Of a DNA stretch of 64,000 nucleotides, positions 1 to 64,000 are shown piece by piece. This DNA comes from an uncultured bacterium. Lineage in GTDB: Bacteria > Hydrogenedentota > Hydrogenedentia > Hydrogenedentales > CAILVY01. Made by a program: the position numbers and the translations under genes. How positions within the stretch are numbered: the stretch's first letter is position 1; each line of letters starts with the position of its first letter. The notes under the pieces are model-generated. The model did no database searches, was not told the DNA's origin, and worked only from the letters and a program-made list of their open reading frames with translations. Where the stretch lies: contig CALEDJ010000015.1 in NCBI GenBank assembly GCA_937951485.1, forward strand, positions 60,880 to 124,879. The letters run 5' to 3'.

Positions 1-477
1 CAAGGCGCCGTAGAACATGATGCAGGCCCCTGCCGGCACGGCGAAGCAATAGGCCAGCATCAGGCAGAATTCCAACAGCATGACCAGGTCCGGCATGTCG
101 AGCATCGCCGTGCGCAGTTGTATCCGGGCCAGCGCCAGGATGCCCAGATTGATGATGAACCAGGGGAGAAAGAAGCGCCGCAGGGCCTCAGCGGGGCCGG
201 CGCACTTCCACAACGGCCGGTCCATTTCGCGGCCCATTACCGAAAACACAATTGCCTGAAGGGCGGCGTAAAGACCGGCCAAGGTCAAGTCCATCACCAG
301 GGATACCGTATAGACCCATAAGGGGATGACATCGTCGCCGGTGTAATCGCTGAGGAAGAATCCTCCGAAGCGAAAAGCGAGGCTCATCGCCGCGACAGCA
401 GTCATATAGGCCATTGCCGTCGCGCGATTGCGACGCAGTTCTTCCAGCGTTTCTGTCAACAGTCGAGCAATATTCAT
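1..477 (-). CDS. Multi-pass membrane protein, C-terminus outside window
   Basis: The minus-strand frame opens at an ATG at 477 and stays open to the window edge, giving 159 visible residues. Hydrophobic segments alternate with short charged loops: one near residues 22-42, one around 52-75 and two in the last 60 residues, so this is an integral inner-membrane protein. The resemblance to Yip1/DUF1282-type proteins is only general, and I do not recognise the family. The ATG overlaps the stop of the upstream PilZ gene by four bases, so the two are probably translationally coupled and could work together in a c-di-GMP-responsive envelope function (inference). Confidence 0.6.
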   Translation of the reverse strand, partial: MNIARLLTETLEELRRNRATAMAYMTAVAAMSLAFRFGGFFLSDYTGDDVIPLWVYTVSLVMDLTLAGLYAALQAIVFSVMGREMDRPLWKCAGPAEALRRFFLPWFIINLGILALARIQLRTAMLDMPDLVMLLEFCLMLAYCFAVPAGACIMFYGAL

Positions 478-1571
478 GCTGTGTGAACAGGGTGATCGTT
501 GTCTTCATGCCGCAGGGTCGGTTGGTGCTGCATGACGTAATGGGTGATGCGCTCCTGGTCGTCTTCAGGAAGGCCCACAAAGGCGGCGCGCACCAGATGC
601 CTGTCTGCCGAAATCGGCGTCGTCTCAACAATGCGCGCCGTCACCAGCACCGGGTCCACACCTGGCCCGAGTCGTATTTTGGTGCGCAGGAGCACCTGCT
701 TGGGCACCGGCTGCGGCAGCACCGCTGCAAAGCCCCCGCCGCTGAGGCTGGTGATTTGCCCCCGGAACCTTGTCACTGCTTCGCGTTTGTCCAAATCCGA
801 ATAATCCCCGTCCACCGGCGCGTTCAGTACGGCAATGTCCTCAACCTGGTGGATGCGTATTCGGTAATGCGCCCGGGACTGCAATCGGATGAGTTCCGTG
901 GCATGCTCAAAAACCCATTCGGGCGGGTCAGACTCCCGCCGCAGGAAACGGGCCGAAAAGCGGTAACGCGCGTCTTCATCGCGCCACACGCGGCATTGCA
1001 ACATCGTGTCCGGGGCCGGCACCGGCACGTCATGCCCGGCGTGCGGCGTCAACCGGAACTGCGCCTCATCCACGCCCGCCACCTTCATCCGATGCCACCG
1101 CAATGCGCCGCCCGTGCCGTGCGCAATCCAGACCGGCTGCCCGCGCTGCAATTCCCGCGTCGAAAAAATCCGTTGACCATAGGGTACGTGGTCAAGCCCC
1201 AAATGGGCGCGGATATCGCGAAGAAAGGCGCCCCGGGCTTCATAGTCCGCAGTATTGGCAGCCCGTGACGCGAGGTCCTCGTCAACACACCGATCGAACT
1301 CCCTGCGCACTGTCAGCACCTGCAAGGGCGTTTTCGGCGCGAAACGGCGGATCAAATCAAACAGTTCCCTGCGCGCATCGTCGGACAGCCCCTTCTCATC
1401 AGCGATTTCGCGCACCCGTTCCCAATCCGCTTCCACACGCATGCGATCTTCGCGGCGCCGCCGGAATACATCCAGCACCACGGCGAGGCCGAACAAACCA
1501 ATCACCGCCGCCCCCGCCCACATCAGATGCGTGATGGTGGGCACCGCCAAGAATATCCCTAATTCAGCCAC
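474..1571 (-). CDS. Membrane-anchored PilZ-domain protein (c-di-GMP receptor candidate)
   Basis: 365 residues. One transmembrane helix lies at about residues 14-36, then a basic Arg-rich stop-transfer stretch and a helical cytoplasmic region. Residues 140-225 resemble the N-terminal domain of YcgR-type proteins. A PilZ domain follows: the RxxxR c-di-GMP motif is at 233-237 and the second motif at 275-280 reads S-L-S-G-G-G. The usual Asp/Asn of (D/N)xSxxG is therefore Ser, which may weaken ligand binding. PilZ proteins bind c-di-GMP and change motility, secretion or exopolysaccharide output. The downstream membrane-protein gene overlaps by four bases. An HD-GYP protein that could degrade c-di-GMP is encoded at 4020-5030. 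Confidence 0.75.
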   Translation of the reverse strand: MAELGIFLAVPTITHLMWAGAAVIGLFGLAVVLDVFRRRREDRMRVEADWERVREIADEKGLSDDARRELFDLIRRFAPKTPLQVLTVRREFDRCVDEDLASRAANTADYEARGAFLRDIRAHLGLDHVPYGQRIFSTRELQRGQPVWIAHGTGGALRWHRMKVAGVDEAQFRLTPHAGHDVPVPAPDTMLQCRVWRDEDARYRFSARFLRRESDPPEWVFEHATELIRLQSRAHYRIRIHQVEDIAVLNAPVDGDYSDLDKREAVTRFRGQITSLSGGGFAAVLPQPVPKQVLLRTKIRLGPGVDPVLVTARIVETTPISADRHLVRAAFVGLPEDDQERITHYVMQHQPTLRHEDNDHPVHTA

Positions 1572-1845
1572 GGTTTTCAGGGCCTCCGGTATCTGGACGC
1601 ATTATAGGCGCTTATTTCCAAGTGATGCAATCAGGTGCGCGCCGGACGGTTCAATGCGGCCGGACATGGACTCACACGGACCGCGAATATCCGACACCTG
1701 GGGATGCAAAAGGCCGTATAGTGCGCCCCGATGATCCATGCCATTCTACGTACGTATTACTGCTATTTTTTTCAGCCGCATTCCTGTCAAGCGCGGCCGT
1801 GGATTCCAGCCGGAAGCGCTCCTGAAAACGGTGTTGTCAACCCTA

Positions 1846-1874
1846 TTGACGCTGCAAGACGTTTGTGCTACAAC
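1846..1874 (+). promoter_or_regulatory. Sigma70-like promoter for the methyltransferase/ATP-grasp gene
   Basis: TTGACG at 1846-1851 and TACAAC at 1869-1874 are separated by 17 bases, a good match to the housekeeping consensus. It sits about 110 bases before the ATG at 1986. The rest of the 414-base divergent intergenic region (1572-1985) shows no convincing gene or RNA. Confidence 0.5.
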
Positions 1875-1985
1875 TTAGCCGATTTCCCCGACAGCAGCAT
1901 GCCGGAATACCGGCTTGCCATCCGAATAAAGAGGAATTTGCCTGAACGCGCCGAATCGTTTCGGCAATCATAAGGACCGCCTTTC

Positions 1986-3938
1986 ATGGCCAAGAAAACC
2001 GAGCCTCCGTCATCCGCGCCCCGCACCTTAGGCCCCGTGCCCGACTTGGAGCGGCATCTTCCGTCCGAATGGTGGCGTACGCTGTTTCGCTCGATCTACC
2101 TGAAAACCGACGGGGATATCGTGGAGAATGAACGGAACACCCGCAAAGACGTTGACATGCTGATCCAGGCGACAGGGATAGAGCCGAACGACCGTATTCT
2201 GGACCTCTGTTGCGGCCAAGGACGGCATTGCCTGGAACTGGCGCGCCGGGGTTTCAAGAATGTCGTCGGCATTGACCGTTCCCGCTACCTGGTGCGTCTG
2301 GCGCGCAAGCGCGCCACAGAACTGGGGCTGCGCGTGTCTTTTCACGAGGGTGATGCGCGCCGCTTCCGCCTGCCCGAAAATTCCTTTCAGTGCGTGGCCA
2401 TTCTCGGCAATTCCTTCGGCTATTTCGACCGCCTCGAAGACGACCTCGCCGTACTCGAATCGGTGAAGCGCGTGCTGAGGTCCGGCGGATCGATCGCTCT
2501 GGACGTGGCGAACGGGGAATGGATTCGCCACAACTTCGAGCGCCGGTCCTGGGAATGGATTGACGAGAATCAATTCGTGTGCCGGGAGCGATCGCTTTCA
2601 GCCGACGGTCAGCGTCTCATCTCCCGCGAAGTGGTCGTTCACGCCGAGCGCGGCGTCATCGTGGACCAGTTCTACGCGGAGCGTCTCTATTCCCAGGAAA
2701 TGCTGCAAAACCTGTTGACACAGGCGGGTTTCGACACCATCCGCGTGCACGGCTTCCCGGAATCCGAATCCGGGCGCAACCAGGACCTCGGCATGATGGC
2801 CAGCCGGATATTCGTCACAGCACGCATCACCAAACGCCCGGCGCCCTCCCGCCGGGGCAAACCCCTTTATCCGCGAATCGCCGTCATCATGGGCGACCCC
2901 ACCCTGCCGGATTCGGTGAAGCGCGACGGTCAGTTCAACGCCGAGGACCTCGATACGATTGACCGGCTCAAGCGCGCGCTTGCCGAACTGGATGATTATT
3001 CGTTTACCTACCTGGATCAACATTCAAACCTGATCCCGCGACTGAAATCCGAACTTCCGGAATTTGTTTTCAATCTCTGCGACGAGGGCTACAACAACGA
3101 CGCTTTCCTGGAATTGCATGTGCCCGCCTATCTCGACATGCTCGGCATCCCCTATACGGGCGCGGGGCCGTCCTGCCTCGGTCTGTGCTACAACAAGGCG
3201 CTCGTGCGCTCCGTCGCAGCGGGACTGGACATTCCCGTGCCGCTGGAAACCTACTTCGATCCCGACGACCAATCGGCCACCCTGCCGTCCACCTTCCCCG
3301 CGCTGATCAAGCCAAATTTCGGCGACAGCAGCATCGGCATCACCATCAATTCGGTGGTGCAAACCCCTCAGGAACTGCTTTCGTACATGCGCCGTCTCCA
3401 GGAAACGCTTCCAGGCCGTCCCATCCTGATCCAGGAATTTCTGGAAGGGCCGGAGTACAGTATCGGCATCATCGGCAACCCTGGCCAGAGGGTCATCTAT
3501 CTGCCGCCGCTGGAAGTGGATTACAGCGGCCTGCAAAGCGGGCTGCCGAAAATCCTCGGTTATGAATCCAAGTGGCTCCCGGATTCCCCCTACTGGACCC
3601 AGATCAGTTATCACGAGGCGCAACTGGACGAAGACACGTTGCGCAAACTGCAAGACTATTCCATGCAACTTTTTACGCGACTCGGTTGCCGCGACTATGC
3701 CCGCTTCGATTTCCGCGCCGACAATAACGGCGAGATCAAACTGCTCGAGGTCAACCCCAATCCCGGATGGTGCTGGGACGGCAAGTTCAACATTATGGCC
3801 GGCTTCGCCGGCATGCGCTATGCCGACATGCTCCGGCTTATCATTGAAGCGGCCCAGGAGCGCGTGGCCGCGCAGGCGCCCTCAGGAAATGGCGCCCCGG
3901 CGCACGTCGCCCGATACAGCGCGACGGATTGTGTTTGA
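1986..3938 (+). CDS. Fusion of SAM methyltransferase and D-Ala-D-Ala ligase-like ATP-grasp domain
   Basis: 650 residues in two parts. Residues 40-285 form a class I SAM-dependent methyltransferase; motif I is DLCCGQG at 73-79, with an acidic end of strand 2 at about 96-98. From about residue 297 an ATP-grasp enzyme of the Ddl type begins, with the N-terminal fold, the ATP-binding strand ending IKPNFGDSSIG, the EGPEYSIG segment and a terminal metal/substrate segment NPNPGW where Ddl usually has N-x-x-PG. The reaction is probably ATP-dependent ligation of an amino acid or peptide carboxylate, paired with methylation of substrate or product. Peptidoglycan Ddl proteins are about 310 residues and not fused, so this is more likely a modified-peptide or secondary-metabolite enzyme. 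The specificity is unknown. An SD-like AAGGA lies before the ATG. Confidence 0.8.
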   Translation: MAKKTEPPSSAPRTLGPVPDLERHLPSEWWRTLFRSIYLKTDGDIVENERNTRKDVDMLIQATGIEPNDRILDLCCGQGRHCLELARRGFKNVVGIDRSRYLVRLARKRATELGLRVSFHEGDARRFRLPENSFQCVAILGNSFGYFDRLEDDLAVLESVKRVLRSGGSIALDVANGEWIRHNFERRSWEWIDENQFVCRERSLSADGQRLISREVVVHAERGVIVDQFYAERLYSQEMLQNLLTQAGFDTIRVHGFPESESGRNQDLGMMASRIFVTARITKRPAPSRRGKPLYPRIAVIMGDPTLPDSVKRDGQFNAEDLDTIDRLKRALAELDDYSFTYLDQHSNLIPRLKSELPEFVFNLCDEGYNNDAFLELHVPAYLDMLGIPYTGAGPSCLGLCYNKALVRSVAAGLDIPVPLETYFDPDDQSATLPSTFPALIKPNFGDSSIGITINSVVQTPQELLSYMRRLQETLPGRPILIQEFLEGPEYSIGIIGNPGQRVIYLPPLEVDYSGLQSGLPKILGYESKWLPDSPYWTQISYHEAQLDEDTLRKLQDYSMQLFTRLGCRDYARFDFRADNNGEIKLLEVNPNPGWCWDGKFNIMAGFAGMRYADMLRLIIEAAQERVAAQAPSGNGAPAHVARYSATDCV

Positions 3939-4019
3939 TTTTGCGTCCGGATTGGGTTATCCTCTTTCGAGAGAAAACTTAGGGGGTGTCTGTCAGAGAC
4001 AGCCACAAGGCATGACGCG

Positions 4020-5030
4020 ATGACGCAAGAAAAGGGGCATGGGGATCGCAAACTGGAAACGCTTTCATATCTCCCGATTCCTGTAGCCTCGCTGCGCGCG
4101 GACACCGTCACCAATTTCGACCTCTATCTTCCCTCCCATGACGGACGCACGCCGGTGCTCTATCGCGACGGGGTTTTTCCCATCACGACAGCCCTTCTGG
4201 ATCGGCTCCGCGTCGGCAAGGTGGAGACCCTGCTGGTAAAGTCAACCGATGAGGAGAATTACCGCCACTACCTGGAGTCCAATCTCGGATCCCTGGTGGC
4301 TGATGAGAACATGCCGCTGGAAGAGCGTTCCGCGTTGCTCTATGACTCCGCCCGAAACCTGGTGCGGGACGTGCTGAGGGACCCGCGCGCGGGAAATGTG
4401 TTGCGACGCAGCGAGGAAGTCGTGTCGCACATGGTTCGCTTCCTCTTTGCCGACAAACAGGCCTTCTACCATCTCATTCAAGTAACTTCGTACGACTATT
4501 ACACATACACGCACAGCGTCAATGTGTTCGTTTTCAATATTGCTTTGGCGGCGCGGCTCGGCGTGCGGGAAGAGGACCTGCACGACTTCGGCCAGGGCGC
4601 CCTTTTGCACGACATCGGCAAAAGCAAAATAGATCCCAATGTGCTCAACAATCCGGGGAAACTCAGTCCGGACCAATGGCGCATCATCAAAATGCATCCT
4701 ATCTTCGGTGATCAGTTGTTGCTGGAACAGGGCTGCAAAAGCGAGATCGTTATTGATATCGTGCGCCACCACCACGAGAAACTCTGCGGCGGTGGTTATC
4801 CGGACAACCTCTCCGGCGACGACATTTCCGCCTGGGTCCGCATTTCCACCATCTCCGACATCTTCGATGCGCTCACCACCCGGCGTCCTTACAAGGCGGC
4901 GCTGGACAGTTACCACAGCCTCCGGCTCATGCAGGAGGAAATGTCAGAGGAACTCGACCCTGATTTTTTCCTCGCCTTCGTTGAAATGATGGGCAACATC
5001 GAGCGCCCGCGACACCCCGGGAGAAAATAA
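4020..5030 (+). CDS. HD-GYP domain protein, probable c-di-GMP phosphodiesterase
   Basis: 336 residues. Residues 1-140 form an N-terminal region seen in DUF3391-like HD-GYP proteins. The catalytic domain carries H197-D198 followed by G200-K201, a His at 226, the HHHE run at 250-253 and the signature GYP at 259-261. All metal ligands expected of the family seem present, so hydrolysis of c-di-GMP to pGpG/GMP in the cytoplasm is likely. No receiver domain is fused. It lies 81 bases after the methyltransferase/ATP-grasp gene on the same strand and may be co-transcribed. It ends only seven bases from the convergent RND gene. Confidence 0.85.
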   Translation: MTQEKGHGDRKLETLSYLPIPVASLRADTVTNFDLYLPSHDGRTPVLYRDGVFPITTALLDRLRVGKVETLLVKSTDEENYRHYLESNLGSLVADENMPLEERSALLYDSARNLVRDVLRDPRAGNVLRRSEEVVSHMVRFLFADKQAFYHLIQVTSYDYYTYTHSVNVFVFNIALAARLGVREEDLHDFGQGALLHDIGKSKIDPNVLNNPGKLSPDQWRIIKMHPIFGDQLLLEQGCKSEIVIDIVRHHHEKLCGGGYPDNLSGDDISAWVRISTISDIFDALTTRRPYKAALDSYHSLRLMQEEMSEELDPDFFLAFVEMMGNIERPRHPGRK

Positions 5031-5037
5031 CGCGAAC

Positions 5038-8000
5038 TCAGGGAGCGGGGGGCGCGCAGTGATTACGCGGGCGCGAAGCGCCGCTGCCGAGGGCAATCAT
5101 GGAACCGAAAAAATCGCGTACCCATGCCTGCGCATCGTCCACGATGGTGTACACAATGGGCACGACGAAGAGGGTGAGGAATGTGCCGGCGCAGAGACCG
5201 CCGACGAGGGCGCGCCCCAGCCCGGTGACCGCGCCGCCGGTCGCGCCGCGCCCGACGGCAAGCGGCAGGATGCAGAAGACGGTGGTGAGGGTGGTCATCA
5301 GGACGGGCCGCAGGCGGTTGTGGCCGCCCTGGAGCACTGCCTGGGCGCGCTCAAGCCCCTGTCGCCGCAGTTGGTTGATGTGGTCAATGATGACGATGCC
5401 GTTGTTGACGATGATGCCGCACATGATGATGGAACCGACGAGGGAGATGGTGTCCATCTGCTTTCCGGTGAGGTACATGACCCAGTACACGCCGGAAAAG
5501 GCCATGGGGACGGTGGTGAGCACGGAGAGTGGCAACAGCCACGATTCAAAAAGGGCTGCCATCACGAGATAGATCAGGATGATCGACATGGCGAGCGTCT
5601 TGGAGAAATTGGCCAGGGTTTCGTCCATGGCCCGCAGTTCGTCGTCCAATTCGATGGAATAACCGCGCGGGAGATCGAATCGGGCGATCAGGGCGCGGAG
5701 GCTGTCGCGCACCTGAATCAGGTTCTCGCTGTTCACCCGCCCGTAGAGTCGCAGGGAACTTTTCGCGTTGACGCGGTCTATGCGCGGCGGGGTCTCGCCT
5801 TTGTGCAGGCTGACCAGTTGCATGAGCGGCACCAGGCGTCCGTCGCCGCCTTGCACCGCCATTGTTTCCAAATCGCCCACGTTGCCCTTCTGGGTCCAGG
5901 GCAACTGCCCGCGTACGGCGATTTCCTGTCCGCCCCTTTTCATGTAAGGGAGGTTTGCGCCGCGCAGCGCAAAATCCACCGTGCGTGCGATGAGCATCGG
6001 CGATACGCCCGCAGCGGCGGCGCGTTCCTTCTCGATGTGCAGTTGGATTTCGTCTTTTTCGTCGGGTCGATCGGATTTCACATCCGAAAGTTCCGGCAGG
6101 GTCGCCATGGCCTCCATAAATCGCCCGGCGATTTCGTGCAGGGTTCTGGTGTCGTCGCCGCGCATGAGCACGCCGATGCTCCGCCCGCCCTCGGGGCGCA
6201 CCTCGGACACGCCGTAGTCAATCCGCGCGCCGGGCAGCCGGGCGGGCAGCCGTTCCGCCAGGAATTTTCGCGCCTCGTCCGTGCTGCAGGGCAGCGTGGC
6301 GCCGGGCGGCAGATCGTCTTCTTTCACAAGATACATCGTGATAACGCCCCCCCAGCCGCCCGAATTCACGTAGATATTGGTGATGCCGAGTTCTTCCCGG
6401 TAGGCTTCGATGCGGGACACGAGCATGTCCACGGTCTCGCGGACATTGTCCTGTCCATAGTTCTGGTCCACGTTGAGCCGCACGCTGAACTGGCGCATGT
6501 CGAGTTGCGGCAAACCCTGAAAACCGGTGCGCTGATAGGGGAGATAATAACTGGCAAGGAGGAGCGCCAGGGTCAGCGCGATAACAACGGGCCGATGCCG
6601 GATCGCCAGCGCCATCGCCGCATCGTAGATTTTCCAGAGGGCATCCATCACGCCGAAATGGGGCAGACGCGGGCGAAACCGTTTCCGGCGTTCTCCGGAT
6701 GGGGCGGTGGCGCGCGGCCTTTGCGCGCGCCCGTCATAACTCTCCGCGAGGGGAATGATCGTCAGGGCGATCACGAGGCTTGCCGTCAATGAGGTGGTGA
6801 TAGGCCCGGCGAACTCCCGCATGATGGTGGACAGTTCGCCCGATTCCAGGTAGAACACCGGAATAAACACCACCACCGTTGTCAAGGTTGACGCGGAGAT
6901 CGCCATGCTCACCTCCGTCGCCCCGCGCTGCGCATTCATCGCCCGGTCGCCGCCGATCATGCGTCGGCGATGAATGTTCTCGATAACGACGATGGTATTG
7001 TCCACCAACATGCCCATGGAAATGACCAACGCAGCAAGGGTGACGAGGTTCAGGGTCTGGCCGGAAAAGTAGATGTAAATCACGGCGACCACGATGGAGG
7101 CGGGAATCGCCAGCGAAACCAGGATGGTCGGGCGGATGCGGCGCAGAAAGAGCCACAGCACAATCACCGCCATGGCGCAGCCGTATTTTCCGGCGTTGTA
7201 TAGAGAACTCAGCGCAAAACGGATGATTTCCGACTGATCCTCGAAAACGAACACCTCGACGTCGTGGAATTCGGGGTCCTCGCGCATGCGCGCCAACTCT
7301 GCATGCACCGCGTCGCAGGTGGCCACAGCGTTGGCGTCCGGTTCCTTGATGATGCGCACAAACACGCCGCGCTTGCCGTCAATCTGAAATTGTTCCGCGC
7401 CCGAAGGCCCCTGGACCGAAACATTCGCCACGTCTCTGAGGCGGATGCCGGACGGTGTGATGATGGCCATTTCCAGTTCGTCGGGATCACTGAATTCCTC
7501 GTTCAGGCGCACGAAGTAGCGCATCTCCCCCTGTTGTAACTGGCCCACGCCGATGTTGATGCTGGCGGCGTGCAACGCCTGCACCACCTGATAGACGCTC
7601 AATCCAAGGCTGAGCAGCGCGTGCTGGTTGAATTCCACATAGACCGATTCACTCGGCGTTCCGCTGATCTCCACATCTGCGACGCCGTCCAGACGCATCA
7701 ACTGCCGCCGCAGATGCGTACGCGCATAAAGCGCAAGATCGTCCCCGCGTTCCTCGCGGAACAACGCCAGGCGCATGATCGGAATGCTCAGGCTGCTGAA
7801 GCGGCGCAGGAGGAGGGTGTCCACATCGGCGGGCAGTTTCAGGCGGAGCCGCTCGATGCGATCGCGCGCCTCCGCGCTCGCCAGTTTCATGTCCGTATCC
7901 CAGGTGAACTCCATCCAGATGTAACATCCGCCGCTATCCGAATTGCTGGAAATCCGGCGCAGCCCCGGAATCGTCTTGAATTCGCCCTCGGCGGGAATCG

Positions 8001-8208
8001 CCACTTCATGCTCCACCTGCTCCGGCGTGGCCCCCGGATACGGAATCATCACGCGCATCGCGGGGAAGTCCATCTTGATGGTGAATTCCAGCGGCAATCG
8101 CGGCCAGCAGATCGCGCCCAGCGTCACGAGCATGATCACCAGCATGCACATCGTCACGGGACGCCGGATCGCCAGCGCCGGCAACGACCATTTGCTGTAT
8201 GCATTCAT
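5038..8208 (-). CDS. RND efflux transporter (AcrB/MdtB-like permease)
   Basis: 1056 residues, full length for an HAE-type RND permease. The N-terminus has the typical charged start followed by helix 1 (RRPVTMCMLVIM). The first helix-4 motif reads GMLVDNTIVVIENIH and the second repeat carries the matching NNGIVIIDHIN segment, with periplasmic porter domains between. The first has one Asp where AcrB has an Asp pair, as in several RND subfamilies. Proton-driven export of drugs, lipids or metabolites across the envelope is expected, with a periplasmic adaptor and outer-membrane channel. Neither partner is encoded next to it: the next upstream gene is a small unrelated protein and the downstream gene is convergent. 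Confidence 0.9.
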   Translation of the reverse strand: MNAYSKWSLPALAIRRPVTMCMLVIMLVTLGAICWPRLPLEFTIKMDFPAMRVMIPYPGATPEQVEHEVAIPAEGEFKTIPGLRRISSNSDSGGCYIWMEFTWDTDMKLASAEARDRIERLRLKLPADVDTLLLRRFSSLSIPIMRLALFREERGDDLALYARTHLRRQLMRLDGVADVEISGTPSESVYVEFNQHALLSLGLSVYQVVQALHAASINIGVGQLQQGEMRYFVRLNEEFSDPDELEMAIITPSGIRLRDVANVSVQGPSGAEQFQIDGKRGVFVRIIKEPDANAVATCDAVHAELARMREDPEFHDVEVFVFEDQSEIIRFALSSLYNAGKYGCAMAVIVLWLFLRRIRPTILVSLAIPASIVVAVIYIYFSGQTLNLVTLAALVISMGMLVDNTIVVIENIHRRRMIGGDRAMNAQRGATEVSMAISASTLTTVVVFIPVFYLESGELSTIMREFAGPITTSLTASLVIALTIIPLAESYDGRAQRPRATAPSGERRKRFRPRLPHFGVMDALWKIYDAAMALAIRHRPVVIALTLALLLASYYLPYQRTGFQGLPQLDMRQFSVRLNVDQNYGQDNVRETVDMLVSRIEAYREELGITNIYVNSGGWGGVITMYLVKEDDLPPGATLPCSTDEARKFLAERLPARLPGARIDYGVSEVRPEGGRSIGVLMRGDDTRTLHEIAGRFMEAMATLPELSDVKSDRPDEKDEIQLHIEKERAAAAGVSPMLIARTVDFALRGANLPYMKRGGQEIAVRGQLPWTQKGNVGDLETMAVQGGDGRLVPLMQLVSLHKGETPPRIDRVNAKSSLRLYGRVNSENLIQVRDSLRALIARFDLPRGYSIELDDELRAMDETLANFSKTLAMSIILIYLVMAALFESWLLPLSVLTTVPMAFSGVYWVMYLTGKQMDTISLVGSIIMCGIIVNNGIVIIDHINQLRRQGLERAQAVLQGGHNRLRPVLMTTLTTVFCILPLAVGRGATGGAVTGLGRALVGGLCAGTFLTLFVVPIVYTIVDDAQAWVRDFFGSMIALGSGASRPRNHCAPPAP

Positions 8209-8603
8209 GCTGTCCCCTCCGCAATCCGGTCGGGGTGATTACGGATCGCCCCTGGACCTGATTCCCAATCATCCTCTGCGACCACATCCCTCTCCGGACA
8301 TCAGTTTGCCCCTTCCCGGTTTAATCATATCAGATGGCGCACAGCCAACAGCAAGATGTCCCTTGAGTTACTTTGAGTTGGCAATGACCAAGACAAGATA
8401 AGTTGGCGGGAGTTGCGCCAGCACAGGGCAACAGATTGATTGCTGCGGGAGTTGCAGTAGCCCGCTCTAATCCGCCCTGGAGAGAGAACAGCGGTACATA
8501 AACAAAAGCAGAAGCGCTTTACTCAAACGCTTCTGCAACATAAACCCTTTTCCAAAGCCCACTGACGCTTTGGATGGTCTCTGTAAACACTTCTGGTTCG
8601 GAA
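8209..8603. other. Intergenic region between RND gene and small anchored protein
   Basis: 395 bases. It presumably carries the RND promoter on the minus strand; a TATGAT-like -10 can be read near 8325-8330 without a convincing -35. The region also holds the terminator hairpin at 8508-8536. I see no coding frame with a plausible start and ribosome site. Confidence 0.4.
8508..8536 (-). terminator. Rho-independent terminator of the small anchored-protein gene
   Basis: A perfect 9-bp stem (arms 8508-8516 and 8528-8536) with an 11-base loop. On the minus strand it is followed by TTTTGTTT. It lies about 70 bases after the stop codon at 8604. Confidence 0.6.
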
Positions 8604-8906
8604 TCAATATCCCGCTTTGATGTCCGCGCCGCCGGCAGTCGCGCCACCGCCTGTGCCGCCCGCCGCGCCGCCTGCGCCGCCACCAGCGCCGCCAACCGGC
8701 GCGCTGGCAACCAACTCAAGCCCCGCTACGGAGACGGGCAACGATTCCGTTGCAATACTGCCGACATCCGATGCGGCAATCGCCGTTGGGGTTTCAGTCG
8801 TTGCGCCATCATAAATGCGCGCCACGGCCACGCCGGTAATCACGCCGAACACGGCAATTACCGCTACAACCGACAAACCTATCTTCGATGCCTTCAGGGT
8901 ACTCAC
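8604..8906 (-). CDS. Small exported or membrane-anchored Gly/Ala-rich protein
   Basis: 100 residues starting at GTG 8906. An AAGGAGG ribosome site lies nine bases upstream, and no in-frame ATG is available nearby. Residues 7-30 form one hydrophobic helix (signal anchor), followed by a Thr/Ala/Ser linker and a C-terminal stretch of GGAGGA-type repeats (about residues 72-92). The gene has its own promoter and a terminator, which supports expression. I do not recognise the family. The flexible tail suggests a periplasmic tether or surface protein (inference). Confidence 0.55.
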   Translation of the reverse strand: MSTLKASKIGLSVVAVIAVFGVITGVAVARIYDGATTETPTAIAASDVGSIATESLPVSVAGLELVASAPVGGAGGGAGGAAGGTGGGATAGGADIKAGY

Positions 8907-9007
8907 CGTCTCATTCCTCCTTCAGTCTGAAATTCCTGCCCTTAATGATCACACTTAAATCGCACGACTTTATTCTACTACCTCACGCCCTTCCATTTCA
9001 AGAATGA

Positions 9008-9036
9008 TTATACATGAAAAGTGACCAAAAGTCCAG
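9008..9036 (-). promoter_or_regulatory. Sigma70-like promoter for the small anchored-protein gene
   Basis: On the minus strand TGGACT (9031-9036) and a perfect TATAAT (9008-9013) are 17 bases apart, about 100 bases before the GTG start. The rest of the 378-base divergent intergenic region (8907-9284) shows no other gene. Confidence 0.5.
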
Positions 9037-9284
9037 TACTTTTTCTGCCCCCGGGGAATAAATCCGTAAATTGTTCCAAGTTGCGTTCTGTCAAGCATTT
9101 ATGCAAGATAGTCCAAGGAAGATGGAACACCAAACGGCACTTATGGCGGGCCTTTTTCGTCCCGCAAGAGATAAAATACACTCCTCCATCAGGTTGTCCG
9201 GCATAACAAATTCGGCCATAATCCTATTCCGAAAAGGTGTTGCGTCAGGCGCGGTCCCCGTGGGAAGGGATGTTAAGTTTGACC

Positions 9285-11564
9285 ATGAAAATACTTTCAA
9301 ATGCCGACAGACGCGCGCATGATTCCCATGTCGTTGAAAACGGTATTTCTCGTCGCGTTCAGGGCCTTTTATGTATTGCCTTAATCACAGGATTAACAGT
9401 TCGTATTATTTATCTGCTTCACTCGTTTTACTGTCCTGATTTTGCCTCCCCTGTCCTCGACCCGCGCCTGAACGATTATTGGGCACGCGCACTGGTGACG
9501 GGCAACTGGACGCCGCCGGTCTATGCGGACGACCCGGAAATCTGCACGACGCCGTATGGCCGTCCTCCGGGTTATCCGTACTTGCTCGCGGTGGTTTATG
9601 CGCTGTTCGATGGATCCTATCTTGCGCCGCGCCTGGCACAGTTGGGATTGGGGCTGGTAAACGTCGCGCTCGCATTTGCATTGGGTCGGCGTATTTTCGG
9701 CAATGCGGCGGGCATTGTCGCAGCGGGGATACTGGCGGTGTATTGGCCGCTGGTTTATTTTGAAATGGAATTGAACTATCCGGTGGTGGTTGTATTCCTG
9801 ACATTGTTGACCCTGCTTTGCTGCCAGCGGTGGGTTCATCATCCAACGTTGCGAATGGCCGCCGGGATTGGTGCGATCATTGGCTGTTTCGCGCTGATCC
9901 GGCCCAACGTGCTGCTGTCAGGAATTACACTGGCCGCATGGATGATCTGGGCGGGCCGGCGTCGCGCCATGCCGTGGCGCAAAGCGTTGATCAACGCGTT
10001 CGCGCTGCTGGCGGCGTGCGGGGCGCTGATCACGCCTGCCGTTGTGCGCAATTACGTGGTATCCAAAGAGTGGGTGCTTATTTCATATTATGACGGCGTA
10101 AACATTTATATCGGCAACAATCCGCAGTCCCGTGGCGATTCGGCGCGGATTCCTGATTTGCGCGACATCTCCGGCCTGGATGCCTGGGACTGTTTCAGTT
10201 ATCCCATGCTTGTTCGAAATCTTGGGCGAAAGATGGATGGCCCGGATTTCGGTTTCTCAGATGCTTCGCGGTATTTCCGCCGGCGCGCCGCCGCGTTCGT
10301 CTGGGAAGAACCATTTACCGCACTACGGCTGACGGTCCGAAAGGCGCTCTTATTCTGGGGGCCAATAGAGGTCTCCGACAGCAAGGTAATGGAATTGGAC
10401 CGCCAAGCCAGCCCATTGCTTCGTTGGCTTCCCGGATTTCCGTCGGTATTCGCGGCGGCCTTGCTCGGTGCGCTTCTGTGGAGACGTAACGCACGACGTT
10501 CCGGCAGCCAAGAACCAGACCGCACACGGGATGCTTTCCTGGAATGCGTGGCGTTCCTGGTGCTGTTCGCCGTGTCCTATTTTTTCTCCATCCTGCCCTT
10601 CTTCATTGCCGGACGTTACCGGATTCCAGTAGTGCCGATTCTGGCGGTCTTCGCCGGATATGGGCTGGTTGCGACGGGCGCGGCCTGGCGTACGGGAGAC
10701 TATCGGCGTGGCGCGCTTTCGTCGGCGTTGTTGGCGCTGCTCTACATCGCATGCGCCACGCCGTTTGCGTCGTATTTGCCGGATGCCGCGACCTGGCATC
10801 TGCGGCGGGCGCAGGCGCACATGCAGGCTCACCGTGACGGAGAAGCCCTGCAGGAACTGGCATCTGCGCTGCGCGAAGACGATATGAATATAGAGGCGCA
10901 TGTGTTGACGGGATTTCTATTGGACCGCGCTGGAGATATCGAGGCCGCGATAGCCCAGTACCGTCGAGCGCTGGAGATTGACCCTGACCATGTCACGGCC
11001 TGCAACAACCTCGGTCATGCCCTGGCGCGGCAGGGCGAAGCGGATGAGGCGGAGGCCCTATACCGGCGCGCGCTGCAATGGAACCCCTGGCATGCGCTGG
11101 CCTGCAATAACCTGGGGTGGTTGTCAATGGAGCATGGGCGGCTGGAAGAAGCCGTCGGTGCGTTTACCCAGGAAATCACGGCAGAACCGAACCATGCGCG
11201 GGGACACTACCACTTGGGAATCGCGCTGGCGCGGCAGGGAAAATTTGAGTTGTCCGCCGAACATCTGGAGGCGGCCCTGACGCGTGCGCCCGGGAATCCG
11301 GATATCCTCACCGACCTTGGCCTGGTGCGGGCGCGGCTGGGACAACCGGAGCAGGCCGAGCGGCGCTTCCTGGAGGCGCTGCAGCGGCGGCCTGATTTTG
11401 CCCGAGCACATTTCAATCTCGGCAATCTCTACGGCGACCTGGGCCGCTATGAGGACGCGGCCCGGCATTTCGAAAAGACGCTTGCCATTGATCCCGATTT
11501 TGAACAGGCGCGCCAGCACCTCGAACAGGTTCGGGCGGCCATGGAAAAACCCCCGAACGATTGA
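9285..11564 (+). CDS. GT-C-type membrane glycosyltransferase with C-terminal TPR repeats (paralogue 1)
   Basis: About 759 residues from ATG 9285; in-frame starts at 9237 (GTG) and 9270 are possible. The first 480 residues contain 9-11 hydrophobic helices. The first periplasmic loop contains an acidic DPRLNDYWARAL segment followed by TTPYGRPPGYPYLL, which fits the GT-C (PMT/ArnT-like) fold where acidic residues of loop 1 bind the lipid-phosphate sugar donor. From about residue 500 at least six TPR units follow (N-N-L-G-x-A-L and A-x-x-Y-x-x-A-L-x-x-x-P patterns). The likely role is transfer of a sugar from a polyprenyl carrier to an envelope acceptor, with the TPRs recruiting substrate. The architecture resembles eukaryotic TMTC O-mannosyltransferases. 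A homologue starts 55 bases downstream. Confidence 0.75.
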   Translation: MKILSNADRRAHDSHVVENGISRRVQGLLCIALITGLTVRIIYLLHSFYCPDFASPVLDPRLNDYWARALVTGNWTPPVYADDPEICTTPYGRPPGYPYLLAVVYALFDGSYLAPRLAQLGLGLVNVALAFALGRRIFGNAAGIVAAGILAVYWPLVYFEMELNYPVVVVFLTLLTLLCCQRWVHHPTLRMAAGIGAIIGCFALIRPNVLLSGITLAAWMIWAGRRRAMPWRKALINAFALLAACGALITPAVVRNYVVSKEWVLISYYDGVNIYIGNNPQSRGDSARIPDLRDISGLDAWDCFSYPMLVRNLGRKMDGPDFGFSDASRYFRRRAAAFVWEEPFTALRLTVRKALLFWGPIEVSDSKVMELDRQASPLLRWLPGFPSVFAAALLGALLWRRNARRSGSQEPDRTRDAFLECVAFLVLFAVSYFFSILPFFIAGRYRIPVVPILAVFAGYGLVATGAAWRTGDYRRGALSSALLALLYIACATPFASYLPDAATWHLRRAQAHMQAHRDGEALQELASALREDDMNIEAHVLTGFLLDRAGDIEAAIAQYRRALEIDPDHVTACNNLGHALARQGEADEAEALYRRALQWNPWHALACNNLGWLSMEHGRLEEAVGAFTQEITAEPNHARGHYHLGIALARQGKFELSAEHLEAALTRAPGNPDILTDLGLVRARLGQPEQAERRFLEALQRRPDFARAHFNLGNLYGDLGRYEDAARHFEKTLAIDPDFEQARQHLEQVRAAMEKPPND

Positions 11565-11619
11565 CCCAAACCCCTTGTCCCCTGCTATGCTTGAGCAGGA
11601 CTGACGCAGGGAAAAGCCG

Positions 11620-14325
11620 GTGAAGGAAGCGATACAGGAAAATACTGCGCCCGGGCGCGCCGTTGACGGGGAAAGCGCTTCAGGTGAAGAATGGCCGCGC
11701 CGTGAATGGATTTGCCTGACGGCGATTCTGGCGCTGGGGCTTTTCCTGCGGCTATGGTATTTCTCCGAACTGGTGCACGCCCCGGATTTCCGTGCGCTCC
11801 GCCAGGATCTGGATGTGCAGGATTATCAGGCGCGCGCCATGCTTTCGGGCGACTGGACGGTCCGCGACGGGGAAAACGACCCGGAAATCCCCACCACCCC
11901 CTATTACCGCCCCCCGGGCTATCCCTATTTCCTGGCCATTGTTTATTGGTTCAGCAACGGCAGTTATCTGGCGCCGCGCCTGGTGCATTTCGCGCTCGGT
12001 CTCACCACCGCCACGCTGTTGTATCTTCTGGGCAGGGCTGTTTTCAGCGGCGGCGTCGGTTTGATCGCCGCATTCCTGTACGCTACGTACTGGGGCTGCA
12101 TTTACTACGAAGGCGAGGTCAATGACCCGGCGATATTTCTTTTTCTCGTCCCCTCTCTCATGCTTGTCCTGCTGCGATGGCTTCGGGCTTTTGCCGCTCG
12201 ATGGGCGGCGCTTGCCGGTCTGATTATCGGCTGCTACGCCATCATGCGACCCAACATTCTCCTGTTTGGGCCGGTTCTTGCCGCATGGATGCTGTATGTC
12301 GCCTGGCGGCGACGGCAATTGCGGCGCGCGGCAAGCAGTTGGATCGCACTGGCGTTGTTGGCCGCCGCCCCCATTTTGCCGGTCACGGCGCGCAATTACG
12401 TGGTATCCGGTGAATTTGTGCCAATCTCTACATATTTCGGGCAGAATTTCCTTATCGGCAATGGAGAGGATTCCAACGGCTACACCTCCTGGACGCCTTA
12501 CCTGCAGGAATTGGAAGGCACAGGGAACTGGTCGGTGTGGGTGTACAACAACGTGGTGCGTGGTCTGGGCAGGGAAGTGGGCAATGAAAACCTGACCCAC
12601 TCGGAGGCGTCGCGCATCTTCTTCTGGAAGACCGTGGATTTCATTCGCGAAAACAAGATGCGCACGCTGAAACTGGCGATAAAAAAAGCCGCATACTTCT
12701 GGCACCCGCTGGAAATCACCGAAAACAAGGTCGTCCAACACGAAAAGTGGCACTATGCGCCACTGAAATACCTTCCGGGTTTTCCCTGGACCATGGCGTT
12801 GTTTCTGGGCGGCAGCCTGTTTCTCACATGGGACTGGCGGCGCGGCCGCCTGCCGGGGCATTCATCATTGGATGCAACGACGGTGAAGCGCATCATCTTC
12901 ATCGTCTATGCGTTTGCATTCACTTATTTCGCCTCCTTCATTCCGTTTTTCGTCAATGCCCGGTCAAGGGCGCCTTTATATGGCCTGATGCTGCTGATTG
13001 GCGCGTATGGCGTGAAGCGGCTGTGGGATTTTGCGGTTGCCCGACAATACTGCCGGATGGCGCTGGGAGCGGCTCTTTTCGGCGGAATGTTCCTGATTTC
13101 TTCGGTGCCGCTGGCGCCGTATACTCCTGACCATGATCGCTGGCATTATGACCGCGCCGATTCATACCTTCGGGAAGGCAAAGTGGAAGAAGCGATTGCG
13201 GAGGCGCGGGCGATGATGGCGCTGCCGGAACGGCCGATGTACTACATGCCGCACCGTCTGGGGGTGGCGTTTGTTCGATTGGGTCGCTACGAAGAGGCCG
13301 TCCCGCTGTTGCGTGCGGCGCTCAGTCCGGAACCGGAGGAACAGGATCCCCGATACCGGCAGGATGTGCACTATCTCTTGGGGGTGGCGCTGGCAAGCAC
13401 AAACCGGGACGCGGAGGCCGTGGAAGCCTATGAAGCGGCGCTGTGGCTGAATCCGGATGACGCGCGGACGCATAACAATCTGGGGGTGATCCGCGAGAAG
13501 CAGGGCGATTTCGCCGCAGCGGAACATCACTACCGCGAGGCGATCCGGTCTTCGCGGGAGTTTGCCCTGGCCTACAGCAATCTTGGGGACCTGTTGGGGC
13601 GAACGGCCCGCCTGGACGAAGCGATTGCGCATCTGCGGCGCGCGGCGGAACTGGAGCCGGACAACGCGGACTACCATTACAATCTGGCGCGACATCTTGC
13701 GATGGCGGGGCGTAACGAAGAGGCTTCGGCGCACTATGAAACTGCAATTGCACTTCGACCGGAAGACCCGCGCCCCTGCAACAACCTCGGCTGGATGGCG
13801 CAGGAAGCGGGAGACCTTGCCGAGGCGGAGCGGCGCTACCGGCAGGCGGTGGAGGCGTCGCCGACTTTTACGCTGGGGTGGATCAATCTTATGCACCTGA
13901 TGGTGCAGGAGGGGCGCTTGTCCGATGCCGGACAGGTCTGCGACATCGCGATCGCCGAGGACCCGCGGAATCACGGATTAAGGTTGTCGTTTGCGGAAGT
14001 ACTGGCCAGATATGATTACCAGTCAGAAGCCATTGCGGAGTACCGCAAGGCACTGGCTTCGGAACCTGAGAATCCGGTGATCATGAACAATCTCGCCATT
14101 CTTCTGGTAGCAACAGGGCAGTGGCGGGAAGCCGAAGCCCTGTATCGCCGGGCGATCGAGTCTGATCCTGCGTACGCACCGGCGCACTGTAATCTGGGGG
14201 TACTGCTTCAGGCGCAGGGGCTCACGGAAGACGCGATGCGGTATTTTCGCCAGGCCCTCGCGATTGATCCTGACAATGCGTTTGCGCAAAAGCGGCTGGC
14301 GACCGGAAAAGAGGAGAAGCGGTAA
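11620..14325 (+). CDS. GT-C-type membrane glycosyltransferase with C-terminal TPR repeats (paralogue 2)
   Basis: 901 residues starting at GTG 11620 behind an AGGGA ribosome site. It repeats the layout of the preceding gene. A first transmembrane helix at about residues 29-50 is followed by the loop-1 acidic segment (RQDLDVQDYQARAM) and then TTPYYRPPGYPYFLAIVYW. Further helices run to about residue 490. The C-terminal ~390 residues hold about ten TPR units, more than its paralogue. Conserved segments such as RPPGYPY, SYLAPRLV, RNYVVS and NKV are shared, so this is a tandem duplication that has diverged. The role is probably sugar transfer from a lipid carrier, as for its neighbour. The acceptor is unknown. 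Confidence 0.75.
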   Translation: MKEAIQENTAPGRAVDGESASGEEWPRREWICLTAILALGLFLRLWYFSELVHAPDFRALRQDLDVQDYQARAMLSGDWTVRDGENDPEIPTTPYYRPPGYPYFLAIVYWFSNGSYLAPRLVHFALGLTTATLLYLLGRAVFSGGVGLIAAFLYATYWGCIYYEGEVNDPAIFLFLVPSLMLVLLRWLRAFAARWAALAGLIIGCYAIMRPNILLFGPVLAAWMLYVAWRRRQLRRAASSWIALALLAAAPILPVTARNYVVSGEFVPISTYFGQNFLIGNGEDSNGYTSWTPYLQELEGTGNWSVWVYNNVVRGLGREVGNENLTHSEASRIFFWKTVDFIRENKMRTLKLAIKKAAYFWHPLEITENKVVQHEKWHYAPLKYLPGFPWTMALFLGGSLFLTWDWRRGRLPGHSSLDATTVKRIIFIVYAFAFTYFASFIPFFVNARSRAPLYGLMLLIGAYGVKRLWDFAVARQYCRMALGAALFGGMFLISSVPLAPYTPDHDRWHYDRADSYLREGKVEEAIAEARAMMALPERPMYYMPHRLGVAFVRLGRYEEAVPLLRAALSPEPEEQDPRYRQDVHYLLGVALASTNRDAEAVEAYEAALWLNPDDARTHNNLGVIREKQGDFAAAEHHYREAIRSSREFALAYSNLGDLLGRTARLDEAIAHLRRAAELEPDNADYHYNLARHLAMAGRNEEASAHYETAIALRPEDPRPCNNLGWMAQEAGDLAEAERRYRQAVEASPTFTLGWINLMHLMVQEGRLSDAGQVCDIAIAEDPRNHGLRLSFAEVLARYDYQSEAIAEYRKALASEPENPVIMNNLAILLVATGQWREAEALYRRAIESDPAYAPAHCNLGVLLQAQGLTEDAMRYFRQALAIDPDNAFAQKRLATGKEEKR

Positions 14326-14373
14326 GACAGCAGGATTGGCGCCCGGCCACCGCGTCAGGGGCTTGCCGCTTTT
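14318..14373 (+). terminator. Possible rho-independent terminator after the TPR glycosyltransferases
   Basis: AGCGGTAAG at the stop codon can pair with CTTGCCGCT (one G-U), followed by a run of T. The loop is long (about 30 bases), so this is weaker than a classical terminator. Confidence 0.4.
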
Positions 14374-14769
14374 TTTTGATGAAAAACCAGGCTGCTTTTG
14401 CTACAGTAGTATCGCTGGAAACATGGCGTAATTTTTATTGTGTAAGGCAAGTGTTCATGTCTGGTTAAGGACCGGCAGAGTGCATTCATGTTCTACAATT
14501 GCAGCCGATGCGCCAGTTCCGCGAAGTGTTCTGGGTTTCCGCGTGCGCGGGAATGATCTACTCCCTGGAAAGTGTTGTTTTTCCGGTTTCATTGCCGCCC
14601 AAAGGCCTGTCGTTTCAGTGTGGGGACCGCCACAAGTGCGCGAGGCCCGGGGCGAGGCGTGTCTGTCCGGGTTATGCGCGAAAGCGAAAGAACGGCATGC
14701 GGGAATCCAGTCATGTAAAACCATGCGCTGAGCGAACACCAATGGTGAGGCAAACAAGGAGGTAGCAAC
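14374..14769. other. Intergenic region with degenerate palindromic repeat
   Basis: About 400 bases without a supported gene. A short palindrome TTCCGCG-TG-CGCGGGAA lies at 14537-14553. A related half-copy (GCGGGAATCCAG) is at 14700-14711, similar to dispersed palindromic repeats common in environmental genomes. The strong AAGGAGG ribosome site of the next gene is at its right end. Confidence 0.35.
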
Positions 14770-15114
14770 ATGGTCGAGGCATTAAGATCGGGATGTATCA
14801 ACCATCCCGGCGTGGAAGCGACGGTGCGCTGCAAGCAATGCGGCACGCCGGTGTGTGACACCTGCGTGGAATCCGGCCCCACGGGGCGCTTTTGTTCCCC
14901 GGCGTGCCGGCAAAAGCATGAAGCATTCATGCAGCGCGCACAGCAGAGGGACGGGCGCGCGCGGTCCGGCGTTTTTGTCAAACTGCGCGGACTGATCGGT
15001 TCCATCATGATTATTCTCGTCGTGCTGTTGGTAATCGGCGTGGCGGCAATGCTGTTTCCCATTCCCATGCTGTCTGATCTGGTTTTTCAACTGCGGGGCA
15101 TGCTGAACATATAG
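14770..15114 (+). CDS. B-box-type zinc-ribbon membrane protein
   Basis: 114 residues from ATG 14770, with AAGGAGG nine bases upstream. Residues 9-45 carry a cysteine/histidine pattern: CINHP, C-K-Q-C, C-D-T-C and F-C-S-P-A-C, then a His. This is typical of short B-box-like zinc-binding modules in bacterial membrane proteins. One transmembrane helix follows (about residues 76-98). The zinc module is probably cytoplasmic and mediates protein contacts. The stop overlaps the ribosome site of the next small membrane-protein gene, so the two are co-translated. The function is unknown. Confidence 0.7.
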   Translation: MVEALRSGCINHPGVEATVRCKQCGTPVCDTCVESGPTGRFCSPACRQKHEAFMQRAQQRDGRARSGVFVKLRGLIGSIMIILVVLLVIGVAAMLFPIPMLSDLVFQLRGMLNI

Positions 15115-15123
15115 GAGGTGGAC

Positions 15124-15564
15124 ATGGATCTCAGTGGATTGAAATGGCCGGTGATCATTCTGGTGGTCATCGGTGTCATCTGGCTGCTCTCCAGCGGCGG
15201 GGTGTCCTGGATGGAGACGAATTTCACCAAGGCCACACCGGGCGTGGACGCGGCGCGTGACACGACCGATGAGGCGGGGTTGACGCGGTTGGGCGGCTAT
15301 CTGCTCGCGCTCTGGCGTTATGAACACGCGGCGCGGGTGATGGAGGCGGCCATTGCCCGTTATGGGATGAACGGCCCCAACTACTGGTATAACCACTACC
15401 GTCTCGTGAAGTGTTACGAGAAGATGGGGGATTACCAGCGCGCGTACAATGTGTTGATGCAGTTGGTCGCCGCATCGGCCCACCAATACGACAAGCGGGT
15501 GCCGGAAAACGACAACCTGAGCCTGCGGGCGTCGAAACTCAAGGAATTGCACGAACTACGGTGA
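15124..15564 (+). CDS. Single-pass membrane protein with TPR-like soluble domain
   Basis: About 146 residues from ATG 15124. An earlier GTG at 15118 lies inside the AGGAGGTG ribosome site and is rejected. A hydrophobic helix spans residues 5-25. The rest is helical with a TPR-like pattern (GGYLLALWRYEHAARV, then YHYRLVKCYEKMGDYQRAYNVL). It starts nine bases after the zinc-ribbon gene and its stop TGA overlaps the GTG of the rRNA methylase gene, so the three form a tightly coupled operon. Its role is unknown. TPR membrane proteins often act as scaffolds. Confidence 0.6.
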   Translation: MDLSGLKWPVIILVVIGVIWLLSSGGVSWMETNFTKATPGVDAARDTTDEAGLTRLGGYLLALWRYEHAARVMEAAIARYGMNGPNYWYNHYRLVKCYEKMGDYQRAYNVLMQLVAASAHQYDKRVPENDNLSLRASKLKELHELR

Positions 15565-16301
15565 GGGTCCGAGCGGCAATCGTGGCGGGGCGGATTCCCG
15601 TGCTGGAATGTCTGCGGGGCGGGAAACGCGCCGCGCGGCGCTTGCTCGTGTTGCAGGGTGCTCGCGAACTCGGTGCCATTCTTGACGCTGTGAAAGCAAT
15701 CCCCGTAGAGGTCTGCCCGCGTGAGACGCTCGACCGCCTTGCAGGCGGGACGACCCACCAGGGCGTGGTGCTTGAGGCGGACCCCCTGCCCGTGCTGGAA
15801 TTGGACGCCTGGTTGCGCCGGGAATGGGATGAAAACGCCGTGGCGGTGGTGCTGGACGGCATCCAAGACCCGCAGAACTTCGGCGGGATTATCCGGTCCG
15901 CGGCGGCTTTCGGCGCGGCGGGCGTCCTTTTCGCCAAAGACCGCGCCGCGCCGCTCTCGCCGGCGGTGGTCAAGGCGGCGGCAGGGGGCGTGGAATACGT
16001 GGACCTGGTGCGGGTGGTCAACGTGGCGCGCGCGCTGCGCGCGATGCAGGACGCCAAGTTCTGGACGGCGGCGTTCGAGGCCGATGCGCCGCAGACGTTG
16101 TGGGAGGCCGACCTGTGCGGCAGACTGGCGCTGGTCATCGGCGGTGAGGGCCGGGGTGTCCGCCGCCTTGTGCGGGAACGGTGCGACATGCTGCTGCGGA
16201 TTCCCATCGGCGGCCCCATCTCCAGCCTGAACGCCTCGGTCAGCACGGCGATCGCGCTGGCCGAGTGTGCGCGGCAGCGTTGGCAAAGCGGCTTGGATTG
16301 A
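15561..16301 (+). CDS. rlmB: RlmB-like SpoU/TrmH-family 2'-O-methyltransferase
   Basis: About 246 residues starting at GTG 15561, which overlaps the previous stop (GTGA). A longer open frame to 15411 overlaps the upstream gene and is rejected. The N-terminal 70 residues are an RNA-binding substrate domain (VAGRIPVLECLRGG start). The catalytic SPOUT domain shows motif 1 (LDGIQDPQNFGGIIRSA, with the N and R of NxGxxxR), motif 2 (VIGGEGRGV) and motif 3 (PIGGPISSLNASVSTAIALAE), which form the trefoil knot that binds SAM. RlmB methylates the 2'-OH of a guanosine in 23S rRNA domain V. A related tRNA or rRNA target is possible. Confidence 0.85.
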   Translation: MRVRAAIVAGRIPVLECLRGGKRAARRLLVLQGARELGAILDAVKAIPVEVCPRETLDRLAGGTTHQGVVLEADPLPVLELDAWLRREWDENAVAVVLDGIQDPQNFGGIIRSAAAFGAAGVLFAKDRAAPLSPAVVKAAAGGVEYVDLVRVVNVARALRAMQDAKFWTAAFEADAPQTLWEADLCGRLALVIGGEGRGVRRLVRERCDMLLRIPIGGPISSLNASVSTAIALAECARQRWQSGLD

Positions 16302-16316
16302 AGCGATAATCCCCGC

Positions 16317-17453
16317 ATGCGCATCCTGATTCCCACAATGGACTATCCGCCCGCGGCGGGCGGCATCGCCAGCGTAACGCTGGAACTTTCGCGGGAACTG
16401 GCCGCCATGGGTCATGTGGTGACCATTGTGGCGCCCCCAGCCCCTGACATGGCCGCGTTTGATCGGGGGGAACCGGCGCACGTCATCCGATTCGCGGGAC
16501 GCCGGCGCGGGTGCTTCTGCTTCCTTCCTTTGTGCTGGAAGACCTGGCGGCTCGCGGGGCGGGCGGACCTGATTCTCGCCATCAACGCGACATATGGCGG
16601 GATCATCGCGCGCGGCGGGCGCCTCTTGTTCGGCCCGCCGTACCTTGTGTTCGCCCATGCCGATGAATGCCTCCGGTACAGGCGCGCGCCAGTCGTGCGG
16701 ACGTTGCTGCGGTCGGTGTATCGCCGCGCGAACACCGTCGTCGCCCTCAGTCGGCATGCGCGGCGCAACCTGGAATTGGTCGGCGTGCCTGAACGCGACA
16801 TTGCGCTGGTCCTGCCCGGCGCACGGCTGCCGGAACCGCTCCCGGCAGCGGCGATCCATGCTGTCCGGGAGCGGTTCGATATCTGCGACAGCAACATGAT
16901 CCTCGCCGTTGGCCGTTTCCTCCCCCACAAGGGCCATCTCACGCTGGTCAAGGCGATGCCGCAGGTGCTGGAGCGTCATCCGAACACGCATCTTGTCATG
17001 GCGGGCCAAGGACCCTGCCTGGGAGCGTGTCTGGACAAGGCGCGGGCGCTGGGCATTGAAGGGCAGGTGCATTGTACCGGCCATGTGGATGACGCGACGC
17101 TGGAAGCCCTCTACCAGGCGTGTGATGTATTTGCCCTGCCCATTGAGGATGCGCAGGAACAGGGGTTGGAACTGGTATTCACCGAAGCCCACGCCCGGGG
17201 AAAACCTGTCGTGGCGGGGCGGGTCGCCGGTGTTCCAGACCTCGTCATTGACGGACAAACCGGGTTCCTCGTGGAACCACAGAACCCGGACGCGCTGGCG
17301 GACCACATTGCCGCGATCCTCGATGACCCTCAACTGGCAAAGCGCCTGGGCGAGGCGGGTCGCCGCCGCATCGAAGAAGAACTCAACTGGCGGGCGTTTG
17401 CGGAAAAAGTGATCGCGGCCGCATCGCGGAAAGGCGGGGCTATCGCGCCGTGA
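16317..17453 (+). CDS. GT4-family glycosyltransferase
   Basis: 378 residues, GT-B fold. The N-terminal domain begins [16 protein letters not shown], with the Gly-Gly loop near residues 16-18 that contacts the acceptor. The C-terminal domain starts with [13 protein letters not shown] and carries the donor-binding region [21 protein letters not shown] followed by [14 protein letters not shown], close to the usual E-x7-E motif. It should transfer a sugar from a nucleotide sugar in the cytoplasm, for example in exopolysaccharide or glycolipid synthesis. It follows the rRNA methylase by 15 bases. Its last 14 bases overlap the tail of the convergent pseudopilin-fusion gene. Confidence 0.85.
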
Positions 17454-20400
17454 TCATTCCCGAGTAGGCCTCCTTGGGGCCGCAATCGAAGAGGTAGTTG
17501 TCCTCCCTGCCGAACCAGCCGGTGGCGGCGCGGTAATTGTCCCCCCCGTAAACATTCGTTTTCGGTCCCCAGCCCCATTTCTCGCTGGTGATATGGCCGT
17601 CGCACCAGAGCACATTGGCGCGGCCGTTGTGGCGGAAATGGATGGTGGGGGTGGATAGACCCCATTCAGTGTTTCCTTGCGGGTGGTCGGGCGTGACGAA
17701 ATACGGCGGCTCGATGAAACTGTACTCGATGACGTAGCCGTCCTGCGCCAGCGCGGCATCGGCAAACATCATGGTCTCGGAGGGTTTTCGGACGTGGCTG
17801 TCCAGCGTGGTGCGTCGTGCCGATTCCGGCAGTTCAAATAGATAGGCGGTGCCGCCGATATAGGCCATGTTGTAGCCGTAACCGCCGCCGCCCGACTCAA
17901 AAGCGTTGGGCGCTTCGCCCACGCGCTTCATTTCGGTGAAGGCGGGGCACTCCTTGACCCGGCCGTCCGGCAGGTACTCGGCGAGCGGGCCGCTGTTGGG
18001 GTCGAAGGGGCTGTTGCCGTTGGCCTCCTTGCGCACGCCGTGCCAGCGGATACGCCCGCCGAAACCGTCGAGGATATCCGGCGCGGCGGGAACGTAAAGC
18101 CCCTTGTTTTCCCCGGCGTACATGGTGTTGGCCAGGAACAACTGGCGCAGGTTGTTGAGGCATTGCACGCGGACGCCCTGCTGCCGTGCGCGCGACAGCG
18201 CGGGAAGGAGCAGTGCGGCGAGGATCGCCACAATGGCGATCACCACCAGCAGTTCGATGAGGGTGAATCCGCCGGTCGCCTTACTCCGCGTCCGGAGGCC
18301 GTCGCGTGCGGCGCGCCGACGGGGGTGCATGCGTCTCATCCCCGCCGCGCCCAGCAGAAAAACCACCGAGAACAGGCAACGCACGGCGGGAACCGGCACA
18401 TAATCGGCGATGGACAGGGCCTGTTCACCCAAGAACACCGTCTTACCGGCGTCGCCGTATGCGGTCAGGTAAAACACATCATCACTGTGCGCGGCCTCGA
18501 CGGTGATCGAAGCGCGGCCAAAGACGGTGCGCGCCTGGAATCCTGGAAGCGTATCGTCGGCGTCGCCGGAAACGAAGGTCGCGCCCTCGATGTCGAGCGT
18601 GACGAATGATCCGTCGCGCACGATGTTGCCGTAATAATCGCGGATGACGCTGGACGTCAGCGTCACGGAGACCGGCGCGAAGCCTTCCGGGCGGCTCATG
18701 GTCCACGCGACCGGCGATTCCGGCGGGCCGGGCAGGAAGCGATACGTCAACTCGCCGTATGCGGAACCGGTGACCGACACCGCGGCAAAGACGGCTGTGC
18801 CGGATCGCGTTGACTGCGCCGCAAAGACAATCCGCCCATCCTGGGCGGCAACCTGGACGCCCGGCGCGCCGGGGTCCGCGTCCGGCGTTGCAATGTGTCC
18901 CAGTGTCGTGTGCACGGTAAACAGCGCGCCGTCGGTCACGGGCATGGCCGCGTGATCAAGAATAATGTCGCTCTCGACAACGACCGACGGGAACACATCC
19001 ACCGGGGCTTCCTCCGGCGGGGTGGCGTGCAGGAGGATGTCGCCCTGCGGGCCAAAGGGATTCCCCGTGTCGCCTGCCCCGGCAGTGGACGCCAGAATGA
19101 AAAGCCCGGGCGCGTCGGACCGGAACGTAACCAAATTGGCGGTGTCGTTCACGCTGATTTGCGTAATGCCCTGCAGGGTCCAGCCGCTTCCCGTGTGCCG
19201 CCACGGTTGCAGTCCCGCTTCGTCCAGCCCCGCGATTTCCGCCGACGTGTATCGGATGGTGATTTCCATGGGCTGAATCTGCGCCGCGCTGAAACTCGAT
19301 TCGCTGCAAAGAATCCCCCGGACGGTCCCGCTCTTGATGAGGTCGGGGTTGGGCAACGGTGTGACAGGCGCCACGGGCGCGACGATGTCCAGCGTGGCAT
19401 TGCGCGGCAAGCCGGGGTCCCTGTCGCCGCTCGAATAGAAGCGCAGGCGCGTGCCACGATCATCCTCGACCGTGCCCAGCAGCGTTCCTGCCGGGCTGCC
19501 GCCGAATTCCGCCGGAATCGCGAGCGCGACGACCGTGCTCTCGCGCCGGAGCGGGTCCGTGCCCGCGACGCGGATTTCGTAATCATCCAGAATGCCGTCG
19601 CCGTCGGTGTCCACATCGCGCGCGATCGCCGCGACCGCGTTGATTTCCGGCGATACCGTACCCAAGGCGCCCGATTCTTTGTGAATGAATGACGTGAACC
19701 GGATACAGGAAAACTGCGTCAGGTTGGCGGGATTGCCGGCGGCGTCCACCGCCCAGGCGATATCGAAGGCATCGCCGCCGCCCGAGCGCGGCGTCAGCCC
19801 CACGGTAAACGGATCGTCCGGGCGCATGTAATTATCGAGGTATTCCGGCAGCGCGGGCGACATGTCGCCGTAGCCCCAATTGAATTCCTCGTGATCGTTC
19901 GCGGGGTTGGCGTCGAAGAGGTTGGGGTTGGTGACGACGCCGGAGAGAATATACGGATCGTCCGTGCTGTTGCCTTGGCCGGCCGGTTCGGTGAGCCACG
20001 GGAAGGGATCATAGGCGAAATTGCGGCTGCCGGGAATCAGATACCACGGGCCATCGGGGTGATTGCTGATTTCGATAAGTGCCGGTTCCTGCCATTTCCG
20101 CCGGGGATTGCCGCCGACCCAGAAGGCGTTCCCATAGACGATGAAATCCAGGCCCATCGGATTGTCGGGGTGGTCCAGCACCGGCGTATTGAATTTCAGG
20201 GTCAGCGTGCCGCCCTGACCGCCGAGCGACACCACCGACGCATTGTCCGGCGCGATGACGCCCCCACCGCTGGGCTTGCCCAGCGCCTTTGCCGGATCGG
20301 AGAACGGCCCCGTGGGCGGGTTCGGCCCCTGCTGAAAATGGACCACCTCGTCCGCCCAGGGATCGTCCGCATGGGAGACGCCGGCGGCAATGGCCAGCAG

Positions 20401-20478
20401 CACAAGGCACGCCGCAAGCGGCCCGAATGCGGCGTTTGCCAGGAAGCCCGAAAAGGGGGTTCCGGGCGAATCAATCAC
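17440..20478 (-). CDS. Secreted surface protein fused in frame to an H-X9-DG pseudopilin
   Basis: One open frame encodes two recognisable proteins. The first ~700 residues are a signal peptide (…[17 protein letters not shown]), a conserved surface domain beginning [13 protein letters not shown] with the [16 protein letters not shown] and DFIVYGNAF segments, Ig-like domains, and a CTERM-like end (VPVPA, hydrophobic helix, Arg cluster). The next ~280 residues form a type IV/II pseudopilin: a [20 protein letters not shown] methylation/helix motif near residue 735, and [12 protein letters not shown] near the end, an exact H-X9-DG signature. No stop separates them; ATG codons at 18339 and 18330 lack a Shine-Dalgarno. 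The start is uncertain: the frame runs to 20697, but GTG 20478 gives the best signal peptide. A cobalamin riboswitch upstream suggests B12-repressed expression. Confidence 0.75.
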
Positions 20479-20558
20479 GAAAATCTCATTCGAGACTTTC
20501 GTGATTGGGTCTTTTTCCGGGCGGCGTGCCGCCCGGGCGTCCAGGCAAGCCTGGACGC
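20472..20558 (-). repeat. Three consecutive perfect or near-perfect hairpins in the leader
   Basis: Inverted repeat 1 is 20472-20487/20492-20507, a 16-bp stem with one G-U/A-C position and a 4-base loop. Repeat 2 is 20517-20525/20528-20536 (9 bp, 2-base loop). Repeat 3 is 20537-20546/20549-20558 (10 bp, AA loop). Hairpin 1 contains the proposed GTG start at 20478, so it could gate translation. On the plus strand, hairpin 1 is followed by T5 like a terminator. Confidence 0.7.
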
Positions 20559-20868
20559 ATGAAAGCGGTGGCAAGCCGGCGCAGTGCAAAAAAGCGTTAC
20601 CCCCTCGTGACACCGCTCCCGCGCTGTCACATAACAGCGAAGAAAAACACGGAACCTGACACAGGAAAATGCGAATGTTTCTGATCATCGTGCGCATAAA
20701 CGCCGCCCTCGGGCGTTTTTGGGCGCACCCGGCAACAGGGAGCAGCGGCGGGAATCATCAGGCGATCATCGCAATGTCAATGATGCATGATCTTTGCCGC
20801 CGCCTTCCCACGAAGGCGCGCGCCACCTCGAGTTACACACTGACGGCACGACACGCGCCGCCCCCATC

Positions 20869-21065
20869 GGCAGGTCTTCGGACTTGCGGGCACACCGCGC
20901 GATCGCGTCTCTCGACGCGCCGCCCGGCACTCTACTGGACGCCGCTTCCCAGCCTCCGGGGTGGAGGCCAGTGCTTCGTGGCGCCGTTCGTTCCCGCTTA
21001 CCGCTGCGGGGCAGTTCCGGACTTCCACCGGATTCCCTCTTAGCCGGAAACGCCAGGCATGCGTT
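20869..21065 (-). promoter_or_regulatory. Cobalamin (adenosylcobalamin-type) riboswitch
   Basis: Read on the minus strand, the segment carries the ordered signature of the cobalamin aptamer. It starts with AGAGGGAATCCGGTG, then GAAGTCCGGAACTG and CCCCGCAGCGGTAA, the CACTGG element near 20968, GGGAAG near 20945, and the terminal B12 box GAAGACCTGCC ending at 20869. It sits about 390 bases before the proposed start of the surface-protein/pseudopilin gene. Binding of B12 would be expected to shut the gene off. The expression platform is not obvious: an AAACGCC/GGCGTTT hairpin near 20698-20718 and the hairpins at 20472-20558 are candidates. The remaining leader (20559-20868) holds no supported gene. 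Confidence 0.9.
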
Positions 21066-21126
21066 CCCGGGCCGATAGTGATTTCAGTATAGGCCATCGC
21101 GAGTGAAAAAGCAATCGCTGCCGGAT

Positions 21127-21672
21127 TCACTTGGGCTGATACCTGAACTTCTGCGCTCCGATGGTGGCCTGGGCCATCAGCCCGGATTCATCCATGACGA
21201 ACACCATGACACCCTCGGCGTATTTGGCGGCGGCGGTGACCCCGGACCTGTTTGCCACGGCAGAGGTGACTGCATCGAAAGCAAGGGTGCCGCTTTTGAG
21301 GCGATCAATCGCGTCCTTTGTTTCGAAGCAGATGATCATGGTGTAGGCCTGTCCGCCGATTTGCCCTCCAAATGTCACCTGGGTTACGTCGCAATATCCC
21401 ACAATCGCGCCCAATTCATAAAGCACGCCCCTGCCATAGGTGCCGCCGGCAATCATGCCCCCCTTGCCAACCCTGGGAAACACGGCGTAACCCCGGGCGT
21501 CACGGAGTATCGCGTCAATGCCCGGCGCTTTGAATTCGGCGAACGACAACACATCCTGCGCTGCTCTTTCGAGGCGTTCCTTGCCGGCCCGGGTATCGGG
21601 CGCCGTCGCGCACGCCGTCAACATGATTGCGAGCATCGCCGGAGCGACAACTGAAATGAACCGTCGGTGCAT
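21127..21672 (-). CDS. SYLF (Ysc84-like) domain lipoprotein
   Basis: 181 residues from ATG 21672, with AAGGAAG just upstream; an in-frame GTG at 21678 is less likely. The signal peptide ends in the lipobox L-T-A-C, so the mature protein is a lipoprotein. The rest is a SYLF domain: GYAVFPRVGKGGMIAGGTYGRG, then VTFGGQIGGQAY and the F-x-A-x-A-x-S-A-V-A pattern near the end. Eukaryotic members bind phosphoinositides. In bacteria the family is periplasmic or outer-membrane associated, with unknown function. It stands alone between the riboswitch unit and the coupled sulfatase pair. Confidence 0.85.
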   Translation of the reverse strand: MHRRFISVVAPAMLAIMLTACATAPDTRAGKERLERAAQDVLSFAEFKAPGIDAILRDARGYAVFPRVGKGGMIAGGTYGRGVLYELGAIVGYCDVTQVTFGGQIGGQAYTMIICFETKDAIDRLKSGTLAFDAVTSAVANRSGVTAAAKYAEGVMVFVMDESGLMAQATIGAQKFRYQPK

Positions 21673-21862
21673 CGTCACTTCCTTTCGGTTTCAGGATGTT
21701 CATCATGGTCGTCTGGAAACAACTTTCGTCAACATTTTATAACCGGATCGTGATTCCGACGCAAAGGCCTGATAGCGGCATTTCCAGATGCTCATGATAC
21801 AACAAAAGAAACGAATGTCAAACAGCCATAATTCCGTACAAACACTTTGGAGATACCGCGAA

Positions 21863-23722
21863 TCACGTCGTACCGTCATTTGGGATTCGTGAATACCGTT
21901 TCAGAAGGCGCACCGCGCCGGTTATTGCGACGATAACGGCAAGACATAACAAGGCACACAGCCCACCTGCCGGGATTGCCTCGACCACAGAGAGCAGGGT
22001 GTGGTCTGTCTGGATCACAGAGAATGCGTCGCTGATAACACAGAAGTAAATACCGGTATCGGTGTAATCCAGTTCTTCGATGGTAAAGACGGGCGCGTTG
22101 GGACCGACTGGGATTGCAATTTTCGCCGGATCTTCCTTGAACCATTCGTACTGGGGCGGACCGGCAGCGCCCGCGACCTCAACCATGAAGGTATGCGAAG
22201 AACCGGCTTCCGCATAAATCACGGGAGGCGGCTGACGGACAATGTGCAGATCGCCCCGGATGATCGCCACGGTATGCGAGTCGTCGGGGGCCATTACATT
22301 GCCGACAAGGTCCACCGCGTCGGACACTGTTACAGTGGCGATGCCTTCGTCCGCGGCTTCAACAGGGCGGTCGATCGAGACCTCATAGGCGCGGTCGTTC
22401 ACCCAGAGACCGTCGCCCCCTCCGTCGGTCGGGCTTGCGGTGATGACATGGCCCGCCCTGGCGGTGACGGCGACTGTCGGAAACTTCGTTTCATTCATGT
22501 CCTTGCTGAAGACCAGCGTCATGCGCGGGCGCGATCCCAGCGGCGCCGCCGCATGGTCAACATCAAACGAGACCAACACCGGCGGTACGGCATCAATGAC
22601 ATAGATTTCACTGGTGAAATTGCCATTGCCGGAGCCGGGGCCGCCGAGCATGTTCTGATTATAACTGCGGTCGCGAATGGAATCGTTGTCTTCCAGTTTT
22701 ACGGCAAGGGTCCCGGCGCCTGTGACGTTGTGAACGCCAATTTCGTACTCCCTGTTCGTGATGCGCCGCACCGCCACCGGCGAGGAAAAAGAGACTTCGC
22801 CCACCGTCTTGACGGCAAAATCCCCCGCGTCCACGCCGGTCACCCCTTCGCTGAAACGCGCGATGAAACGCACCGTGCCGGCGGGGGCGGGGCTGGGATC
22901 GGACCGCTGAATCGAAACCACCAGGGGCGGTTTCCGGTCCCCCCACAGCACGGCGTTGATATACAGGCGCTGCACATGAACGTTGGACAATGTGGACGCG
23001 CCCGCCGTGTTGCCGGTGTGATGAAAGGAGACAACCCGGCCCGCACCGAATTCCCGCACCGCCACCGCGTGGTTGCCCCAGCCGTCGGTCATCAGCGGAA
23101 CAGCCGGCCAAGGGTCGAAGGACAGTATCAAGCCTTCCTTGCGTCCGCTGCGAAATACGAATGCATCCGGCAAATTGCGCAGCACAGGGTGGTCGGCCTG
23201 GTCTGGAATTTTTGTGACGGTTATATCGGTAACGCCCCAACCGCGCATCCTGTCAATGACGGTCAGGTCCCACATCGCCGAAGACAGACCCCCGAATTGC
23301 GGCGGAATCGCCATTTGCGCCGCATTGTTTTCAGACCCTACATATGCGCCGCCCTCATCGCGCACATATTGCACCAACCGCGTCACCGCGGAAACAGGCA
23401 GGATATAGGAATTCGGTCCGCCGCCATTCAGATGCACCACAGCGTCGAAACTGTCGGGCATGGGGTTGAAACCCGTCCAGCGGCCCTGTGTGTTGGCGCT
23501 GTAGGTCACCGAAATGCCGGCGTTCGTCATCGCACGGACCAGCGCTTTGGTATTGGCATTCAGCATGTCTGGGACCGGTGTTCCCTCGTCGTCGTCCCAG
23601 AGCAACAGCACATTCGGTCCGGCAATGGCGGCGTTCGCCACACACACTGTCAACAGCAGAAACAGAGCATAACGGCGTGGTCTGGCAGATGGTATCATCG
23701 GAAGGATTCGCAACGGCATCAT
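21863..23722 (-). CDS. Secreted Ig-like protein with GATase/ThuA-like N-terminus and C-terminal anchor
   Basis: 619 residues. A signal peptide (about 1-33) precedes a domain of about 220 residues with class I glutamine-amidotransferase/ThuA-like features: NVLLLWDDDEGTPVP, FDAVVHLNGGG, VQYVRDEGGAYVGSENN and GAGRVVSFHHTGN. Next come two or three Ig-like domains of the Big/re-adhesion type (VVSIQRSDPSPAPAGTVRF; PPVLVSFDVDH) and an Ig domain with IYFCVISDA. The C-terminus (AIPAGGLCALL…, hydrophobic helix, RLLKRYSR) resembles IPTL/VPxP-CTERM sorting tails. The protein is therefore probably anchored to the surface. Its ATG overlaps the sulfatase stop by four bases, which points to a joint role in extracellular substrate handling. 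Confidence 0.7.
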   Translation of the reverse strand: MMPLRILPMIPSARPRRYALFLLLTVCVANAAIAGPNVLLLWDDDEGTPVPDMLNANTKALVRAMTNAGISVTYSANTQGRWTGFNPMPDSFDAVVHLNGGGPNSYILPVSAVTRLVQYVRDEGGAYVGSENNAAQMAIPPQFGGLSSAMWDLTVIDRMRGWGVTDITVTKIPDQADHPVLRNLPDAFVFRSGRKEGLILSFDPWPAVPLMTDGWGNHAVAVREFGAGRVVSFHHTGNTAGASTLSNVHVQRLYINAVLWGDRKPPLVVSIQRSDPSPAPAGTVRFIARFSEGVTGVDAGDFAVKTVGEVSFSSPVAVRRITNREYEIGVHNVTGAGTLAVKLEDNDSIRDRSYNQNMLGGPGSGNGNFTSEIYVIDAVPPVLVSFDVDHAAAPLGSRPRMTLVFSKDMNETKFPTVAVTARAGHVITASPTDGGGDGLWVNDRAYEVSIDRPVEAADEGIATVTVSDAVDLVGNVMAPDDSHTVAIIRGDLHIVRQPPPVIYAEAGSSHTFMVEVAGAAGPPQYEWFKEDPAKIAIPVGPNAPVFTIEELDYTDTGIYFCVISDAFSVIQTDHTLLSVVEAIPAGGLCALLCLAVIVAITGAVRLLKRYSRIPNDGTT

Positions 23723-25593
23723 TCGACATATCCCAGGGCGCGCAATTGCTCGAAACGGGCATTGATATCTTCGTCGGAGGGCGCTTCGGGGATTTCTTCT
23801 CCTTGCTCGAATCGGATAAGCCGGAATCCGTTCATGACGGCCCAGTGGTTATCGGTGCCGGGTTTCAGCGTGATTTCAAAAATACCGTCGTCGGTTTCAT
23901 AAATGCCGGCATCCACAAAAAGATATGTGTGATGGCCCACGGCACAATCATCTTTTTTGACAAGCGAAAAGTCCTCGTCGCCGCGCAGACGCACTGCAAA
24001 CGCGGAAGCAGGATGATCGAGATAATCGCTCATACAAAACATTCTGATTTGGACGCGATAGCGAGCCGGAGGCACCTCATAGCGGAAAGTCAGCGGCGGG
24101 GGGGTCTCCAGCCAGGCGCGGGTCCATAAACGCCGCCAATCGGTGTCGTATGCCCACTTATCATCACGCAGGTAGTTGTTGAAATCGGCGTTTCGATGGA
24201 TTGCCAGCGCTTCCTGGGGAAACGCATTGGTGGCAATGGTGTCATGAATAAACAAAACCACGACGCGTTCCGGGAGCGCGCGATAGGCCTCCCATTTCGG
24301 CAGAATCTCCCGTTCGACATATCTTTTCAACGTTGCGGCTGCGTCCGGATATTCTTGAATAACGTTAGGGCGTGTCGGAAATACATCCGGCACAGGCCAC
24401 AAGTATTCGCGTTCATTATGCATATCCCATTCGTATTTGAAATCCCTGCTCCGGAGAATCAGGCCGGGCTTGCCGTCGTAACCGCCCGCGACATACTTTG
24501 ATAAGGCATACGGCCGACCTTCAGATTTCCCTTCCTGGCGCAACAGCGGTAAGATGCTCCTCCCGTCAAAGGCCGCGTTCGTTTCAAGATGCAGCAGGTC
24601 CACCAGTGTGGGCACAATATCCACATTCTCTGTGATATCGTTGACTACCCTGCCCGGGGGAACGCCCGGCCCGGCGAGGATGAAAGGCACACGCATCAGC
24701 AGGTCATAACTGGCGGGGACATGTCCCCATCGGATGCCGTCTTCGCCCAGAAGGTCTCCGTGGTCCGACCCGATAACGATGACGGCGTCATCGAACAGGC
24801 CCAGCGTCTCCAGTTTCCAGAACAACAAGCCTAACTGATGGTCGCTGTAGAGAATGCTTCCGTCATACAGCCCCTCCAGGTGCCGCCGCTCTTCCGGCGA
24901 AAAGCGACATTCGTACTTCGACACAGGCGTGCCATTCTGGATTTGTTCCGAAGTGAAGTCCGGGTCAATCCACAGGTCATAGGGCGCGTCCAGAATATGC
25001 GGAAAATGGGTGTCAAGGGTATGAATATAAAGGAAAAAAGGTTGCCGGGGGGTATTCGTCAGCCATTGAAATATGCGCCGGTTCAGCGTGGCGAAACTGG
25101 CGTAATATGCGCGATCGCGTTCATCAGGGCGCTCGAAAATCGCTTCGTCAAACGCCTGCCACAATCGGCTGCGCGGCGTGAACCACGGATGCGATGTGAT
25201 CATGGCCGTGTGATAGCCGTTCGCACGGAATATCTCCGGAGCGAGCAACTCGTCCGGTGGACATTTCCGCGCCACCTCGGTGCCTTCCACCGATTCATGC
25301 ACCATTACGGGGAAGTATCTGCCGGTCATGTACGACGGCACGGAGACGGTCGTCCACAATCCCTGCGTGAAATGATGCGCCGCGCGCACACCCCTCGCCG
25401 CCAGGGCGTCCATGTTCGGCGAGGTGCGCCGCGCATACCCGTGGCACGAGAGGCTGTCCGCGCGAAGCGCGTCCAGCACGATCCAGATGACATTCGGTCG
25501 TTTGTCTCCGGCATCCGGCGTTCCTTGCGCCCGGGCCGCAAGGCTCCCGCAGAACACGGAAAAGAGAACTATCGCCACCATAAACTGTCGCAT
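23719..25593 (-). CDS. Secreted sulfatase-superfamily hydrolase, Ser-type, atypical active site
   Basis: 624 residues from ATG 25593 with AAGGAG eight bases upstream; the open frame extends to 25659. A signal peptide ends near ARAQG. The alkaline-phosphatase-superfamily core begins PNVIWIVLDALRADSLSCHGY, carrying the first metal Asp. The position of the catalytic formylglycine reads S-V-P-S-Y-M-T-G-R instead of (C/S)-x-P-S-R: the nucleophile precursor is Ser and the usual Arg is Tyr. The second metal site is the VIVIGSDHGDLLGE segment. Hydrolysis of a sulfate or phosphonate/phosphate ester outside the cell is likely, but the changed motif makes the reaction uncertain. It is translationally coupled to the downstream Ig-like anchored protein. 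Confidence 0.8.
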   Translation of the reverse strand: MRQFMVAIVLFSVFCGSLAARAQGTPDAGDKRPNVIWIVLDALRADSLSCHGYARRTSPNMDALAARGVRAAHHFTQGLWTTVSVPSYMTGRYFPVMVHESVEGTEVARKCPPDELLAPEIFRANGYHTAMITSHPWFTPRSRLWQAFDEAIFERPDERDRAYYASFATLNRRIFQWLTNTPRQPFFLYIHTLDTHFPHILDAPYDLWIDPDFTSEQIQNGTPVSKYECRFSPEERRHLEGLYDGSILYSDHQLGLLFWKLETLGLFDDAVIVIGSDHGDLLGEDGIRWGHVPASYDLLMRVPFILAGPGVPPGRVVNDITENVDIVPTLVDLLHLETNAAFDGRSILPLLRQEGKSEGRPYALSKYVAGGYDGKPGLILRSRDFKYEWDMHNEREYLWPVPDVFPTRPNVIQEYPDAAATLKRYVEREILPKWEAYRALPERVVVLFIHDTIATNAFPQEALAIHRNADFNNYLRDDKWAYDTDWRRLWTRAWLETPPPLTFRYEVPPARYRVQIRMFCMSDYLDHPASAFAVRLRGDEDFSLVKKDDCAVGHHTYLFVDAGIYETDDGIFEITLKPGTDNHWAVMNGFRLIRFEQGEEIPEAPSDEDINARFEQLRALGYVE

Positions 25594-25761
25594 CCGGCAT
25601 ACTCCTTGCCCGGCCAATGACATACATCCGCGAAACACTCGTGAAACATCATGCTTCAACGCTCTTTATACAATAATTCGCCACGGATTTCATGCTTTCG
25701 ACGGTCTCGCGGAGGAGGAAAGTGCCAGAGGAACGGCGCCTGCGCAACAGGAAGAAGAAAC

Positions 25762-25838
25762 TGGCGCGCCTGGTGCGACTCGAACGCACTACCTACGGCT
25801 TAGAAGGCCGTTGCTCTATCCGGATGAGCTACAGGCGC
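25762..25838 (-). tRNA. tRNA-Arg (anticodon UCU), CCA encoded
   Basis: A 77-base cloverleaf. The 7-bp acceptor stem is GCGCCTG/CAGGCGC, with TA at 8-9, D-arm GCTC…GAGC, anticodon stem ACGGC/GCCGT with loop CTTCTAA (anticodon TCT), a 5-base variable loop, T-arm GTGCG/CGCAC with TTCGAGT, discriminator G and an encoded CCA. It decodes AGA. Confidence 0.95.
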
Positions 25839-25891
25839 GCATGCCGGCCGTTGCGGCCCTTCATCGCACTGCACGACTATGTGCGCAACAC

Positions 25892-25921
25892 ATTATCCCA
25901 CAATCCACATGGACCTGTCTA
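25892..25921 (-). promoter_or_regulatory. Promoter of the tRNA-Arg gene
   Basis: On the minus strand TAGACA (25916-25921) and GATAAT (25892-25897) are 18 bases apart, about 55 bases upstream of the tRNA 5' end. Each hexamer matches the sigma70 consensus at five of six positions. Confidence 0.5.
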
Positions 25922-26012
25922 TCAGCAATCACCGATAGTGGCAATTGAGCGGGGTGCGTAGTAGAATCGGCACAGTTCATAAGATTTATGCAGAACTTTA
26001 CACGATGCCCCG

Positions 26013-28079
26013 ATGACACGTTCTCTTGGCGACAAAGAACACAACGGCAACAAGGCAGCCAATCCGCTCCGATTCATGACTGATCCGGTATCTGCATTTC
26101 CGATCAAACGGTCCTGGTATGCGGGAAGTATCGCTGAACTGCATAGCGTTTCGGATGATCAAATACTTCTCCATCTGATCAAGGACGATCGGTACGCCAT
26201 CCTCCCCACCCAGCAAGATGCGTGGGCGGAACAGTTGCCTATCCTGCGGGCAGCGCTCTCGGGGTATTCGGGTATGTTGTACTTGGAATATACCATTCCC
26301 AGAATGGGGCGCCGGGTGGATGCGGTTGTGTTGATAGACGGGGTAGTTCTGGTAATCGAGTTTAAGATCGGCGCCCATGAATACCTCGCAAGCGATTTGG
26401 ATCAAGCCTACGATTATGCTGCCGATCTCAAGTATTTCCATGAAGGAAGTCACGACTTATCGGTAGTGCCCATCCTTGTTGCGTCACAGGCGCGAGACCG
26501 TAATCCAGTGGTCCATCCGCACCCCACAGTGCGGGGATTATATAAGCCGATTTGCACCAATGCGCATGGACTCCGCGCAGTTATTGATCACATATTAGAG
26601 AAGGTTCCGAAAGCGTCCATTGATCCCGATGTATGGGTTTCGGCCCGCTATGCTCCCACTCCTACTATTGTCGAGGCAGCGCGCGCCCTTTATGCCGGCC
26701 ACAACGTGGCAGACATCTCCCGCAGTGATGCGGGCGCCAAGAATCTGCACGAAACATCGGATCGTCTGGCCGGGATCATCGAAGAGTCGCGCAGTCTGAA
26801 GAAGAAGGCTGTGTGCTTTGTGACCGGTGTGCCGGGAGCGGGTAAAACCCTGGTGGGATTGAACATTGCCACGAAGTACAACGACTCCGAAAACGATTTG
26901 CACAGTGTCTTTCTTTCCGGCAATGGGCCTCTGGTGGCAATACTTCGTGAGGCATTGGCCCGCGACAGTGTCCAGCGGGAACGCGAGCAGGGGCGCAGAA
27001 TCCGTAAGGGGGATGCTGCAACGCAAGTGAAGGCGTTCATTCAAAATGTTCATCATTTCCGTGATGAGTGCATCCGGGATGCGCACCGTCCACCGGTGGA
27101 TCACGTAGCACTATTCGATGAGGCACAGCGTGCGTGGGACAAGGAACAGACCGCCTCATTTATGCGACGAAAAAAGAGATTGGGCGGCTTCAATATTTCT
27201 GAGCCGGAATACCTGATATCATGTATGGATCGTCACGGGGATTGGGCCGTTGTAGTGTGCCTGGTTGGCGGCGGCCAGGAAATCAATACCGGTGAAGCAG
27301 GCATTGGGGAATGGATTGAGGCTGTTCGCCGATCTTTCGGGCACTGGCACCTGCACATATCACCGCACCTGACTGACAGCGAGTATGGCGCCGGGCGCAT
27401 CCTTGAGGAGATTAAGGAATTGCCGCATGTGCATTACCAGGAAGACTTGCATCTTGGCGTTTCCATGCGTTCATTTCGGTCGGAGCACGTTTCAGGTTTC
27501 GTTAAAAAAGTCCTGGACTGTGAAGTATGCGGTGCACGCGGATTGCTGCAGGAATTGAAGCCACGATATCCCCTTGTTCTAACCCGCAACCTCGATCATG
27601 CAAAACAGTGGCTGCGTGATCACGCCAGTGGCAACGAACGGTATGGGATTGTGGTTTCATCCCAGGCGGAACGCCTGAAACCATATGCGATTGATGTGCG
27701 TAGTCCTGTGAATCCTGTGAAATGGTTCCTGGATGGGAAAAATGATGTTCGTTCGTCATACTATCTGGAAGATGTGGCCACGGAGTTCCACGTGCAGGGT
27801 CTTGAACTGGATTGGGTGTGTGTTTCGTGGGATGGTGACTTTCGGCACGATAAGAGCGGATGGCAGTATTTTTCTTTTCGTGGCACGAAATGGCAGAGAA
27901 TCAAAAAAGAAGCGCGGAAAAAATATCTTAAAAATGCTTATCGCGTGCTGCTGACCCGCGCGCGCCAGGGAATGGTGATATTTGTTCCGGAAGGGTCTTC
28001 CAGCGATCCCACCAGAGTCCCGGACTATTATGATTCTACTTATTCCTACCTGCGGGAAATTGGCGTTCCAGAACTATGA
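26013..28079 (+). CDS. DUF2075 helicase with N-terminal nuclease-like domain
   Basis: 688 residues; the start may be ATG 26013 or ATG 26076, since neither has a strong ribosome site. The N-terminal ~200 residues carry a PD-(D/E)XK-like core: RRVDAVVLIDGVVLVIEFKIG, with D and E-x-K and a later Gln/Tyr helix (DQAYDYAADLK). The rest is a superfamily-1-like DUF2075 ATPase with Walker A (GVPGAGKT, about residues 274-281), Walker B (ALFDEAQRAWD), a sensor segment (VVCLVGGGQEIN) and a late motif with FHVQGLELDWVCVSWD and YRVLLTRARQGMVIFVPEG, typical of helicase motifs V/VI. Such proteins occur in defence islands as stand-alone nuclease-helicases. It starts beside the tRNA-Arg gene. A 7-bp hairpin spans the convergent stops at its 3' end. 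Confidence 0.8.
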   Translation: MTRSLGDKEHNGNKAANPLRFMTDPVSAFPIKRSWYAGSIAELHSVSDDQILLHLIKDDRYAILPTQQDAWAEQLPILRAALSGYSGMLYLEYTIPRMGRRVDAVVLIDGVVLVIEFKIGAHEYLASDLDQAYDYAADLKYFHEGSHDLSVVPILVASQARDRNPVVHPHPTVRGLYKPICTNAHGLRAVIDHILEKVPKASIDPDVWVSARYAPTPTIVEAARALYAGHNVADISRSDAGAKNLHETSDRLAGIIEESRSLKKKAVCFVTGVPGAGKTLVGLNIATKYNDSENDLHSVFLSGNGPLVAILREALARDSVQREREQGRRIRKGDAATQVKAFIQNVHHFRDECIRDAHRPPVDHVALFDEAQRAWDKEQTASFMRRKKRLGGFNISEPEYLISCMDRHGDWAVVVCLVGGGQEINTGEAGIGEWIEAVRRSFGHWHLHISPHLTDSEYGAGRILEEIKELPHVHYQEDLHLGVSMRSFRSEHVSGFVKKVLDCEVCGARGLLQELKPRYPLVLTRNLDHAKQWLRDHASGNERYGIVVSSQAERLKPYAIDVRSPVNPVKWFLDGKNDVRSSYYLEDVATEFHVQGLELDWVCVSWDGDFRHDKSGWQYFSFRGTKWQRIKKEARKKYLKNAYRVLLTRARQGMVIFVPEGSSSDPTRVPDYYDSTYSYLREIGVPEL

Positions 28080-28100
28080 TGACACCAGGCATTGATTGTG

Positions 28101-29681
28101 TCATTCGGTTTCCCAGAGATGCGCAATAAGCGGGTCGTATTTGCCGAGGTGCATGTTGAGGATGGTGCGGGATCGGCGGCGGCTCCAGATGGGGTCACGG
28201 GTGATGGTGCGCAGGTGCGCGTAGTATGCCGCGAGTTGTTCGTCCTCCAATTGAATGTCCTCTGAAAGGACTGATTCAAGGTATCCCAGCGGCAGATTGC
28301 GGCGAAAATGCCCTATGACCCAGTGGTTGCGATCCGGGATGGGCCAGCGCGCCAGAAGAGGATCGCATATGCCCATGATGTCCACAAAATGGACTTTCGG
28401 CCCGGCATGATAAGGGCCGACGCCCGCCGCGATGGTGCTTTGCACAACAGACGCATCCGATTCGCGGATGAGTCTCCCGGCATTCTCGCGTCCGCGAAAT
28501 ACCGCCACCGAGATGTTTTCCTGGTCGTCGCATGCACTGAACAGACCGAGCGCCGGATAGGAAAACAGGCGTTCGTTGCGAATCTGAATGCCTTCAAGAA
28601 ACATTTCGGGCGTGGCATCACACCCGAAACGGGGTCCGCTCAGGAGAGGCGGATGGGTCGCGATCATGCCCGTGGCGCATGCGCCGATCATGGCGGAGAG
28701 CCAGCAACGTCGATCGGTCAGACGGGGCGCGCGGATGAGCAATGTCACGGCCAGAAGGAACGGAGTGGTGAGAAATCGCCCCGACATGAAGTCGCCGCCG
28801 ATGCGCACCACGTAAGCCAGGTAGAGCAGGATGCTGAAGGCGATGCCGAGGGACTTGCTGTCACGCGCTGAGAAGGCGTAGAAAAGGGCGGCGGCGCAAA
28901 TTGCCGGCGTCAAGAGATCGTGGTGGAGCGAATGGGCGAGATATCGAAGTCCCTGCGCCATCAAAGACATTGCCGGAACGCCCGCGCCGAGTTTGGCATA
29001 GGCCGTGTTGGGAATGAGGAAGCCGTAGTAAACAACAGAGAACGTTTCCCAGGCGATCAGTGGAAGCAGTCCCAATGCGCCCCAAGCGGCCACGCGCCAT
29101 GATCTCATCGCCATGAATTCCGCCAAGAGCATCGGCAAATACAGGAGAATGAGATTATGGCGGTTGACGGCGCTCAGGCACGCAATGCACACCAGCAGCG
29201 CGAATCGCCCAGGCGTGGTCGGTTCCCGAAAATAGACCATGAGAAACAGGGCGGCAAGCAGATGGCTGAGCGGATTTTCCAGGCCGGAAGTTGAAAATTC
29301 CACAAAAGCCGTGGAGAAGATGCACAGCAATAAACCCAGGACGGCGCCCTGATAACTCCTGGCGATGCGGCAGGCCAACAGCGCCGCAGTCAGCATGCTG
29401 ACTGCGGTGGAAAACAGGAGCGTGCTGTAAAACACCTCTCTCGTCAACGCATGCAGGGGGATCAACGCCAGCATCCAGAGCGGATGCGTATAGGTCTGCA
29501 CGCGTTCTGCAATGTTCCACCGAAGGCCATGGCCGTTCAGGAAATTGTCTATTGTCCGGTAAGTGATATATGCATCATCACAAAGCCACGCTGTACGCAG
29601 CACCATGACGAGAAACACGAACAGAAGGATGCCCGGGAAGACTCCGGGCAGAATTGTTTCCTTTCTTTCCCAAGAACTCAT
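28101..29681 (-). CDS. GT-C-fold membrane glycosyltransferase, AftB-like
   Basis: 526 residues with about ten hydrophobic helices. After the first helix comes the diagnostic loop DDAYITYRTIDNFLNGHG followed by RWN…ERVQTYTHPLW. This closely follows the pattern of AftB-type arabinofuranosyltransferases and many uncharacterised GT-C proteins, in which the acidic pair coordinates the polyprenyl-phosphate sugar. A second conserved loop is SGLENPLSHLLAALFL. The C-terminal ~130 residues are a soluble periplasmic domain. It probably transfers a sugar from a polyprenyl carrier to an envelope glycan or lipid. It is transcribed alone, divergent from the GH94 gene and convergent with the DUF2075 gene. 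Confidence 0.7.
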   Translation of the reverse strand: MSSWERKETILPGVFPGILLFVFLVMVLRTAWLCDDAYITYRTIDNFLNGHGLRWNIAERVQTYTHPLWMLALIPLHALTREVFYSTLLFSTAVSMLTAALLACRIARSYQGAVLGLLLCIFSTAFVEFSTSGLENPLSHLLAALFLMVYFREPTTPGRFALLVCIACLSAVNRHNLILLYLPMLLAEFMAMRSWRVAAWGALGLLPLIAWETFSVVYYGFLIPNTAYAKLGAGVPAMSLMAQGLRYLAHSLHHDLLTPAICAAALFYAFSARDSKSLGIAFSILLYLAYVVRIGGDFMSGRFLTTPFLLAVTLLIRAPRLTDRRCWLSAMIGACATGMIATHPPLLSGPRFGCDATPEMFLEGIQIRNERLFSYPALGLFSACDDQENISVAVFRGRENAGRLIRESDASVVQSTIAAGVGPYHAGPKVHFVDIMGICDPLLARWPIPDRNHWVIGHFRRNLPLGYLESVLSEDIQLEDEQLAAYYAHLRTITRDPIWSRRRSRTILNMHLGKYDPLIAHLWETE

Positions 29682-29925
29682 GGGGACATGGTAAGTATCC
29701 TGCAGGGTACCTGCAAATCATCTGAATATGAAGACCGACGGGGCTCGGAAGTTTACTGACTTGAACTGATTCCACTTCGCAATTGGCAGGCATAGTTAAA
29801 GCATGTTGCACCGGGCTGGGGGAAGCGGATAAGATGCGTGCCATCGCATGGGAGAGGACTGAATCAGGCGTTGCACAGCGGGAGCGCAGCCGATCCGGCG
29901 GCTTGACGCTGCAACGGGGGAAAGA

Positions 29926-32598
29926 ATGCAGGTCGAAGAGGCGTTTGAACGGTTTTTCGGCAACGGCGTTGCGCCGGTCCACGGCGGCGAGTATGGGGAT
30001 GGCAACTTTGGCCGGTGGATTACCGACGGGGATGGCAATCCTGCCTATCTCTATGAGTGGAATGACCCCGAGGCAGACCACTGGCACATGCTGGGCAATG
30101 ATCGTATTGTGGCAACGGCGCACAGCGGCGGCCATGTGCAACTCTATGATTGGACGCGCGGCGGCAAAGTGGTCAACTGGCACGCCCCGCGTCGCGGGGC
30201 AAACGCCGGCGGCTTCAAGTTTGTCCAGACCCGCGCGGATACGTGGTGCACTCATTGGTCACGGCTGCCGCAAGGCGCGGGACTCCGGCGCGTCTTCGGC
30301 ATGGGTTATTTCGAGAAGGCGTCACGGCATGCAGACCTGGAGGTGGTGGAGCGCATCGAGGCGCCTGCGGGCGATGACCCCGTGTTGCTTTCCACGACGG
30401 CAGTGCGAAACTATGCCGCGGCAACGCGGGAGATTGTGTTGGTGGAGTATTGGGGGGCGCGGCTGCACCAGTTGACGCCGGCGCCGGTGATGACCCACGG
30501 CCTGCACCGCTTTTGGGAATGGCGGCGCGACCGGCTCAATCGGCGTTTCCGGGTCCACGCCGAGTGGGACGCGGCCTTGGCCGCCATCCGGATAGTTCAC
30601 CGCCATGCATCCTGGCGCGGAACACAGCACCCCGCGTGCCCGACCTTGTACGACCAGCATCCCAAACAGATTTTTCTGGCCGCTCTCGACCCGCTTCCGG
30701 GCGGTTATCGAGGATTTATTGCAGACCCCGCCCGTTTTTTCCGCGATAATGATCATGCGGCGGCGTCCGCCATGGACGGTACGATGGACGGCGCGTTGCT
30801 ATCCCCGCAACGCGCGCATCGGCGCGGCGCGATTCTCGCGTTTCGCCGGATATTCCGACTCGCTCCGGGAGAAGAAATACGGTTCCGCTATCTGTACGGC
30901 TGCGCGGATGGGGAATGCGTCCCTGACCTGGTCGAGCGATACCGTCAACCAAGAGAGACGCCGCCACAACCTACGCTGGAACTGCACACGCCGGAAGATG
31001 CATGGCTGACACGCGAGTTGCGCTGGCACGCCCATTATCTGCAAGCGGGGTCGTTGTATTCCGATTTTTTCCAAACGCACTTCGTGGATCAGGGCAGCGC
31101 CTATGGATACCTTCAGGGCGCATCGGGGGCGCCGCGCGACTTCTGCCTCTTTGCGTTGCCGCTCGTCTATCTGCGCCCCGACCTCGCCAAGGACATCCTG
31201 CGGATGCTGATGCGGGCGCAACGCGCGGGAACAGGGGCATTTCCCTATGCCTTCATCGGGCATGGGAAAACCACCGGGGCGTTGGTCCACAGCCGCAGCA
31301 GCGACCTTGATCTTTTCTTTTTCTGGGCGCTGGCTGAATATCTCGGCGCGACGCGGGATTTGGCGTTTTTTGACGAAATGCTTCCTTATTACCCGCCCAA
31401 TTCAGGACGGAAGGGCACCGTGCTGGAACATGTTCATGCTGCGTTCAGGCATCTTGCTCAGCACATAGGATTGGGGCCGCACGGCCTCATCCGGTGCGGC
31501 ACAGGCGATTGGAACGACCTGCTCATCGGTCTTTCCCGTTTCTCCCCGTGGATGATTCTCCGGGGCGAATCGGCGTTGAATGCGGGACTGGCCACGCTGG
31601 CCCTGCCGGCCTTGGCCGATGCCATCGAGGCGAAAGATGCCGACTTCGCGGCGGCATTGCGCGCATTTGCGGAGGGGCAGTCGCGCGCGCTGCGCAGTCT
31701 GTGGACCGGACAATGGGTCGCACGCGGCTACCGGGGACACGGAGACGCGATGCTTGGTCGCGACAATCTCTTCCTGGACGCGCAAGCCTTCGGCGTACTG
31801 GGCGGGGTATGGCGATCCAAGGAAGCGCATACGCTGTTTGAGGCGATACGACGCTTGTGCGTGGCGCCGGAGGCGGCTGGCGCACGATGCCTGTGGCCGC
31901 CGTTCAAAGGGCCGATGCTGGAACCGGGGTCCGACACCAACGGCGGTACGTGGGCGGCGGTGGACGCCTGGACGGCATGGGCGTGGGCGACAGTGCAGCC
32001 GGAAGCGGCTTGGCGTTTTTACCTGCGAACAACTTTGGCGGCGCATGCCGAGGCCTATCCGGATATCTGGTACGGCATCTGGTCCGGGCCGGACACTTAC
32101 AACGCTTCGTACCACCCGCGCCCGGGTGAAACCTTCGATGTGGGCGTCACGCCGATGACGCTGTTTCCCGTGATGAACATGAACCGGCATGCATGCCCGC
32201 TGTTCGATGCGATCAAACTGGCGGGAATCCATCCCTGTGGCGGGCGCATTGTCATTGACCCGCTGATGCCCTTCGATTCATTCGCACTGCGGCTGCCGAT
32301 CATCGGCGCAGCATATCTTCCCGGCAGGCATCGCGGGTATTACGCGCCGGTAGTGTCCGGCATGTTTTCCTTTTCGGTGCGCCCGCCAGCCGGGCTGAGC
32401 GCAACGGCGGCGCGCCTGGAAGTGAACGGCGTGGAAGTGACGTTTGAATCCGACGGCAACGGCATGCTGCTATTCCAGGCGTTCGGGGAACCGGGAAAAC
32501 GGGTCTGCTGGGAAATCACAGCGCGGGACAGTGTCGTCCGGAATAAGTTGTTACGTAATTCAAAGGCTATACCTGACACGCCTGGAGAATCCTTTTGA
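29926..32598 (+). CDS. GH94-family glycoside phosphorylase
   Basis: 890 residues; the ATG follows GGGGGAAAG. The N-terminal beta-sandwich (about 1-300) starts FGRWITDGDGNPAYLYEWNDP. The (alpha/alpha)6 barrel follows with GASGAPRDFC, RSSSDLDLFFFWALAEYLG and the catalytic segment RCGTGDWND at about residues 523-531, where the last Asp region acts as general acid. GYRGHGDAMLGRDNLFLDAQAFGVL and the late FDVGVTPMTLFPV complete the pattern. These enzymes cleave beta-glucosides such as cellobiose, chitobiose or longer glucans with phosphate, giving a sugar 1-phosphate in the cytoplasm. No signal peptide is present, in line with intracellular use of imported oligosaccharides. The exact substrate cannot be read from the sequence. 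Confidence 0.8.
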   Translation: MQVEEAFERFFGNGVAPVHGGEYGDGNFGRWITDGDGNPAYLYEWNDPEADHWHMLGNDRIVATAHSGGHVQLYDWTRGGKVVNWHAPRRGANAGGFKFVQTRADTWCTHWSRLPQGAGLRRVFGMGYFEKASRHADLEVVERIEAPAGDDPVLLSTTAVRNYAAATREIVLVEYWGARLHQLTPAPVMTHGLHRFWEWRRDRLNRRFRVHAEWDAALAAIRIVHRHASWRGTQHPACPTLYDQHPKQIFLAALDPLPGGYRGFIADPARFFRDNDHAAASAMDGTMDGALLSPQRAHRRGAILAFRRIFRLAPGEEIRFRYLYGCADGECVPDLVERYRQPRETPPQPTLELHTPEDAWLTRELRWHAHYLQAGSLYSDFFQTHFVDQGSAYGYLQGASGAPRDFCLFALPLVYLRPDLAKDILRMLMRAQRAGTGAFPYAFIGHGKTTGALVHSRSSDLDLFFFWALAEYLGATRDLAFFDEMLPYYPPNSGRKGTVLEHVHAAFRHLAQHIGLGPHGLIRCGTGDWNDLLIGLSRFSPWMILRGESALNAGLATLALPALADAIEAKDADFAAALRAFAEGQSRALRSLWTGQWVARGYRGHGDAMLGRDNLFLDAQAFGVLGGVWRSKEAHTLFEAIRRLCVAPEAAGARCLWPPFKGPMLEPGSDTNGGTWAAVDAWTAWAWATVQPEAAWRFYLRTTLAAHAEAYPDIWYGIWSGPDTYNASYHPRPGETFDVGVTPMTLFPVMNMNRHACPLFDAIKLAGIHPCGGRIVIDPLMPFDSFALRLPIIGAAYLPGRHRGYYAPVVSGMFSFSVRPPAGLSATAARLEVNGVEVTFESDGNGMLLFQAFGEPGKRVCWEITARDSVVRNKLLRNSKAIPDTPGESF

Positions 32599-32687
32599 AT
32601 CAAGTTGATTTCATGGGCTTTTCCTATGCGCAAAGGTCCTCGTGGGAATTCCTGACACATCATTGCCCTTGTTCCAAGGTATTCCGT

Positions 32688-32746
32688 TTTGTCCCCCTCA
32701 CCCCACCCCTCTCCCGCTGGGAGAGGGGTGGGGTGAGGGGGACAAA
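32688..32746. repeat. Perfect 28-bp palindrome with 3-base loop
   Basis: Arms 32688-32715 and 32719-32746 are exact reverse complements around GCT; the stem is rich in CCCCTCACCCC-type sequence. It lies between the convergent GH94 gene (ends 32598) and a DUF502 gene (ends 32850). It belongs to the widespread C-rich intergenic palindromes seen in many bacterial phyla. It could end transcription from both sides or be a mobile palindrome. Confidence 0.8.
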
Positions 32747-32849
32747 GCAACACAATCAAAGGCTTTTCTCAGCGCCAAGAATATTTCGGGCGGCACGGGG
32801 GGAAGGAAAAAGAACTGACACCGCGCCGATGGCATATGACGCAAAGAAA

Positions 32850-33569
32850 CTATGCCTTTGTCGTCTGCGCAATCTTTTTTGGCGCTTCCGGCGACGGCAG
32901 GTCGGACATCCGGGTGACCGTGAAGCGGTCCGGGGAGATAATCCCCACCGACACCACCATCCGCACCGCTTCCTCCACGCTCATCTGGCACTGGAGCACG
33001 TCTTCCGGTTTGCACAGCAAATACAAGCCCACGGAGATGTTGGGCGCGGTGGGCATGAATATTTTGTAAAACAGCCGTCCCTCAGGGTCGCGAATGGTTC
33101 CTGTGAGAAACCCCACGGCCCGCATGCCCGGATAGGGGAACTCCACAAATACCGCGGCCTTCATGTTGTTGTCGCCTCTCTGGAAGGACACCGTCTCCAC
33201 GATCTGCTTGGTGGACCCATATACCGTCGCCACCAGGGGAATCCGCTGGATGATGGCTTCCGCCAGACCGATGAGGCGGCGGCCCACAACGGCCGTGGCC
33301 ACCACGCCGACGACGTACAGCAGCGCGAAAAAGAGGACGATGGAAACCAGGGGAATGGCGTAGTCGGGAAGCCGTCCAAGCCATATGCCGGCATAGCGGC
33401 TTATTCTGCCGACCGTGAAATTATAAAGAAAATTGACGACGAGCGCGGTGATGCCCACTGGAACGATCACCACAAACCCGGAAATCAGCCTGCTGCGGAT
33501 GGTTTGCTTTATCTGCATCCACAGACCAGGTTGCTTTCCTTTTTTCTTTTTCGCTCGTTGGTTCTTCAT
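32850..33569 (-). CDS. DUF502 membrane protein (copy 2)
   Basis: 239 residues; ATG 33569 follows GGAG. Two transmembrane segments (about residues 27-50 and 70-92) are followed by a soluble domain with the family signatures RRLIGLAEAIIQRIPLVATVYGSTKQIVE, VEFPYPGMRAVGFLTG and FMPTAPNISVGLY. DUF502 proteins occur in many bacteria and plants (LCV/COV family). Their function is unknown, with a role in membrane trafficking or envelope integrity proposed in plants. Its start overlaps the stop of the first DUF502 gene by four bases, so the two are co-translated and may form a heteromer. Confidence 0.85.
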   Translation of the reverse strand: MKNQRAKKKKGKQPGLWMQIKQTIRSRLISGFVVIVPVGITALVVNFLYNFTVGRISRYAGIWLGRLPDYAIPLVSIVLFFALLYVVGVVATAVVGRRLIGLAEAIIQRIPLVATVYGSTKQIVETVSFQRGDNNMKAAVFVEFPYPGMRAVGFLTGTIRDPEGRLFYKIFMPTAPNISVGLYLLCKPEDVLQCQMSVEEAVRMVVSVGIISPDRFTVTRMSDLPSPEAPKKIAQTTKA

Positions 33570-34294
33570 GGAGTCTCCGTCACGCGTTTGCCATAGTGAC
33601 TTTTCTCCGGAGTATTGATTTCCCGTGGTCGCGCGGTGGCTGTGGCGTCTGCTTCCCTGGCCGGGGTCATGACCAACTCAGGAGGGGCAATAATGCCCGC
33701 CGACATCAGCATCTTCACGGCATCTTCCACAGAAAGGTCCGCATGATACACGAATCTGGGATTCAGCACCTGCAGATAACCGCTGGTGGGATTGGGCGTT
33801 GTCGGCACAAAAACCTTGTAACATTCCCCTTCGCCGTCAATATGTACCATCCCCGTGACAAAGGCGATGGATTTGACGCCGGGCCGGGGAAAATCCACAT
33901 AAACCGCTGCCTGGTAGTTGCTGCCCGCATCCTGCGCCGACACCGTCTGCACCAGTCGTTTTGACGCGCCATATACGGTCTTCACCAACGGAATGCGGTG
34001 CAGCAGCGCGTCCATTACGGCGATGAGACGTCGGCCCACAACGGCCGTCGCCACCACGCCGATGATATAGAGCATGGAAAAGAACAGGAAAACTGACAGC
34101 GCAATCACTGCGTATTCCGGCATGGGAAGCCAGTATTTCTTGATAAACGGCACCAGATGCGCGGCGGTGAAGTTGTAGCAGATGATCAGGACGTAGATCG
34201 TTACGCCGAGGGGCACCAACACCAGCAATCCCCGGATGGAATACATCCGGAAATTGTTCTTGATGCGCAGCAGCAGCGAGGGCTTCTGTTTCAT
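33566..34294 (-). CDS. DUF502 membrane protein (copy 1)
   Basis: About 242 residues from ATG 34294; an in-frame TTG at 34309 is less likely. It has the same layout as the downstream copy: a basic N-terminus, two transmembrane helices (about 15-38 and 58-80), then RRLIAVMDALLHRIPLVKTVYGASKRLVQ, VDFPRPGVKSIAFVTG and FVPTTPNPTSGYL. The C-terminal tail is hydrophilic and differs from copy 2. The pair arose by tandem duplication. The cellular role is unknown. Confidence 0.85.
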   Translation of the reverse strand: MKQKPSLLLRIKNNFRMYSIRGLLVLVPLGVTIYVLIICYNFTAAHLVPFIKKYWLPMPEYAVIALSVFLFFSMLYIIGVVATAVVGRRLIAVMDALLHRIPLVKTVYGASKRLVQTVSAQDAGSNYQAAVYVDFPRPGVKSIAFVTGMVHIDGEGECYKVFVPTTPNPTSGYLQVLNPRFVYHADLSVEDAVKMLMSAGIIAPPELVMTPAREADATATARPREINTPEKSHYGKRVTETP

Positions 34295-34516
34295 TTTTTC
34301 TTCACGCAACAGCCCAACAATGAGGCCGGTCCCTTGGTAATCGGTCCCGATCCGGCGCGTCCCTTATTATGGCACTCCCGGCGCGCTGGTCTCCGGGAAA
34401 GGCCCGACGCCGGTCGGCGGCAATGACAGGCTCAAGTATATCATGCGCTCGTTTGAGCGCGCGATATCTATCCCCGTTTCAGCGATTCAGTTCCCTGGGC
34501 GAGGGCTTTCCCGGTC

Positions 34517-34545
34517 TTGACCCCCCTGGGGAATGCTGTTAGGCT
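34517..34545 (+). promoter_or_regulatory. Possible promoter of the sodium/solute symporter gene
   Basis: TTGACC (34517-34522) and TAGGCT (34540-34545) are separated by 17 bases, about 48 bases before the ATG at 34593. The -10 is weak. Confidence 0.35.
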
Positions 34546-34592
34546 TAGACGTTCTGTTTTATTCCGAGACAATCAAATGGAGTGGTTGCGCC

Positions 34593-36212
34593 ATGGCCGG
34601 TTTTCAGCCCGTTGACTGGATGATTCTGGTGTTGTACATGGTCGCCATGGCGGCGATAGGGCCGCTTTGCGCGCGCAGCGGCAGAACCACGGAAGGCTAT
34701 TTCCTCGGCAGCCGGTCGTTTTCGGGATGGCTGGTGGGCCTGTCCATGTTCGCAACGTCCATCAGTTCCGTCACGTTCATGGCCTATCCTGCCGACGCCT
34801 ACAAGACGGCGTACATTCGCTTTGTGCCCTGTCTGATGCTGCCGTTAGGCGTATTGTTATGTTCCTATATTTTTTTGCCGTTTTATCGTAAGGCGCGGAT
34901 TATCTCCGCGTTTGAATATCTTGAGAGTCGTTTCGGTCCGGGCATCCGACTGTATGCGGCGTCCATGTTCGTGTTGGGGCAACTCATCCGCCTCAGCCTC
35001 GTGCTTTATCTGGTATCCTTGCTGGTGTATGAGATGAGCCGCCTGGACCCCATGCTCTGCATCCTGATTGGCGGCGTGGTCACGGCCTTCTACACCATTA
35101 CGGGCGGCATCAAGGCGGTGCTCTGGACCGATTTCATCCAGTCCTTCCTGCTCTGGGGGGGCGGCCTGGTATGCCTGTTGGTTATCGTCTTCAAATTGGA
35201 GGGCGGCTTCGGCGAAATCTTCTCCGTGGCCATGCGCGACGGCAAATTCATGCTCGGCGACTTGAACAGGGCCACGGGGGAATTGGAGCGCGCCCCATGG
35301 GGGTTCGCGTTGTCCGAAAAGACGGTGATCATGATGCTGCTGGTGGGGTTGACGGGCTGGATGACGGAATACAGCAGCAATCAGAACGTGATTCAGCGGT
35401 TCTGCGCCTCCGCATCGCCGACCGAAGCGCGCAAGGCCATCTGGATTTGCTGCGTGTGCAGTGTGCCCACGTGGGGATTCTTCATGTTCCTGGGCACCAG
35501 CCTCTACGTGTTCTTCCAGGCGTATCCGACGCCGGAGGCTCAAGCGATGCTTGACGGGACGATGAAGGCCGACCAGATATTGCCGTACTTCGTGGTGCAC
35601 TATCTGCCGCCGGGCATGTCGGGACTGGTGATTGCGGGCGTGCTCGCCGCCGCGATGTCTTCGCTTTCTTCCAGCATCAACGCCGTGTCCGCCATCGGCA
35701 TCGTGGACATCTACCGCCGCCATGTGATGAAGGGCAAATCGGACACGCACTATGTTGTCGCCGCGAAATTGATCGCTCTGGGCGCGTCCCTGGTCATGAT
35801 CGGCGGCGCCATGCTCCTGATGATAGCGGACAGCAAGACCATGCAGGACACCGGCGCCAAGATCGGCGCGGTCACCGCCGGCGGCCTGCTCGGTCTGTAT
35901 TCACTGGGCTTTTTGACCAAACGCGGCGACGCGCGGGCCGTCGGTGTCGGCATTGTGTGCACGATCCTTTTCTCCCTGTGGATTGCATCCCTGGAAATGG
36001 GTTGGATTACGGAAGCGCGCGTGCTGATGCTGGGTCTCCCGCAGGGATTTGCGTCGTGGTTCGTCAAGCCGATGGACACCTACTACGCCGGCATCTTCGG
36101 CAACATCATCATGTTCGTGGTGGGCTATCTGCTTGGCAGCCTCGTCTTTGTCCGCAAGGGCGACCTGACCAACCTGACCGTGTGGACCCGCGACGGCACA
36201 CCGGAAGTGTAG
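34593..36212 (+). CDS. Sodium:solute symporter (SSS family), copy 1
   Basis: About 539 residues from ATG 34593, ten bases after GGAG; the longer frame from 34533 is rejected. Thirteen hydrophobic helices are visible. The N-terminus has the SSS pattern: GRTTEGYFLGSRSFSGWLVGLSMFATSISSVTFMAYPADAY. TM5-6 read GGIKAVLWTDFIQSFLLWGG, with the Asp-Phe-Ile-Gln motif typical of the family, and MSSLSSSINAVSAI corresponds to the sodium-site helix. It should import a sugar, sialic acid or other organic solute with sodium. It is the last plus-strand gene before the convergent OppC gene. A second SSS protein is encoded at 51313-53082. Confidence 0.9.
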   Translation: MAGFQPVDWMILVLYMVAMAAIGPLCARSGRTTEGYFLGSRSFSGWLVGLSMFATSISSVTFMAYPADAYKTAYIRFVPCLMLPLGVLLCSYIFLPFYRKARIISAFEYLESRFGPGIRLYAASMFVLGQLIRLSLVLYLVSLLVYEMSRLDPMLCILIGGVVTAFYTITGGIKAVLWTDFIQSFLLWGGGLVCLLVIVFKLEGGFGEIFSVAMRDGKFMLGDLNRATGELERAPWGFALSEKTVIMMLLVGLTGWMTEYSSNQNVIQRFCASASPTEARKAIWICCVCSVPTWGFFMFLGTSLYVFFQAYPTPEAQAMLDGTMKADQILPYFVVHYLPPGMSGLVIAGVLAAAMSSLSSSINAVSAIGIVDIYRRHVMKGKSDTHYVVAAKLIALGASLVMIGGAMLLMIADSKTMQDTGAKIGAVTAGGLLGLYSLGFLTKRGDARAVGVGIVCTILFSLWIASLEMGWITEARVLMLGLPQGFASWFVKPMDTYYAGIFGNIIMFVVGYLLGSLVFVRKGDLTNLTVWTRDGTPEV

Positions 36213-36262
36213 TTGCAGGGTGAGTGCAGCGAAGCGAAACCCATTGCTTGCCTTCGGCGCGA

Positions 36263-37147
36263 TCAGTCTTTGGCGGCGCGGGGATCGAGCGCATCGCGGA
36301 GACCGTCGCCCAGAAAGTTCAGCGAAAACAATGTGAGCGACAGCGCAATCCCCGGAAAAATCAGCAGCCAGGGATATTCCTCCATCGTCTCCACCCCTTC
36401 CTTGATCAACAGCCCCCAGGAACTCATCGGCGGCTGCACACCCAGCCCCAGGAAACTGAGGAACGCCTCCAGCAGCATGACCTGGGGAATGGTGAGCGTG
36501 GCATAGACGATGACCGGACCGAGCGTGTTCGGCGCGAGATGCACGAACAGGATGCGCAGCCGCTTCAGCCCCAGCACCACGGCGGCCTGGATAAACTCCT
36601 GTTCCCGCAACGACAACACCTGCCCGCGCACGATGCGCGCCATGGTCAGCCAGTGCACCGCGCCAATGGCGAGAAACAGGAACACGAAATTGCGCCCGAA
36701 GAAGACCATGAGAATGATGACGAAGATGGTGAAGGGCAGCGCGTAGAGGATGTCCACAATGCGCATCATCAGCGCGTCCGCTCGACCGCCCGCGAATCCC
36801 GCCACCGCGCCGTAGGTGACGCCGATGATCAACGACACGGCCGTGGCGATCACGCCGACCAAGAGCGAAATGCGGCCGCCATGCAGGAGGCGGGTGAGCA
36901 GATCACGGCCCAGCGGATCGGTGCCGAGCCAGTGTTGACGGGAGGGCGGCGCGGCCCCCAGGGCGGTGTCCTGCTCATCATAGGTATAGGGGCTGAACCA
37001 CGGCCCGGCGATGGCCAGCGCGACAACCACGCCCAGCAGAATCAGCCCGGCCACCGCGGCGCGGTTTTTGACCAGCCGCCGCCATGCGTCCTGCCAGAGC
37101 GATTGGCCCCGTTCCAGTTCCTGCAAGGGGATGTCGGTGGTGCTCAT
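36263..37147 (-). CDS. OppC/DppC-type ABC transporter permease
   Basis: 294 residues from ATG 37147. The open frame extends further upstream inside the oppB-like gene in another register, and that extension is rejected. The N-terminal OppC region (WRRLVKNRAAVAGLILL) precedes a binding-protein-dependent permease core with LGTDPLGRDLLTRLLHGGR. The EAA loop QEFIQAAVVLGLKRLRILFVHLAPN contacts the ATPase, and five or six helices are visible. With the upstream permease it forms the channel for a peptide or related solute. The start overlaps the upstream stop (ATGA). No ATPase or binding-protein genes follow; the next gene is the convergent symporter. Confidence 0.9.
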   Translation of the reverse strand: MSTTDIPLQELERGQSLWQDAWRRLVKNRAAVAGLILLGVVVALAIAGPWFSPYTYDEQDTALGAAPPSRQHWLGTDPLGRDLLTRLLHGGRISLLVGVIATAVSLIIGVTYGAVAGFAGGRADALMMRIVDILYALPFTIFVIILMVFFGRNFVFLFLAIGAVHWLTMARIVRGQVLSLREQEFIQAAVVLGLKRLRILFVHLAPNTLGPVIVYATLTIPQVMLLEAFLSFLGLGVQPPMSSWGLLIKEGVETMEEYPWLLIFPGIALSLTLFSLNFLGDGLRDALDPRAAKD

Positions 37148-38061
37148 GTGTGACGAATCCTGGGGTCCAGCCAGGCGCATGCGATGTCCGCCGCAAGGTT
37201 CAACGCCATGACCAGCACCGCATAGACCAGCACCGTCCCGCTGATCATCGTATAATCGCGGTTGAAGGCCGATTCCACAAACTCTCGACCCAATCCCGGC
37301 ACCTGGAAAATCGTTTCCACCACGAAAGACCCCGTGAGCAGCCCTGCCGTGGCCGGGCCGAGAAAAGCGATGGTCGGCTGAATGCCGCCGGGGAGCGCGT
37401 GGCGGATGACCACCCGCGCCTCGCTCATGCCCTTGGCGCGCGCCGTGCGGATGAAATCCCGCGACAGCGTTTCCAGCATGCCCGCGCGGGTCAGCCGCGC
37501 AATGTAGGCCGCGTACATCGCACCGAGCGTCAGCGACGGCAGCACCTTGTCGGCGGCGCTGCGCCAGCCCGCCACCGGCAGCCAGCCCAGCCACAGCGAA
37601 AACACCAGCACCAGCAGCGGCCCCAGCACGAAGTTGGGAATGCAGATGCCGGCCATGCCCAGCGCCATGGTCCCGTGATCTATTGCACTGTTCGGGCGCA
37701 TCGCCGCCAGCAGTCCCGCCCCCATGCCCAGCGCCAGCGCCACCACCAGCGCATACGCGCCCAGTTCCAGCGAAACGGGCAGGCGCAGCAGAATCCATTC
37801 ATTGACACTGCGGCTCGATTTGCGGAAGGACGGTCCCAGGTCACCGTGAAATACCCCGCGCATGTATTCCCAGTATTGCACCAGCAGCGGCGCGTCGAGC
37901 CGGTAATGCGCCTCGAGGCGCTGTTGCGCCTCCGGCGAAACCCGCTTGTCCGCATCGAACGGGCCGCCCGGCGCCAACCGCACCATGAAAAACGTCAGCG
38001 TCATGATGATGAACAGCACCGGGAGGAATTCAAGCAGTCTTCTCGCGATATAGCGTGTCAT
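37144..38061 (-). CDS. OppB/DppB-type ABC transporter permease
   Basis: 305 residues. The N-terminus MTRYIARRLLEFLPVLFIIM is the classic OppB start. It is followed by MVRLAPGGPFD, then LDAPLLVQYWEYMRGVFHGDLGPS, and the EAA loop RDFIRTARAKGMSEARVVIRHALP. Six hydrophobic helices are visible. It pairs with the downstream OppC-like subunit, coupled by a four-base overlap. It is the first gene of the unit, read away from the sulfatase gene at 38167 across a short 105-base divergent region. The substrate-binding protein and ATPases must be encoded elsewhere. Confidence 0.9.
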   Translation of the reverse strand: MTRYIARRLLEFLPVLFIIMTLTFFMVRLAPGGPFDADKRVSPEAQQRLEAHYRLDAPLLVQYWEYMRGVFHGDLGPSFRKSSRSVNEWILLRLPVSLELGAYALVVALALGMGAGLLAAMRPNSAIDHGTMALGMAGICIPNFVLGPLLVLVFSLWLGWLPVAGWRSAADKVLPSLTLGAMYAAYIARLTRAGMLETLSRDFIRTARAKGMSEARVVIRHALPGGIQPTIAFLGPATAGLLTGSFVVETIFQVPGLGREFVESAFNRDYTMISGTVLVYAVLVMALNLAADIACAWLDPRIRHT

Positions 38062-38166
38062 GATCAGCCCGCAAAGTTTATTCTACGCGATACTGCGGCA
38101 TGTCTTTTCAGTTGATGGATTATAATCGCCGGGGCGCCGTTGAAGAAACCCGTGGAGGGACATGGA

Positions 38167-39585
38167 ATGCGACACCGGCGGATATCACGGAGAAATTGGA
38201 TGCAGGGCATGGCCGGGATGATGGCCGGGATGATGGCCGGGACGGCGCTGAGCCGCGCCGGCGGGGAAGAAAATCCTGGGCAAAGACCGAACCTGCTGAT
38301 TGTCCTTACGGATGACCAGCATTTCCAGGCGATGGGCTGCATGGGCAACCCGATCATCCAGACGCCGCAGATGGATGCGCTCGCGGCGCAAGGGGCGCTG
38401 TTCGCAAACGCCTTTGTGACCACGCCGATCTGCTGCACAAGCCGCGCCAGCATCCTCACGGGCATGTACGCCTGGAGCAACGGCGTCCACGATTTTCAGA
38501 CGCCCCTTCCCCCGGACCTCCTCGAAATCAGTTATCCCGTGATGCTGCGGCGGCACGGGTATTACACCGGCTTTGTTGGCAAGTACGGCGTGGGGACAAC
38601 GCCGCCGGCAGATGCCTTTGATTTCTTTTTCGGACTTCCCGGAAATGGACGCTATATCCAGGAGATCAACGGCGAGACGCAGCACATGACCGGCCTGCTT
38701 GCCGACCAGGCCGTTGCATTCCTGGAATCTTGTCCCGATAACGCGCCGTTCTGTCTGTCGCTGAGCACGCGTGCGCCCCACGCCGAGGACTACGACCCGC
38801 GCCCCTTCCCGCCGGACCCCGCCTTGGAACATCTCTACTGCGATGTCGAAATCCCCGCGCCTGAACTGGTGAAACCGGAGTATTACGAGGCGCTGCCGCC
38901 GTTTCTCAAGGATTCCGAGGGCCGCAAGCGCTGGGAGAACAATTTCAACACGCCGGAACGCTATCAGGAGTCGGTGCGGGATTATTACCGGATGATCACC
39001 GGCGTGGACCATGCCATCGGCCGCCTCCGGGAAGTCCTGCGCCGGCGCGGCATGGACCACAACACCGTCATTCTTTTCACTTCCGACAACGGTTTCCTTC
39101 TCGGCGAGCGCGGCCTGTCCGACAAATGGTACGCCTACGAGTCCTCCATCCGTGTGCCGTTCATTCTCTATGATCCCCGGCTGCCTGAAGCGCAACGGGG
39201 GCGGCGCGTCGAGGCCATGGCGCTGAACATTGACATCGCGCCGACCCTCCTCGACCTCGCGGGGATCGAAGCGCCGTCCGCAATGCAGGGGCGGAGCCTT
39301 TTGCCCTGGCTGCGCGGTGAAACGCCCCCCTGGCGGGAACACTGGTTCTTCGAGCACCGCTTCGACAGCCCCCACCACAAGATTCCGATGAGCGAGGGCG
39401 TGCGCAGCCCCCGCTGGAAGTATTTCCGGTGGATCAACGTCGAAGGAACCCCGGAAGAACTCTACGACCTGGAACAGGACCCGCTCGAAATCCGCAATCT
39501 CGCGGGAAATCCCGATTCCGCGGCCACCCTCGCCGAAATGCGCCTCTTGACGGAAGCATACCGGGAAACGCTGCCGAAGCGGTGA
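38167..39585 (+). CDS. Exported sulfatase with CxTSR active-site motif
   Basis: About 472 residues from ATG 38167, eight bases after GGAGG; a TTG at 38140 is rejected. The N-terminus has a Tat-like RRNW motif followed by a Met/Ala/Gly-rich hydrophobic stretch. The core begins PNLLIVLTDDQHFQAMGC, with the paired Asp metal ligands. The formylglycine motif reads ICCTSRASILTG; the first Cys of C-C-T-S-R would be oxidised by a formylglycine-generating enzyme, but the canonical Pro is Thr. VILFTSDNGFLLGERGLSDKWYAYE completes the metal site. It should remove sulfate from extracellular polysaccharides in the periplasm. A TATAAT hexamer lies at 38121-38126. It ends six bases before a tandem-repeat array. 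Confidence 0.9.
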   Translation: MRHRRISRRNWMQGMAGMMAGMMAGTALSRAGGEENPGQRPNLLIVLTDDQHFQAMGCMGNPIIQTPQMDALAAQGALFANAFVTTPICCTSRASILTGMYAWSNGVHDFQTPLPPDLLEISYPVMLRRHGYYTGFVGKYGVGTTPPADAFDFFFGLPGNGRYIQEINGETQHMTGLLADQAVAFLESCPDNAPFCLSLSTRAPHAEDYDPRPFPPDPALEHLYCDVEIPAPELVKPEYYEALPPFLKDSEGRKRWENNFNTPERYQESVRDYYRMITGVDHAIGRLREVLRRRGMDHNTVILFTSDNGFLLGERGLSDKWYAYESSIRVPFILYDPRLPEAQRGRRVEAMALNIDIAPTLLDLAGIEAPSAMQGRSLLPWLRGETPPWREHWFFEHRFDSPHHKIPMSEGVRSPRWKYFRWINVEGTPEELYDLEQDPLEIRNLAGNPDSAATLAEMRLLTEAYRETLPKR

Positions 39586-39590
39586 AAATG

Positions 39591-39752
39591 TCGGACAAGT
39601 CGGACAAGTCGGACAGGTCGGACGGGTCGGACGGGTCGGACGGGTCGGACGGGTCGGACGGGTCGGACGGGTCGGACGAGTCGGACGGGTCGGACGGGTC
39701 GGACGGGTCGGACGGGTCGGACGGGTCGGACGGGTCGGACGAGTCGGACGGG
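39591..39752 (+). repeat. 9-bp tandem repeat array, 18 units (TCGGACnnn)
   Basis: Eighteen contiguous 9-base units share the core TCGGAC plus a variable triplet. The triplets in order are AAG, AAG, AGG, six GGG, GAG, six GGG, GAG, GGG. The two GAG units are exactly seven units (63 bp) apart, which points to segmental duplication. The array starts six bases after the sulfatase stop and lies upstream of the four-helix-bundle gene. An inverted counterpart lies at 40658-40801. The period is a multiple of three, so shadow frames read as SDG or PTR repeats; I regard it as non-coding. Confidence 0.95.
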
Positions 39753-39794
39753 GGAGAGTGGTCGGAAAGGGGCATTTTGAGCCTTTGGAATTGT

Positions 39795-39827
39795 TGTGGT
39801 CTGTTGCCATAGATGGCGAGAACCACG
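39795..39827 (+). other. Hairpin between tandem array and four-helix-bundle gene
   Basis: A nested inverted repeat: the outer arms GTGGT (39796-39800) and ACCAC (39822-39826) enclose the inner arms GCCAT (39806-39810) and ATGGC (39813-39817). It sits 55 bases before the ATG at 39881 and could be an operator or a structured leader. Confidence 0.45.
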
Positions 39828-39880
39828 TATATTGGCATTATGAGAATCACGACACCTGCCGCGGATGGGGAGCATAGCCC

Positions 39881-40633
39881 ATGAATGATCCAAAGGGGCC
39901 ATTACTGCCGCACGGAGGATATCGGTCTCTAAAGAGTTATAAAGTGGCGGAAGCGATCTATGACGCGACCGTGGTGTTCTGCCGCCGATTCTTCCAGCAA
40001 GATCGCCGCATGACGGAGCAAATGGTTCAAGCCGCACGAAGCGGTGTGCGCAATATCAGCGAAGGAAGCGGCGCGTCAGCCACTTCCCGCAAGACGGAAA
40101 TGAAACTGACCAACGTGGCCCGCGCCAGCCTGGCGGATGAATTGCTGCGGGATTATGAAAGTTTCCTCGTGCAGAGAGGGCTGCGTATCTGGCCGAAAGA
40201 ATCGCGTGAGGCCCGTTTGATGCGCGACCGTTTGGCCAAAGATCAAGCCGATGACTTGCCACCTATTTCTGATGGAACCACCCGATTGACTGGTCTTTCC
40301 GGTTTGTCCGATTTTGTGTCCGAAGCAGACCCTGAAATCGTGGCCAATGCGATGATATGCGCGATTCACCAAGCCGTTTATCTGTTGAGCCGGCAACTGA
40401 AGAGTCAAGGTGAAGCGTTCCTGTCCGCGGGCGGGTTTTCAGAGAATCTCTATCATTCCCGGCAGCAAGCCCGCGAAGAAAATCACAGTGCGCCCGAATG
40501 CCCCGTCTGTGGCAAGCCCATGCGGCAACGCACCGCAAGCAAAGGACCACACAAAGGGGAATCATTCTGGGGTTGCAGCGCTTATCCTGCCTGTACCGGC
40601 ACGCGCTCCATGGACATAGAAAACCGCCGTTGA
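39881..40633 (+). CDS. Four-helix-bundle protein with suffix domain and topoisomerase-type zinc finger
   Basis: 250 residues. Residues 15-120 match the four-helix-bundle (S23/IVS-like) fold: LKSYKVAEAIYDATVVFCRRFF, then MVQAARSGVRNISEGSGASATSRKTEMKLTNVARASLADELL, which is the family's most conserved stretch. Residues 128-148 form a Thr/Ser/Gly/Leu-rich linker. Residues 149-190 form a helical 'suffix' (EIVANAMICAIHQAVYLLSRQL). The C-terminus is a C4 zinc finger like those of topoisomerase I, with C207, C210, C232 and C238 in CPVCGKPM…GCSAYPAC, suggesting binding of single-stranded or structured nucleic acid. Related four-helix proteins include Avd of diversity-generating retroelements, but no reverse transcriptase is here. 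Inverted TCGGAC arrays lie on both sides, and GTCCGA hexamers occur at 40306 and 40318 inside the linker codons. Confidence 0.8.
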   Translation: MNDPKGPLLPHGGYRSLKSYKVAEAIYDATVVFCRRFFQQDRRMTEQMVQAARSGVRNISEGSGASATSRKTEMKLTNVARASLADELLRDYESFLVQRGLRIWPKESREARLMRDRLAKDQADDLPPISDGTTRLTGLSGLSDFVSEADPEIVANAMICAIHQAVYLLSRQLKSQGEAFLSAGGFSENLYHSRQQAREENHSAPECPVCGKPMRQRTASKGPHKGESFWGCSAYPACTGTRSMDIENRR

Positions 40634-40657
40634 TCCCTGCCATTCCCCTCCCCGTTT

Positions 40658-40801
40658 GTCCGCCCTGTCCGCCCCGTCCGCCCCGTCCGCCCTGTCCCAC
40701 TCGTCCGACCTGTCCGACTGATCCGACTGGTCCGACCTGTCCGACTCGTCCGACTGGTCCGACTGGTCCGACTGGTCCGACTGGTCCGACTCGTCCGACC
40801 C
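40658..40801 (-). repeat. 9-bp tandem repeat array, 16 units, inverted relative to 39591-39752
   Basis: Sixteen 9-base units are written GTCCGnnnn on the plus strand; on the minus strand the later units share the TCGGAC core with the left array. The units ending in CTC are the 5th, 10th and 15th, a 45-bp higher-order period. The first four units are more diverged (GTCCGCCCT/CCC). The array begins 24 bases after the four-helix-bundle stop and ends 22 bases before a promoter. Confidence 0.95.
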
Positions 40802-40823
40802 AGCACGTTCCTTCCCCCTCAAA

Positions 40824-40852
40824 TTGACATCTGCGTCCGCTCTGGTGATACT
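40824..40852 (+). promoter_or_regulatory. Sigma70 promoter of the FAD oxidoreductase gene
   Basis: A perfect TTGACA (40824-40829), 17-base spacer and GATACT (40847-40852), 22 bases before the ATG at 40875. AGGAGG ribosome site bases lie between. The short leader fits a strong housekeeping promoter. Confidence 0.65.
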
Positions 40853-40874
40853 CCCCCACAGGAGGAGGAAAACC

Positions 40875-42851
40875 ATGCCCGAAAAAAGGGTCAATCGCCG
40901 AAATTTCTTCCGGGACGCCGCCAACGCGGGTGCGTTGGCCGGCTACACGTTGCTGGTGCGGGTGGACGGCGCGCGCGGGGGGGAATCTTCCGGCGCGCCG
41001 CGTCCCGATTTTCAGCAGATCGCGCCCCCGGCGGACCATGCCGCGCGGCTGGCCGCGGAACCGAACATGACGGTGGCGGACCTTGCGTGCGATGTCATGG
41101 TCGCGGGCGGAGGCATGGCGGGGGTGTGCGCGGCGCTGGCGGCGGCGCGCCATGGGGCGAGGGTGGTGCTGGCGCAGGACCGTTCCCGTCTCGGCGGCAA
41201 CGCAAGCAGCGAGGTCCGCATGCACATTGTCGGCGCAGACTGCCATAACGGGCGGCCCGGCTGGCGGGAAGGCGGCATCCTGGAGGAGTTGCGCCTGGAG
41301 AATGCGGTCCGCAATCCGCACGGCGCGTGGGAACTCTGGGACCTGATGCTCTACGACAAGGTGGTTTCGGAACCCAATATCACGCTGCTGCTCGATGCCA
41401 CGGTCTATGCCGCGAAGGTCGGGGACGGTTGCATCCGGGAAGTGCTGGCGCGCTGCGACCGCACTGAACACATTTACCGCATCCGCGCCGCGCAGTACGC
41501 GGACTGCACCGGCGACAGCCGGCTCGGACTGGAAGCGGGGGCGCTGTTCCGCACCGGCCACGAATCGCGGGCGGCATTCGATGAACCCCTCGCGCCGGAG
41601 ACGGAAGGACCGGAAACGCTGGGCAGCAGCATTCTTTTCACCTCGAAGGACTACGGTCATCCGGTACCCTTTACGCCGCCGCCATGGGCGCGCAAAATTA
41701 CCAAAGAGCAGTTGCGGCACCGCGGCATCCGTTCGTGGGAATACGGCTACTGGTGGATCGAGTGGGGCGGGATGATTGACGCGATCCGGGACGATGCGCG
41801 CATCCGCTTTGAATTGCTGTCCATTGTAATGGGCGTATGGGATTACATCAAGAACTCCGGCGCGTTTCCGGAAAGCGCCACCTGGGGGATGGATTGGGTC
41901 GGCATGATTCCGGGGCGGCGCTCAAGCCGCCGCCTGATTGGCCCGTACCTCCTCACGCAGCAGGATTTGATGGGACTGAACGGCGAATTCGAGGACGCCG
42001 TGGCCATCGGCGGCTGGTCTTTTGACGATCACCCGCCCGGCGGTTTCGACGCGACGGAGAAGCCCCCGTGCCGACAGATCCATATTGAAGAACCCTATAA
42101 CATCCCGTTGCGCGCGCTGTTCTCCGCGAACGTGAAAAACCTGTTCATGGCCGGGCGCAACATCAGCGCATCGCACGTCGCGTTCACGTCGTTGCGGGTG
42201 ATGGGTACCTGTGCCGTCGAAGGGCAGGCCATCGGCACTGCGGCGGCGCTCTGCGCGCGGGAGGAAAAAACCCCGGAGGCATTGGTCGCGGACAGCGGGG
42301 CCGTCGCCGCCCTGCGGCAAGCCCTCCTGCGCGACGACCAGACCATCAAGGGCGCAAAGAATGAGGACCCGAACGACCTGGCGCGCCGCGCGCGCGCAAG
42401 CGCTTCGGGCGAAGTGAAAGGGAGCCGGGCGGCGCATGTGCTCGACGGTTTTGTGCGCGATATGCCGGGGGAGTGGGAGCATCGCTGGGGCGGCCCCATG
42501 ACGCCGGAGGGGGCATGGATTGCGTTGGAATGGGATGCGCCGCAGACCATTTCACACGTACAGATTTGTTTTGATTCCGGATTCAGCCGGGAGTTGACGC
42601 TTTCGGAAAACCAGTGGGTGCGCACGCGCATCACCACCGGTCCGCAACCCGAAACGGTACGCGACTACGCGCTCCAGTATTGGGATGACAACCACGGCGA
42701 TTGGAAAACCATTGTTGAAATCGCCGGCAATTATCAACGGCTGCGACGGCACCATTTTCCGGCTGTCGAGACGAAGAAACTGCGACTGCAGATCACCGCA
42801 ACCAACGGCGATCCCGAAGCGCGGGTCTATGAGATTCGGTGCTATGCGTAG
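40875..42851 (+). CDS. Tat-exported FAD-dependent oxidoreductase with C-terminal discoidin-like domain
   Basis: About 658 residues from ATG 40875 behind a GGAGGAGG ribosome site. The N-terminus VNRRNFFRDAANAGAL is a twin-arginine signal. The FAD-binding Rossmann motif CDVMVAGGGMAGVCAALAAARHG lies at about residues 72-95, followed by LGGNASSEVRMHIVG and GTCAVEGQAIGTAAALC, typical of the FAD_oxidored family (pfam12831) common in Planctomycetota-like bacteria. The last ~150 residues, with VQICFDSGFSRE and LRLQITATNGDPEARVYEIR, look like an F5/8 type C (discoidin) sugar-binding domain. It probably oxidises a carbohydrate-related substrate in the periplasm. The following gene encodes a glycoside-hydrolase-like DUF4091 protein. 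Confidence 0.8.
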   Translation: MPEKRVNRRNFFRDAANAGALAGYTLLVRVDGARGGESSGAPRPDFQQIAPPADHAARLAAEPNMTVADLACDVMVAGGGMAGVCAALAAARHGARVVLAQDRSRLGGNASSEVRMHIVGADCHNGRPGWREGGILEELRLENAVRNPHGAWELWDLMLYDKVVSEPNITLLLDATVYAAKVGDGCIREVLARCDRTEHIYRIRAAQYADCTGDSRLGLEAGALFRTGHESRAAFDEPLAPETEGPETLGSSILFTSKDYGHPVPFTPPPWARKITKEQLRHRGIRSWEYGYWWIEWGGMIDAIRDDARIRFELLSIVMGVWDYIKNSGAFPESATWGMDWVGMIPGRRSSRRLIGPYLLTQQDLMGLNGEFEDAVAIGGWSFDDHPPGGFDATEKPPCRQIHIEEPYNIPLRALFSANVKNLFMAGRNISASHVAFTSLRVMGTCAVEGQAIGTAAALCAREEKTPEALVADSGAVAALRQALLRDDQTIKGAKNEDPNDLARRARASASGEVKGSRAAHVLDGFVRDMPGEWEHRWGGPMTPEGAWIALEWDAPQTISHVQICFDSGFSRELTLSENQWVRTRITTGPQPETVRDYALQYWDDNHGDWKTIVEIAGNYQRLRRHHFPAVETKKLRLQITATNGDPEARVYEIRCYA

Positions 42852-42914
42852 ATTTTGGGGACACTGGGTCGGCCAGGTGGCTCGCTCAGGAGACCGGCCA
42901 CAACAAAAACAGTT

Positions 42915-43021
42915 CCGTCTTTGCGAGCGGTGCGGTGCAGCGCGCCGCTGAGCGAAACAATCCAAGGTGAATTGGACATCCATATTGCCGCGCTCCGCTT
43001 CGCTTCGCTCGCAATGACGGG
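42915..43021. repeat. Short inverted-repeat element (MITE-like)
   Basis: About 107 bases. The left end CCGTCTTTGCGAGCG and right end CGCTCGCAATGACGG are inverted copies with one mismatch. The interior carries AGCGAAACAATCC and CGCTTCGCTTCGCTCGC, matching the widely dispersed 'CATTGCGAGCGAAGCGAAGCAATC' type of intergenic repeat. It lies directly before the DUF4091 gene. Confidence 0.6.
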
Positions 43022-43079
43022 TACGACGGCAAAAATGGTGAAAATACGCGCTTTCTTTGCAGGCAAGGAGAAAGGTGAG

Positions 43080-46000
43080 ATGAAACGGAAGTTCTGGCGC
43101 AGGGTGATGCTTGTTTCATTCACGCTTGCGGCGTTGCTAGCCGCGCGGACCGAGGCGCAGGCGCGCCTGAAATGGTCGTATGAAACGACAGGTAAAATCT
43201 ACGCATCGCCGATTCTTGCTGATTTGGACGGCGACGGTGCGGTCGAGATCATCGTGGCGGCGTCGCGGGACCAGCGGCTCTTGTGCCTGAACGGGCAGGG
43301 CGAACTGCTGTGGTCGTTCCAACTGGACGACGGCAACAGGGACGGGTTTCAGGCCACGCCGTCCGTGGCGGATTACGACGGCGACGGCAGGCAGGAGGTG
43401 TTCTGGCTGACGCGGGGCGGCACGGCGGGATGCGTGGATTATCAGGGCCGTCTGGTCTGGCGCGTGACGATGGGCGATGAGATGGATTACACCGGCCCTG
43501 TGTTGGCGGACCTTAACAACGATGGCCGCCTGGAGATTGTCTTCGGTTCGGAAAGCGGCACGCTCTATTGCCTCAACGACACGGGGCGCGTGTTGTGGCG
43601 CAAGCAGCACGTGGGCGACATGCGCGGCATCCCTGCGGTGGCGCGCATCGGCGACGCGCCCGCCATGCGGGTATATGCCGTGTTTGGCGGCGGCGTCGAG
43701 GCATGCTTCGACGCCGAAGGCAACACCCTCTGGGCGCACGAGGAAGGATTGCCCGCACGGCAACGGCGGTCCGGCGTGTCCATCGGCGATCTGAACGGCG
43801 ACGGGCGCCTGGAAACGGTCTCCGCCACCGAAGATTTTCAGGTGGTCGCGCGCGACGCGGAAACCGGCGAGGAGCGCTGGCGTTTCAAGGGCAAAGGGCG
43901 CATAGACCAGACGTGCAGTTTCGCATTGGCGGACTTCGACGGTTCGGGCCGTCTCGATGTCGTCACTGGCGATTCCTCCGGCCATGTCTATCGCCTGCGC
44001 GATGGCGAGGCCGTCTGGATGACCGATACCGGCGGCGGCGTGGTGCAGGGGCCTGCCATTGGCGATGTGAACGGCGACGGCCGCCTCGATGTACTGGTTT
44101 CCTCACGGTCGAACCGGATGCTCTGCCTCGACGGCGACACCGGCGCGATACAATGGGATTTTCCTACGCCCGCCGCCCCGCTGACAACGCCCGCACTCGG
44201 AGATGTGGACGGCGACGGCACGGTGGACATCATCCTCACGAGCAAGGACCGTTTTGTCTATTGCCTGAACGCAGGCGGCAAATATGATCCGGCGCGGTTG
44301 CCCTGGCCGATGATGAACCGCGACCCGCAGTTGTCGGGCAACATGATGGGCGCGCGGTTCGAGATCGCGCCCGCGCCGCAGCCGCCCGAAACGCCTGTTG
44401 CGCCGGTATCGCTGGAGGCGTTCGGCCCGTTGCGCATGGGAAGAAACCCGCTTCAGTTTTCCTTCCACAACGACAGCCATCGCCGCCGCCGTCTGGAAGC
44501 GGTGACGAGCGTGCAGCGCCCCGACGGCAGCGTGATCACGCACCGGGCGGCCGACGAATGCACCCCCTATGAAACGAGAACACAGTCATTTGAACTGGAA
44601 GTCCTGGAAAGCGGTCCATATCGCCTCGACCTGTGCCTGATTGACGCAGGAACCGGCGCAATTCTCGCCGCGACGGACACCATCACGGAAGTGAAAGCCT
44701 TTGCCGTGGAACGCGCGGAGGCGCAAACCTGGTTCGAGGAGGGTACGCAGTTGGCGGACGCCATTGCGAATGAGGCGTTGCATGACCGCGCGCGTCGGGC
44801 GCTGGCCTCCGCGTGGGACACTGCCGACACGGCGCTGCGCGCCGCCGAGGCCGCCGCGCACCCGGACCGCCGCACGCTGATAACTGTGCGCGCGGCGCAG
44901 GCCGGCCTGTGCCGCACCCTGGCGAAACTCCGCGCCGTACATGCGACGCCTGGACCGGCGGATGCGTTCGCAGCCGTCCCGGAAACCTCCATGCGCAAGG
45001 TGTTCATGGACGAGCCCTGCCTGCTTGCGCCGCGCGAAGCGCGGCCGCTCCGCGTCGAACTCGCCCGCAATGAATACGAAAGCGCCCAACTGATCATCGT
45101 GCCGCTATGGACATCGCTGCGCGGGTTGCGTGTGCGGCCGAATGCCTTGCGGCAGGAAAACGGCGCTGGGGTACTGCCAGCGGACGCGATTCAGGTGCAT
45201 CAGGTGGGGTATGTGGAGATCGGCCCGCCGGAATACAACTGGCACGTCGAAAAGGTGGGCCTTTATCCCGACCCGCTTCTGCCGTCCATGCCGGAATACA
45301 TTCCCGCCGGACAGGACGCGCAGCCCTTCTACATCACCGTGAAAACCACTGCGGATACGCCGCCCGGGGCATATCGCGGCGTTGTGACGGTAGAGGCCGA
45401 CGGCGCGAATGCGCTGGAAATCCCGTTGGCGGTGAAGGTCTGGGATTTCGCCCTGCCCGACAAAACCACGCTGAAAACGTCGTTCTGGATGAAAGAAGCG
45501 CACATCAAGGCGTTCTATGGATATGAAGGCCGCACGCCGTTCGAGGTTCGCAAGCGGTACTACGACATGCATCTGGATCATCGGGTCGGACCGCTGATGG
45601 CACTGCCGCTCGGCGGCGGCGATATGCTCGAAGATTTCGAGTACGTTATCAGTCGGGGACAAAACAATTTCTTCATTCACACTCCCGACCTTTTCGGCCC
45701 GGAGGGCCGCGATGAATACCGCGAGAAGGCGCTCGCCACCCGCGCGTTGATCCGGGAAAAAGGCTGGGGCGATCTCGCGCTTTTCTACACCCACGACGAG
45801 GTGGCCGTGATGGCGCGGCATCTGATCCCCCAAGTGGTCGAAGTGAACAACTGGGTGAAGAGTTTTTTGCCCGATTGGCCGCGCCTGCAGACCAGTGCGC
45901 CGGAACAGGCGCTCGTCGGCGCAGTGGATGTCTGGTGCCCCACTATTGACCATTTCGATCCGGAAATGCTCGCCACACGCATGGCCCAGGGCGACCGCCT

Positions 46001-46496
46001 CTGGTTCTACACGGTCTGGGGACGGCCCGGCATCATGATCGAGTTTCCCGCCACCGACCACCGCATCATGTTCTGGCAGTGCTGGAAATATGGCGCGGAA
46101 GGGTTCCTGTATTGGGGCACGACGTTCTGGGAATACAACATCACCGGGGAGGGGCGCTGGCCGGATCGGCCCTGGATACCCTATAACAGTCAGCCTGGTC
46201 ACAACGGCTGCGGTTATCTCATTTATCCCGGTCCGGACGGACAGCCCCTGTCTTCGATCCGGCTCGCCATGGTGCGCGACGGCATCGAGGACTATGAGAT
46301 GCTCCACCTGCTGAAATCACTGCTGGAGCAGAAACGCGCCCGTGCGCCGGAAGCGTTGTGCAACCACGCCGACAAGGCGCTGGCCATCCCCCCGGCGGTC
46401 GTGGCCGATCACAAGAACTTCACTGGGGATCCGGAACTAATCCTGGATGCGCGACGGCAAGCCGCCGCGCTGATCGAAGAACTCGCAGGAGTGTAG
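43080..46496 (+). CDS. Secreted FG-GAP/PQQ-type propeller fused to DUF4091 glycosidase-like domain
   Basis: About 1138 residues from ATG 43080, after AAGGAGAAAGGTGAG; the longer frame to 42855 runs through a repeat element and is rejected. The signal peptide ends near ARTEAQA. Residues 30-430 contain repeated calcium-type loops of the FG-GAP/VCBS kind (LADLDGDGAVEIIVA, DYDGDGRQEV, DLNNDGRLEIVFG, DVNGDGRLDVLVS), forming a beta-propeller. After a linker with Ig-like character, residues from about 640 onward form a DUF4091-type barrel: the N-terminal domain LARNEYESAQLI, FYTHDEVAVM with acidic residues, and the late GIEDYEMLHLL signature. DUF4091 proteins are related to glycoside hydrolases. A role in extracellular glycan breakdown or recognition is likely. 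Confidence 0.75.
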   Translation: MKRKFWRRVMLVSFTLAALLAARTEAQARLKWSYETTGKIYASPILADLDGDGAVEIIVAASRDQRLLCLNGQGELLWSFQLDDGNRDGFQATPSVADYDGDGRQEVFWLTRGGTAGCVDYQGRLVWRVTMGDEMDYTGPVLADLNNDGRLEIVFGSESGTLYCLNDTGRVLWRKQHVGDMRGIPAVARIGDAPAMRVYAVFGGGVEACFDAEGNTLWAHEEGLPARQRRSGVSIGDLNGDGRLETVSATEDFQVVARDAETGEERWRFKGKGRIDQTCSFALADFDGSGRLDVVTGDSSGHVYRLRDGEAVWMTDTGGGVVQGPAIGDVNGDGRLDVLVSSRSNRMLCLDGDTGAIQWDFPTPAAPLTTPALGDVDGDGTVDIILTSKDRFVYCLNAGGKYDPARLPWPMMNRDPQLSGNMMGARFEIAPAPQPPETPVAPVSLEAFGPLRMGRNPLQFSFHNDSHRRRRLEAVTSVQRPDGSVITHRAADECTPYETRTQSFELEVLESGPYRLDLCLIDAGTGAILAATDTITEVKAFAVERAEAQTWFEEGTQLADAIANEALHDRARRALASAWDTADTALRAAEAAAHPDRRTLITVRAAQAGLCRTLAKLRAVHATPGPADAFAAVPETSMRKVFMDEPCLLAPREARPLRVELARNEYESAQLIIVPLWTSLRGLRVRPNALRQENGAGVLPADAIQVHQVGYVEIGPPEYNWHVEKVGLYPDPLLPSMPEYIPAGQDAQPFYITVKTTADTPPGAYRGVVTVEADGANALEIPLAVKVWDFALPDKTTLKTSFWMKEAHIKAFYGYEGRTPFEVRKRYYDMHLDHRVGPLMALPLGGGDMLEDFEYVISRGQNNFFIHTPDLFGPEGRDEYREKALATRALIREKGWGDLALFYTHDEVAVMARHLIPQVVEVNNWVKSFLPDWPRLQTSAPEQALVGAVDVWCPTIDHFDPEMLATRMAQGDRLWFYTVWGRPGIMIEFPATDHRIMFWQCWKYGAEGFLYWGTTFWEYNITGEGRWPDRPWIPYNSQPGHNGCGYLIYPGPDGQPLSSIRLAMVRDGIEDYEMLHLLKSLLEQKRARAPEALCNHADKALAIPPAVVADHKNFTGDPELILDARRQAAALIEELAGV

Positions 46497-46567
46497 GGAA
46501 ACACCGGAAAAGACCAGAGAGAACAGGACCAATAGGACGCGCAGGACCCGCAGGTCGCATGTTCCAT

Positions 46568-47089
46568 TCAGCGCCCTTCTTTCATCGCCTTCAATCGCGC
46601 AATGGTGTCCGGATCCAGCCGGTCTTCCAGACGATCAGGGGCGGGGTCCTTCCTGCTTTTCTGCATCGCGCCGGTAATGTCCTGTTTGGTCTCGCGCACA
46701 GTGGCGAGAAAGTTGTCGGCCTCCATCACCAGCGCGCCCATGCCCCGGCAGACCTCGCGCAGGCCGCGGTCGTTGCTGACCACCACGATATCAAGACGAT
46801 TCCCGGCCTTGTACACCATGCGTTCGATAACCGCATCGGCGGAGAGGTTGGCCGGGGAATAGACGATCTGCAATCCGGCGACGCCGGGCGGCGGCGGTGC
46901 ATGTTGTGGTTGGTGGCGGCCGCGTCCGTCAAAAACGATTACCGCGCGCTTTCCGCTGCCCACGCAGAACAACGCCACTTTGTCAATCAGCGCATCCCGC
47001 GCGGCCTCAAAATCTTCCTGCGCAAGCGGGCGCAATAAAGACGACTTGTGCAGCACATTGTAGCCGTCAATGTAGTAAATTTCGGGCAT
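46568..47089 (-). CDS. YacP-like NYN-domain nuclease
   Basis: 173 residues. The PIN-like NYN fold shows its acidic residues in order: YYIDGYNVLH, RAVIVFDGRG, an Asp/Glu in SADAVIERMVYKAG, and VVVSNDRGLREVCRGMGA. This matches the YacP/Rae1 group (DUF901); the Bacillus member cleaves mRNA at the ribosome. Metal-dependent RNA cleavage in the cytoplasm is expected. The C-terminal ~30 residues are basic and could help ribosome or RNA binding. It lies alone, tail-to-tail with the DUF4091 gene and upstream of the aminotransferase end. Confidence 0.8.
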   Translation of the reverse strand: MPEIYYIDGYNVLHKSSLLRPLAQEDFEAARDALIDKVALFCVGSGKRAVIVFDGRGRHQPQHAPPPPGVAGLQIVYSPANLSADAVIERMVYKAGNRLDIVVVSNDRGLREVCRGMGALVMEADNFLATVRETKQDITGAMQKSRKDPAPDRLEDRLDPDTIARLKAMKEGR

Positions 47090-47189
47090 GCACGGAATTC
47101 TTCCGAAAATCTCGTCAACGAAACCGGATCATATGGGACTGTTCACTAATCAGCAGTACAAAAAATGCCCTGATATGAACATATAAGAC

Positions 47190-48392
47190 TTATGCTGTCT
47201 TCCCCAGAACCGCCGCTATCGCCGCACACAGGGTATCCATGTTTTCCTCGGTCATGCCCGCTACATTGATGCGACCCGATCCCACGATATAGATGGCGTA
47301 TTCGTCGCGCAGGGCGGCAACCTGGTCCCTGTTCAATCCTGAGAAGGAAAACATCCCCTTTTGCCGGGTGATAAAGGAGAAGTCAGTTCGTACGCCCCTG
47401 GCCTGCAACGTGGCGACGAAAAGCCTGCGCATGCCGTTGATGCGGTCACGCATGGCGGCGACTTCGCCTTCCCACTGCGCGCGGAGGTCGGGGTCGCCGA
47501 GCACCGTGCTGACAATGGCGCCGCCATGGGACGGCGGGTTGCTGTAGTTTGCGCGGATGCACGCCTTGATGTGACTGAAGGCCCTGTCTGCGGCGTCCCG
47601 GGTCGCACCGACGACAGTCAATGCGCCGCAACGCTCATTGTACAGGCCGAAATTTTTGGAAAATGAACTGCAAATCAGCATTTCGGCGCCCGTAGCACAC
47701 AGCGTGCGCAATCCACGCGCATCTTCTTCCAGGCCGTCGCCGAAGCCCTGGTACGCGAAATCCACCACCGGCATCAGGGCGCGCCGCTGCACCAGCGCCG
47801 CGATGGCCTCCCACTGCGCCGGGTTTGGGTCCACGCCGCTGGGATTGTGACAGCAGGCATGCAACAACACCGCGTCGCCCTCCGGCGCAGATTCAAGACC
47901 GTTCAGCATCGCGTCGAAATCCAGGCATTTCCGTTGCGCGTCGTAATAGGGACAGGCCTTTGTCTCCACACCCGCCGCGCGGAAAACATTCGCGTGATTC
48001 TCCCACGTCGGCGTGCTCATCCACAGCGCCTTGGCGGGGAACATCCGTTTAATAAAATCCCCCGCCACCCGCAGCGCGCCCGTACCGCCGGGTGTGTGCG
48101 CCGTCGCCGCACGGTTGTTCTTTACGATTTCGTGATCGGCGCCAAAAAGCAACTCGCGCACCTTCGCGCCGAATTCCGGCGCGCCGGAGATCGGCAGATA
48201 ACTCTTGGTGGATTCTTCCTGGAGCAGGCGCTTTTCCGCCGCTTTGACAGATTCCAGCACCGGCGTGCGGCCCGCCGCATCCTTGTACACGCCGACGCCA
48301 AGATTGATTTTATGGGGGCGGGGATCGTTCTTGAACGCTTCGGTCAGACCCAGAATCGGGTCCGGCGGCGCCATCTCCAACTGCTCGAACAT
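47190..48392 (-). CDS. Aspartate/aromatic amino acid aminotransferase (AspC/TyrB family)
   Basis: About 400 residues from ATG 48392, preceded by GGAAAGGAAG; the frame to 48434 is rejected. It has the subfamily I-alpha length and motifs: MAPPDPILGLTEAFKNDPRPHKINLGVGVYKD at the start, HTPGGTGALRVA, CCHNPSGVDPNPAQW (the Asn that contacts the PLP ring), VDFAYQGFGDGLEEDA, CSSFSKNFGLYNERCG with the Schiff-base Lys, and GRINVAGM with the carboxylate-binding Arg. It exchanges amino groups between aspartate or aromatic amino acids and 2-oxoglutarate, with PLP, in the cytoplasm. Which substrate is preferred cannot be settled from the sequence. It is a single-gene unit. Confidence 0.9.
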   Translation of the reverse strand: MFEQLEMAPPDPILGLTEAFKNDPRPHKINLGVGVYKDAAGRTPVLESVKAAEKRLLQEESTKSYLPISGAPEFGAKVRELLFGADHEIVKNNRAATAHTPGGTGALRVAGDFIKRMFPAKALWMSTPTWENHANVFRAAGVETKACPYYDAQRKCLDFDAMLNGLESAPEGDAVLLHACCHNPSGVDPNPAQWEAIAALVQRRALMPVVDFAYQGFGDGLEEDARGLRTLCATGAEMLICSSFSKNFGLYNERCGALTVVGATRDAADRAFSHIKACIRANYSNPPSHGGAIVSTVLGDPDLRAQWEGEVAAMRDRINGMRRLFVATLQARGVRTDFSFITRQKGMFSFSGLNRDQVAALRDEYAIYIVGSGRINVAGMTEENMDTLCAAIAAVLGKTA

Positions 48393-48579
48393 ATTGCTTC
48401 CTTTCCTGTGCAAAAATTTCTTTGAATGGAACATATTGCGCGCGGGCCTGGAGAAAAGAGATCATAGCCGATTAACAAAGATGCACTCAAAAAATCATAC
48501 GGCTATGTTTCTGTTTTGCTGTTTTTTTGTTCCCGAATGAAATTTTGGGAACGCGGGAAGATTCCGCATTCCGCATTCG

Positions 48580-50685
48580 TCAATGCTTCAATCCGTCGGG
48601 ACCGACGAAATACCGGGTGTTCCCCGAGGTGAAGCACGTGTTGTCGCCAGCCTGCATAACCGCGCCATGCCACGATACCACGACACCGTCTTCCATGGTG
48701 ACCATGGGACCATCGGAGGCGTCACCGGGGCGCAGGTCAATCGCGGTGATGAAAACGGCGCTCCGGCCCTCGCTGCGTCGCAACACCACTGGGATGATTT
48801 CCGTCAGGGGATTGCCATAACCGTCCGCGACATAGACCGCGTCCGTGTCGCTCATATGCACGCGCATCCGCCGTTCATTACCACAGGCCACATCAAAGGA
48901 GCGTGGCGGCGCGGTCAGACGGCGCACCCGCTTGAGTACGCGATACCCCTCGGTGTCGGCAAGGGATGCCATCTCCTCCGCTTCGGGAAATTCCGGCAGT
49001 TCGCCCCGGAAATGCAACGGCAAATCAAAAGTGACATCCTGATTCGCGCGGCATTGGAGCACATCTATGATCTTGTCATCGAACAACGCTGTTGTGCGGT
49101 CCATGAATACGCCTTTGTCCTTGTAGGCGCCGTCGCAGGTGGCGCGCACGAGGGAAAAGGCGTCGTTGTATCCGAACGCGACGAGTTTTCCCGCAGCGGT
49201 GGTCTGACTCGTTGCGTTCACGACCACGGCATTGTGCGCGATGGTCTGGCGGTACCATTCATTGTGCATGGGGTTGCCGTAGGACAGGCGGCCCGGGTCC
49301 ACCAGTCGTTCGTCGCCATGCGCATACAGGATCACGCCCAGTTTGGCGGGGTGCGTGTGGCCGCCAATAGCCGGGCCGTAATCGAAAAACAATGCCGTCT
49401 CGTTTGAGCCATCACGCAGAATCGCCAATCCTTCAGAAATCTCGTTGGATGAAGTCATAGGTTCAAGTGTGAAAGACGGGGGGATGCCATCCACCCCCCA
49501 GAACAATGCAATGGGTGAATTGCGTTCCGTCAGAAATCGCACATAACTCCGGTCACGGTAACGCCGGTAGGCGACTTCATAGAAATCGCGGTTCTGAAAA
49601 ATGGACGTTCGGTCGCTGTCATGGATCGCGGGGAAAGTGCCGTCGGGAAAAATGAGGCGGGCGGGGGCGTCGAACATCTTCTTCACCACGGGCAGCGCGT
49701 AGAGGTCCATGCCGGCGCGCGCGGCGGCTTCCAACAGGTACAGGTGCGCATACAGGGCATACCAATGATATGCGGGAGCGCCTTCATACCACATCCCACT
49801 GTCCATGACAGACCTGCGCATCTGAAACAGGAACCCCGCAGGACCGTTGACAGCCCAGTCCACGAGTTCCTCGTCGCCCAAAAGAAAACCCGCCGCGCCC
49901 ACCGCGGCGTTGTGCCAGGATTGCCAGTTGGAAATCATACAGTTGTTCGGGCGGATGGTGGCGCAGATTGGGCGAATCAGTTTTTCCGCGATCGCAGTAT
50001 GGTCCTCTTCGGAAAAACACGCCGCGTCATACACGAGGTCGTAGCCCACGAGCAGGTGACACAGGGCCACCGCCTCGTCGAGGGTCTGCGCGAACAGTCG
50101 CCCGCCGCCGAGGCGTTCCTCGCCGTGCACGTTATGCAGTTTCAAATCGCCGTAGAAGGACGCATACGCCAGCAGGATGGCCCGCGCACGCGCTGCATAG
50201 GCCGGGTTCGGGTCGAGCGCATAGGCCCGGCCCAGCGTCTCGATGGCGCGCAGCCAGTGTGTATGCCGCAGCGTCACATAGACCTGATCATACGGATTGC
50301 CGGTGTAAGTTTTGCCGCAAACCGTGCAGACATGCAAAGTCGGCGAGTCCGGGCGCAGCCCGGCGCCGTCCTCCTTGCAGGTGTACCAGTGCGTCCATTG
50401 TCCTTCGGCGCGCGGGATGTCCAGCGCCGCCTCCAGCAGCGCATCCGCCTCAGCGATGATGGCATCTCGGATGGGCGGCGCCCAGCGCGCCGGATGCGAC
50501 GGATCGCTGTTCGCCAGCACCCGTATGGCCTCCTGTTCCGCGCGCGTCAGAAAAACCTTGGGATACGGCCCCTCCGGCAGTGTCACCGTCATCGCAGCGC
50601 GCTCCGCCGCCGCGCTGCATGCCGCCGCGAAGAAGAGGAATGCGCAATACAGAAGCAACGAAGGGTGTAATATGGCTTTTGGCAT
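48580..50685 (-). CDS. Secreted heparinase II/III-family polysaccharide lyase
   Basis: 701 residues. A signal peptide is at about 1-26. The (alpha/alpha) toroid region (about 60-400) includes YTCKEDGAGLRPDSPTLHVC…C (a Cys-rich insertion), NNCMISNWQSWHNAAVGAAGFLLGD and GMWYEGAPAYHWYALYAH, with the Asn, His and Tyr residues used in catalysis. The C-terminal beta-sandwich carries GGHTHPAKLGVILYAHGDERLVDPGRLSY and RQTIAHNAVVVN, the pattern of the heparinase II/III and PL12/PL15/PL17 groups. It should cleave a uronate-containing polysaccharide such as a glycosaminoglycan or alginate by beta-elimination in the periplasm. The sulfatases elsewhere in the window would fit such a substrate. Confidence 0.85.
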   Translation of the reverse strand: MPKAILHPSLLLYCAFLFFAAACSAAAERAAMTVTLPEGPYPKVFLTRAEQEAIRVLANSDPSHPARWAPPIRDAIIAEADALLEAALDIPRAEGQWTHWYTCKEDGAGLRPDSPTLHVCTVCGKTYTGNPYDQVYVTLRHTHWLRAIETLGRAYALDPNPAYAARARAILLAYASFYGDLKLHNVHGEERLGGGRLFAQTLDEAVALCHLLVGYDLVYDAACFSEEDHTAIAEKLIRPICATIRPNNCMISNWQSWHNAAVGAAGFLLGDEELVDWAVNGPAGFLFQMRRSVMDSGMWYEGAPAYHWYALYAHLYLLEAAARAGMDLYALPVVKKMFDAPARLIFPDGTFPAIHDSDRTSIFQNRDFYEVAYRRYRDRSYVRFLTERNSPIALFWGVDGIPPSFTLEPMTSSNEISEGLAILRDGSNETALFFDYGPAIGGHTHPAKLGVILYAHGDERLVDPGRLSYGNPMHNEWYRQTIAHNAVVVNATSQTTAAGKLVAFGYNDAFSLVRATCDGAYKDKGVFMDRTTALFDDKIIDVLQCRANQDVTFDLPLHFRGELPEFPEAEEMASLADTEGYRVLKRVRRLTAPPRSFDVACGNERRMRVHMSDTDAVYVADGYGNPLTEIIPVVLRRSEGRSAVFITAIDLRPGDASDGPMVTMEDGVVVSWHGAVMQAGDNTCFTSGNTRYFVGPDGLKH

Positions 50686-50725
50686 CGGAGTGTTCCTCGT
50701 GTCTCATCACTTTTCGGAAATGTTA

Positions 50726-51064
50726 TCAGTGCGCATGTGACGGCAATGCAGCAAGAACAACATTGCGCGCTGCGCGCATCAAACTGATGGCATCTTCGGC
50801 TTCTTCGACAGAGACTTCAGGGCGATCACCAGGATAACGATGCTCGACTCCATAAAGAGAAAGTGCGCTTGTCTCGGCTGGATGTGCTGCAAGTTTACTA
50901 TCCACGGATTCAATCAACACAAGTAAGCGCTCCATATCGTGGGTCTTCGGGAACCCGATTCGATGTCATGCAAGAAGCGCCTTGAAATACTTCTCGACCG
51001 CCTGTTGTGCGTGAAAAGCAATGGGACCGGTCACGCCGGAACCCTCATTCACTGAAAGTTCCGC
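50726..51064 (-). pseudogene. Remnant of a HEPN-domain gene: N-terminus lost, in-frame stop
   Basis: Read on the minus strand, AELSVNEGSGVTGPIAFHAQQAVEKYFKALLA is followed by TGA (50966-50968) and then, in the same frame, HRIGFPKTHDMERLLVLIE up to YGVEHRYPGDRPEVSVEEAEDAISLMRAARNVVLAALP. Together they are the body of a HEPN protein of the FHAQQAVEKYLKALL type. The usual residue at the stop is Trp, so one TGG-to-TGA change explains it. The N-terminal helix is missing because a 153-bp inverted-repeat element abuts the frame at 51065. Two independent lesions make a functional product unlikely. No MNT partner is adjacent. Confidence 0.8.
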
Positions 51065-51217
51065 GTAACCGTTCACGGGGTTGCCCCCAAAAAACATGGG
51101 GGTTTTCGCAATTGCAGCGGGAGAACGGCGCGAAAATGCGGCAAAATGCGACGACTTGTGATCCGAAAAGTGCGGTTTTCCAACTGTTTTCGCATTCTGG
51201 ACCCCGTGAACGGTTAC
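51065..51217. mobile_element. MITE-like element with 17-bp perfect terminal inverted repeats
   Basis: 153 bases bounded by GTAACCGTTCACGGGGT (51065-51081) and its exact reverse complement (51201-51217). Ends starting GTAA recall IS66-family termini, but no transposase is encoded, so it would move only in trans. The flanking eight bases do not match (AGTTCCGC left, CCATGCAA right), so no target duplication is visible. Insertion followed by deletion is the simplest reading, because the HEPN gene to its left lacks its N-terminus. An internal CCCCC/GGGGG hairpin lies near 51084-51102. Confidence 0.7.
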
Positions 51218-51312
51218 CCATGCAACAACAACATGTCTCTTTTTGCCGCTACCCATGAAGCAGGTTACCACAAACATTGGTTTTCATCAATAAACAATGG
51301 TTGCTACGGCAT

Positions 51313-53082
51313 TCAACTTGTGTTGCGCTTGCTGAGAACGCTTGCGGCGTACATGGCCGCGCCGATGGCGGCGAGGAGTGCGCCCCAGAAGAGGTCCATG
51401 GAAAAGGTGGGCGCACCGTGGGACCACGGCAGCACGATGAGCATCAACACGCCGATGGCGAGGATGGACAGGCCGACCACGCGGAACGGCGAAATGGCGG
51501 TGGCGGCGGTTTCGGTTTCGCGGTCTTCTTCGCGCGCGCCGATAGGGTCCTGCAAACGCTTCATGAAGGCGTCGATGCGCGCAAGTTGGGCGGCGTCCGG
51601 AGGTTGCAACACAGACACAAGCGCCATCACCACGAGGGTCGTGCATGCCCCGCCGAGGAAGATGAGGATTTCCATTTTCCAGGCCAGCCCGGCGATGATG
51701 AGTTCCTGTGCGGCGGGATTCCACGTCATGCCAAAAAAGGTGAACGCCTCCCGCTGACGGGACACGACGAACAATGCGAGGCCCACCGTCAGCCCGGCGA
51801 GGAATCCCGCGATGGCGCCCGCATTGCTGAAGCGCCGCGAGATCAGACCGAGCAGCATCGGAATTGCGACCGGCCCCGTGGCCACGCCGAAAAGCGTGAC
51901 CATGGTGCGGAAGAGGTCTTCGCCGGAGCCGCGGGCGAGCATGAACGCTGTGGCCAGGGCGATGACCCCGATGAGGATGGTCATGATCCGCCCGACAAGC
52001 ACCAGTTCTTTCTGGGAAGCGTCGGGGCGGACAAAGCGCCGATACACGTCATTGGTCAGCACGCCGGCGCAGACATTGTAGTCGCTGCTGAGCATGGACA
52101 TCGTGGCCGCGAACATGGCGGCGATCACCAGCCCCAGCATGCCCGCGGGCAGGAGCGTGGCGCAAAGCACGGGGTAGATGTCGCGCGGATTGGCGAGGTC
52201 GGGCAGAAAATAGGCCGCCGCCATGGCCGGCAGAAACATCATGGGGGGGCCGATGATGTAAAGGCCAACCACGAGAAAGCCCACCTTCAGCGCGTCCCGT
52301 TCCCTCGGCACGCAAAAATAGCGTTGGATCAGCGGCCAGTTGATGCTGCTCCACGCCAGGCAATACAACAGGATGAGCGGAATCACGTAGTGCCATCCGT
52401 ATTCCGGCGCCGTCAGACGGAAGAAGCCCGCCGGCGCATTTTCGACCATGTATGCCAGGCCGCCCGCGCGGGCCACCGACAACGGCAATATGATCAGGAT
52501 CGCCACCGTCAACACGACAAACTGCACGAAGTCCGTCACGGTCACCGCCCACAGTCCGCCCATGAACGTGTAGATCAGCATGATCAGCCCGGCGCCGAGC
52601 ATGGTCTCGCGCATGGGAAAACCCAATCCGGCGGAAATGAACGAGCCGATTGCGAAGATTTTGATGCCGTCATCAATCACCTTCACCGGCACGCCCTGCC
52701 ACGCGAACAACTGGCGAAGGGCGGGGCTGTAGCGCGTTTCGAGATACTCGACCGGACTGTCAATGCGCGCGCGCCGCCAGCGCACCGCGAAGAAAAGCGC
52801 GCTGAACAGCGTCGCCGGCACCGCCACCCACAGCAGCGTCACGCCCACCCATCCGTAGCGGTAGCACAATGACGGATAGAAGATAAACGCCGCCACGCTG
52901 AAACTGCTCATGTAGAACGACACCCCGCTCAGCCACCACGGAATTCTGTTGCCCCCGCTGAAATAGTCCTTGATCCCCCGCATGTGCCGGTAGAAATAGG
53001 CCCCGATGGCCAGCATCAGGATGAAATACCCGGCCAGAACAATGTAGTCCGGCGTCTGCAGCGTGTTGTGCGTTTCCGGCAT
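51313..53082 (-). CDS. Sodium:solute symporter (SSS family), copy 2
   Basis: About 589 residues from ATG 53082 after a GGAG site; the frame to 53184 is rejected. Thirteen to fifteen hydrophobic helices are visible. SSS signatures: IKDYFSGGNRIPWWLSGVSFYMSSFSVAAFIFYP, the GGLWAVTVTDFVQFVVLTVAI segment with the Asp-Phe-x-Gln motif, RYFCVPRERDALK and MSMLSSDYNVCAGVLTNDVYRRF. It belongs to the glucose/galactose/sialate-like branch rather than to proline transporters (inference). It would bring a monosaccharide or amino-sugar product into the cell with sodium, in line with the neighbouring lyase gene. It lies between two broken HEPN genes. Confidence 0.9.
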   Translation of the reverse strand: MPETHNTLQTPDYIVLAGYFILMLAIGAYFYRHMRGIKDYFSGGNRIPWWLSGVSFYMSSFSVAAFIFYPSLCYRYGWVGVTLLWVAVPATLFSALFFAVRWRRARIDSPVEYLETRYSPALRQLFAWQGVPVKVIDDGIKIFAIGSFISAGLGFPMRETMLGAGLIMLIYTFMGGLWAVTVTDFVQFVVLTVAILIILPLSVARAGGLAYMVENAPAGFFRLTAPEYGWHYVIPLILLYCLAWSSINWPLIQRYFCVPRERDALKVGFLVVGLYIIGPPMMFLPAMAAAYFLPDLANPRDIYPVLCATLLPAGMLGLVIAAMFAATMSMLSSDYNVCAGVLTNDVYRRFVRPDASQKELVLVGRIMTILIGVIALATAFMLARGSGEDLFRTMVTLFGVATGPVAIPMLLGLISRRFSNAGAIAGFLAGLTVGLALFVVSRQREAFTFFGMTWNPAAQELIIAGLAWKMEILIFLGGACTTLVVMALVSVLQPPDAAQLARIDAFMKRLQDPIGAREEDRETETAATAISPFRVVGLSILAIGVLMLIVLPWSHGAPTFSMDLFWGALLAAIGAAMYAASVLSKRNTS

Positions 53083-53303
53083 GGCAGTGCGGCGCTCCTT
53101 CCGTAAGGTCAATCGGGCCAATCGGTCGGACCAGGCGGCCCGAGCCTCTTGAAGCCCATCCCCGATTCCGGATTGCTTATGCAATACACAAGTGCTCCGG
53201 ATTCCGGTATGTTACAATGATGTGCGCTGACAATACCATCGCGAATCAGATAACGGTGTTCGGAATTGTTTCCGGACAATCGCCAGCAATGAGGAGGGCG
53301 AAA

Positions 53304-53624
53304 GTGGATGAGAGAGACAGAAATGCCATTGCGCGGATGAAATCGTTATTACTGTCCAAAGTCCCTTTGCGCGACATAGTGCTTTTCGGTTCCCGTGCAC
53401 GGGGCGATGCCGTGTCCGAATCCGATATGGATGTGCTGGTCATTCTTGACGCGCCGGTCACCCGGCAAAACTGGGACATCGTTTTGGACTGTGCGTGGGA
53501 AGCGGGCTTTGAGGCGGACATCGTGATAGCGCCGGTTGTGGTATCGCATCAGGATTGGCAGAACGGCCCTGAACATGACTCGCTGCTTGCGAAGATTGTG
53601 CGCGAAGAAGGTGTTGTGATGTGA
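53304..53624 (+). CDS. MNT-type minimal nucleotidyltransferase (antitoxin-like)
   Basis: About 106 residues starting at GTG 53304, seven bases after AGGAGG; ORF starts at 53217 or 53289 are less well placed. The fold is pol-beta-like: VLFGSRARGDAVSESDMDVLV carries GS at 29-30 and the two metal Asp residues D41 and D43, with a possible third acidic residue in FEADIVI. In MntA/HepT modules such proteins adenylylate a Tyr of the HEPN toxin and neutralise it. The stop TGA overlaps the GTG of the HEPN gene, so the pair is coupled as in known modules. A palindrome ATTGC-TTAT-GCAAT at 53172-53185 could be an operator. Confidence 0.75.
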   Translation: MDERDRNAIARMKSLLLSKVPLRDIVLFGSRARGDAVSESDMDVLVILDAPVTRQNWDIVLDCAWEAGFEADIVIAPVVVSHQDWQNGPEHDSLLAKIVREEGVVM

Positions 53625-54023
53625 ATGACTCGAACAACCGATCATTGATTACCCGCCGCATGGAACAGGCGTGGGCAGCCTTGGAGGAAGCAAAACTACT
53701 GCGTGAACAGGGGAAATCCACTCTAGGCGTGGTCAATCGTGCTTACTATGCAATGTTCTATTCGGTCTTGGCATTGCTGCAGCAGGCAGGGAAAACACCC
53801 AGAAAGCATGCCGGCGCCCTGTCACTTTTTGACAGCGAATTCGTAAAGACCGCCCAATTCAGTAAAAGAGCATTCGAAATGGTTTCATTATGCCTTCAAT
53901 TTACGTCAGGCGTCCGACTACCATCCGACTCAAACAGTGGATGCCGACCAAGCGAACGAACTCCTGAAAAAAGCGGAAGCATTAATACAGGCCATCAGCG
54001 AAGCACTTCAGAATATGCCGTAA
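53621..54023 (+). pseudogene. Frameshifted HEPN-domain gene (HepT-like partner of MNT)
   Basis: It starts at GTG 53621 overlapping the MNT stop. Up to about residue 88 it reads as a HEPN protein: MEQAWAALEEAKLLREQGK, VVNRAYYAMFYSVLALLQQAGK, PRKHAGALSLFDSEFVKTAQFSKRAFEMV. The frame then loses similarity. One base removed from the TTT at 53883-53885 restores HYAFNLRQASDYHPTQTVDADQANELL…ALQNMP and a TAA at 54021. The family normally continues exactly this way (YAFNLRQ-SDY). So a one-base insertion has broken the gene, or the assembly carries a homopolymer error. If real, the unmodified reading frame runs on to 54190 with an unrelated tail. Confidence 0.8.
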
Positions 54024-54116
54024 TCTCTCGCATGGCGAATGTTTTGCTTCTTGTTCAATCTCATCCAGAGCAAGGATTGGGCGCATCGGAGTGTTCCCGA
54101 GGGAAGTCATGGACGC

Positions 54117-54947
54117 TCAGCGGAAACAGCCGAGAGAACGCACGTAGGCGACGGATTCGGCGATGGCGCGCTTGGTTTCCGCTTCGCTGAGTTCCACGCC
54201 CTTGACCCCTTCAAATTCGAGGGTGATGGGACCTGCATAGCCGTGTTCTTCCAACAGGCGCAGGATGCCGGGCATGTCCACCACGCCCTGTCCGACGGGG
54301 GGAAAATTCCAGGTCTCGAATTCGCCGGTGTGGTCCTTCAATTCCACCGTCGCTACATAATCAATGATTTTCTTGAGTTCCGTCAGGGCGTCGGTGTCGC
54401 GGTTGTAGTAGGTGATGTTGGCGGTGTCGAAATTGACGCGGACGTTGGGGTGGTTGATGGCGCGCATGGTCTCGAGATGGATGTCGCCGTTGGTGCCGAG
54501 GTCGGGGTGCGTTTCCAAGGCGATGATGACGCCATGCGCGGCGGCCGCATCGCCCGCCCGCCGCAGCCGTTCATAGACGATTTCCTTGGGCGCATCGTGC
54601 CGCTTGGGCGACAGGAACATGTATTTCACGCCCATTTTCGCGCAGATTGCCGCCTGCGCGCCCAACTCCTCTACGCTGGATTCCTGGGAGAGATTGGTCT
54701 CCCCGCGGACGACCACCGGGGTCAGGCCATGTTCCTTCAGTTTCGCAATGACGGCGTCCACCTCGTCCGGGGCGGGCACGTTAAGCATCACATGGCGGAC
54801 ACCGATCAAAGGCAGGTGCGCCCATGCGGCATCCTGATATTTGCCGTAACCGGCAAAGCGGCAGGCCAGCGGGTTGTTCGTTTCTTGCGCCGCAATACCG
54901 ACGGCGATCAGCGCCAAAAAACAGCAGGACAGAGCGATTTTTTGCAT
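54117..54947 (-). CDS. Exported TIM-barrel sugar-phosphate isomerase/epimerase-like protein
   Basis: About 276 residues from ATG 54947 with a signal peptide (MQKIALSCCFLALIAVGIAAQ). The AP_endonuc_2 / xylose-isomerase-like barrel shows the acidic and His ligands of a divalent metal site in order: LALETHPDLGTNGD-type segment (IIALETHPDLGTNGD), VRVNFDTANI, VELKDHTGEFETW and LEFEG near the C-terminus. The family isomerises or epimerises keto sugars or inosose-like compounds. Export is unusual for such an enzyme but is common in Planctomycetota-like genomes. It lies 70 bases after a Tat-exported DegT aminotransferase on the same strand; the two may act on one extracellular sugar (inference). Confidence 0.75.
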   Translation of the reverse strand: MQKIALSCCFLALIAVGIAAQETNNPLACRFAGYGKYQDAAWAHLPLIGVRHVMLNVPAPDEVDAVIAKLKEHGLTPVVVRGETNLSQESSVEELGAQAAICAKMGVKYMFLSPKRHDAPKEIVYERLRRAGDAAAAHGVIIALETHPDLGTNGDIHLETMRAINHPNVRVNFDTANITYYNRDTDALTELKKIIDYVATVELKDHTGEFETWNFPPVGQGVVDMPGILRLLEEHGYAGPITLEFEGVKGVELSEAETKRAIAESVAYVRSLGCFR

Positions 54948-55017
54948 TGGTTTCCGCACTCCGTATCTTTTTTCCAATCACACGGACAAACACGGACAGG
55001 CATTGACGTGAAACACG

Positions 55018-56346
55018 TCACGCCGACAATTCTTTGCGGTGCGCCCAGATTTTCTCGAAGGCCTTGATGTATTGGTCCACCAGTTCCGGCACTTCAGAGG
55101 TGAAGTACGGGAGCGCTATACAGGTGGCGTTCGCCTTGACCGAACCCGGCAGGTCGGGAATCACCGGCTTGTGGTGCCACCATTGTTCTTCCGCGTAGAG
55201 CGGCAGGGTGTGCTGGAGCGTGTAGTGCAGCGCGTCGGCGCGCACGCCCTCGGCCTTCAGCGCTTCCACCGCCTTGTCCCGCGTCATGCCGGCCTCCGCC
55301 TCGTCAATGAACAGCATGTTCCAGGCATAATGCAGACGCTCCACGTCTTTGCGCCCGCTGCTTTGCTCATATAACCCCGGGAGTTGCGTCAGTGCGTCAT
55401 TGAGGCGGCGCGTCTGGCGGACGCCGGCCGCATTGCGCGCTTCCAGGTCCTTCATCTGACAGCGCGCCAGTGCCGCGGCCATGGGGTGCATGCGGAATTT
55501 CAGGCCGAAGCCGGAGCCTTTGTACTTGTAATACGGGCTATCCTCCGGGATATTGGGCATCTCGTAATGGCCCAGAGACGAAGCGCGCTCGAAATCTTCC
55601 TTTTCGTAGTACATGCCCATGCCGCCTTCAATCGCGGGCAGCGGCTTGGACATCTGGTAACTGAAGATGGACATCCGTCCCCACGTGCCCATTAATTTGC
55701 CTTTGAGCCTTGCCCCGTGCGCGTGCGCCGCGTCCTCGAGCACAATGAGTCCTTTTTCCTCGGCCCATTCGGAGATCAGGTCCATATCCGCAGGGAGACC
55801 AATCCAATGCACCGGCAAAACGGCTTTGGTGTTGGGGGTGAGCCGCTTTTTGGCGTCTTCCAGATCGAAGTTCAGGGTACGCGGATGGATGTCCACGAAA
55901 ACCGGCACCAGGCCGAAGAACCTCATCGGGGTGATGGTGGCGAAGAAGGTGTAACTGGGCACCATGATTTCGCTGCCCGGCGGCAGGTTCAGCGCGAAGA
56001 ACATGCAGGTCAGCGCGCTGGTGCCGTTGCAGTAGGCGCGGGCGTAGGGCATGCCCATGTATTCCTGCCACTCCTCCTCCAGTTTTCTATTTGGATCATA
56101 ACCGGGGTTGCGCACCAACTCCAGAATGGCCGCTTCTTCTTCCGGGCCATACAGCGGCCATTTTGCGGCGGTGGCCGATTCAGGGGCCGTCACTGCCTTT
56201 GGACCGCCGTTAATGGCAAGTTGCTCCACCGCGCCCCGCGCCTTGGGCTGCGCCGCCAGCGCCAGCCCGGCCGCCATCGCGCCGGTGGACTTGAGGAAAG
56301 CCCTCCGCGTCGTTTCGTTCAGATTGAGCATATCTTCGTGATTCAT
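55018..56346 (-). CDS. Tat-exported DegT/DnrJ/EryC1/StrS-family aminotransferase
   Basis: About 442 residues from ATG 56346, seven bases after GGAGGT. The N-terminus carries a twin-arginine signal (TTRRAFLKSTGAMAAGLALAAQPKA). The enzyme begins AINGGPKAV and shows the family pattern: YCNGTSALTCMFFALNLPPGSEIMVPSYTFFATITP, DIHPRTLNFD, LIVLEDAAHAHGA and FSYQMSKPLPAIEGGMG, in which the Lys would hold PLP. Family members aminate nucleotide-linked keto sugars in the cytoplasm, so a Tat signal is unexpected. It may act on a periplasmic sugar or serve a non-catalytic role. It is followed by the TIM-barrel isomerase gene. Confidence 0.85.
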   Translation of the reverse strand: MNHEDMLNLNETTRRAFLKSTGAMAAGLALAAQPKARGAVEQLAINGGPKAVTAPESATAAKWPLYGPEEEAAILELVRNPGYDPNRKLEEEWQEYMGMPYARAYCNGTSALTCMFFALNLPPGSEIMVPSYTFFATITPMRFFGLVPVFVDIHPRTLNFDLEDAKKRLTPNTKAVLPVHWIGLPADMDLISEWAEEKGLIVLEDAAHAHGARLKGKLMGTWGRMSIFSYQMSKPLPAIEGGMGMYYEKEDFERASSLGHYEMPNIPEDSPYYKYKGSGFGLKFRMHPMAAALARCQMKDLEARNAAGVRQTRRLNDALTQLPGLYEQSSGRKDVERLHYAWNMLFIDEAEAGMTRDKAVEALKAEGVRADALHYTLQHTLPLYAEEQWWHHKPVIPDLPGSVKANATCIALPYFTSEVPELVDQYIKAFEKIWAHRKELSA

Positions 56347-56761
56347 GATGAACACCTCCGCTCTCATGGTTCCCTCTGTCACCCCGGACCGGGCTGTTTC
56401 GCCCTCAGCCCGATCCTTTGATTATCATACCTCCCGTTGGCGCCGGTATCAACCGTTTTGCCGGAAACTGCCGCCGGAAATCACCGGTCTTGTCTTCTTC
56501 CTCACGAAACATTACGATACTCCCTGAAAACGGGATTGGGCCAATCTTCTTGAAAAAAGGGACAAAAACGACTGAAAGGACCGAAAAGGCCGAAAAAACA
56601 CTTTAAGACACAGGGATAAGAGGGTGGAGTGGATAGTTGATGGCGCGCACCTTTTCCCTCCCATGTCCTTGCCGTCCTTGATGTCATTGCTGTCTTGAGG
56701 ATGCTTTCTTCAAAGAGAACCGCCGTAAGCGCCGGCGATCGCTGACGCCGTGGAGACAATC
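56347..56761. other. Divergent intergenic region
   Basis: About 415 bases between the DegT gene and the GT2 gene. It must hold both promoters, but no hexamer pair is convincing. An imperfect repeated GACnGAAA/GGCCGAAA pattern lies near 56570-56602. No gene or structured RNA is supported. Confidence 0.4.
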
Positions 56762-57454
56762 ATGCGTGACGTAGTCGTGGTGATCCCCTGTTACAATGCG
56801 GGGGACCGTGTGAAAGCCGTGGCGGAGGGGGCCTTGCGGGTTGTTGACCGGGTGCTGGTCATCAACGACGGCAGCACGGATGACTGCATTACCCCCCTGC
56901 GCACGCTGCCGGTGCGGCTGATCCATTTCGACGTCAACCGGGGCAAGGGTCACGCGCTGCTGTCCGGCATCCGCGCCGCGCTTGAATATGCCGACGCGCC
57001 CGCGGTCTGCCTGATGGACGCCGACGGACAGCATGACCCCCAGGAAATCCCCAAATTGTACTCAGCGCTTCAGAAGGAAAAGGCCGACCTGGTCATCGGA
57101 TCGCGGGAATTCCATCGCGGCGCGGTTCCCTGGCGCAGCAGCATCGGCAATCGGGTGACCGCTGCGGTTACGGCAGTCCTGCTTCGGCGGCGACTTCCGG
57201 ATACCCAATGCGGGTTCCGCATGCTTTCGCGGCAATTTGCGGAATCGGTCATCGCCGAAGTTTCCGGCGGGCGCTATGAAACGGAGATGGAAATGATAGT
57301 GCATGCCATCCGTAAGGGATTCCGGCTGGTGTCCACGCCGATTGCCACAATCTATGAGCCGGGCAATCGGTCTTCCCATTTTCGGAAAATCAGCGATTCC
57401 TGCCGTATATATGCCCGCCTTCTTTGCACAGCGCTGCGCCGCTCCCGGTCATAA
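56762..57454 (+). CDS. GT2-family glycosyltransferase (DPM1/GtrB-like)
   Basis: About 230 residues from ATG 56762, six bases after GGAG; a GTG at 56750 is less likely. It has the single GT-A domain: VVVVIPCYNAGDRV, VLVINDGSTDD (nucleotide Asp), NRGKGHALLSGIRAAL, VCLMDADGQHDPQEIP with the DxD-like metal motif, SREFHRGAVPWRSSIGN and DTQCGFRMLSR. No transmembrane helices are present. This profile fits transfer of glucose, mannose or GlcNAc from a nucleotide sugar to polyprenyl phosphate. Such lipid-linked sugars are the donors needed by the GT-C proteins at 9285-14325 and 28101-29681. Confidence 0.85.
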   Translation: MRDVVVVIPCYNAGDRVKAVAEGALRVVDRVLVINDGSTDDCITPLRTLPVRLIHFDVNRGKGHALLSGIRAALEYADAPAVCLMDADGQHDPQEIPKLYSALQKEKADLVIGSREFHRGAVPWRSSIGNRVTAAVTAVLLRRRLPDTQCGFRMLSRQFAESVIAEVSGGRYETEMEMIVHAIRKGFRLVSTPIATIYEPGNRSSHFRKISDSCRIYARLLCTALRRSRS

Positions 57455-57641
57455 TTCCATCTGTCATGCCCATCCGGATGCGCCGCGTCATACAGTCACC
57501 CATTTCCCTTCTCAAGACGTTGTACTGGAGGGGCGACAGCCTTAATCGGAAGAGGACCAGCCATGGCCAAACAGGGCGTTTTCCCGTGAAATACGGTATA
57601 ATCCTTTTACATGGTGGCACAGGCAAAGGAACTATTTTTTC

Positions 57642-59141
57642 ATGAATTCGGATAAAACGGGACCGCGGAGTGGTTGGCGCGGCGTGATCGCACTGGTTGT
57701 GTGCTTGTCGGCCATGACGGCGATGGCGCAGGACGAGGACCTCAACCCCATAGACATGCAGTTGATTCGGCAGCATCCCGCCGTATATCGGGCCGGCGCG
57801 CCTTTGGAAATCATTATCACCATCAGCGCTTATAACGCGGAGAACCTGACGGCCGTAGGACTGTATGAAACCATGCCGCCCGGATGGGAGTTTCTAGGCA
57901 TGCGGGGCATCACAGGACAGCCACCCGCCGTTGCGCCGGCAGAAGGCGAAACCGGGGTCCTTCAATTCGCCTGGATTCACACTCCTGAATTGCCGTTTAC
58001 CTTCGCGTATACCGTGCTGCCGCCTGCCGATGACAGCGGGATGAAGGTCATTTCCGGCCAGATTGAATACCGTGAATTCGGCAGCGCCCAGTATTCCACG
58101 CCGGTCATCACGCAAATCGGCGGCCCGGACGGGCGTCCCCCTGTTGTCACGCTGCTGGGCGACAACCCCATGACCATCGATCAGGGAACGCCATACATAG
58201 AGCCTGGGTTCACGGCGCAAGACGACGTTGACGGGGATGTCTCCAATCTTGTGCGCATCATCGGCGTCGTGGATGTGAATCAGCCAGGGCAGTATGTCCT
58301 GACGTATATCGCCGGTGACCGCGCAGGAAACCAGTCGGAACCGGTGCAGCGCGTCGTGCGGGTGGTGCAGGCCGGCAGCGGCAGCGGCGCGGATGGGCGT
58401 ATTCCCCCTAACAGCGGCTATTTCGGCGGCGGGGGATACCTCGATCCGGAAGCGCAGAGCCAGTTGATTGCCGCACGCAGGCAACGGGCCGTGGGCGCGC
58501 CAATGCAGCCGTCGCAGGTTTCGCGGGCACAGTCCGCCCAAGGGTCTTCCGCGGCCGAAAAAGCCTTCTCGGATGCCCAGGCCAACAGAGGTGTGAGCGC
58601 CGCTGCCGACGCGCGCGCATCCTCCAGTGACATCGCCGCCCCCGACCGTTTCATGCCTGACACGGGGGAGACCCGGAACCGGCGATTGACGCCGCGGCAA
58701 GGCCCTGTCAATGCCGATGCGCCGAGCCTGAGCAAAGCGTCGAGCACCGCAAACGAAAAACCGCCGACACCTTCGTCTGGCGTCGCTGAACAACAGGAAG
58801 GCAGCATCACCCCCTCGCCGCAGGAAATGCCCGGCGCAATGCCGGAAATGCCGTCTGAACGCCCAACCGACAATCTCGCCGCGGCTGTCATCGCGGAGAC
58901 AGCCCCATCTTCCCTCCCTCCATCCCCCATGCCTGCCCCCGGCATGTGGGACGCTATCGCCCTTACCTTGCGCAGCATGGGACCCACCCAGTGGGCGATA
59001 TTCGGCATGGTCCTGGTGATTGTAGCGGCGTTGATTGTGTTGACGACTATCGCCGGCAAAACTGCCTATACGGGGCCCACCCGTCGCAGCAATGGCCGCA
59101 CGCGTCCCATTCCCGGCGAAAACCCGCCCGCCGGCGCGTAA
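57642..59141 (+). CDS. Secreted Ig-like (DUF5011) protein with C-terminal membrane anchor
   Basis: 499 residues. A signal peptide ends near AMAQ. Residues 30-165 look like a DUF11/cohesin-like beta-sandwich (YRAGAPLEIIITISAYNAENLTAVGLYETMPPGWEF). Residues 175-250 form a DUF5011 Ig-like domain (GDNPMTIDQGTPYIEPGFTAQDDVDGDVSNLV, then GQYVLTYIAGDRAGN). A low-complexity Ser/Ala/Pro-rich region follows to about 430. One transmembrane helix (about 450-475) and a basic tail end the protein, so it is held in the inner membrane with its domains outside. A TATAAT at 57597-57602 with an ATACGG extension may be its -10. The function is unknown. Confidence 0.7.
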   Translation: MNSDKTGPRSGWRGVIALVVCLSAMTAMAQDEDLNPIDMQLIRQHPAVYRAGAPLEIIITISAYNAENLTAVGLYETMPPGWEFLGMRGITGQPPAVAPAEGETGVLQFAWIHTPELPFTFAYTVLPPADDSGMKVISGQIEYREFGSAQYSTPVITQIGGPDGRPPVVTLLGDNPMTIDQGTPYIEPGFTAQDDVDGDVSNLVRIIGVVDVNQPGQYVLTYIAGDRAGNQSEPVQRVVRVVQAGSGSGADGRIPPNSGYFGGGGYLDPEAQSQLIAARRQRAVGAPMQPSQVSRAQSAQGSSAAEKAFSDAQANRGVSAAADARASSSDIAAPDRFMPDTGETRNRRLTPRQGPVNADAPSLSKASSTANEKPPTPSSGVAEQQEGSITPSPQEMPGAMPEMPSERPTDNLAAAVIAETAPSSLPPSPMPAPGMWDAIALTLRSMGPTQWAIFGMVLVIVAALIVLTTIAGKTAYTGPTRRSNGRTRPIPGENPPAGA

Positions 59142-59234
59142 GGACTTTGCGGTTTTCCTGCACATGCTGAATGGCTGTATGCTATCATCTCAACTCGTAG
59201 CGAACATGTTGAGTAGGGAGGGAGTGTTTCTCGA

Positions 59235-60263
59235 ATGCCCCCCGAAGATGCCGTTATTGATTTGCGCAGCGACACGGTCACAAAGCCGACCCCGGCCATG
59301 CGCGAAGCGATGGCCCGCGCCGAGGTGGGGGACGATGTCTATGGTGAAGATCCGACAGTAAACCGGCTGGAGGAATATGCCGCCGCGCTGATGGGAAAAG
59401 AGGCGGCGTTATTCCTTCCAACCGGCACCATGGCCAACCTGACCGCCATCCTCGCGCAGACACGGCCCGGAGAAACGATTATTCTCAGTGAAGAATCGCA
59501 TCCCTACCATTATGAAGGGGGCAATGTCGCCATGGTCGCCGGCCTGATGACCCGCACCGTGCCCGATCCGTTTGGAAAGATGAGCGCAGCGCAGGTTGCG
59601 GCCCGCATCAACCAGGTGGATGATCCCCACTATTCCCATACCACCCTGGTCGCCATCGAAAACACCACCAACCGGGGGGGCGGTGCGTGTTACAATGTTG
59701 ACGAGGTGGCCGCCATCGGCACGTTGTGCCGCGAGCGCGGCCTCCGGCTGCATTGCGATGGTGCGCGCATTTTCAACGCCGCTGTCGCGATGGGGGTCGC
59801 GCCCGAGGCATATGCCCGGCATTGTGACACGTTGTGTTTTTGTCTTTCGAAGGGATTGGGCGCGCCTGCGGGGTCCGTCCTCGTGGGTGACAGAACAACC
59901 ATCCACACGGCACGGCGCTTCCGCAAGATGCTGGGCGGCGGTATGCGCCAGGCAGGCATCCTCGCCGCCGCCGGCCTCTACGCCCTCGAACATCACATCC
60001 CCGATCTCAAGGAAGACCATCGCCGCGCCCGCGAATGCCGCACCGCACTGGAGGCGATTGGCGCTCGTTTCCCCCTTCCTTCCCCCACCAACATCCTTTA
60101 TGTCGAGTCGCCAGACGCCGCCGCCGTGGTGGCGCGCCTCGCGCGCTTTGGCGTCCGCGTCAATCCCCCGCGCGGCAACCGGTTTCGTCTCGTTTTCCAC
60201 CGCGACATCACCGACGCCATGCTGCAACGCGCCATTGCCGCCCTCATCGAAGCGATGGCATAG
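59235..60263 (+). CDS. ltaE: Low-specificity L-threonine aldolase
   Basis: 342 residues, the usual family length. PLP fold type I with the aldolase pattern: VIDLRSDTVTKPTPAMREAMARAEVGDDVYGEDPTVNRLEEYAAALMGKEAALFLPTGTMANL at the start, IENTTNRGGGACY, LHCDGARIFNAAVAMG (Asp contacting PLP) and FCLSKGLGAPAGSVLVG with the Schiff-base Lys. It cleaves L-threonine/L-allo-threonine to glycine and acetaldehyde in the cytoplasm. The ATG follows a GGAGGGAG site by ten bases. It stands alone between the Ig-like protein and the convergent peptidase. Confidence 0.9.
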   Translation: MPPEDAVIDLRSDTVTKPTPAMREAMARAEVGDDVYGEDPTVNRLEEYAAALMGKEAALFLPTGTMANLTAILAQTRPGETIILSEESHPYHYEGGNVAMVAGLMTRTVPDPFGKMSAAQVAARINQVDDPHYSHTTLVAIENTTNRGGGACYNVDEVAAIGTLCRERGLRLHCDGARIFNAAVAMGVAPEAYARHCDTLCFCLSKGLGAPAGSVLVGDRTTIHTARRFRKMLGGGMRQAGILAAAGLYALEHHIPDLKEDHRRARECRTALEAIGARFPLPSPTNILYVESPDAAAVVARLARFGVRVNPPRGNRFRLVFHRDITDAMLQRAIAALIEAMA

Positions 60264-60329
60264 GCAAGCCGGGCCACGCCATCCTCCGCACGCAATCGGG
60301 GCGCACTTCGTGGTTCGGAGAATTCCGTA

Positions 60330-62666
60330 TCAGAACGTGTACCGCTGCCGCACAAAGAGTTCGTCGGTCTTAAGCGGGTCTTTGTTGAAATCCACGGTAT
60401 TGGGCTTCGGAATCATAACCGAGGGGCGCGGGGTAAACGGATGTTCTGGAAATTCGGGCAATCCGTAACTGATATCCACCGCAGTTACACTGAATGGCGC
60501 AGCAACCGGAAGGTCAAGCAGCAATTCAACGCCGTCCGGCGGAAATGTATTGAAGCAGAGAAACCAGTCGCCATCGGCCACGGCCTGGAGTGTTTTGCCA
60601 TTCACGGCGGCGGAAAGCACACGGGTTCCGGGGGCCGCGTAGAGTTCGAGCACCGGCGCCTGCCTTGGGGAAAGTACACGCAAACGAAGGCTTCGCGTAT
60701 CGTTGTGAATAACGTCATCAATGACCGAAACAACGGGAGGCGCAAGGGGTGCGACCGGCGCAGACTGCTTGAGATAGCGGTCCCGGGCATGGGGATAAAA
60801 CTCGTTAATGGGTGCGCGTTCGGCGTTTTCCGGGAAAAATTGCCGCGTCCATGCGTCAATTCCCTTGTCGGAACTGATCCACCATGCCCGGCCGGATTCC
60901 GCATCGAGGCCGTACGCCACGCAGTTCAGCATCGGACGTTCCGGACTGAAGGGAAATGCTGTTGCGCCAACGACCGCCAGGATGAGCGCCAGGCACATCA
61001 ATACAGCAGGAAACAGCCTCGGCCAGGGTGCCGCCGCCAGCGCCGGCAGCGGCAGCATCGTAAACAGGAACCCCATGCCCACCAGCACGAGCAAGGGCGA
61101 AAAAATCACGGTCAGGCATGCATGGAACCCCACAAGGACACCCGCAACAATCAGGATGCCGGGAAGCGCAGACGCCGCAAGCAACACAACCACCCACGCT
61201 GGAACGGCGGCATTTCCCGCACGCGACAGCAGCAGCACTGCCAGACCCAGCAGGCTGAAGACCATCGGCCAGACCAGCAGATAACTTGCGCCGGGCATAA
61301 CCGCGCTCACGGCAATCATGGTAATGCCCCACAACAGCAATCCGCCGAGGGCCAGTTCCGCGATGACGGTCTCCCCGCGCAATAGTCGCAACGATACGGT
61401 CGTGATGGCGCCGATGCAAAAGAACAAGGCTGCCCACGTCAACGGCGTGGTGGCGTAGATCAAATAGACCCACCGCGCCTGGTAGCCGATGAACACCGCC
61501 GCCAGCACAATACCTGCCGCCGCCGCGGCGGTCAGCAACAAGGCAACTGCCGCTTTGAGGATGTTCCGCGGGCGGGCCTGCCCGCGCGACAGCGCGAACA
61601 CAAGCAAGGCGGCATAAAGCGCGACAGCCAGCGCATTCAGCGGCCAGACCCATCCCATGGGATAATGAATCAAATAATAACCGATGGCGTTGAAATAGAT
61701 AACATCCCGTCCCGACATGTCGGCCGGTGAAATATCGCCAAGATACCGGGTCAGCCGCAGCGCATACTCCCCGTGATGTTGCACGCTGTCGGGATTCAGG
61801 TTGTCAGGGTTGTCAAGATGGGTGTGATAGTGCGTCAGCCGGTCAACAAAGGCAAAGTTGAGGCCCGTAAATCCCGCCTTCTTGAAAATGGTAAAATCGC
61901 TGTCCACCGGCATTCGGCTATAAAAATCGTACATGAGCGAACTTGCCATGGGACTGCATCCGGAAGCGGCAAGCGCGGCAATGAGGCGGCTGTTGCCGGG
62001 CGTCGTTTCATACATGTAGGACGGACCGCTGGTGCCGCGGCAATCGAAATTCAAGATAACGGCGATGTCCCCCGCCCACGGATGCTGCTCAACGAAGGCG
62101 CGCGCCCCGCGGCAGCCCGTACCGCCCAACAGGCGTCCCTCCTCGCCATCCGTAAAAATAAAGACAACATCATTCTTAAGCGGCGGCCCCGCCACCAGGG
62201 CGCGCATCGTTTCCAACAGCGTGGCCATGCCCGCACCGTCATCGGCCGCGCCCGGTCCAAATGAGACGCTGTCATAATGCGCCATCAACGCAATGGCGCC
62301 TGAATTCGCGGTGCCGGGCAGGCGCGCAAGTACATTGGTCACTTTTCCGCCATATCCGGGCCGCCAATACACCAGCGTATCCTGCAGTTCCGGCTGCAGT
62401 CCGGCCGATTCAATCGCCTGAACGATGAAATCCCGCGTCGCGGCATGGGCCGCCGTGCCGGCGGAACGCGGTGCTGTCGCAAACGCACGGATATCCGCCA
62501 TCGCACGATCGGCGGAAAAAGAATCGGGCGGCGCGGTGGCCGGTGACGCCTTCGGCGGACGATGCTGATATATCCCCCATGCGCCTGCCAATACCAGAAA
62601 CAGAAGCACTCCCAACGCTTTCATCCGTTCGCAAGACCCAGCCCTGAATGGTTCCTGAGAAGTCAT
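60330..62666 (-). CDS. Membrane-bound M28-family metallopeptidase
   Basis: About 778 residues from ATG 62666, after AAAGGAG; the frame to 62822 is rejected. An N-terminal signal-anchor (about 15-35) precedes the M28 catalytic domain with the zinc ligands in family order: LMAHYDSVSFGPGAADDGAG, FTDGEEGRLLGG, NFDCRGTSGPSYM and YHTHLDNPDNL. At least nine hydrophobic helices follow (about residues 340-600), then a soluble C-terminal domain. The layout is that of Fxna/ERMP1-like M28 peptidases. It should release amino acids from peptides at the periplasmic face. It ends 66 bases from the convergent threonine aldolase gene and starts opposite the SGNH hydrolase gene. Confidence 0.85.
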   Translation of the reverse strand: MTSQEPFRAGSCERMKALGVLLFLVLAGAWGIYQHRPPKASPATAPPDSFSADRAMADIRAFATAPRSAGTAAHAATRDFIVQAIESAGLQPELQDTLVYWRPGYGGKVTNVLARLPGTANSGAIALMAHYDSVSFGPGAADDGAGMATLLETMRALVAGPPLKNDVVFIFTDGEEGRLLGGTGCRGARAFVEQHPWAGDIAVILNFDCRGTSGPSYMYETTPGNSRLIAALAASGCSPMASSLMYDFYSRMPVDSDFTIFKKAGFTGLNFAFVDRLTHYHTHLDNPDNLNPDSVQHHGEYALRLTRYLGDISPADMSGRDVIYFNAIGYYLIHYPMGWVWPLNALAVALYAALLVFALSRGQARPRNILKAAVALLLTAAAAAGIVLAAVFIGYQARWVYLIYATTPLTWAALFFCIGAITTVSLRLLRGETVIAELALGGLLLWGITMIAVSAVMPGASYLLVWPMVFSLLGLAVLLLSRAGNAAVPAWVVVLLAASALPGILIVAGVLVGFHACLTVIFSPLLVLVGMGFLFTMLPLPALAAAPWPRLFPAVLMCLALILAVVGATAFPFSPERPMLNCVAYGLDAESGRAWWISSDKGIDAWTRQFFPENAERAPINEFYPHARDRYLKQSAPVAPLAPPVVSVIDDVIHNDTRSLRLRVLSPRQAPVLELYAAPGTRVLSAAVNGKTLQAVADGDWFLCFNTFPPDGVELLLDLPVAAPFSVTAVDISYGLPEFPEHPFTPRPSVMIPKPNTVDFNKDPLKTDELFVRQRYTF

Positions 62667-62938
62667 TTCCGGACAGATACTCCTTTCCTCGTCATCTTTC
62701 AGCAAGGGGAACGATTTCATGCCAGTGGCAACGGCAGGGTATAATTTGACTGAAAAACAGTCGTTGACCGCCTGGTGCTCCCTCTCGTCGTCTGCGGATA
62801 ATAGCGAAGACGAAGACTGCAATCAATGCGGCGGGTTCTCCATCGCACGGTTGGACGTGCGAGGGGGCAGGATGTGAAACGAGTCCGTTTGTCCAATGTA
62901 TATAGCGGTGCAGCCACGACGATAAAAGGATTCCTGAC

Positions 62939-64000
62939 ATGCCGCGCATACCAGTCACTTTGTGTCTTTCATTCTTTTGCATTGTGCTTGCACTGTCGGC
63001 GCATGCGACACCGCGGATTCTCATCATCGGAGACAGTTGGGCCGCGGGCATCTGGCTGACGCGCGCTTTGGACCAGGTTTTGCTGGAATACGGCATTACA
63101 GATGTGGAGACAGTGGGCGATGCGACGGCCGTGGGGGGCAGCAGGGCATCCCAATGGGCCACTCCTGAACGCCTGGCCATCATCTCCCAGGAACTGGCAA
63201 CCCATCCCACCATTGACAGCGTGCACCTGATAATCGGCGGCAACGACGTTCTGTCGCGCATCAGGGATACAAATGTTTTCTCTGGATGGGCCCAATATCT
63301 GCGCGAGGGATGGTGGAACACGATTCGCAATGACGTGCAGACCATCGTCAATCATTGCCTCGCGCACCCGCAAGTCAACCATGTCGTCATCGCGAGTTAC
63401 GACTATATCAACCGCACCACCGCGCAAATTGTATTCTCGCTACTGGGGCAGACCTATGACTTTGGCGGCATGAGCCAGCGGCAGGTCAATGAGGCTTTCC
63501 TGGAGGTCGCGGTGAAAAAATTGTCTGTCGCCCTGAATACGCCGGGATGCGAATATGTACAGAACTGGGGGCTATTGCAGCATCATTTCAACACTCCCGC
63601 AGGCGCCCCGCGACCGGGCACTTACCCAACCTATATTCCCTGGCCGGGCGGCAATCCCGATTATCCCATGCCCGACAGTGCATTTGATACGATTGTCCTT
63701 GGCCCATTTTCATTTGCTGGCGATGGCATTCATCCCAGTCTTGAAGCACATAAGGTCATGCTGCGAAATGCCGTCGAACAGTTCTATATCCATTGGTATC
63801 CTGTAAGTGGCGAGGGCGAGGGTGAAGGGGAGGGCGAAGGCGAGGGTGAAGGGGAGGGCGAAGGCGAGGGTGAGGGCGAAGGCGAAGGCGAGGGCGAAGG
63901 CGAGGGCGAAGGCGAAGGCGAGGGCGAAGGCGACGGCGAGGGTGAAGGCGAGGGTGAGGGCGAGGGCGAAGGCGAGGGCGAAGGCGAAGGCGAAGGCGAA
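62939..64000 (+). CDS. Secreted SGNH/GDSL hydrolase with Gly-Glu linker, C-terminus outside window
   Basis: The frame opens at ATG 62939, eight bases after AAGGA, and is still open at the window end (354 codons). A signal peptide (about 1-24) precedes an SGNH hydrolase: ILIIGDSWAAG with the nucleophile Ser, the oxyanion Gly/Asn block LIIGGNDVLS, and a late DGIHPSLEAH holding the Asp and His of the triad. It should deacylate or deacetylate an extracellular ester, for example on a polysaccharide. From residue 291 the protein becomes a Gly-Glu dipeptide repeat that continues beyond the window, a flexible, acidic linker typical of secreted proteins in Hydrogenedentota-like genomes (from memory). 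A further C-terminal domain is expected. Confidence 0.85.
   Translation, partial: MPRIPVTLCLSFFCIVLALSAHATPRILIIGDSWAAGIWLTRALDQVLLEYGITDVETVGDATAVGGSRASQWATPERLAIISQELATHPTIDSVHLIIGGNDVLSRIRDTNVFSGWAQYLREGWWNTIRNDVQTIVNHCLAHPQVNHVVIASYDYINRTTAQIVFSLLGQTYDFGGMSQRQVNEAFLEVAVKKLSVALNTPGCEYVQNWGLLQHHFNTPAGAPRPGTYPTYIPWPGGNPDYPMPDSAFDTIVLGPFSFAGDGIHPSLEAHKVMLRNAVEQFYIHWYPVSGEGEGEGEGEGEGEGEGEGEGEGEGEGEGEGEGEGEGEGEGDGEGEGEGEGEGEGEGEGEGEGE
63809..64000 (+). repeat. Gly-Glu hexanucleotide repeat in the SGNH hydrolase gene
   Basis: Thirty-two consecutive GGN-GAR units (GGCGAG, GGCGAA, GGTGAA, GGGGAG and so on), with one GAC that gives a single Asp, run to the window edge. Synonymous codons are mixed, so the protein repeat is partly under selection and not a fresh slippage array. 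Confidence 0.95.

What the first reader, a model, noticed from the sequence alone, without database searches (positions are those of the whole stretch)
39591..40801. Four-helix-bundle/zinc-finger gene enclosed by two inverted TCGGAC tandem arrays
Seen directly: 18 units of TCGGACnnn upstream and 16 units of the reverse-complement type downstream of one gene, with nothing else in between except a hairpin. The protein joins an S23-like four-helix bundle, a helical suffix and a topoisomerase-type C4 zinc finger. Inference: the arrays and protein form one unit, with the protein (zinc finger) binding the array DNA or its transcript, or maintaining or expanding it. The arrays in opposite orientation could also fold into a very long stem if transcribed together. 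I do not know of a described system with this layout.
Basis: partly seen in the sequence, partly recalled or inferred. Interest (0 to 1): 0.85.

Follow-up and report, generated by a model that had tools for sequence, protein, structure and literature searches.

The report
Four-helix gene inside cognate repeat arrays
A small bacterial gene sits between two stretches of a repeated 9-letter DNA word; across many phyla, related genes sit beside repeats whose wording follows the protein's family branch, and in cyanobacterial plasmids the whole gene-plus-repeats block is inserted as a unit, so protein and repeats appear to be one previously unlinked kind of small mobile element.

Summary
In detail: 18 TCGGACnnn units upstream and about 16 reverse-complement units downstream of one gene (TIGR02436 + TIGR04258 + Top1 zinc ribbon). 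It is not a one-off. Around some 80 suffix-type homologues of related genomes (Candidatus Hydrogenedentota), tandem arrays cover 10-11% of the 300 bp on either side and 6.5% of the gene, against 0.5-1.3% further away. The repeat word follows the protein clade; 0 of 34 paralogue pairs in one genome share a word. The same words form solitary arrays elsewhere, mostly between genes. Plain S23-type genes without the suffix have the same layout with 7-bp units, also 12 of 12 inspected plasmid genes (11 cyanobacterial). In cyanobacterial plasmids four array-gene-array blocks (419-503 bp) are present/absent between close relatives, one with a clear 5-bp target duplication; none encodes a transposase. 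At gene-order level the window block is also an insertion. Best reading: a REP/RAYT-like protein-repeat pair built on the S23 fold. Shown: association, clade specificity, dispersal, insertion (plain type). Inferred: binding, mobilisation by the protein, mobility of the suffix type. The zinc finger is not required. No description was found in the open-access library searched.

The parts
39590..39752 (+). upstream array, 18 units of GTCGGAC + 2 variable bases (TCGGACnnG)
39881..40633 (+). gene of 250 aa: S23-type four-helix bundle whose fourth helix is the TIGR04258 'suffix', then a Top1-type C4 zinc ribbon
40238..40303 (+). linker (residues about 120-141) between helices 3 and 4; an imperfect GTCCGA-type stretch lies at and just after its 3' end; homologues carry in-frame arrays here
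40331..40474 (+). part coding for TIGR04258 (residues 151-198): fourth helix of the bundle
40496..40612 (+). part coding for the Top1 C4 zinc ribbon (residues 206-244), an optional domain of the family
40657..40800 (-). downstream array, about 16 units, reverse complement of the upstream word

Best explanation
The window holds a protein-repeat element: an S23-type four-helix-bundle protein together with the short tandem repeats that are its cognate nucleic-acid sites. Proposed working: the protein, probably a pentameric ring as in solved S23 proteins, recognises its own repeat word in arrays at both ends of its gene; the array-gene-array block inserts as a small element that carries no transposase and must borrow the cutting and joining step; solitary arrays between other genes are gene-less products or targets; unit number then changes by slippage or recombination while the core is kept. 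Shown here: association, clade-specific words, dispersal, and discrete insertion for the plain S23 type. Shown at gene-order level only: insertion of the window block. Inferred: binding, ring geometry (one unit per subunit, 7-nt step for plain S23, 9-10 nt with the longer protomer), and that the protein drives mobility.
For: Array coverage near the gene 10-11% against 0.5-1.3%; repeated in a cross-phylum set, weaker downstream (6.5% up, 3.3% in gene, 2.0% down). Plain S23 genes: 17-18% covered by 7/14/21-bp arrays within 150 bp against 0.1-0.9% at 0.3-1.5 kb; up/down arrays inverted in 30 of 35. Tree with repeat-coded residues masked: nearest neighbour in another genome has the same word in 42 of 51, shuffles mean 6.5, maximum 19; 0 of 34 same-genome paralogue pairs share a word. 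Genome-wide arrays follow the cognate gene: CACGGAC in 9/9 genomes with the gene against 11/51 (p 1e-5), TCGGAC 13/18 against 7/42 (p 6e-5). Solitary arrays intergenic in 16 of 18. Period 9/10 with suffix, mostly 7 without. Insertion: Trichormus plasmid C 423 bp with 5-bp GTAAT duplication, empty in two plasmids with 96-98% identical flanks; Nostoc 419 and 503 bp; Stanieria 461 bp. Window: in G041 homologues of the two neighbours are adjacent with about 46 bp between them and no array. S23 fold: 2gsc Z 15.7.
Against: No binding data. No transposase or known catalytic site in the protein, and none among the flanking gene products tested. Target overlaps differ (5, 4, 3, none), so the insertion chemistry is not defined and microhomology is possible. 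No clean DNA-level empty site for a suffix-type gene: the G011/G059 case may be a deletion. Words shift between GT and AT inside one protein clade. Many suffix genes in the named set have no detected array (32 of 80). The genomes are mostly draft MAGs and unit counts may be collapsed.
Confidence: 0.6

Rival explanations
1. Regulatory reading: the protein binds the repeats in transcripts or in DNA to control its own gene and the genes beside solitary arrays (TRAP- or Csr-like repeated motif on a ring), and the arrays are binding sites under selection rather than mobile DNA.
For: Core bases invariant while spacer bases vary in the window upstream array and GTC.GAC kept between congeners; arrays next to coding genes; fixed spacing; window arrays can fold together.
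Against: Array-gene-array blocks are present/absent as discrete insertions in cyanobacterial plasmids; solitary arrays show no consistent strand relative to co-directional neighbour genes (about 7 each way, read by hand); arrays of different words pile up in one intergenic gap.
Confidence: 0.2
2. RNA-level element like the 23S rRNA intervening sequences: inverted arrays form a long stem with the S23 ORF in the loop; spread occurs through RNA and a reverse transcriptase supplied in trans (the S23 relative Avd assists a reverse transcriptase in diversity-generating retroelements, from my own knowledge).
For: Same protein family and size class as the Coxiella IVS, which also has heptamer repeats varying 2-3 in number between strains (PMC4990558); inverted arrays in plain S23; predicted stem in the window; variable target overlaps.
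Against: Suffix-type arrays are as often in the same orientation; no reverse transcriptase among the flanking gene products tested; no RNA-family match nearby; no mark of an RNA copy was noticed at the junctions.
Confidence: 0.15
3. By-product: intergenic microsatellite growth by slippage that happens to be tolerated around these genes; no recognition.
For: Unit numbers differ between congeners; alternating doublets show local duplication.
Against: Clade-specific words across genera, 0 of 34 paralogues sharing a word, gene-dependent genome-wide array counts, period tied to protein type.
Confidence: 0.05

Closest known systems
REP/RAYT systems (REP sequences and their TnpA_REP/RAYT proteins; PMC2817692)
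   Same: Gene flanked by copies of a short repeat, often inverted; the same repeat dispersed between genes; repeat type follows the protein.
   Different: Protein is an S23 four-helix bundle, not a Y1 HUH transposase; repeats are tandem 7- or 9/10-bp arrays, not 20-40-bp palindromes.
23S rRNA intervening sequences with S23 ORF (e.g. Coxiella, PMC4990558)
   Same: S23 protein family, small element of 0.4-0.5 kb (plain type), inverted ends, tandem heptamers near the ORF (Coxiella), no transposase.
   Different: The window block lies between protein genes, not in rRNA; longer protein with suffix and zinc ribbon; 9-bp arrays; dispersed solitary arrays.
Short tandemly repeated repetitive sequences (STRR) of cyanobacteria
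   Same: Heptamer arrays between genes; function reported as unknown (PMC2670836); plain S23 genes on 11 cyanobacterial plasmids lie beside 7- or 8-bp arrays.
   Different: STRRs are not tied to a protein in the papers found; the classical STRR words were not compared here.
S23/Xcc0516 pentamer proteins (PDB 2gsc, 2rld)
   Same: Fold of the four bundle helices (Z 15.7 and 13.7).
   Different: Repeat-bearing linker between helices 3 and 4, extra helices, zinc ribbon; oligomer state untested.
Diversity-generating retroelement accessory protein Avd
   Same: S23-like four-helix bundle (own knowledge).
   Different: No reverse transcriptase found beside the gene.

Membership tests
TIGR04258 four helix bundle suffix proteins | match above curated cut-off | tested here: met
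   64.8 bits, cut-off 40
S23 / 23S rRNA IVP protein family (TIGR02436, PF05635) | sequence match above cut-off | tested here: inconclusive
   29.5 bits against 24 in NCBIfam, but 26.0 against 33.8 in Pfam
S23 / 23S rRNA IVP protein family (TIGR02436, PF05635) | S23 four-helix fold | tested here: met
   2gsc Z 15.7, rmsd 2.0 over 114 residues; 2rld Z 13.7
23S rRNA intervening sequence (IVS) | located within a 23S rRNA gene | tested here: not met
   neighbours are a sulfatase and an FAD oxidoreductase; no Rfam match at 34000-47000
23S rRNA intervening sequence (IVS) | excised by RNase III | not testable with these tools
   predicted stem only
REP/RAYT | Y1 HUH transposase (Transposase_17, PF01797) | tested here: not met
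   Pfam scan of the protein shows no transposase
REP/RAYT | gene flanked by inverted copies of a dispersed repeat | tested here: met
   (for the window; as a rule only in plain S23 genes)
Diversity-generating retroelement | reverse transcriptase with template and variable repeats | tested here: inconclusive
   no reverse transcriptase among the flanking gene products tested; the rest of the genome was not searched
Insertion sequence / transposon | own transposase | tested here: not met
   one ORF between the arrays, no transposase domain
Insertion sequence / transposon | insertion with fixed target duplication | tested here: inconclusive
   plain S23 relatives: 5, 4, 3 and 0 bp; window: gene order only

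The most novel reading that the evidence does not exclude
A widespread, undescribed class of bacterial mobile repeat elements: S23-type four-helix proteins are the cognate proteins of short tandem repeats (cyanobacterial STRR-like heptamers, the 9/10-bp GGAC families here, and the heptamers in some 23S rRNA intervening sequences), with the repeat word read by the bundle and the step length set by the protomer.
Probability: 0.5. Interest if true: 0.95.

Novelty: categorically new. Interest (0 to 1): 0.86.

Why it matters
S23 proteins have had solved structures since 2006 without a known function, and cyanobacterial tandem repeats have been reported without known function. Linking them gives both an immediate test: does each protein bind its own repeat word? 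If true it adds a mobile repeat system that spreads without a recognisable transposase, would account for part of the intergenic repeat load in several phyla, and offers a family of natural protein-word pairs for studying nucleic-acid recognition.

Tried and rejected
Zinc finger as reader of the array: rejected as a general rule, since most array-bearing homologues lack it. Inverted layout as a family rule: true for plain S23, not for suffix genes. G011/G059 suffix gene as a clean empty site: rejected; the extra 991 bp appears to include the start of a neighbouring gene and the 9-bp overlap may be deletion microhomology. Anabaena 90 / Dolichospermum cas6-cas4, Nostoc edaphicum / Calothrix ribonucleotide reductase and Picosynechococcus 7003/7002: presence/absence of the gene but ends replaced or diverged, so not counted. 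Calothrix NIES-22 plasmids: the shared segment extends well beyond the gene, so not informative on mobility. Prevotella nigrescens suffix gene: no clear array. Phage link: no match of a plain S23 protein in phages, one viral contig for the suffix type, only weak PHROG and PADLOC hits. Literature: searches in the held open-access library found no paper joining S23 proteins and dispersed tandem repeats; subscription journals and preprint servers are not covered.

Full report
Observation. The window lies in a 4.55-Mb draft genome in 77 contigs. The organism is therefore most likely a Candidatus Hydrogenedentota bacterium (inference).

The genome holds the same word elsewhere. TCGGACnnn in three units occurs 68 times, with 0 in the reversed control; any four-unit GGACnnnnn chain occurs 114 times, control 1, and includes other words such as AAGGAC, AGGGAC and TGGGAC. 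Of 18 solitary arrays checked with a codon-usage gene caller trained on this genome, 16 are intergenic and two overlap an ORF.

Homologues. TIGR04258 occurs in 37 of 60 related genomes, with several copies in many. I took the DNA around about 80 of them. Tandem arrays cover 10.0-10.9% of the 300 bp on each side and 6.5% of the genes, against 0.5-1.3% from 0.3 to 8 kb. In-frame arrays sit in the linker before the suffix and in tails. Units are 9 bp, sometimes 10, and mostly share GGAC; the bases before it differ.

Clade specificity. On a tree built with repeat-coded residues masked, words group by clade across genera. Of 51 labelled rows, 42 have a nearest neighbour from another genome with the same word; shuffled labels give 6.5 on average and at most 19. 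None of 34 same-genome paralogue pairs share a word. Exceptions are mainly GT/AT swaps within one clade. Because paralogues in one genome carry different words, a genome-wide mutational bias cannot explain the pattern.

Gene and dispersed arrays go together. CACGGACnnn arrays occur in 9 of 9 genomes that have a CAC-type gene (mean 40 hits) and 11 of 51 others (mean 1.2 over all others); TCGGAC arrays in 13 of 18 genomes with a GTC- or ATC-type gene and 7 of 42 others. Shared ancestry and incomplete genomes limit these p-values (1e-5 and 6e-5).

Other phyla. A scan of species genomes gave 80 named loci from Verrucomicrobia, Lentisphaerae, Planctomycetota, Geobacter, Chlorobi, Nitrospirae and others. 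The nearest relatives of the window protein mostly carry GTC[GA]GAC words and the zinc-ribbon sister clade GATC-type words. Coverage is again raised upstream (6.5%) and in the gene (3.3%), less so downstream (2.0% against 0.8-0.9%); 32 of 80 have no detected array.

Plain S23 genes. Genes of the same fold without the suffix show the same layout with 7-bp units: 17-18% coverage by 7/14/21-bp arrays within 150 bp against 0.1-0.9% at 0.3-1.5 kb. Upstream and downstream arrays are inverted in 30 of 35; true pairs share 17.3 7-mers, mismatched pairs 5.3 on average and at most 12.7. Heptamer arrays are also dispersed in two of three genomes tested with one word. Period follows protein type: 9 or 10 bp with suffix (59 of 79; 14 none), 7 bp without (29 of 35). 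All 12 inspected four-helix genes on plasmids, 11 of them cyanobacterial and one Gemmatirosa, lie beside 7- or 8-bp arrays, mostly inverted.

Mobility. Comparing closely related plasmids shows the array-gene-array block as an insertion. Trichormus variabilis plasmid C: 423 bp between two copies of GTAAT, absent from Aulosira NIES-50 and Tolypothrix PCC 7601 plasmids with 96-98% identical flanks; Nostoc C052 pC052_E keeps a decayed remnant at the same spot. Nostoc C052 pC052_D and Nostoc ATCC 53789 pNsp_c are each other's empty site (flanks 89-99% identical), 419 bp with no duplication and 503 bp with a 3-bp overlap. Stanieria NIES-3757: 461 bp with a 4-bp overlap, absent from S. cyanosphaera PCC 7437 (96-98% identical flanks); the empty site already holds a short heptamer array. 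No transposase gene lies inside these blocks. For the window itself the evidence is gene order: in G041 a homologous sulfatase (48% identity) and FAD oxidoreductase (69%) are neighbours about 46 bp apart without array or four-helix gene, against 1.29 kb here.

Array evolution. Between two species of one genus (G011, G059; about 94% identical) orthologous arrays differ in unit number, for example about 11 against 5 and 4 against 2, and arrays of three kinds (heptamer, GTCnGAC, GATC-type) lie side by side in one gap. In the GTC word the GTC and GAC halves are kept while the middle base and spacer change, so the core is a near-palindrome.

Structure. The AlphaFold model (pLDDT 91.4, pTM 0.78) has helices 18-37, 42-65, 70-98 and 151-183 as the bundle, with the linker between helices 3 and 4 and a zinc ribbon at the end. 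The best solved match is Xcc0516 (2gsc, Z 15.7), then the S23 protein BT_0352 (2rld, Z 13.7), above unrelated helical rows (10.8 and below). S23 protein Xcc0516 forms a pentamer (cited in PMC4990558). That the window protein is a pentamer and reads one repeat unit per subunit is inference.

Mechanism and limits. I favour a REP/RAYT-like relation: protein and repeats depend on each other, the flanked gene is the full element and solitary arrays are gene-less derivatives or targets. Which molecule is bound, what cuts DNA, and whether suffix-type blocks still move are open. A regulatory role of the protein on array-flanked genes remains possible and is not exclusive. The claim of novelty rests on open-access papers only; the nearest statements found are heptamer repeats before the Coxiella S23 ORF and 7-bp STRRs of unknown function in cyanobacteria.

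Noticed in passing
L332 (Anabaena sp. 90 pANA02), L336 (Pseudanabaena galeata), L339 (Picosynechococcus PCC 7003): Four-helix genes with arrays lie inside CRISPR operons, between cas6 and cas4 or between cas10 and a cmr3-type gene; relatives lack them there.
   Followed up: partly
L294, L290 and L323, L325 (G011, G059): Mosaic intergenic gaps with three kinds of tandem array side by side, each kind resembling the word of a different four-helix protein class.
   Followed up: partly
L063 (G000:C45:137461-137616): A below-cut-off TIGR04258 match (34 bits) in the window genome lies next to a CACGGAC array, as a decayed CAC-type gene would; the genome has only two CACGGAC three-unit hits.
   Followed up: partly
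L074:7569-8559 against G059:C748: A 991-bp segment with a zinc-ribbon suffix gene is present in one species and absent in its congener, with a 9-bp overlap; insertion or deletion undecided.
   Followed up: partly
window 63809-64000: Tandem GGCGAAGGCGAG repeat running off the window end.
   Followed up: no
window 42855-46496: Large protein with FG-GAP/PQQ-type propeller and GH123-like catalytic domain, beside the sulfatase and FAD oxidoreductase: a likely polysaccharide-use region.
   Followed up: no
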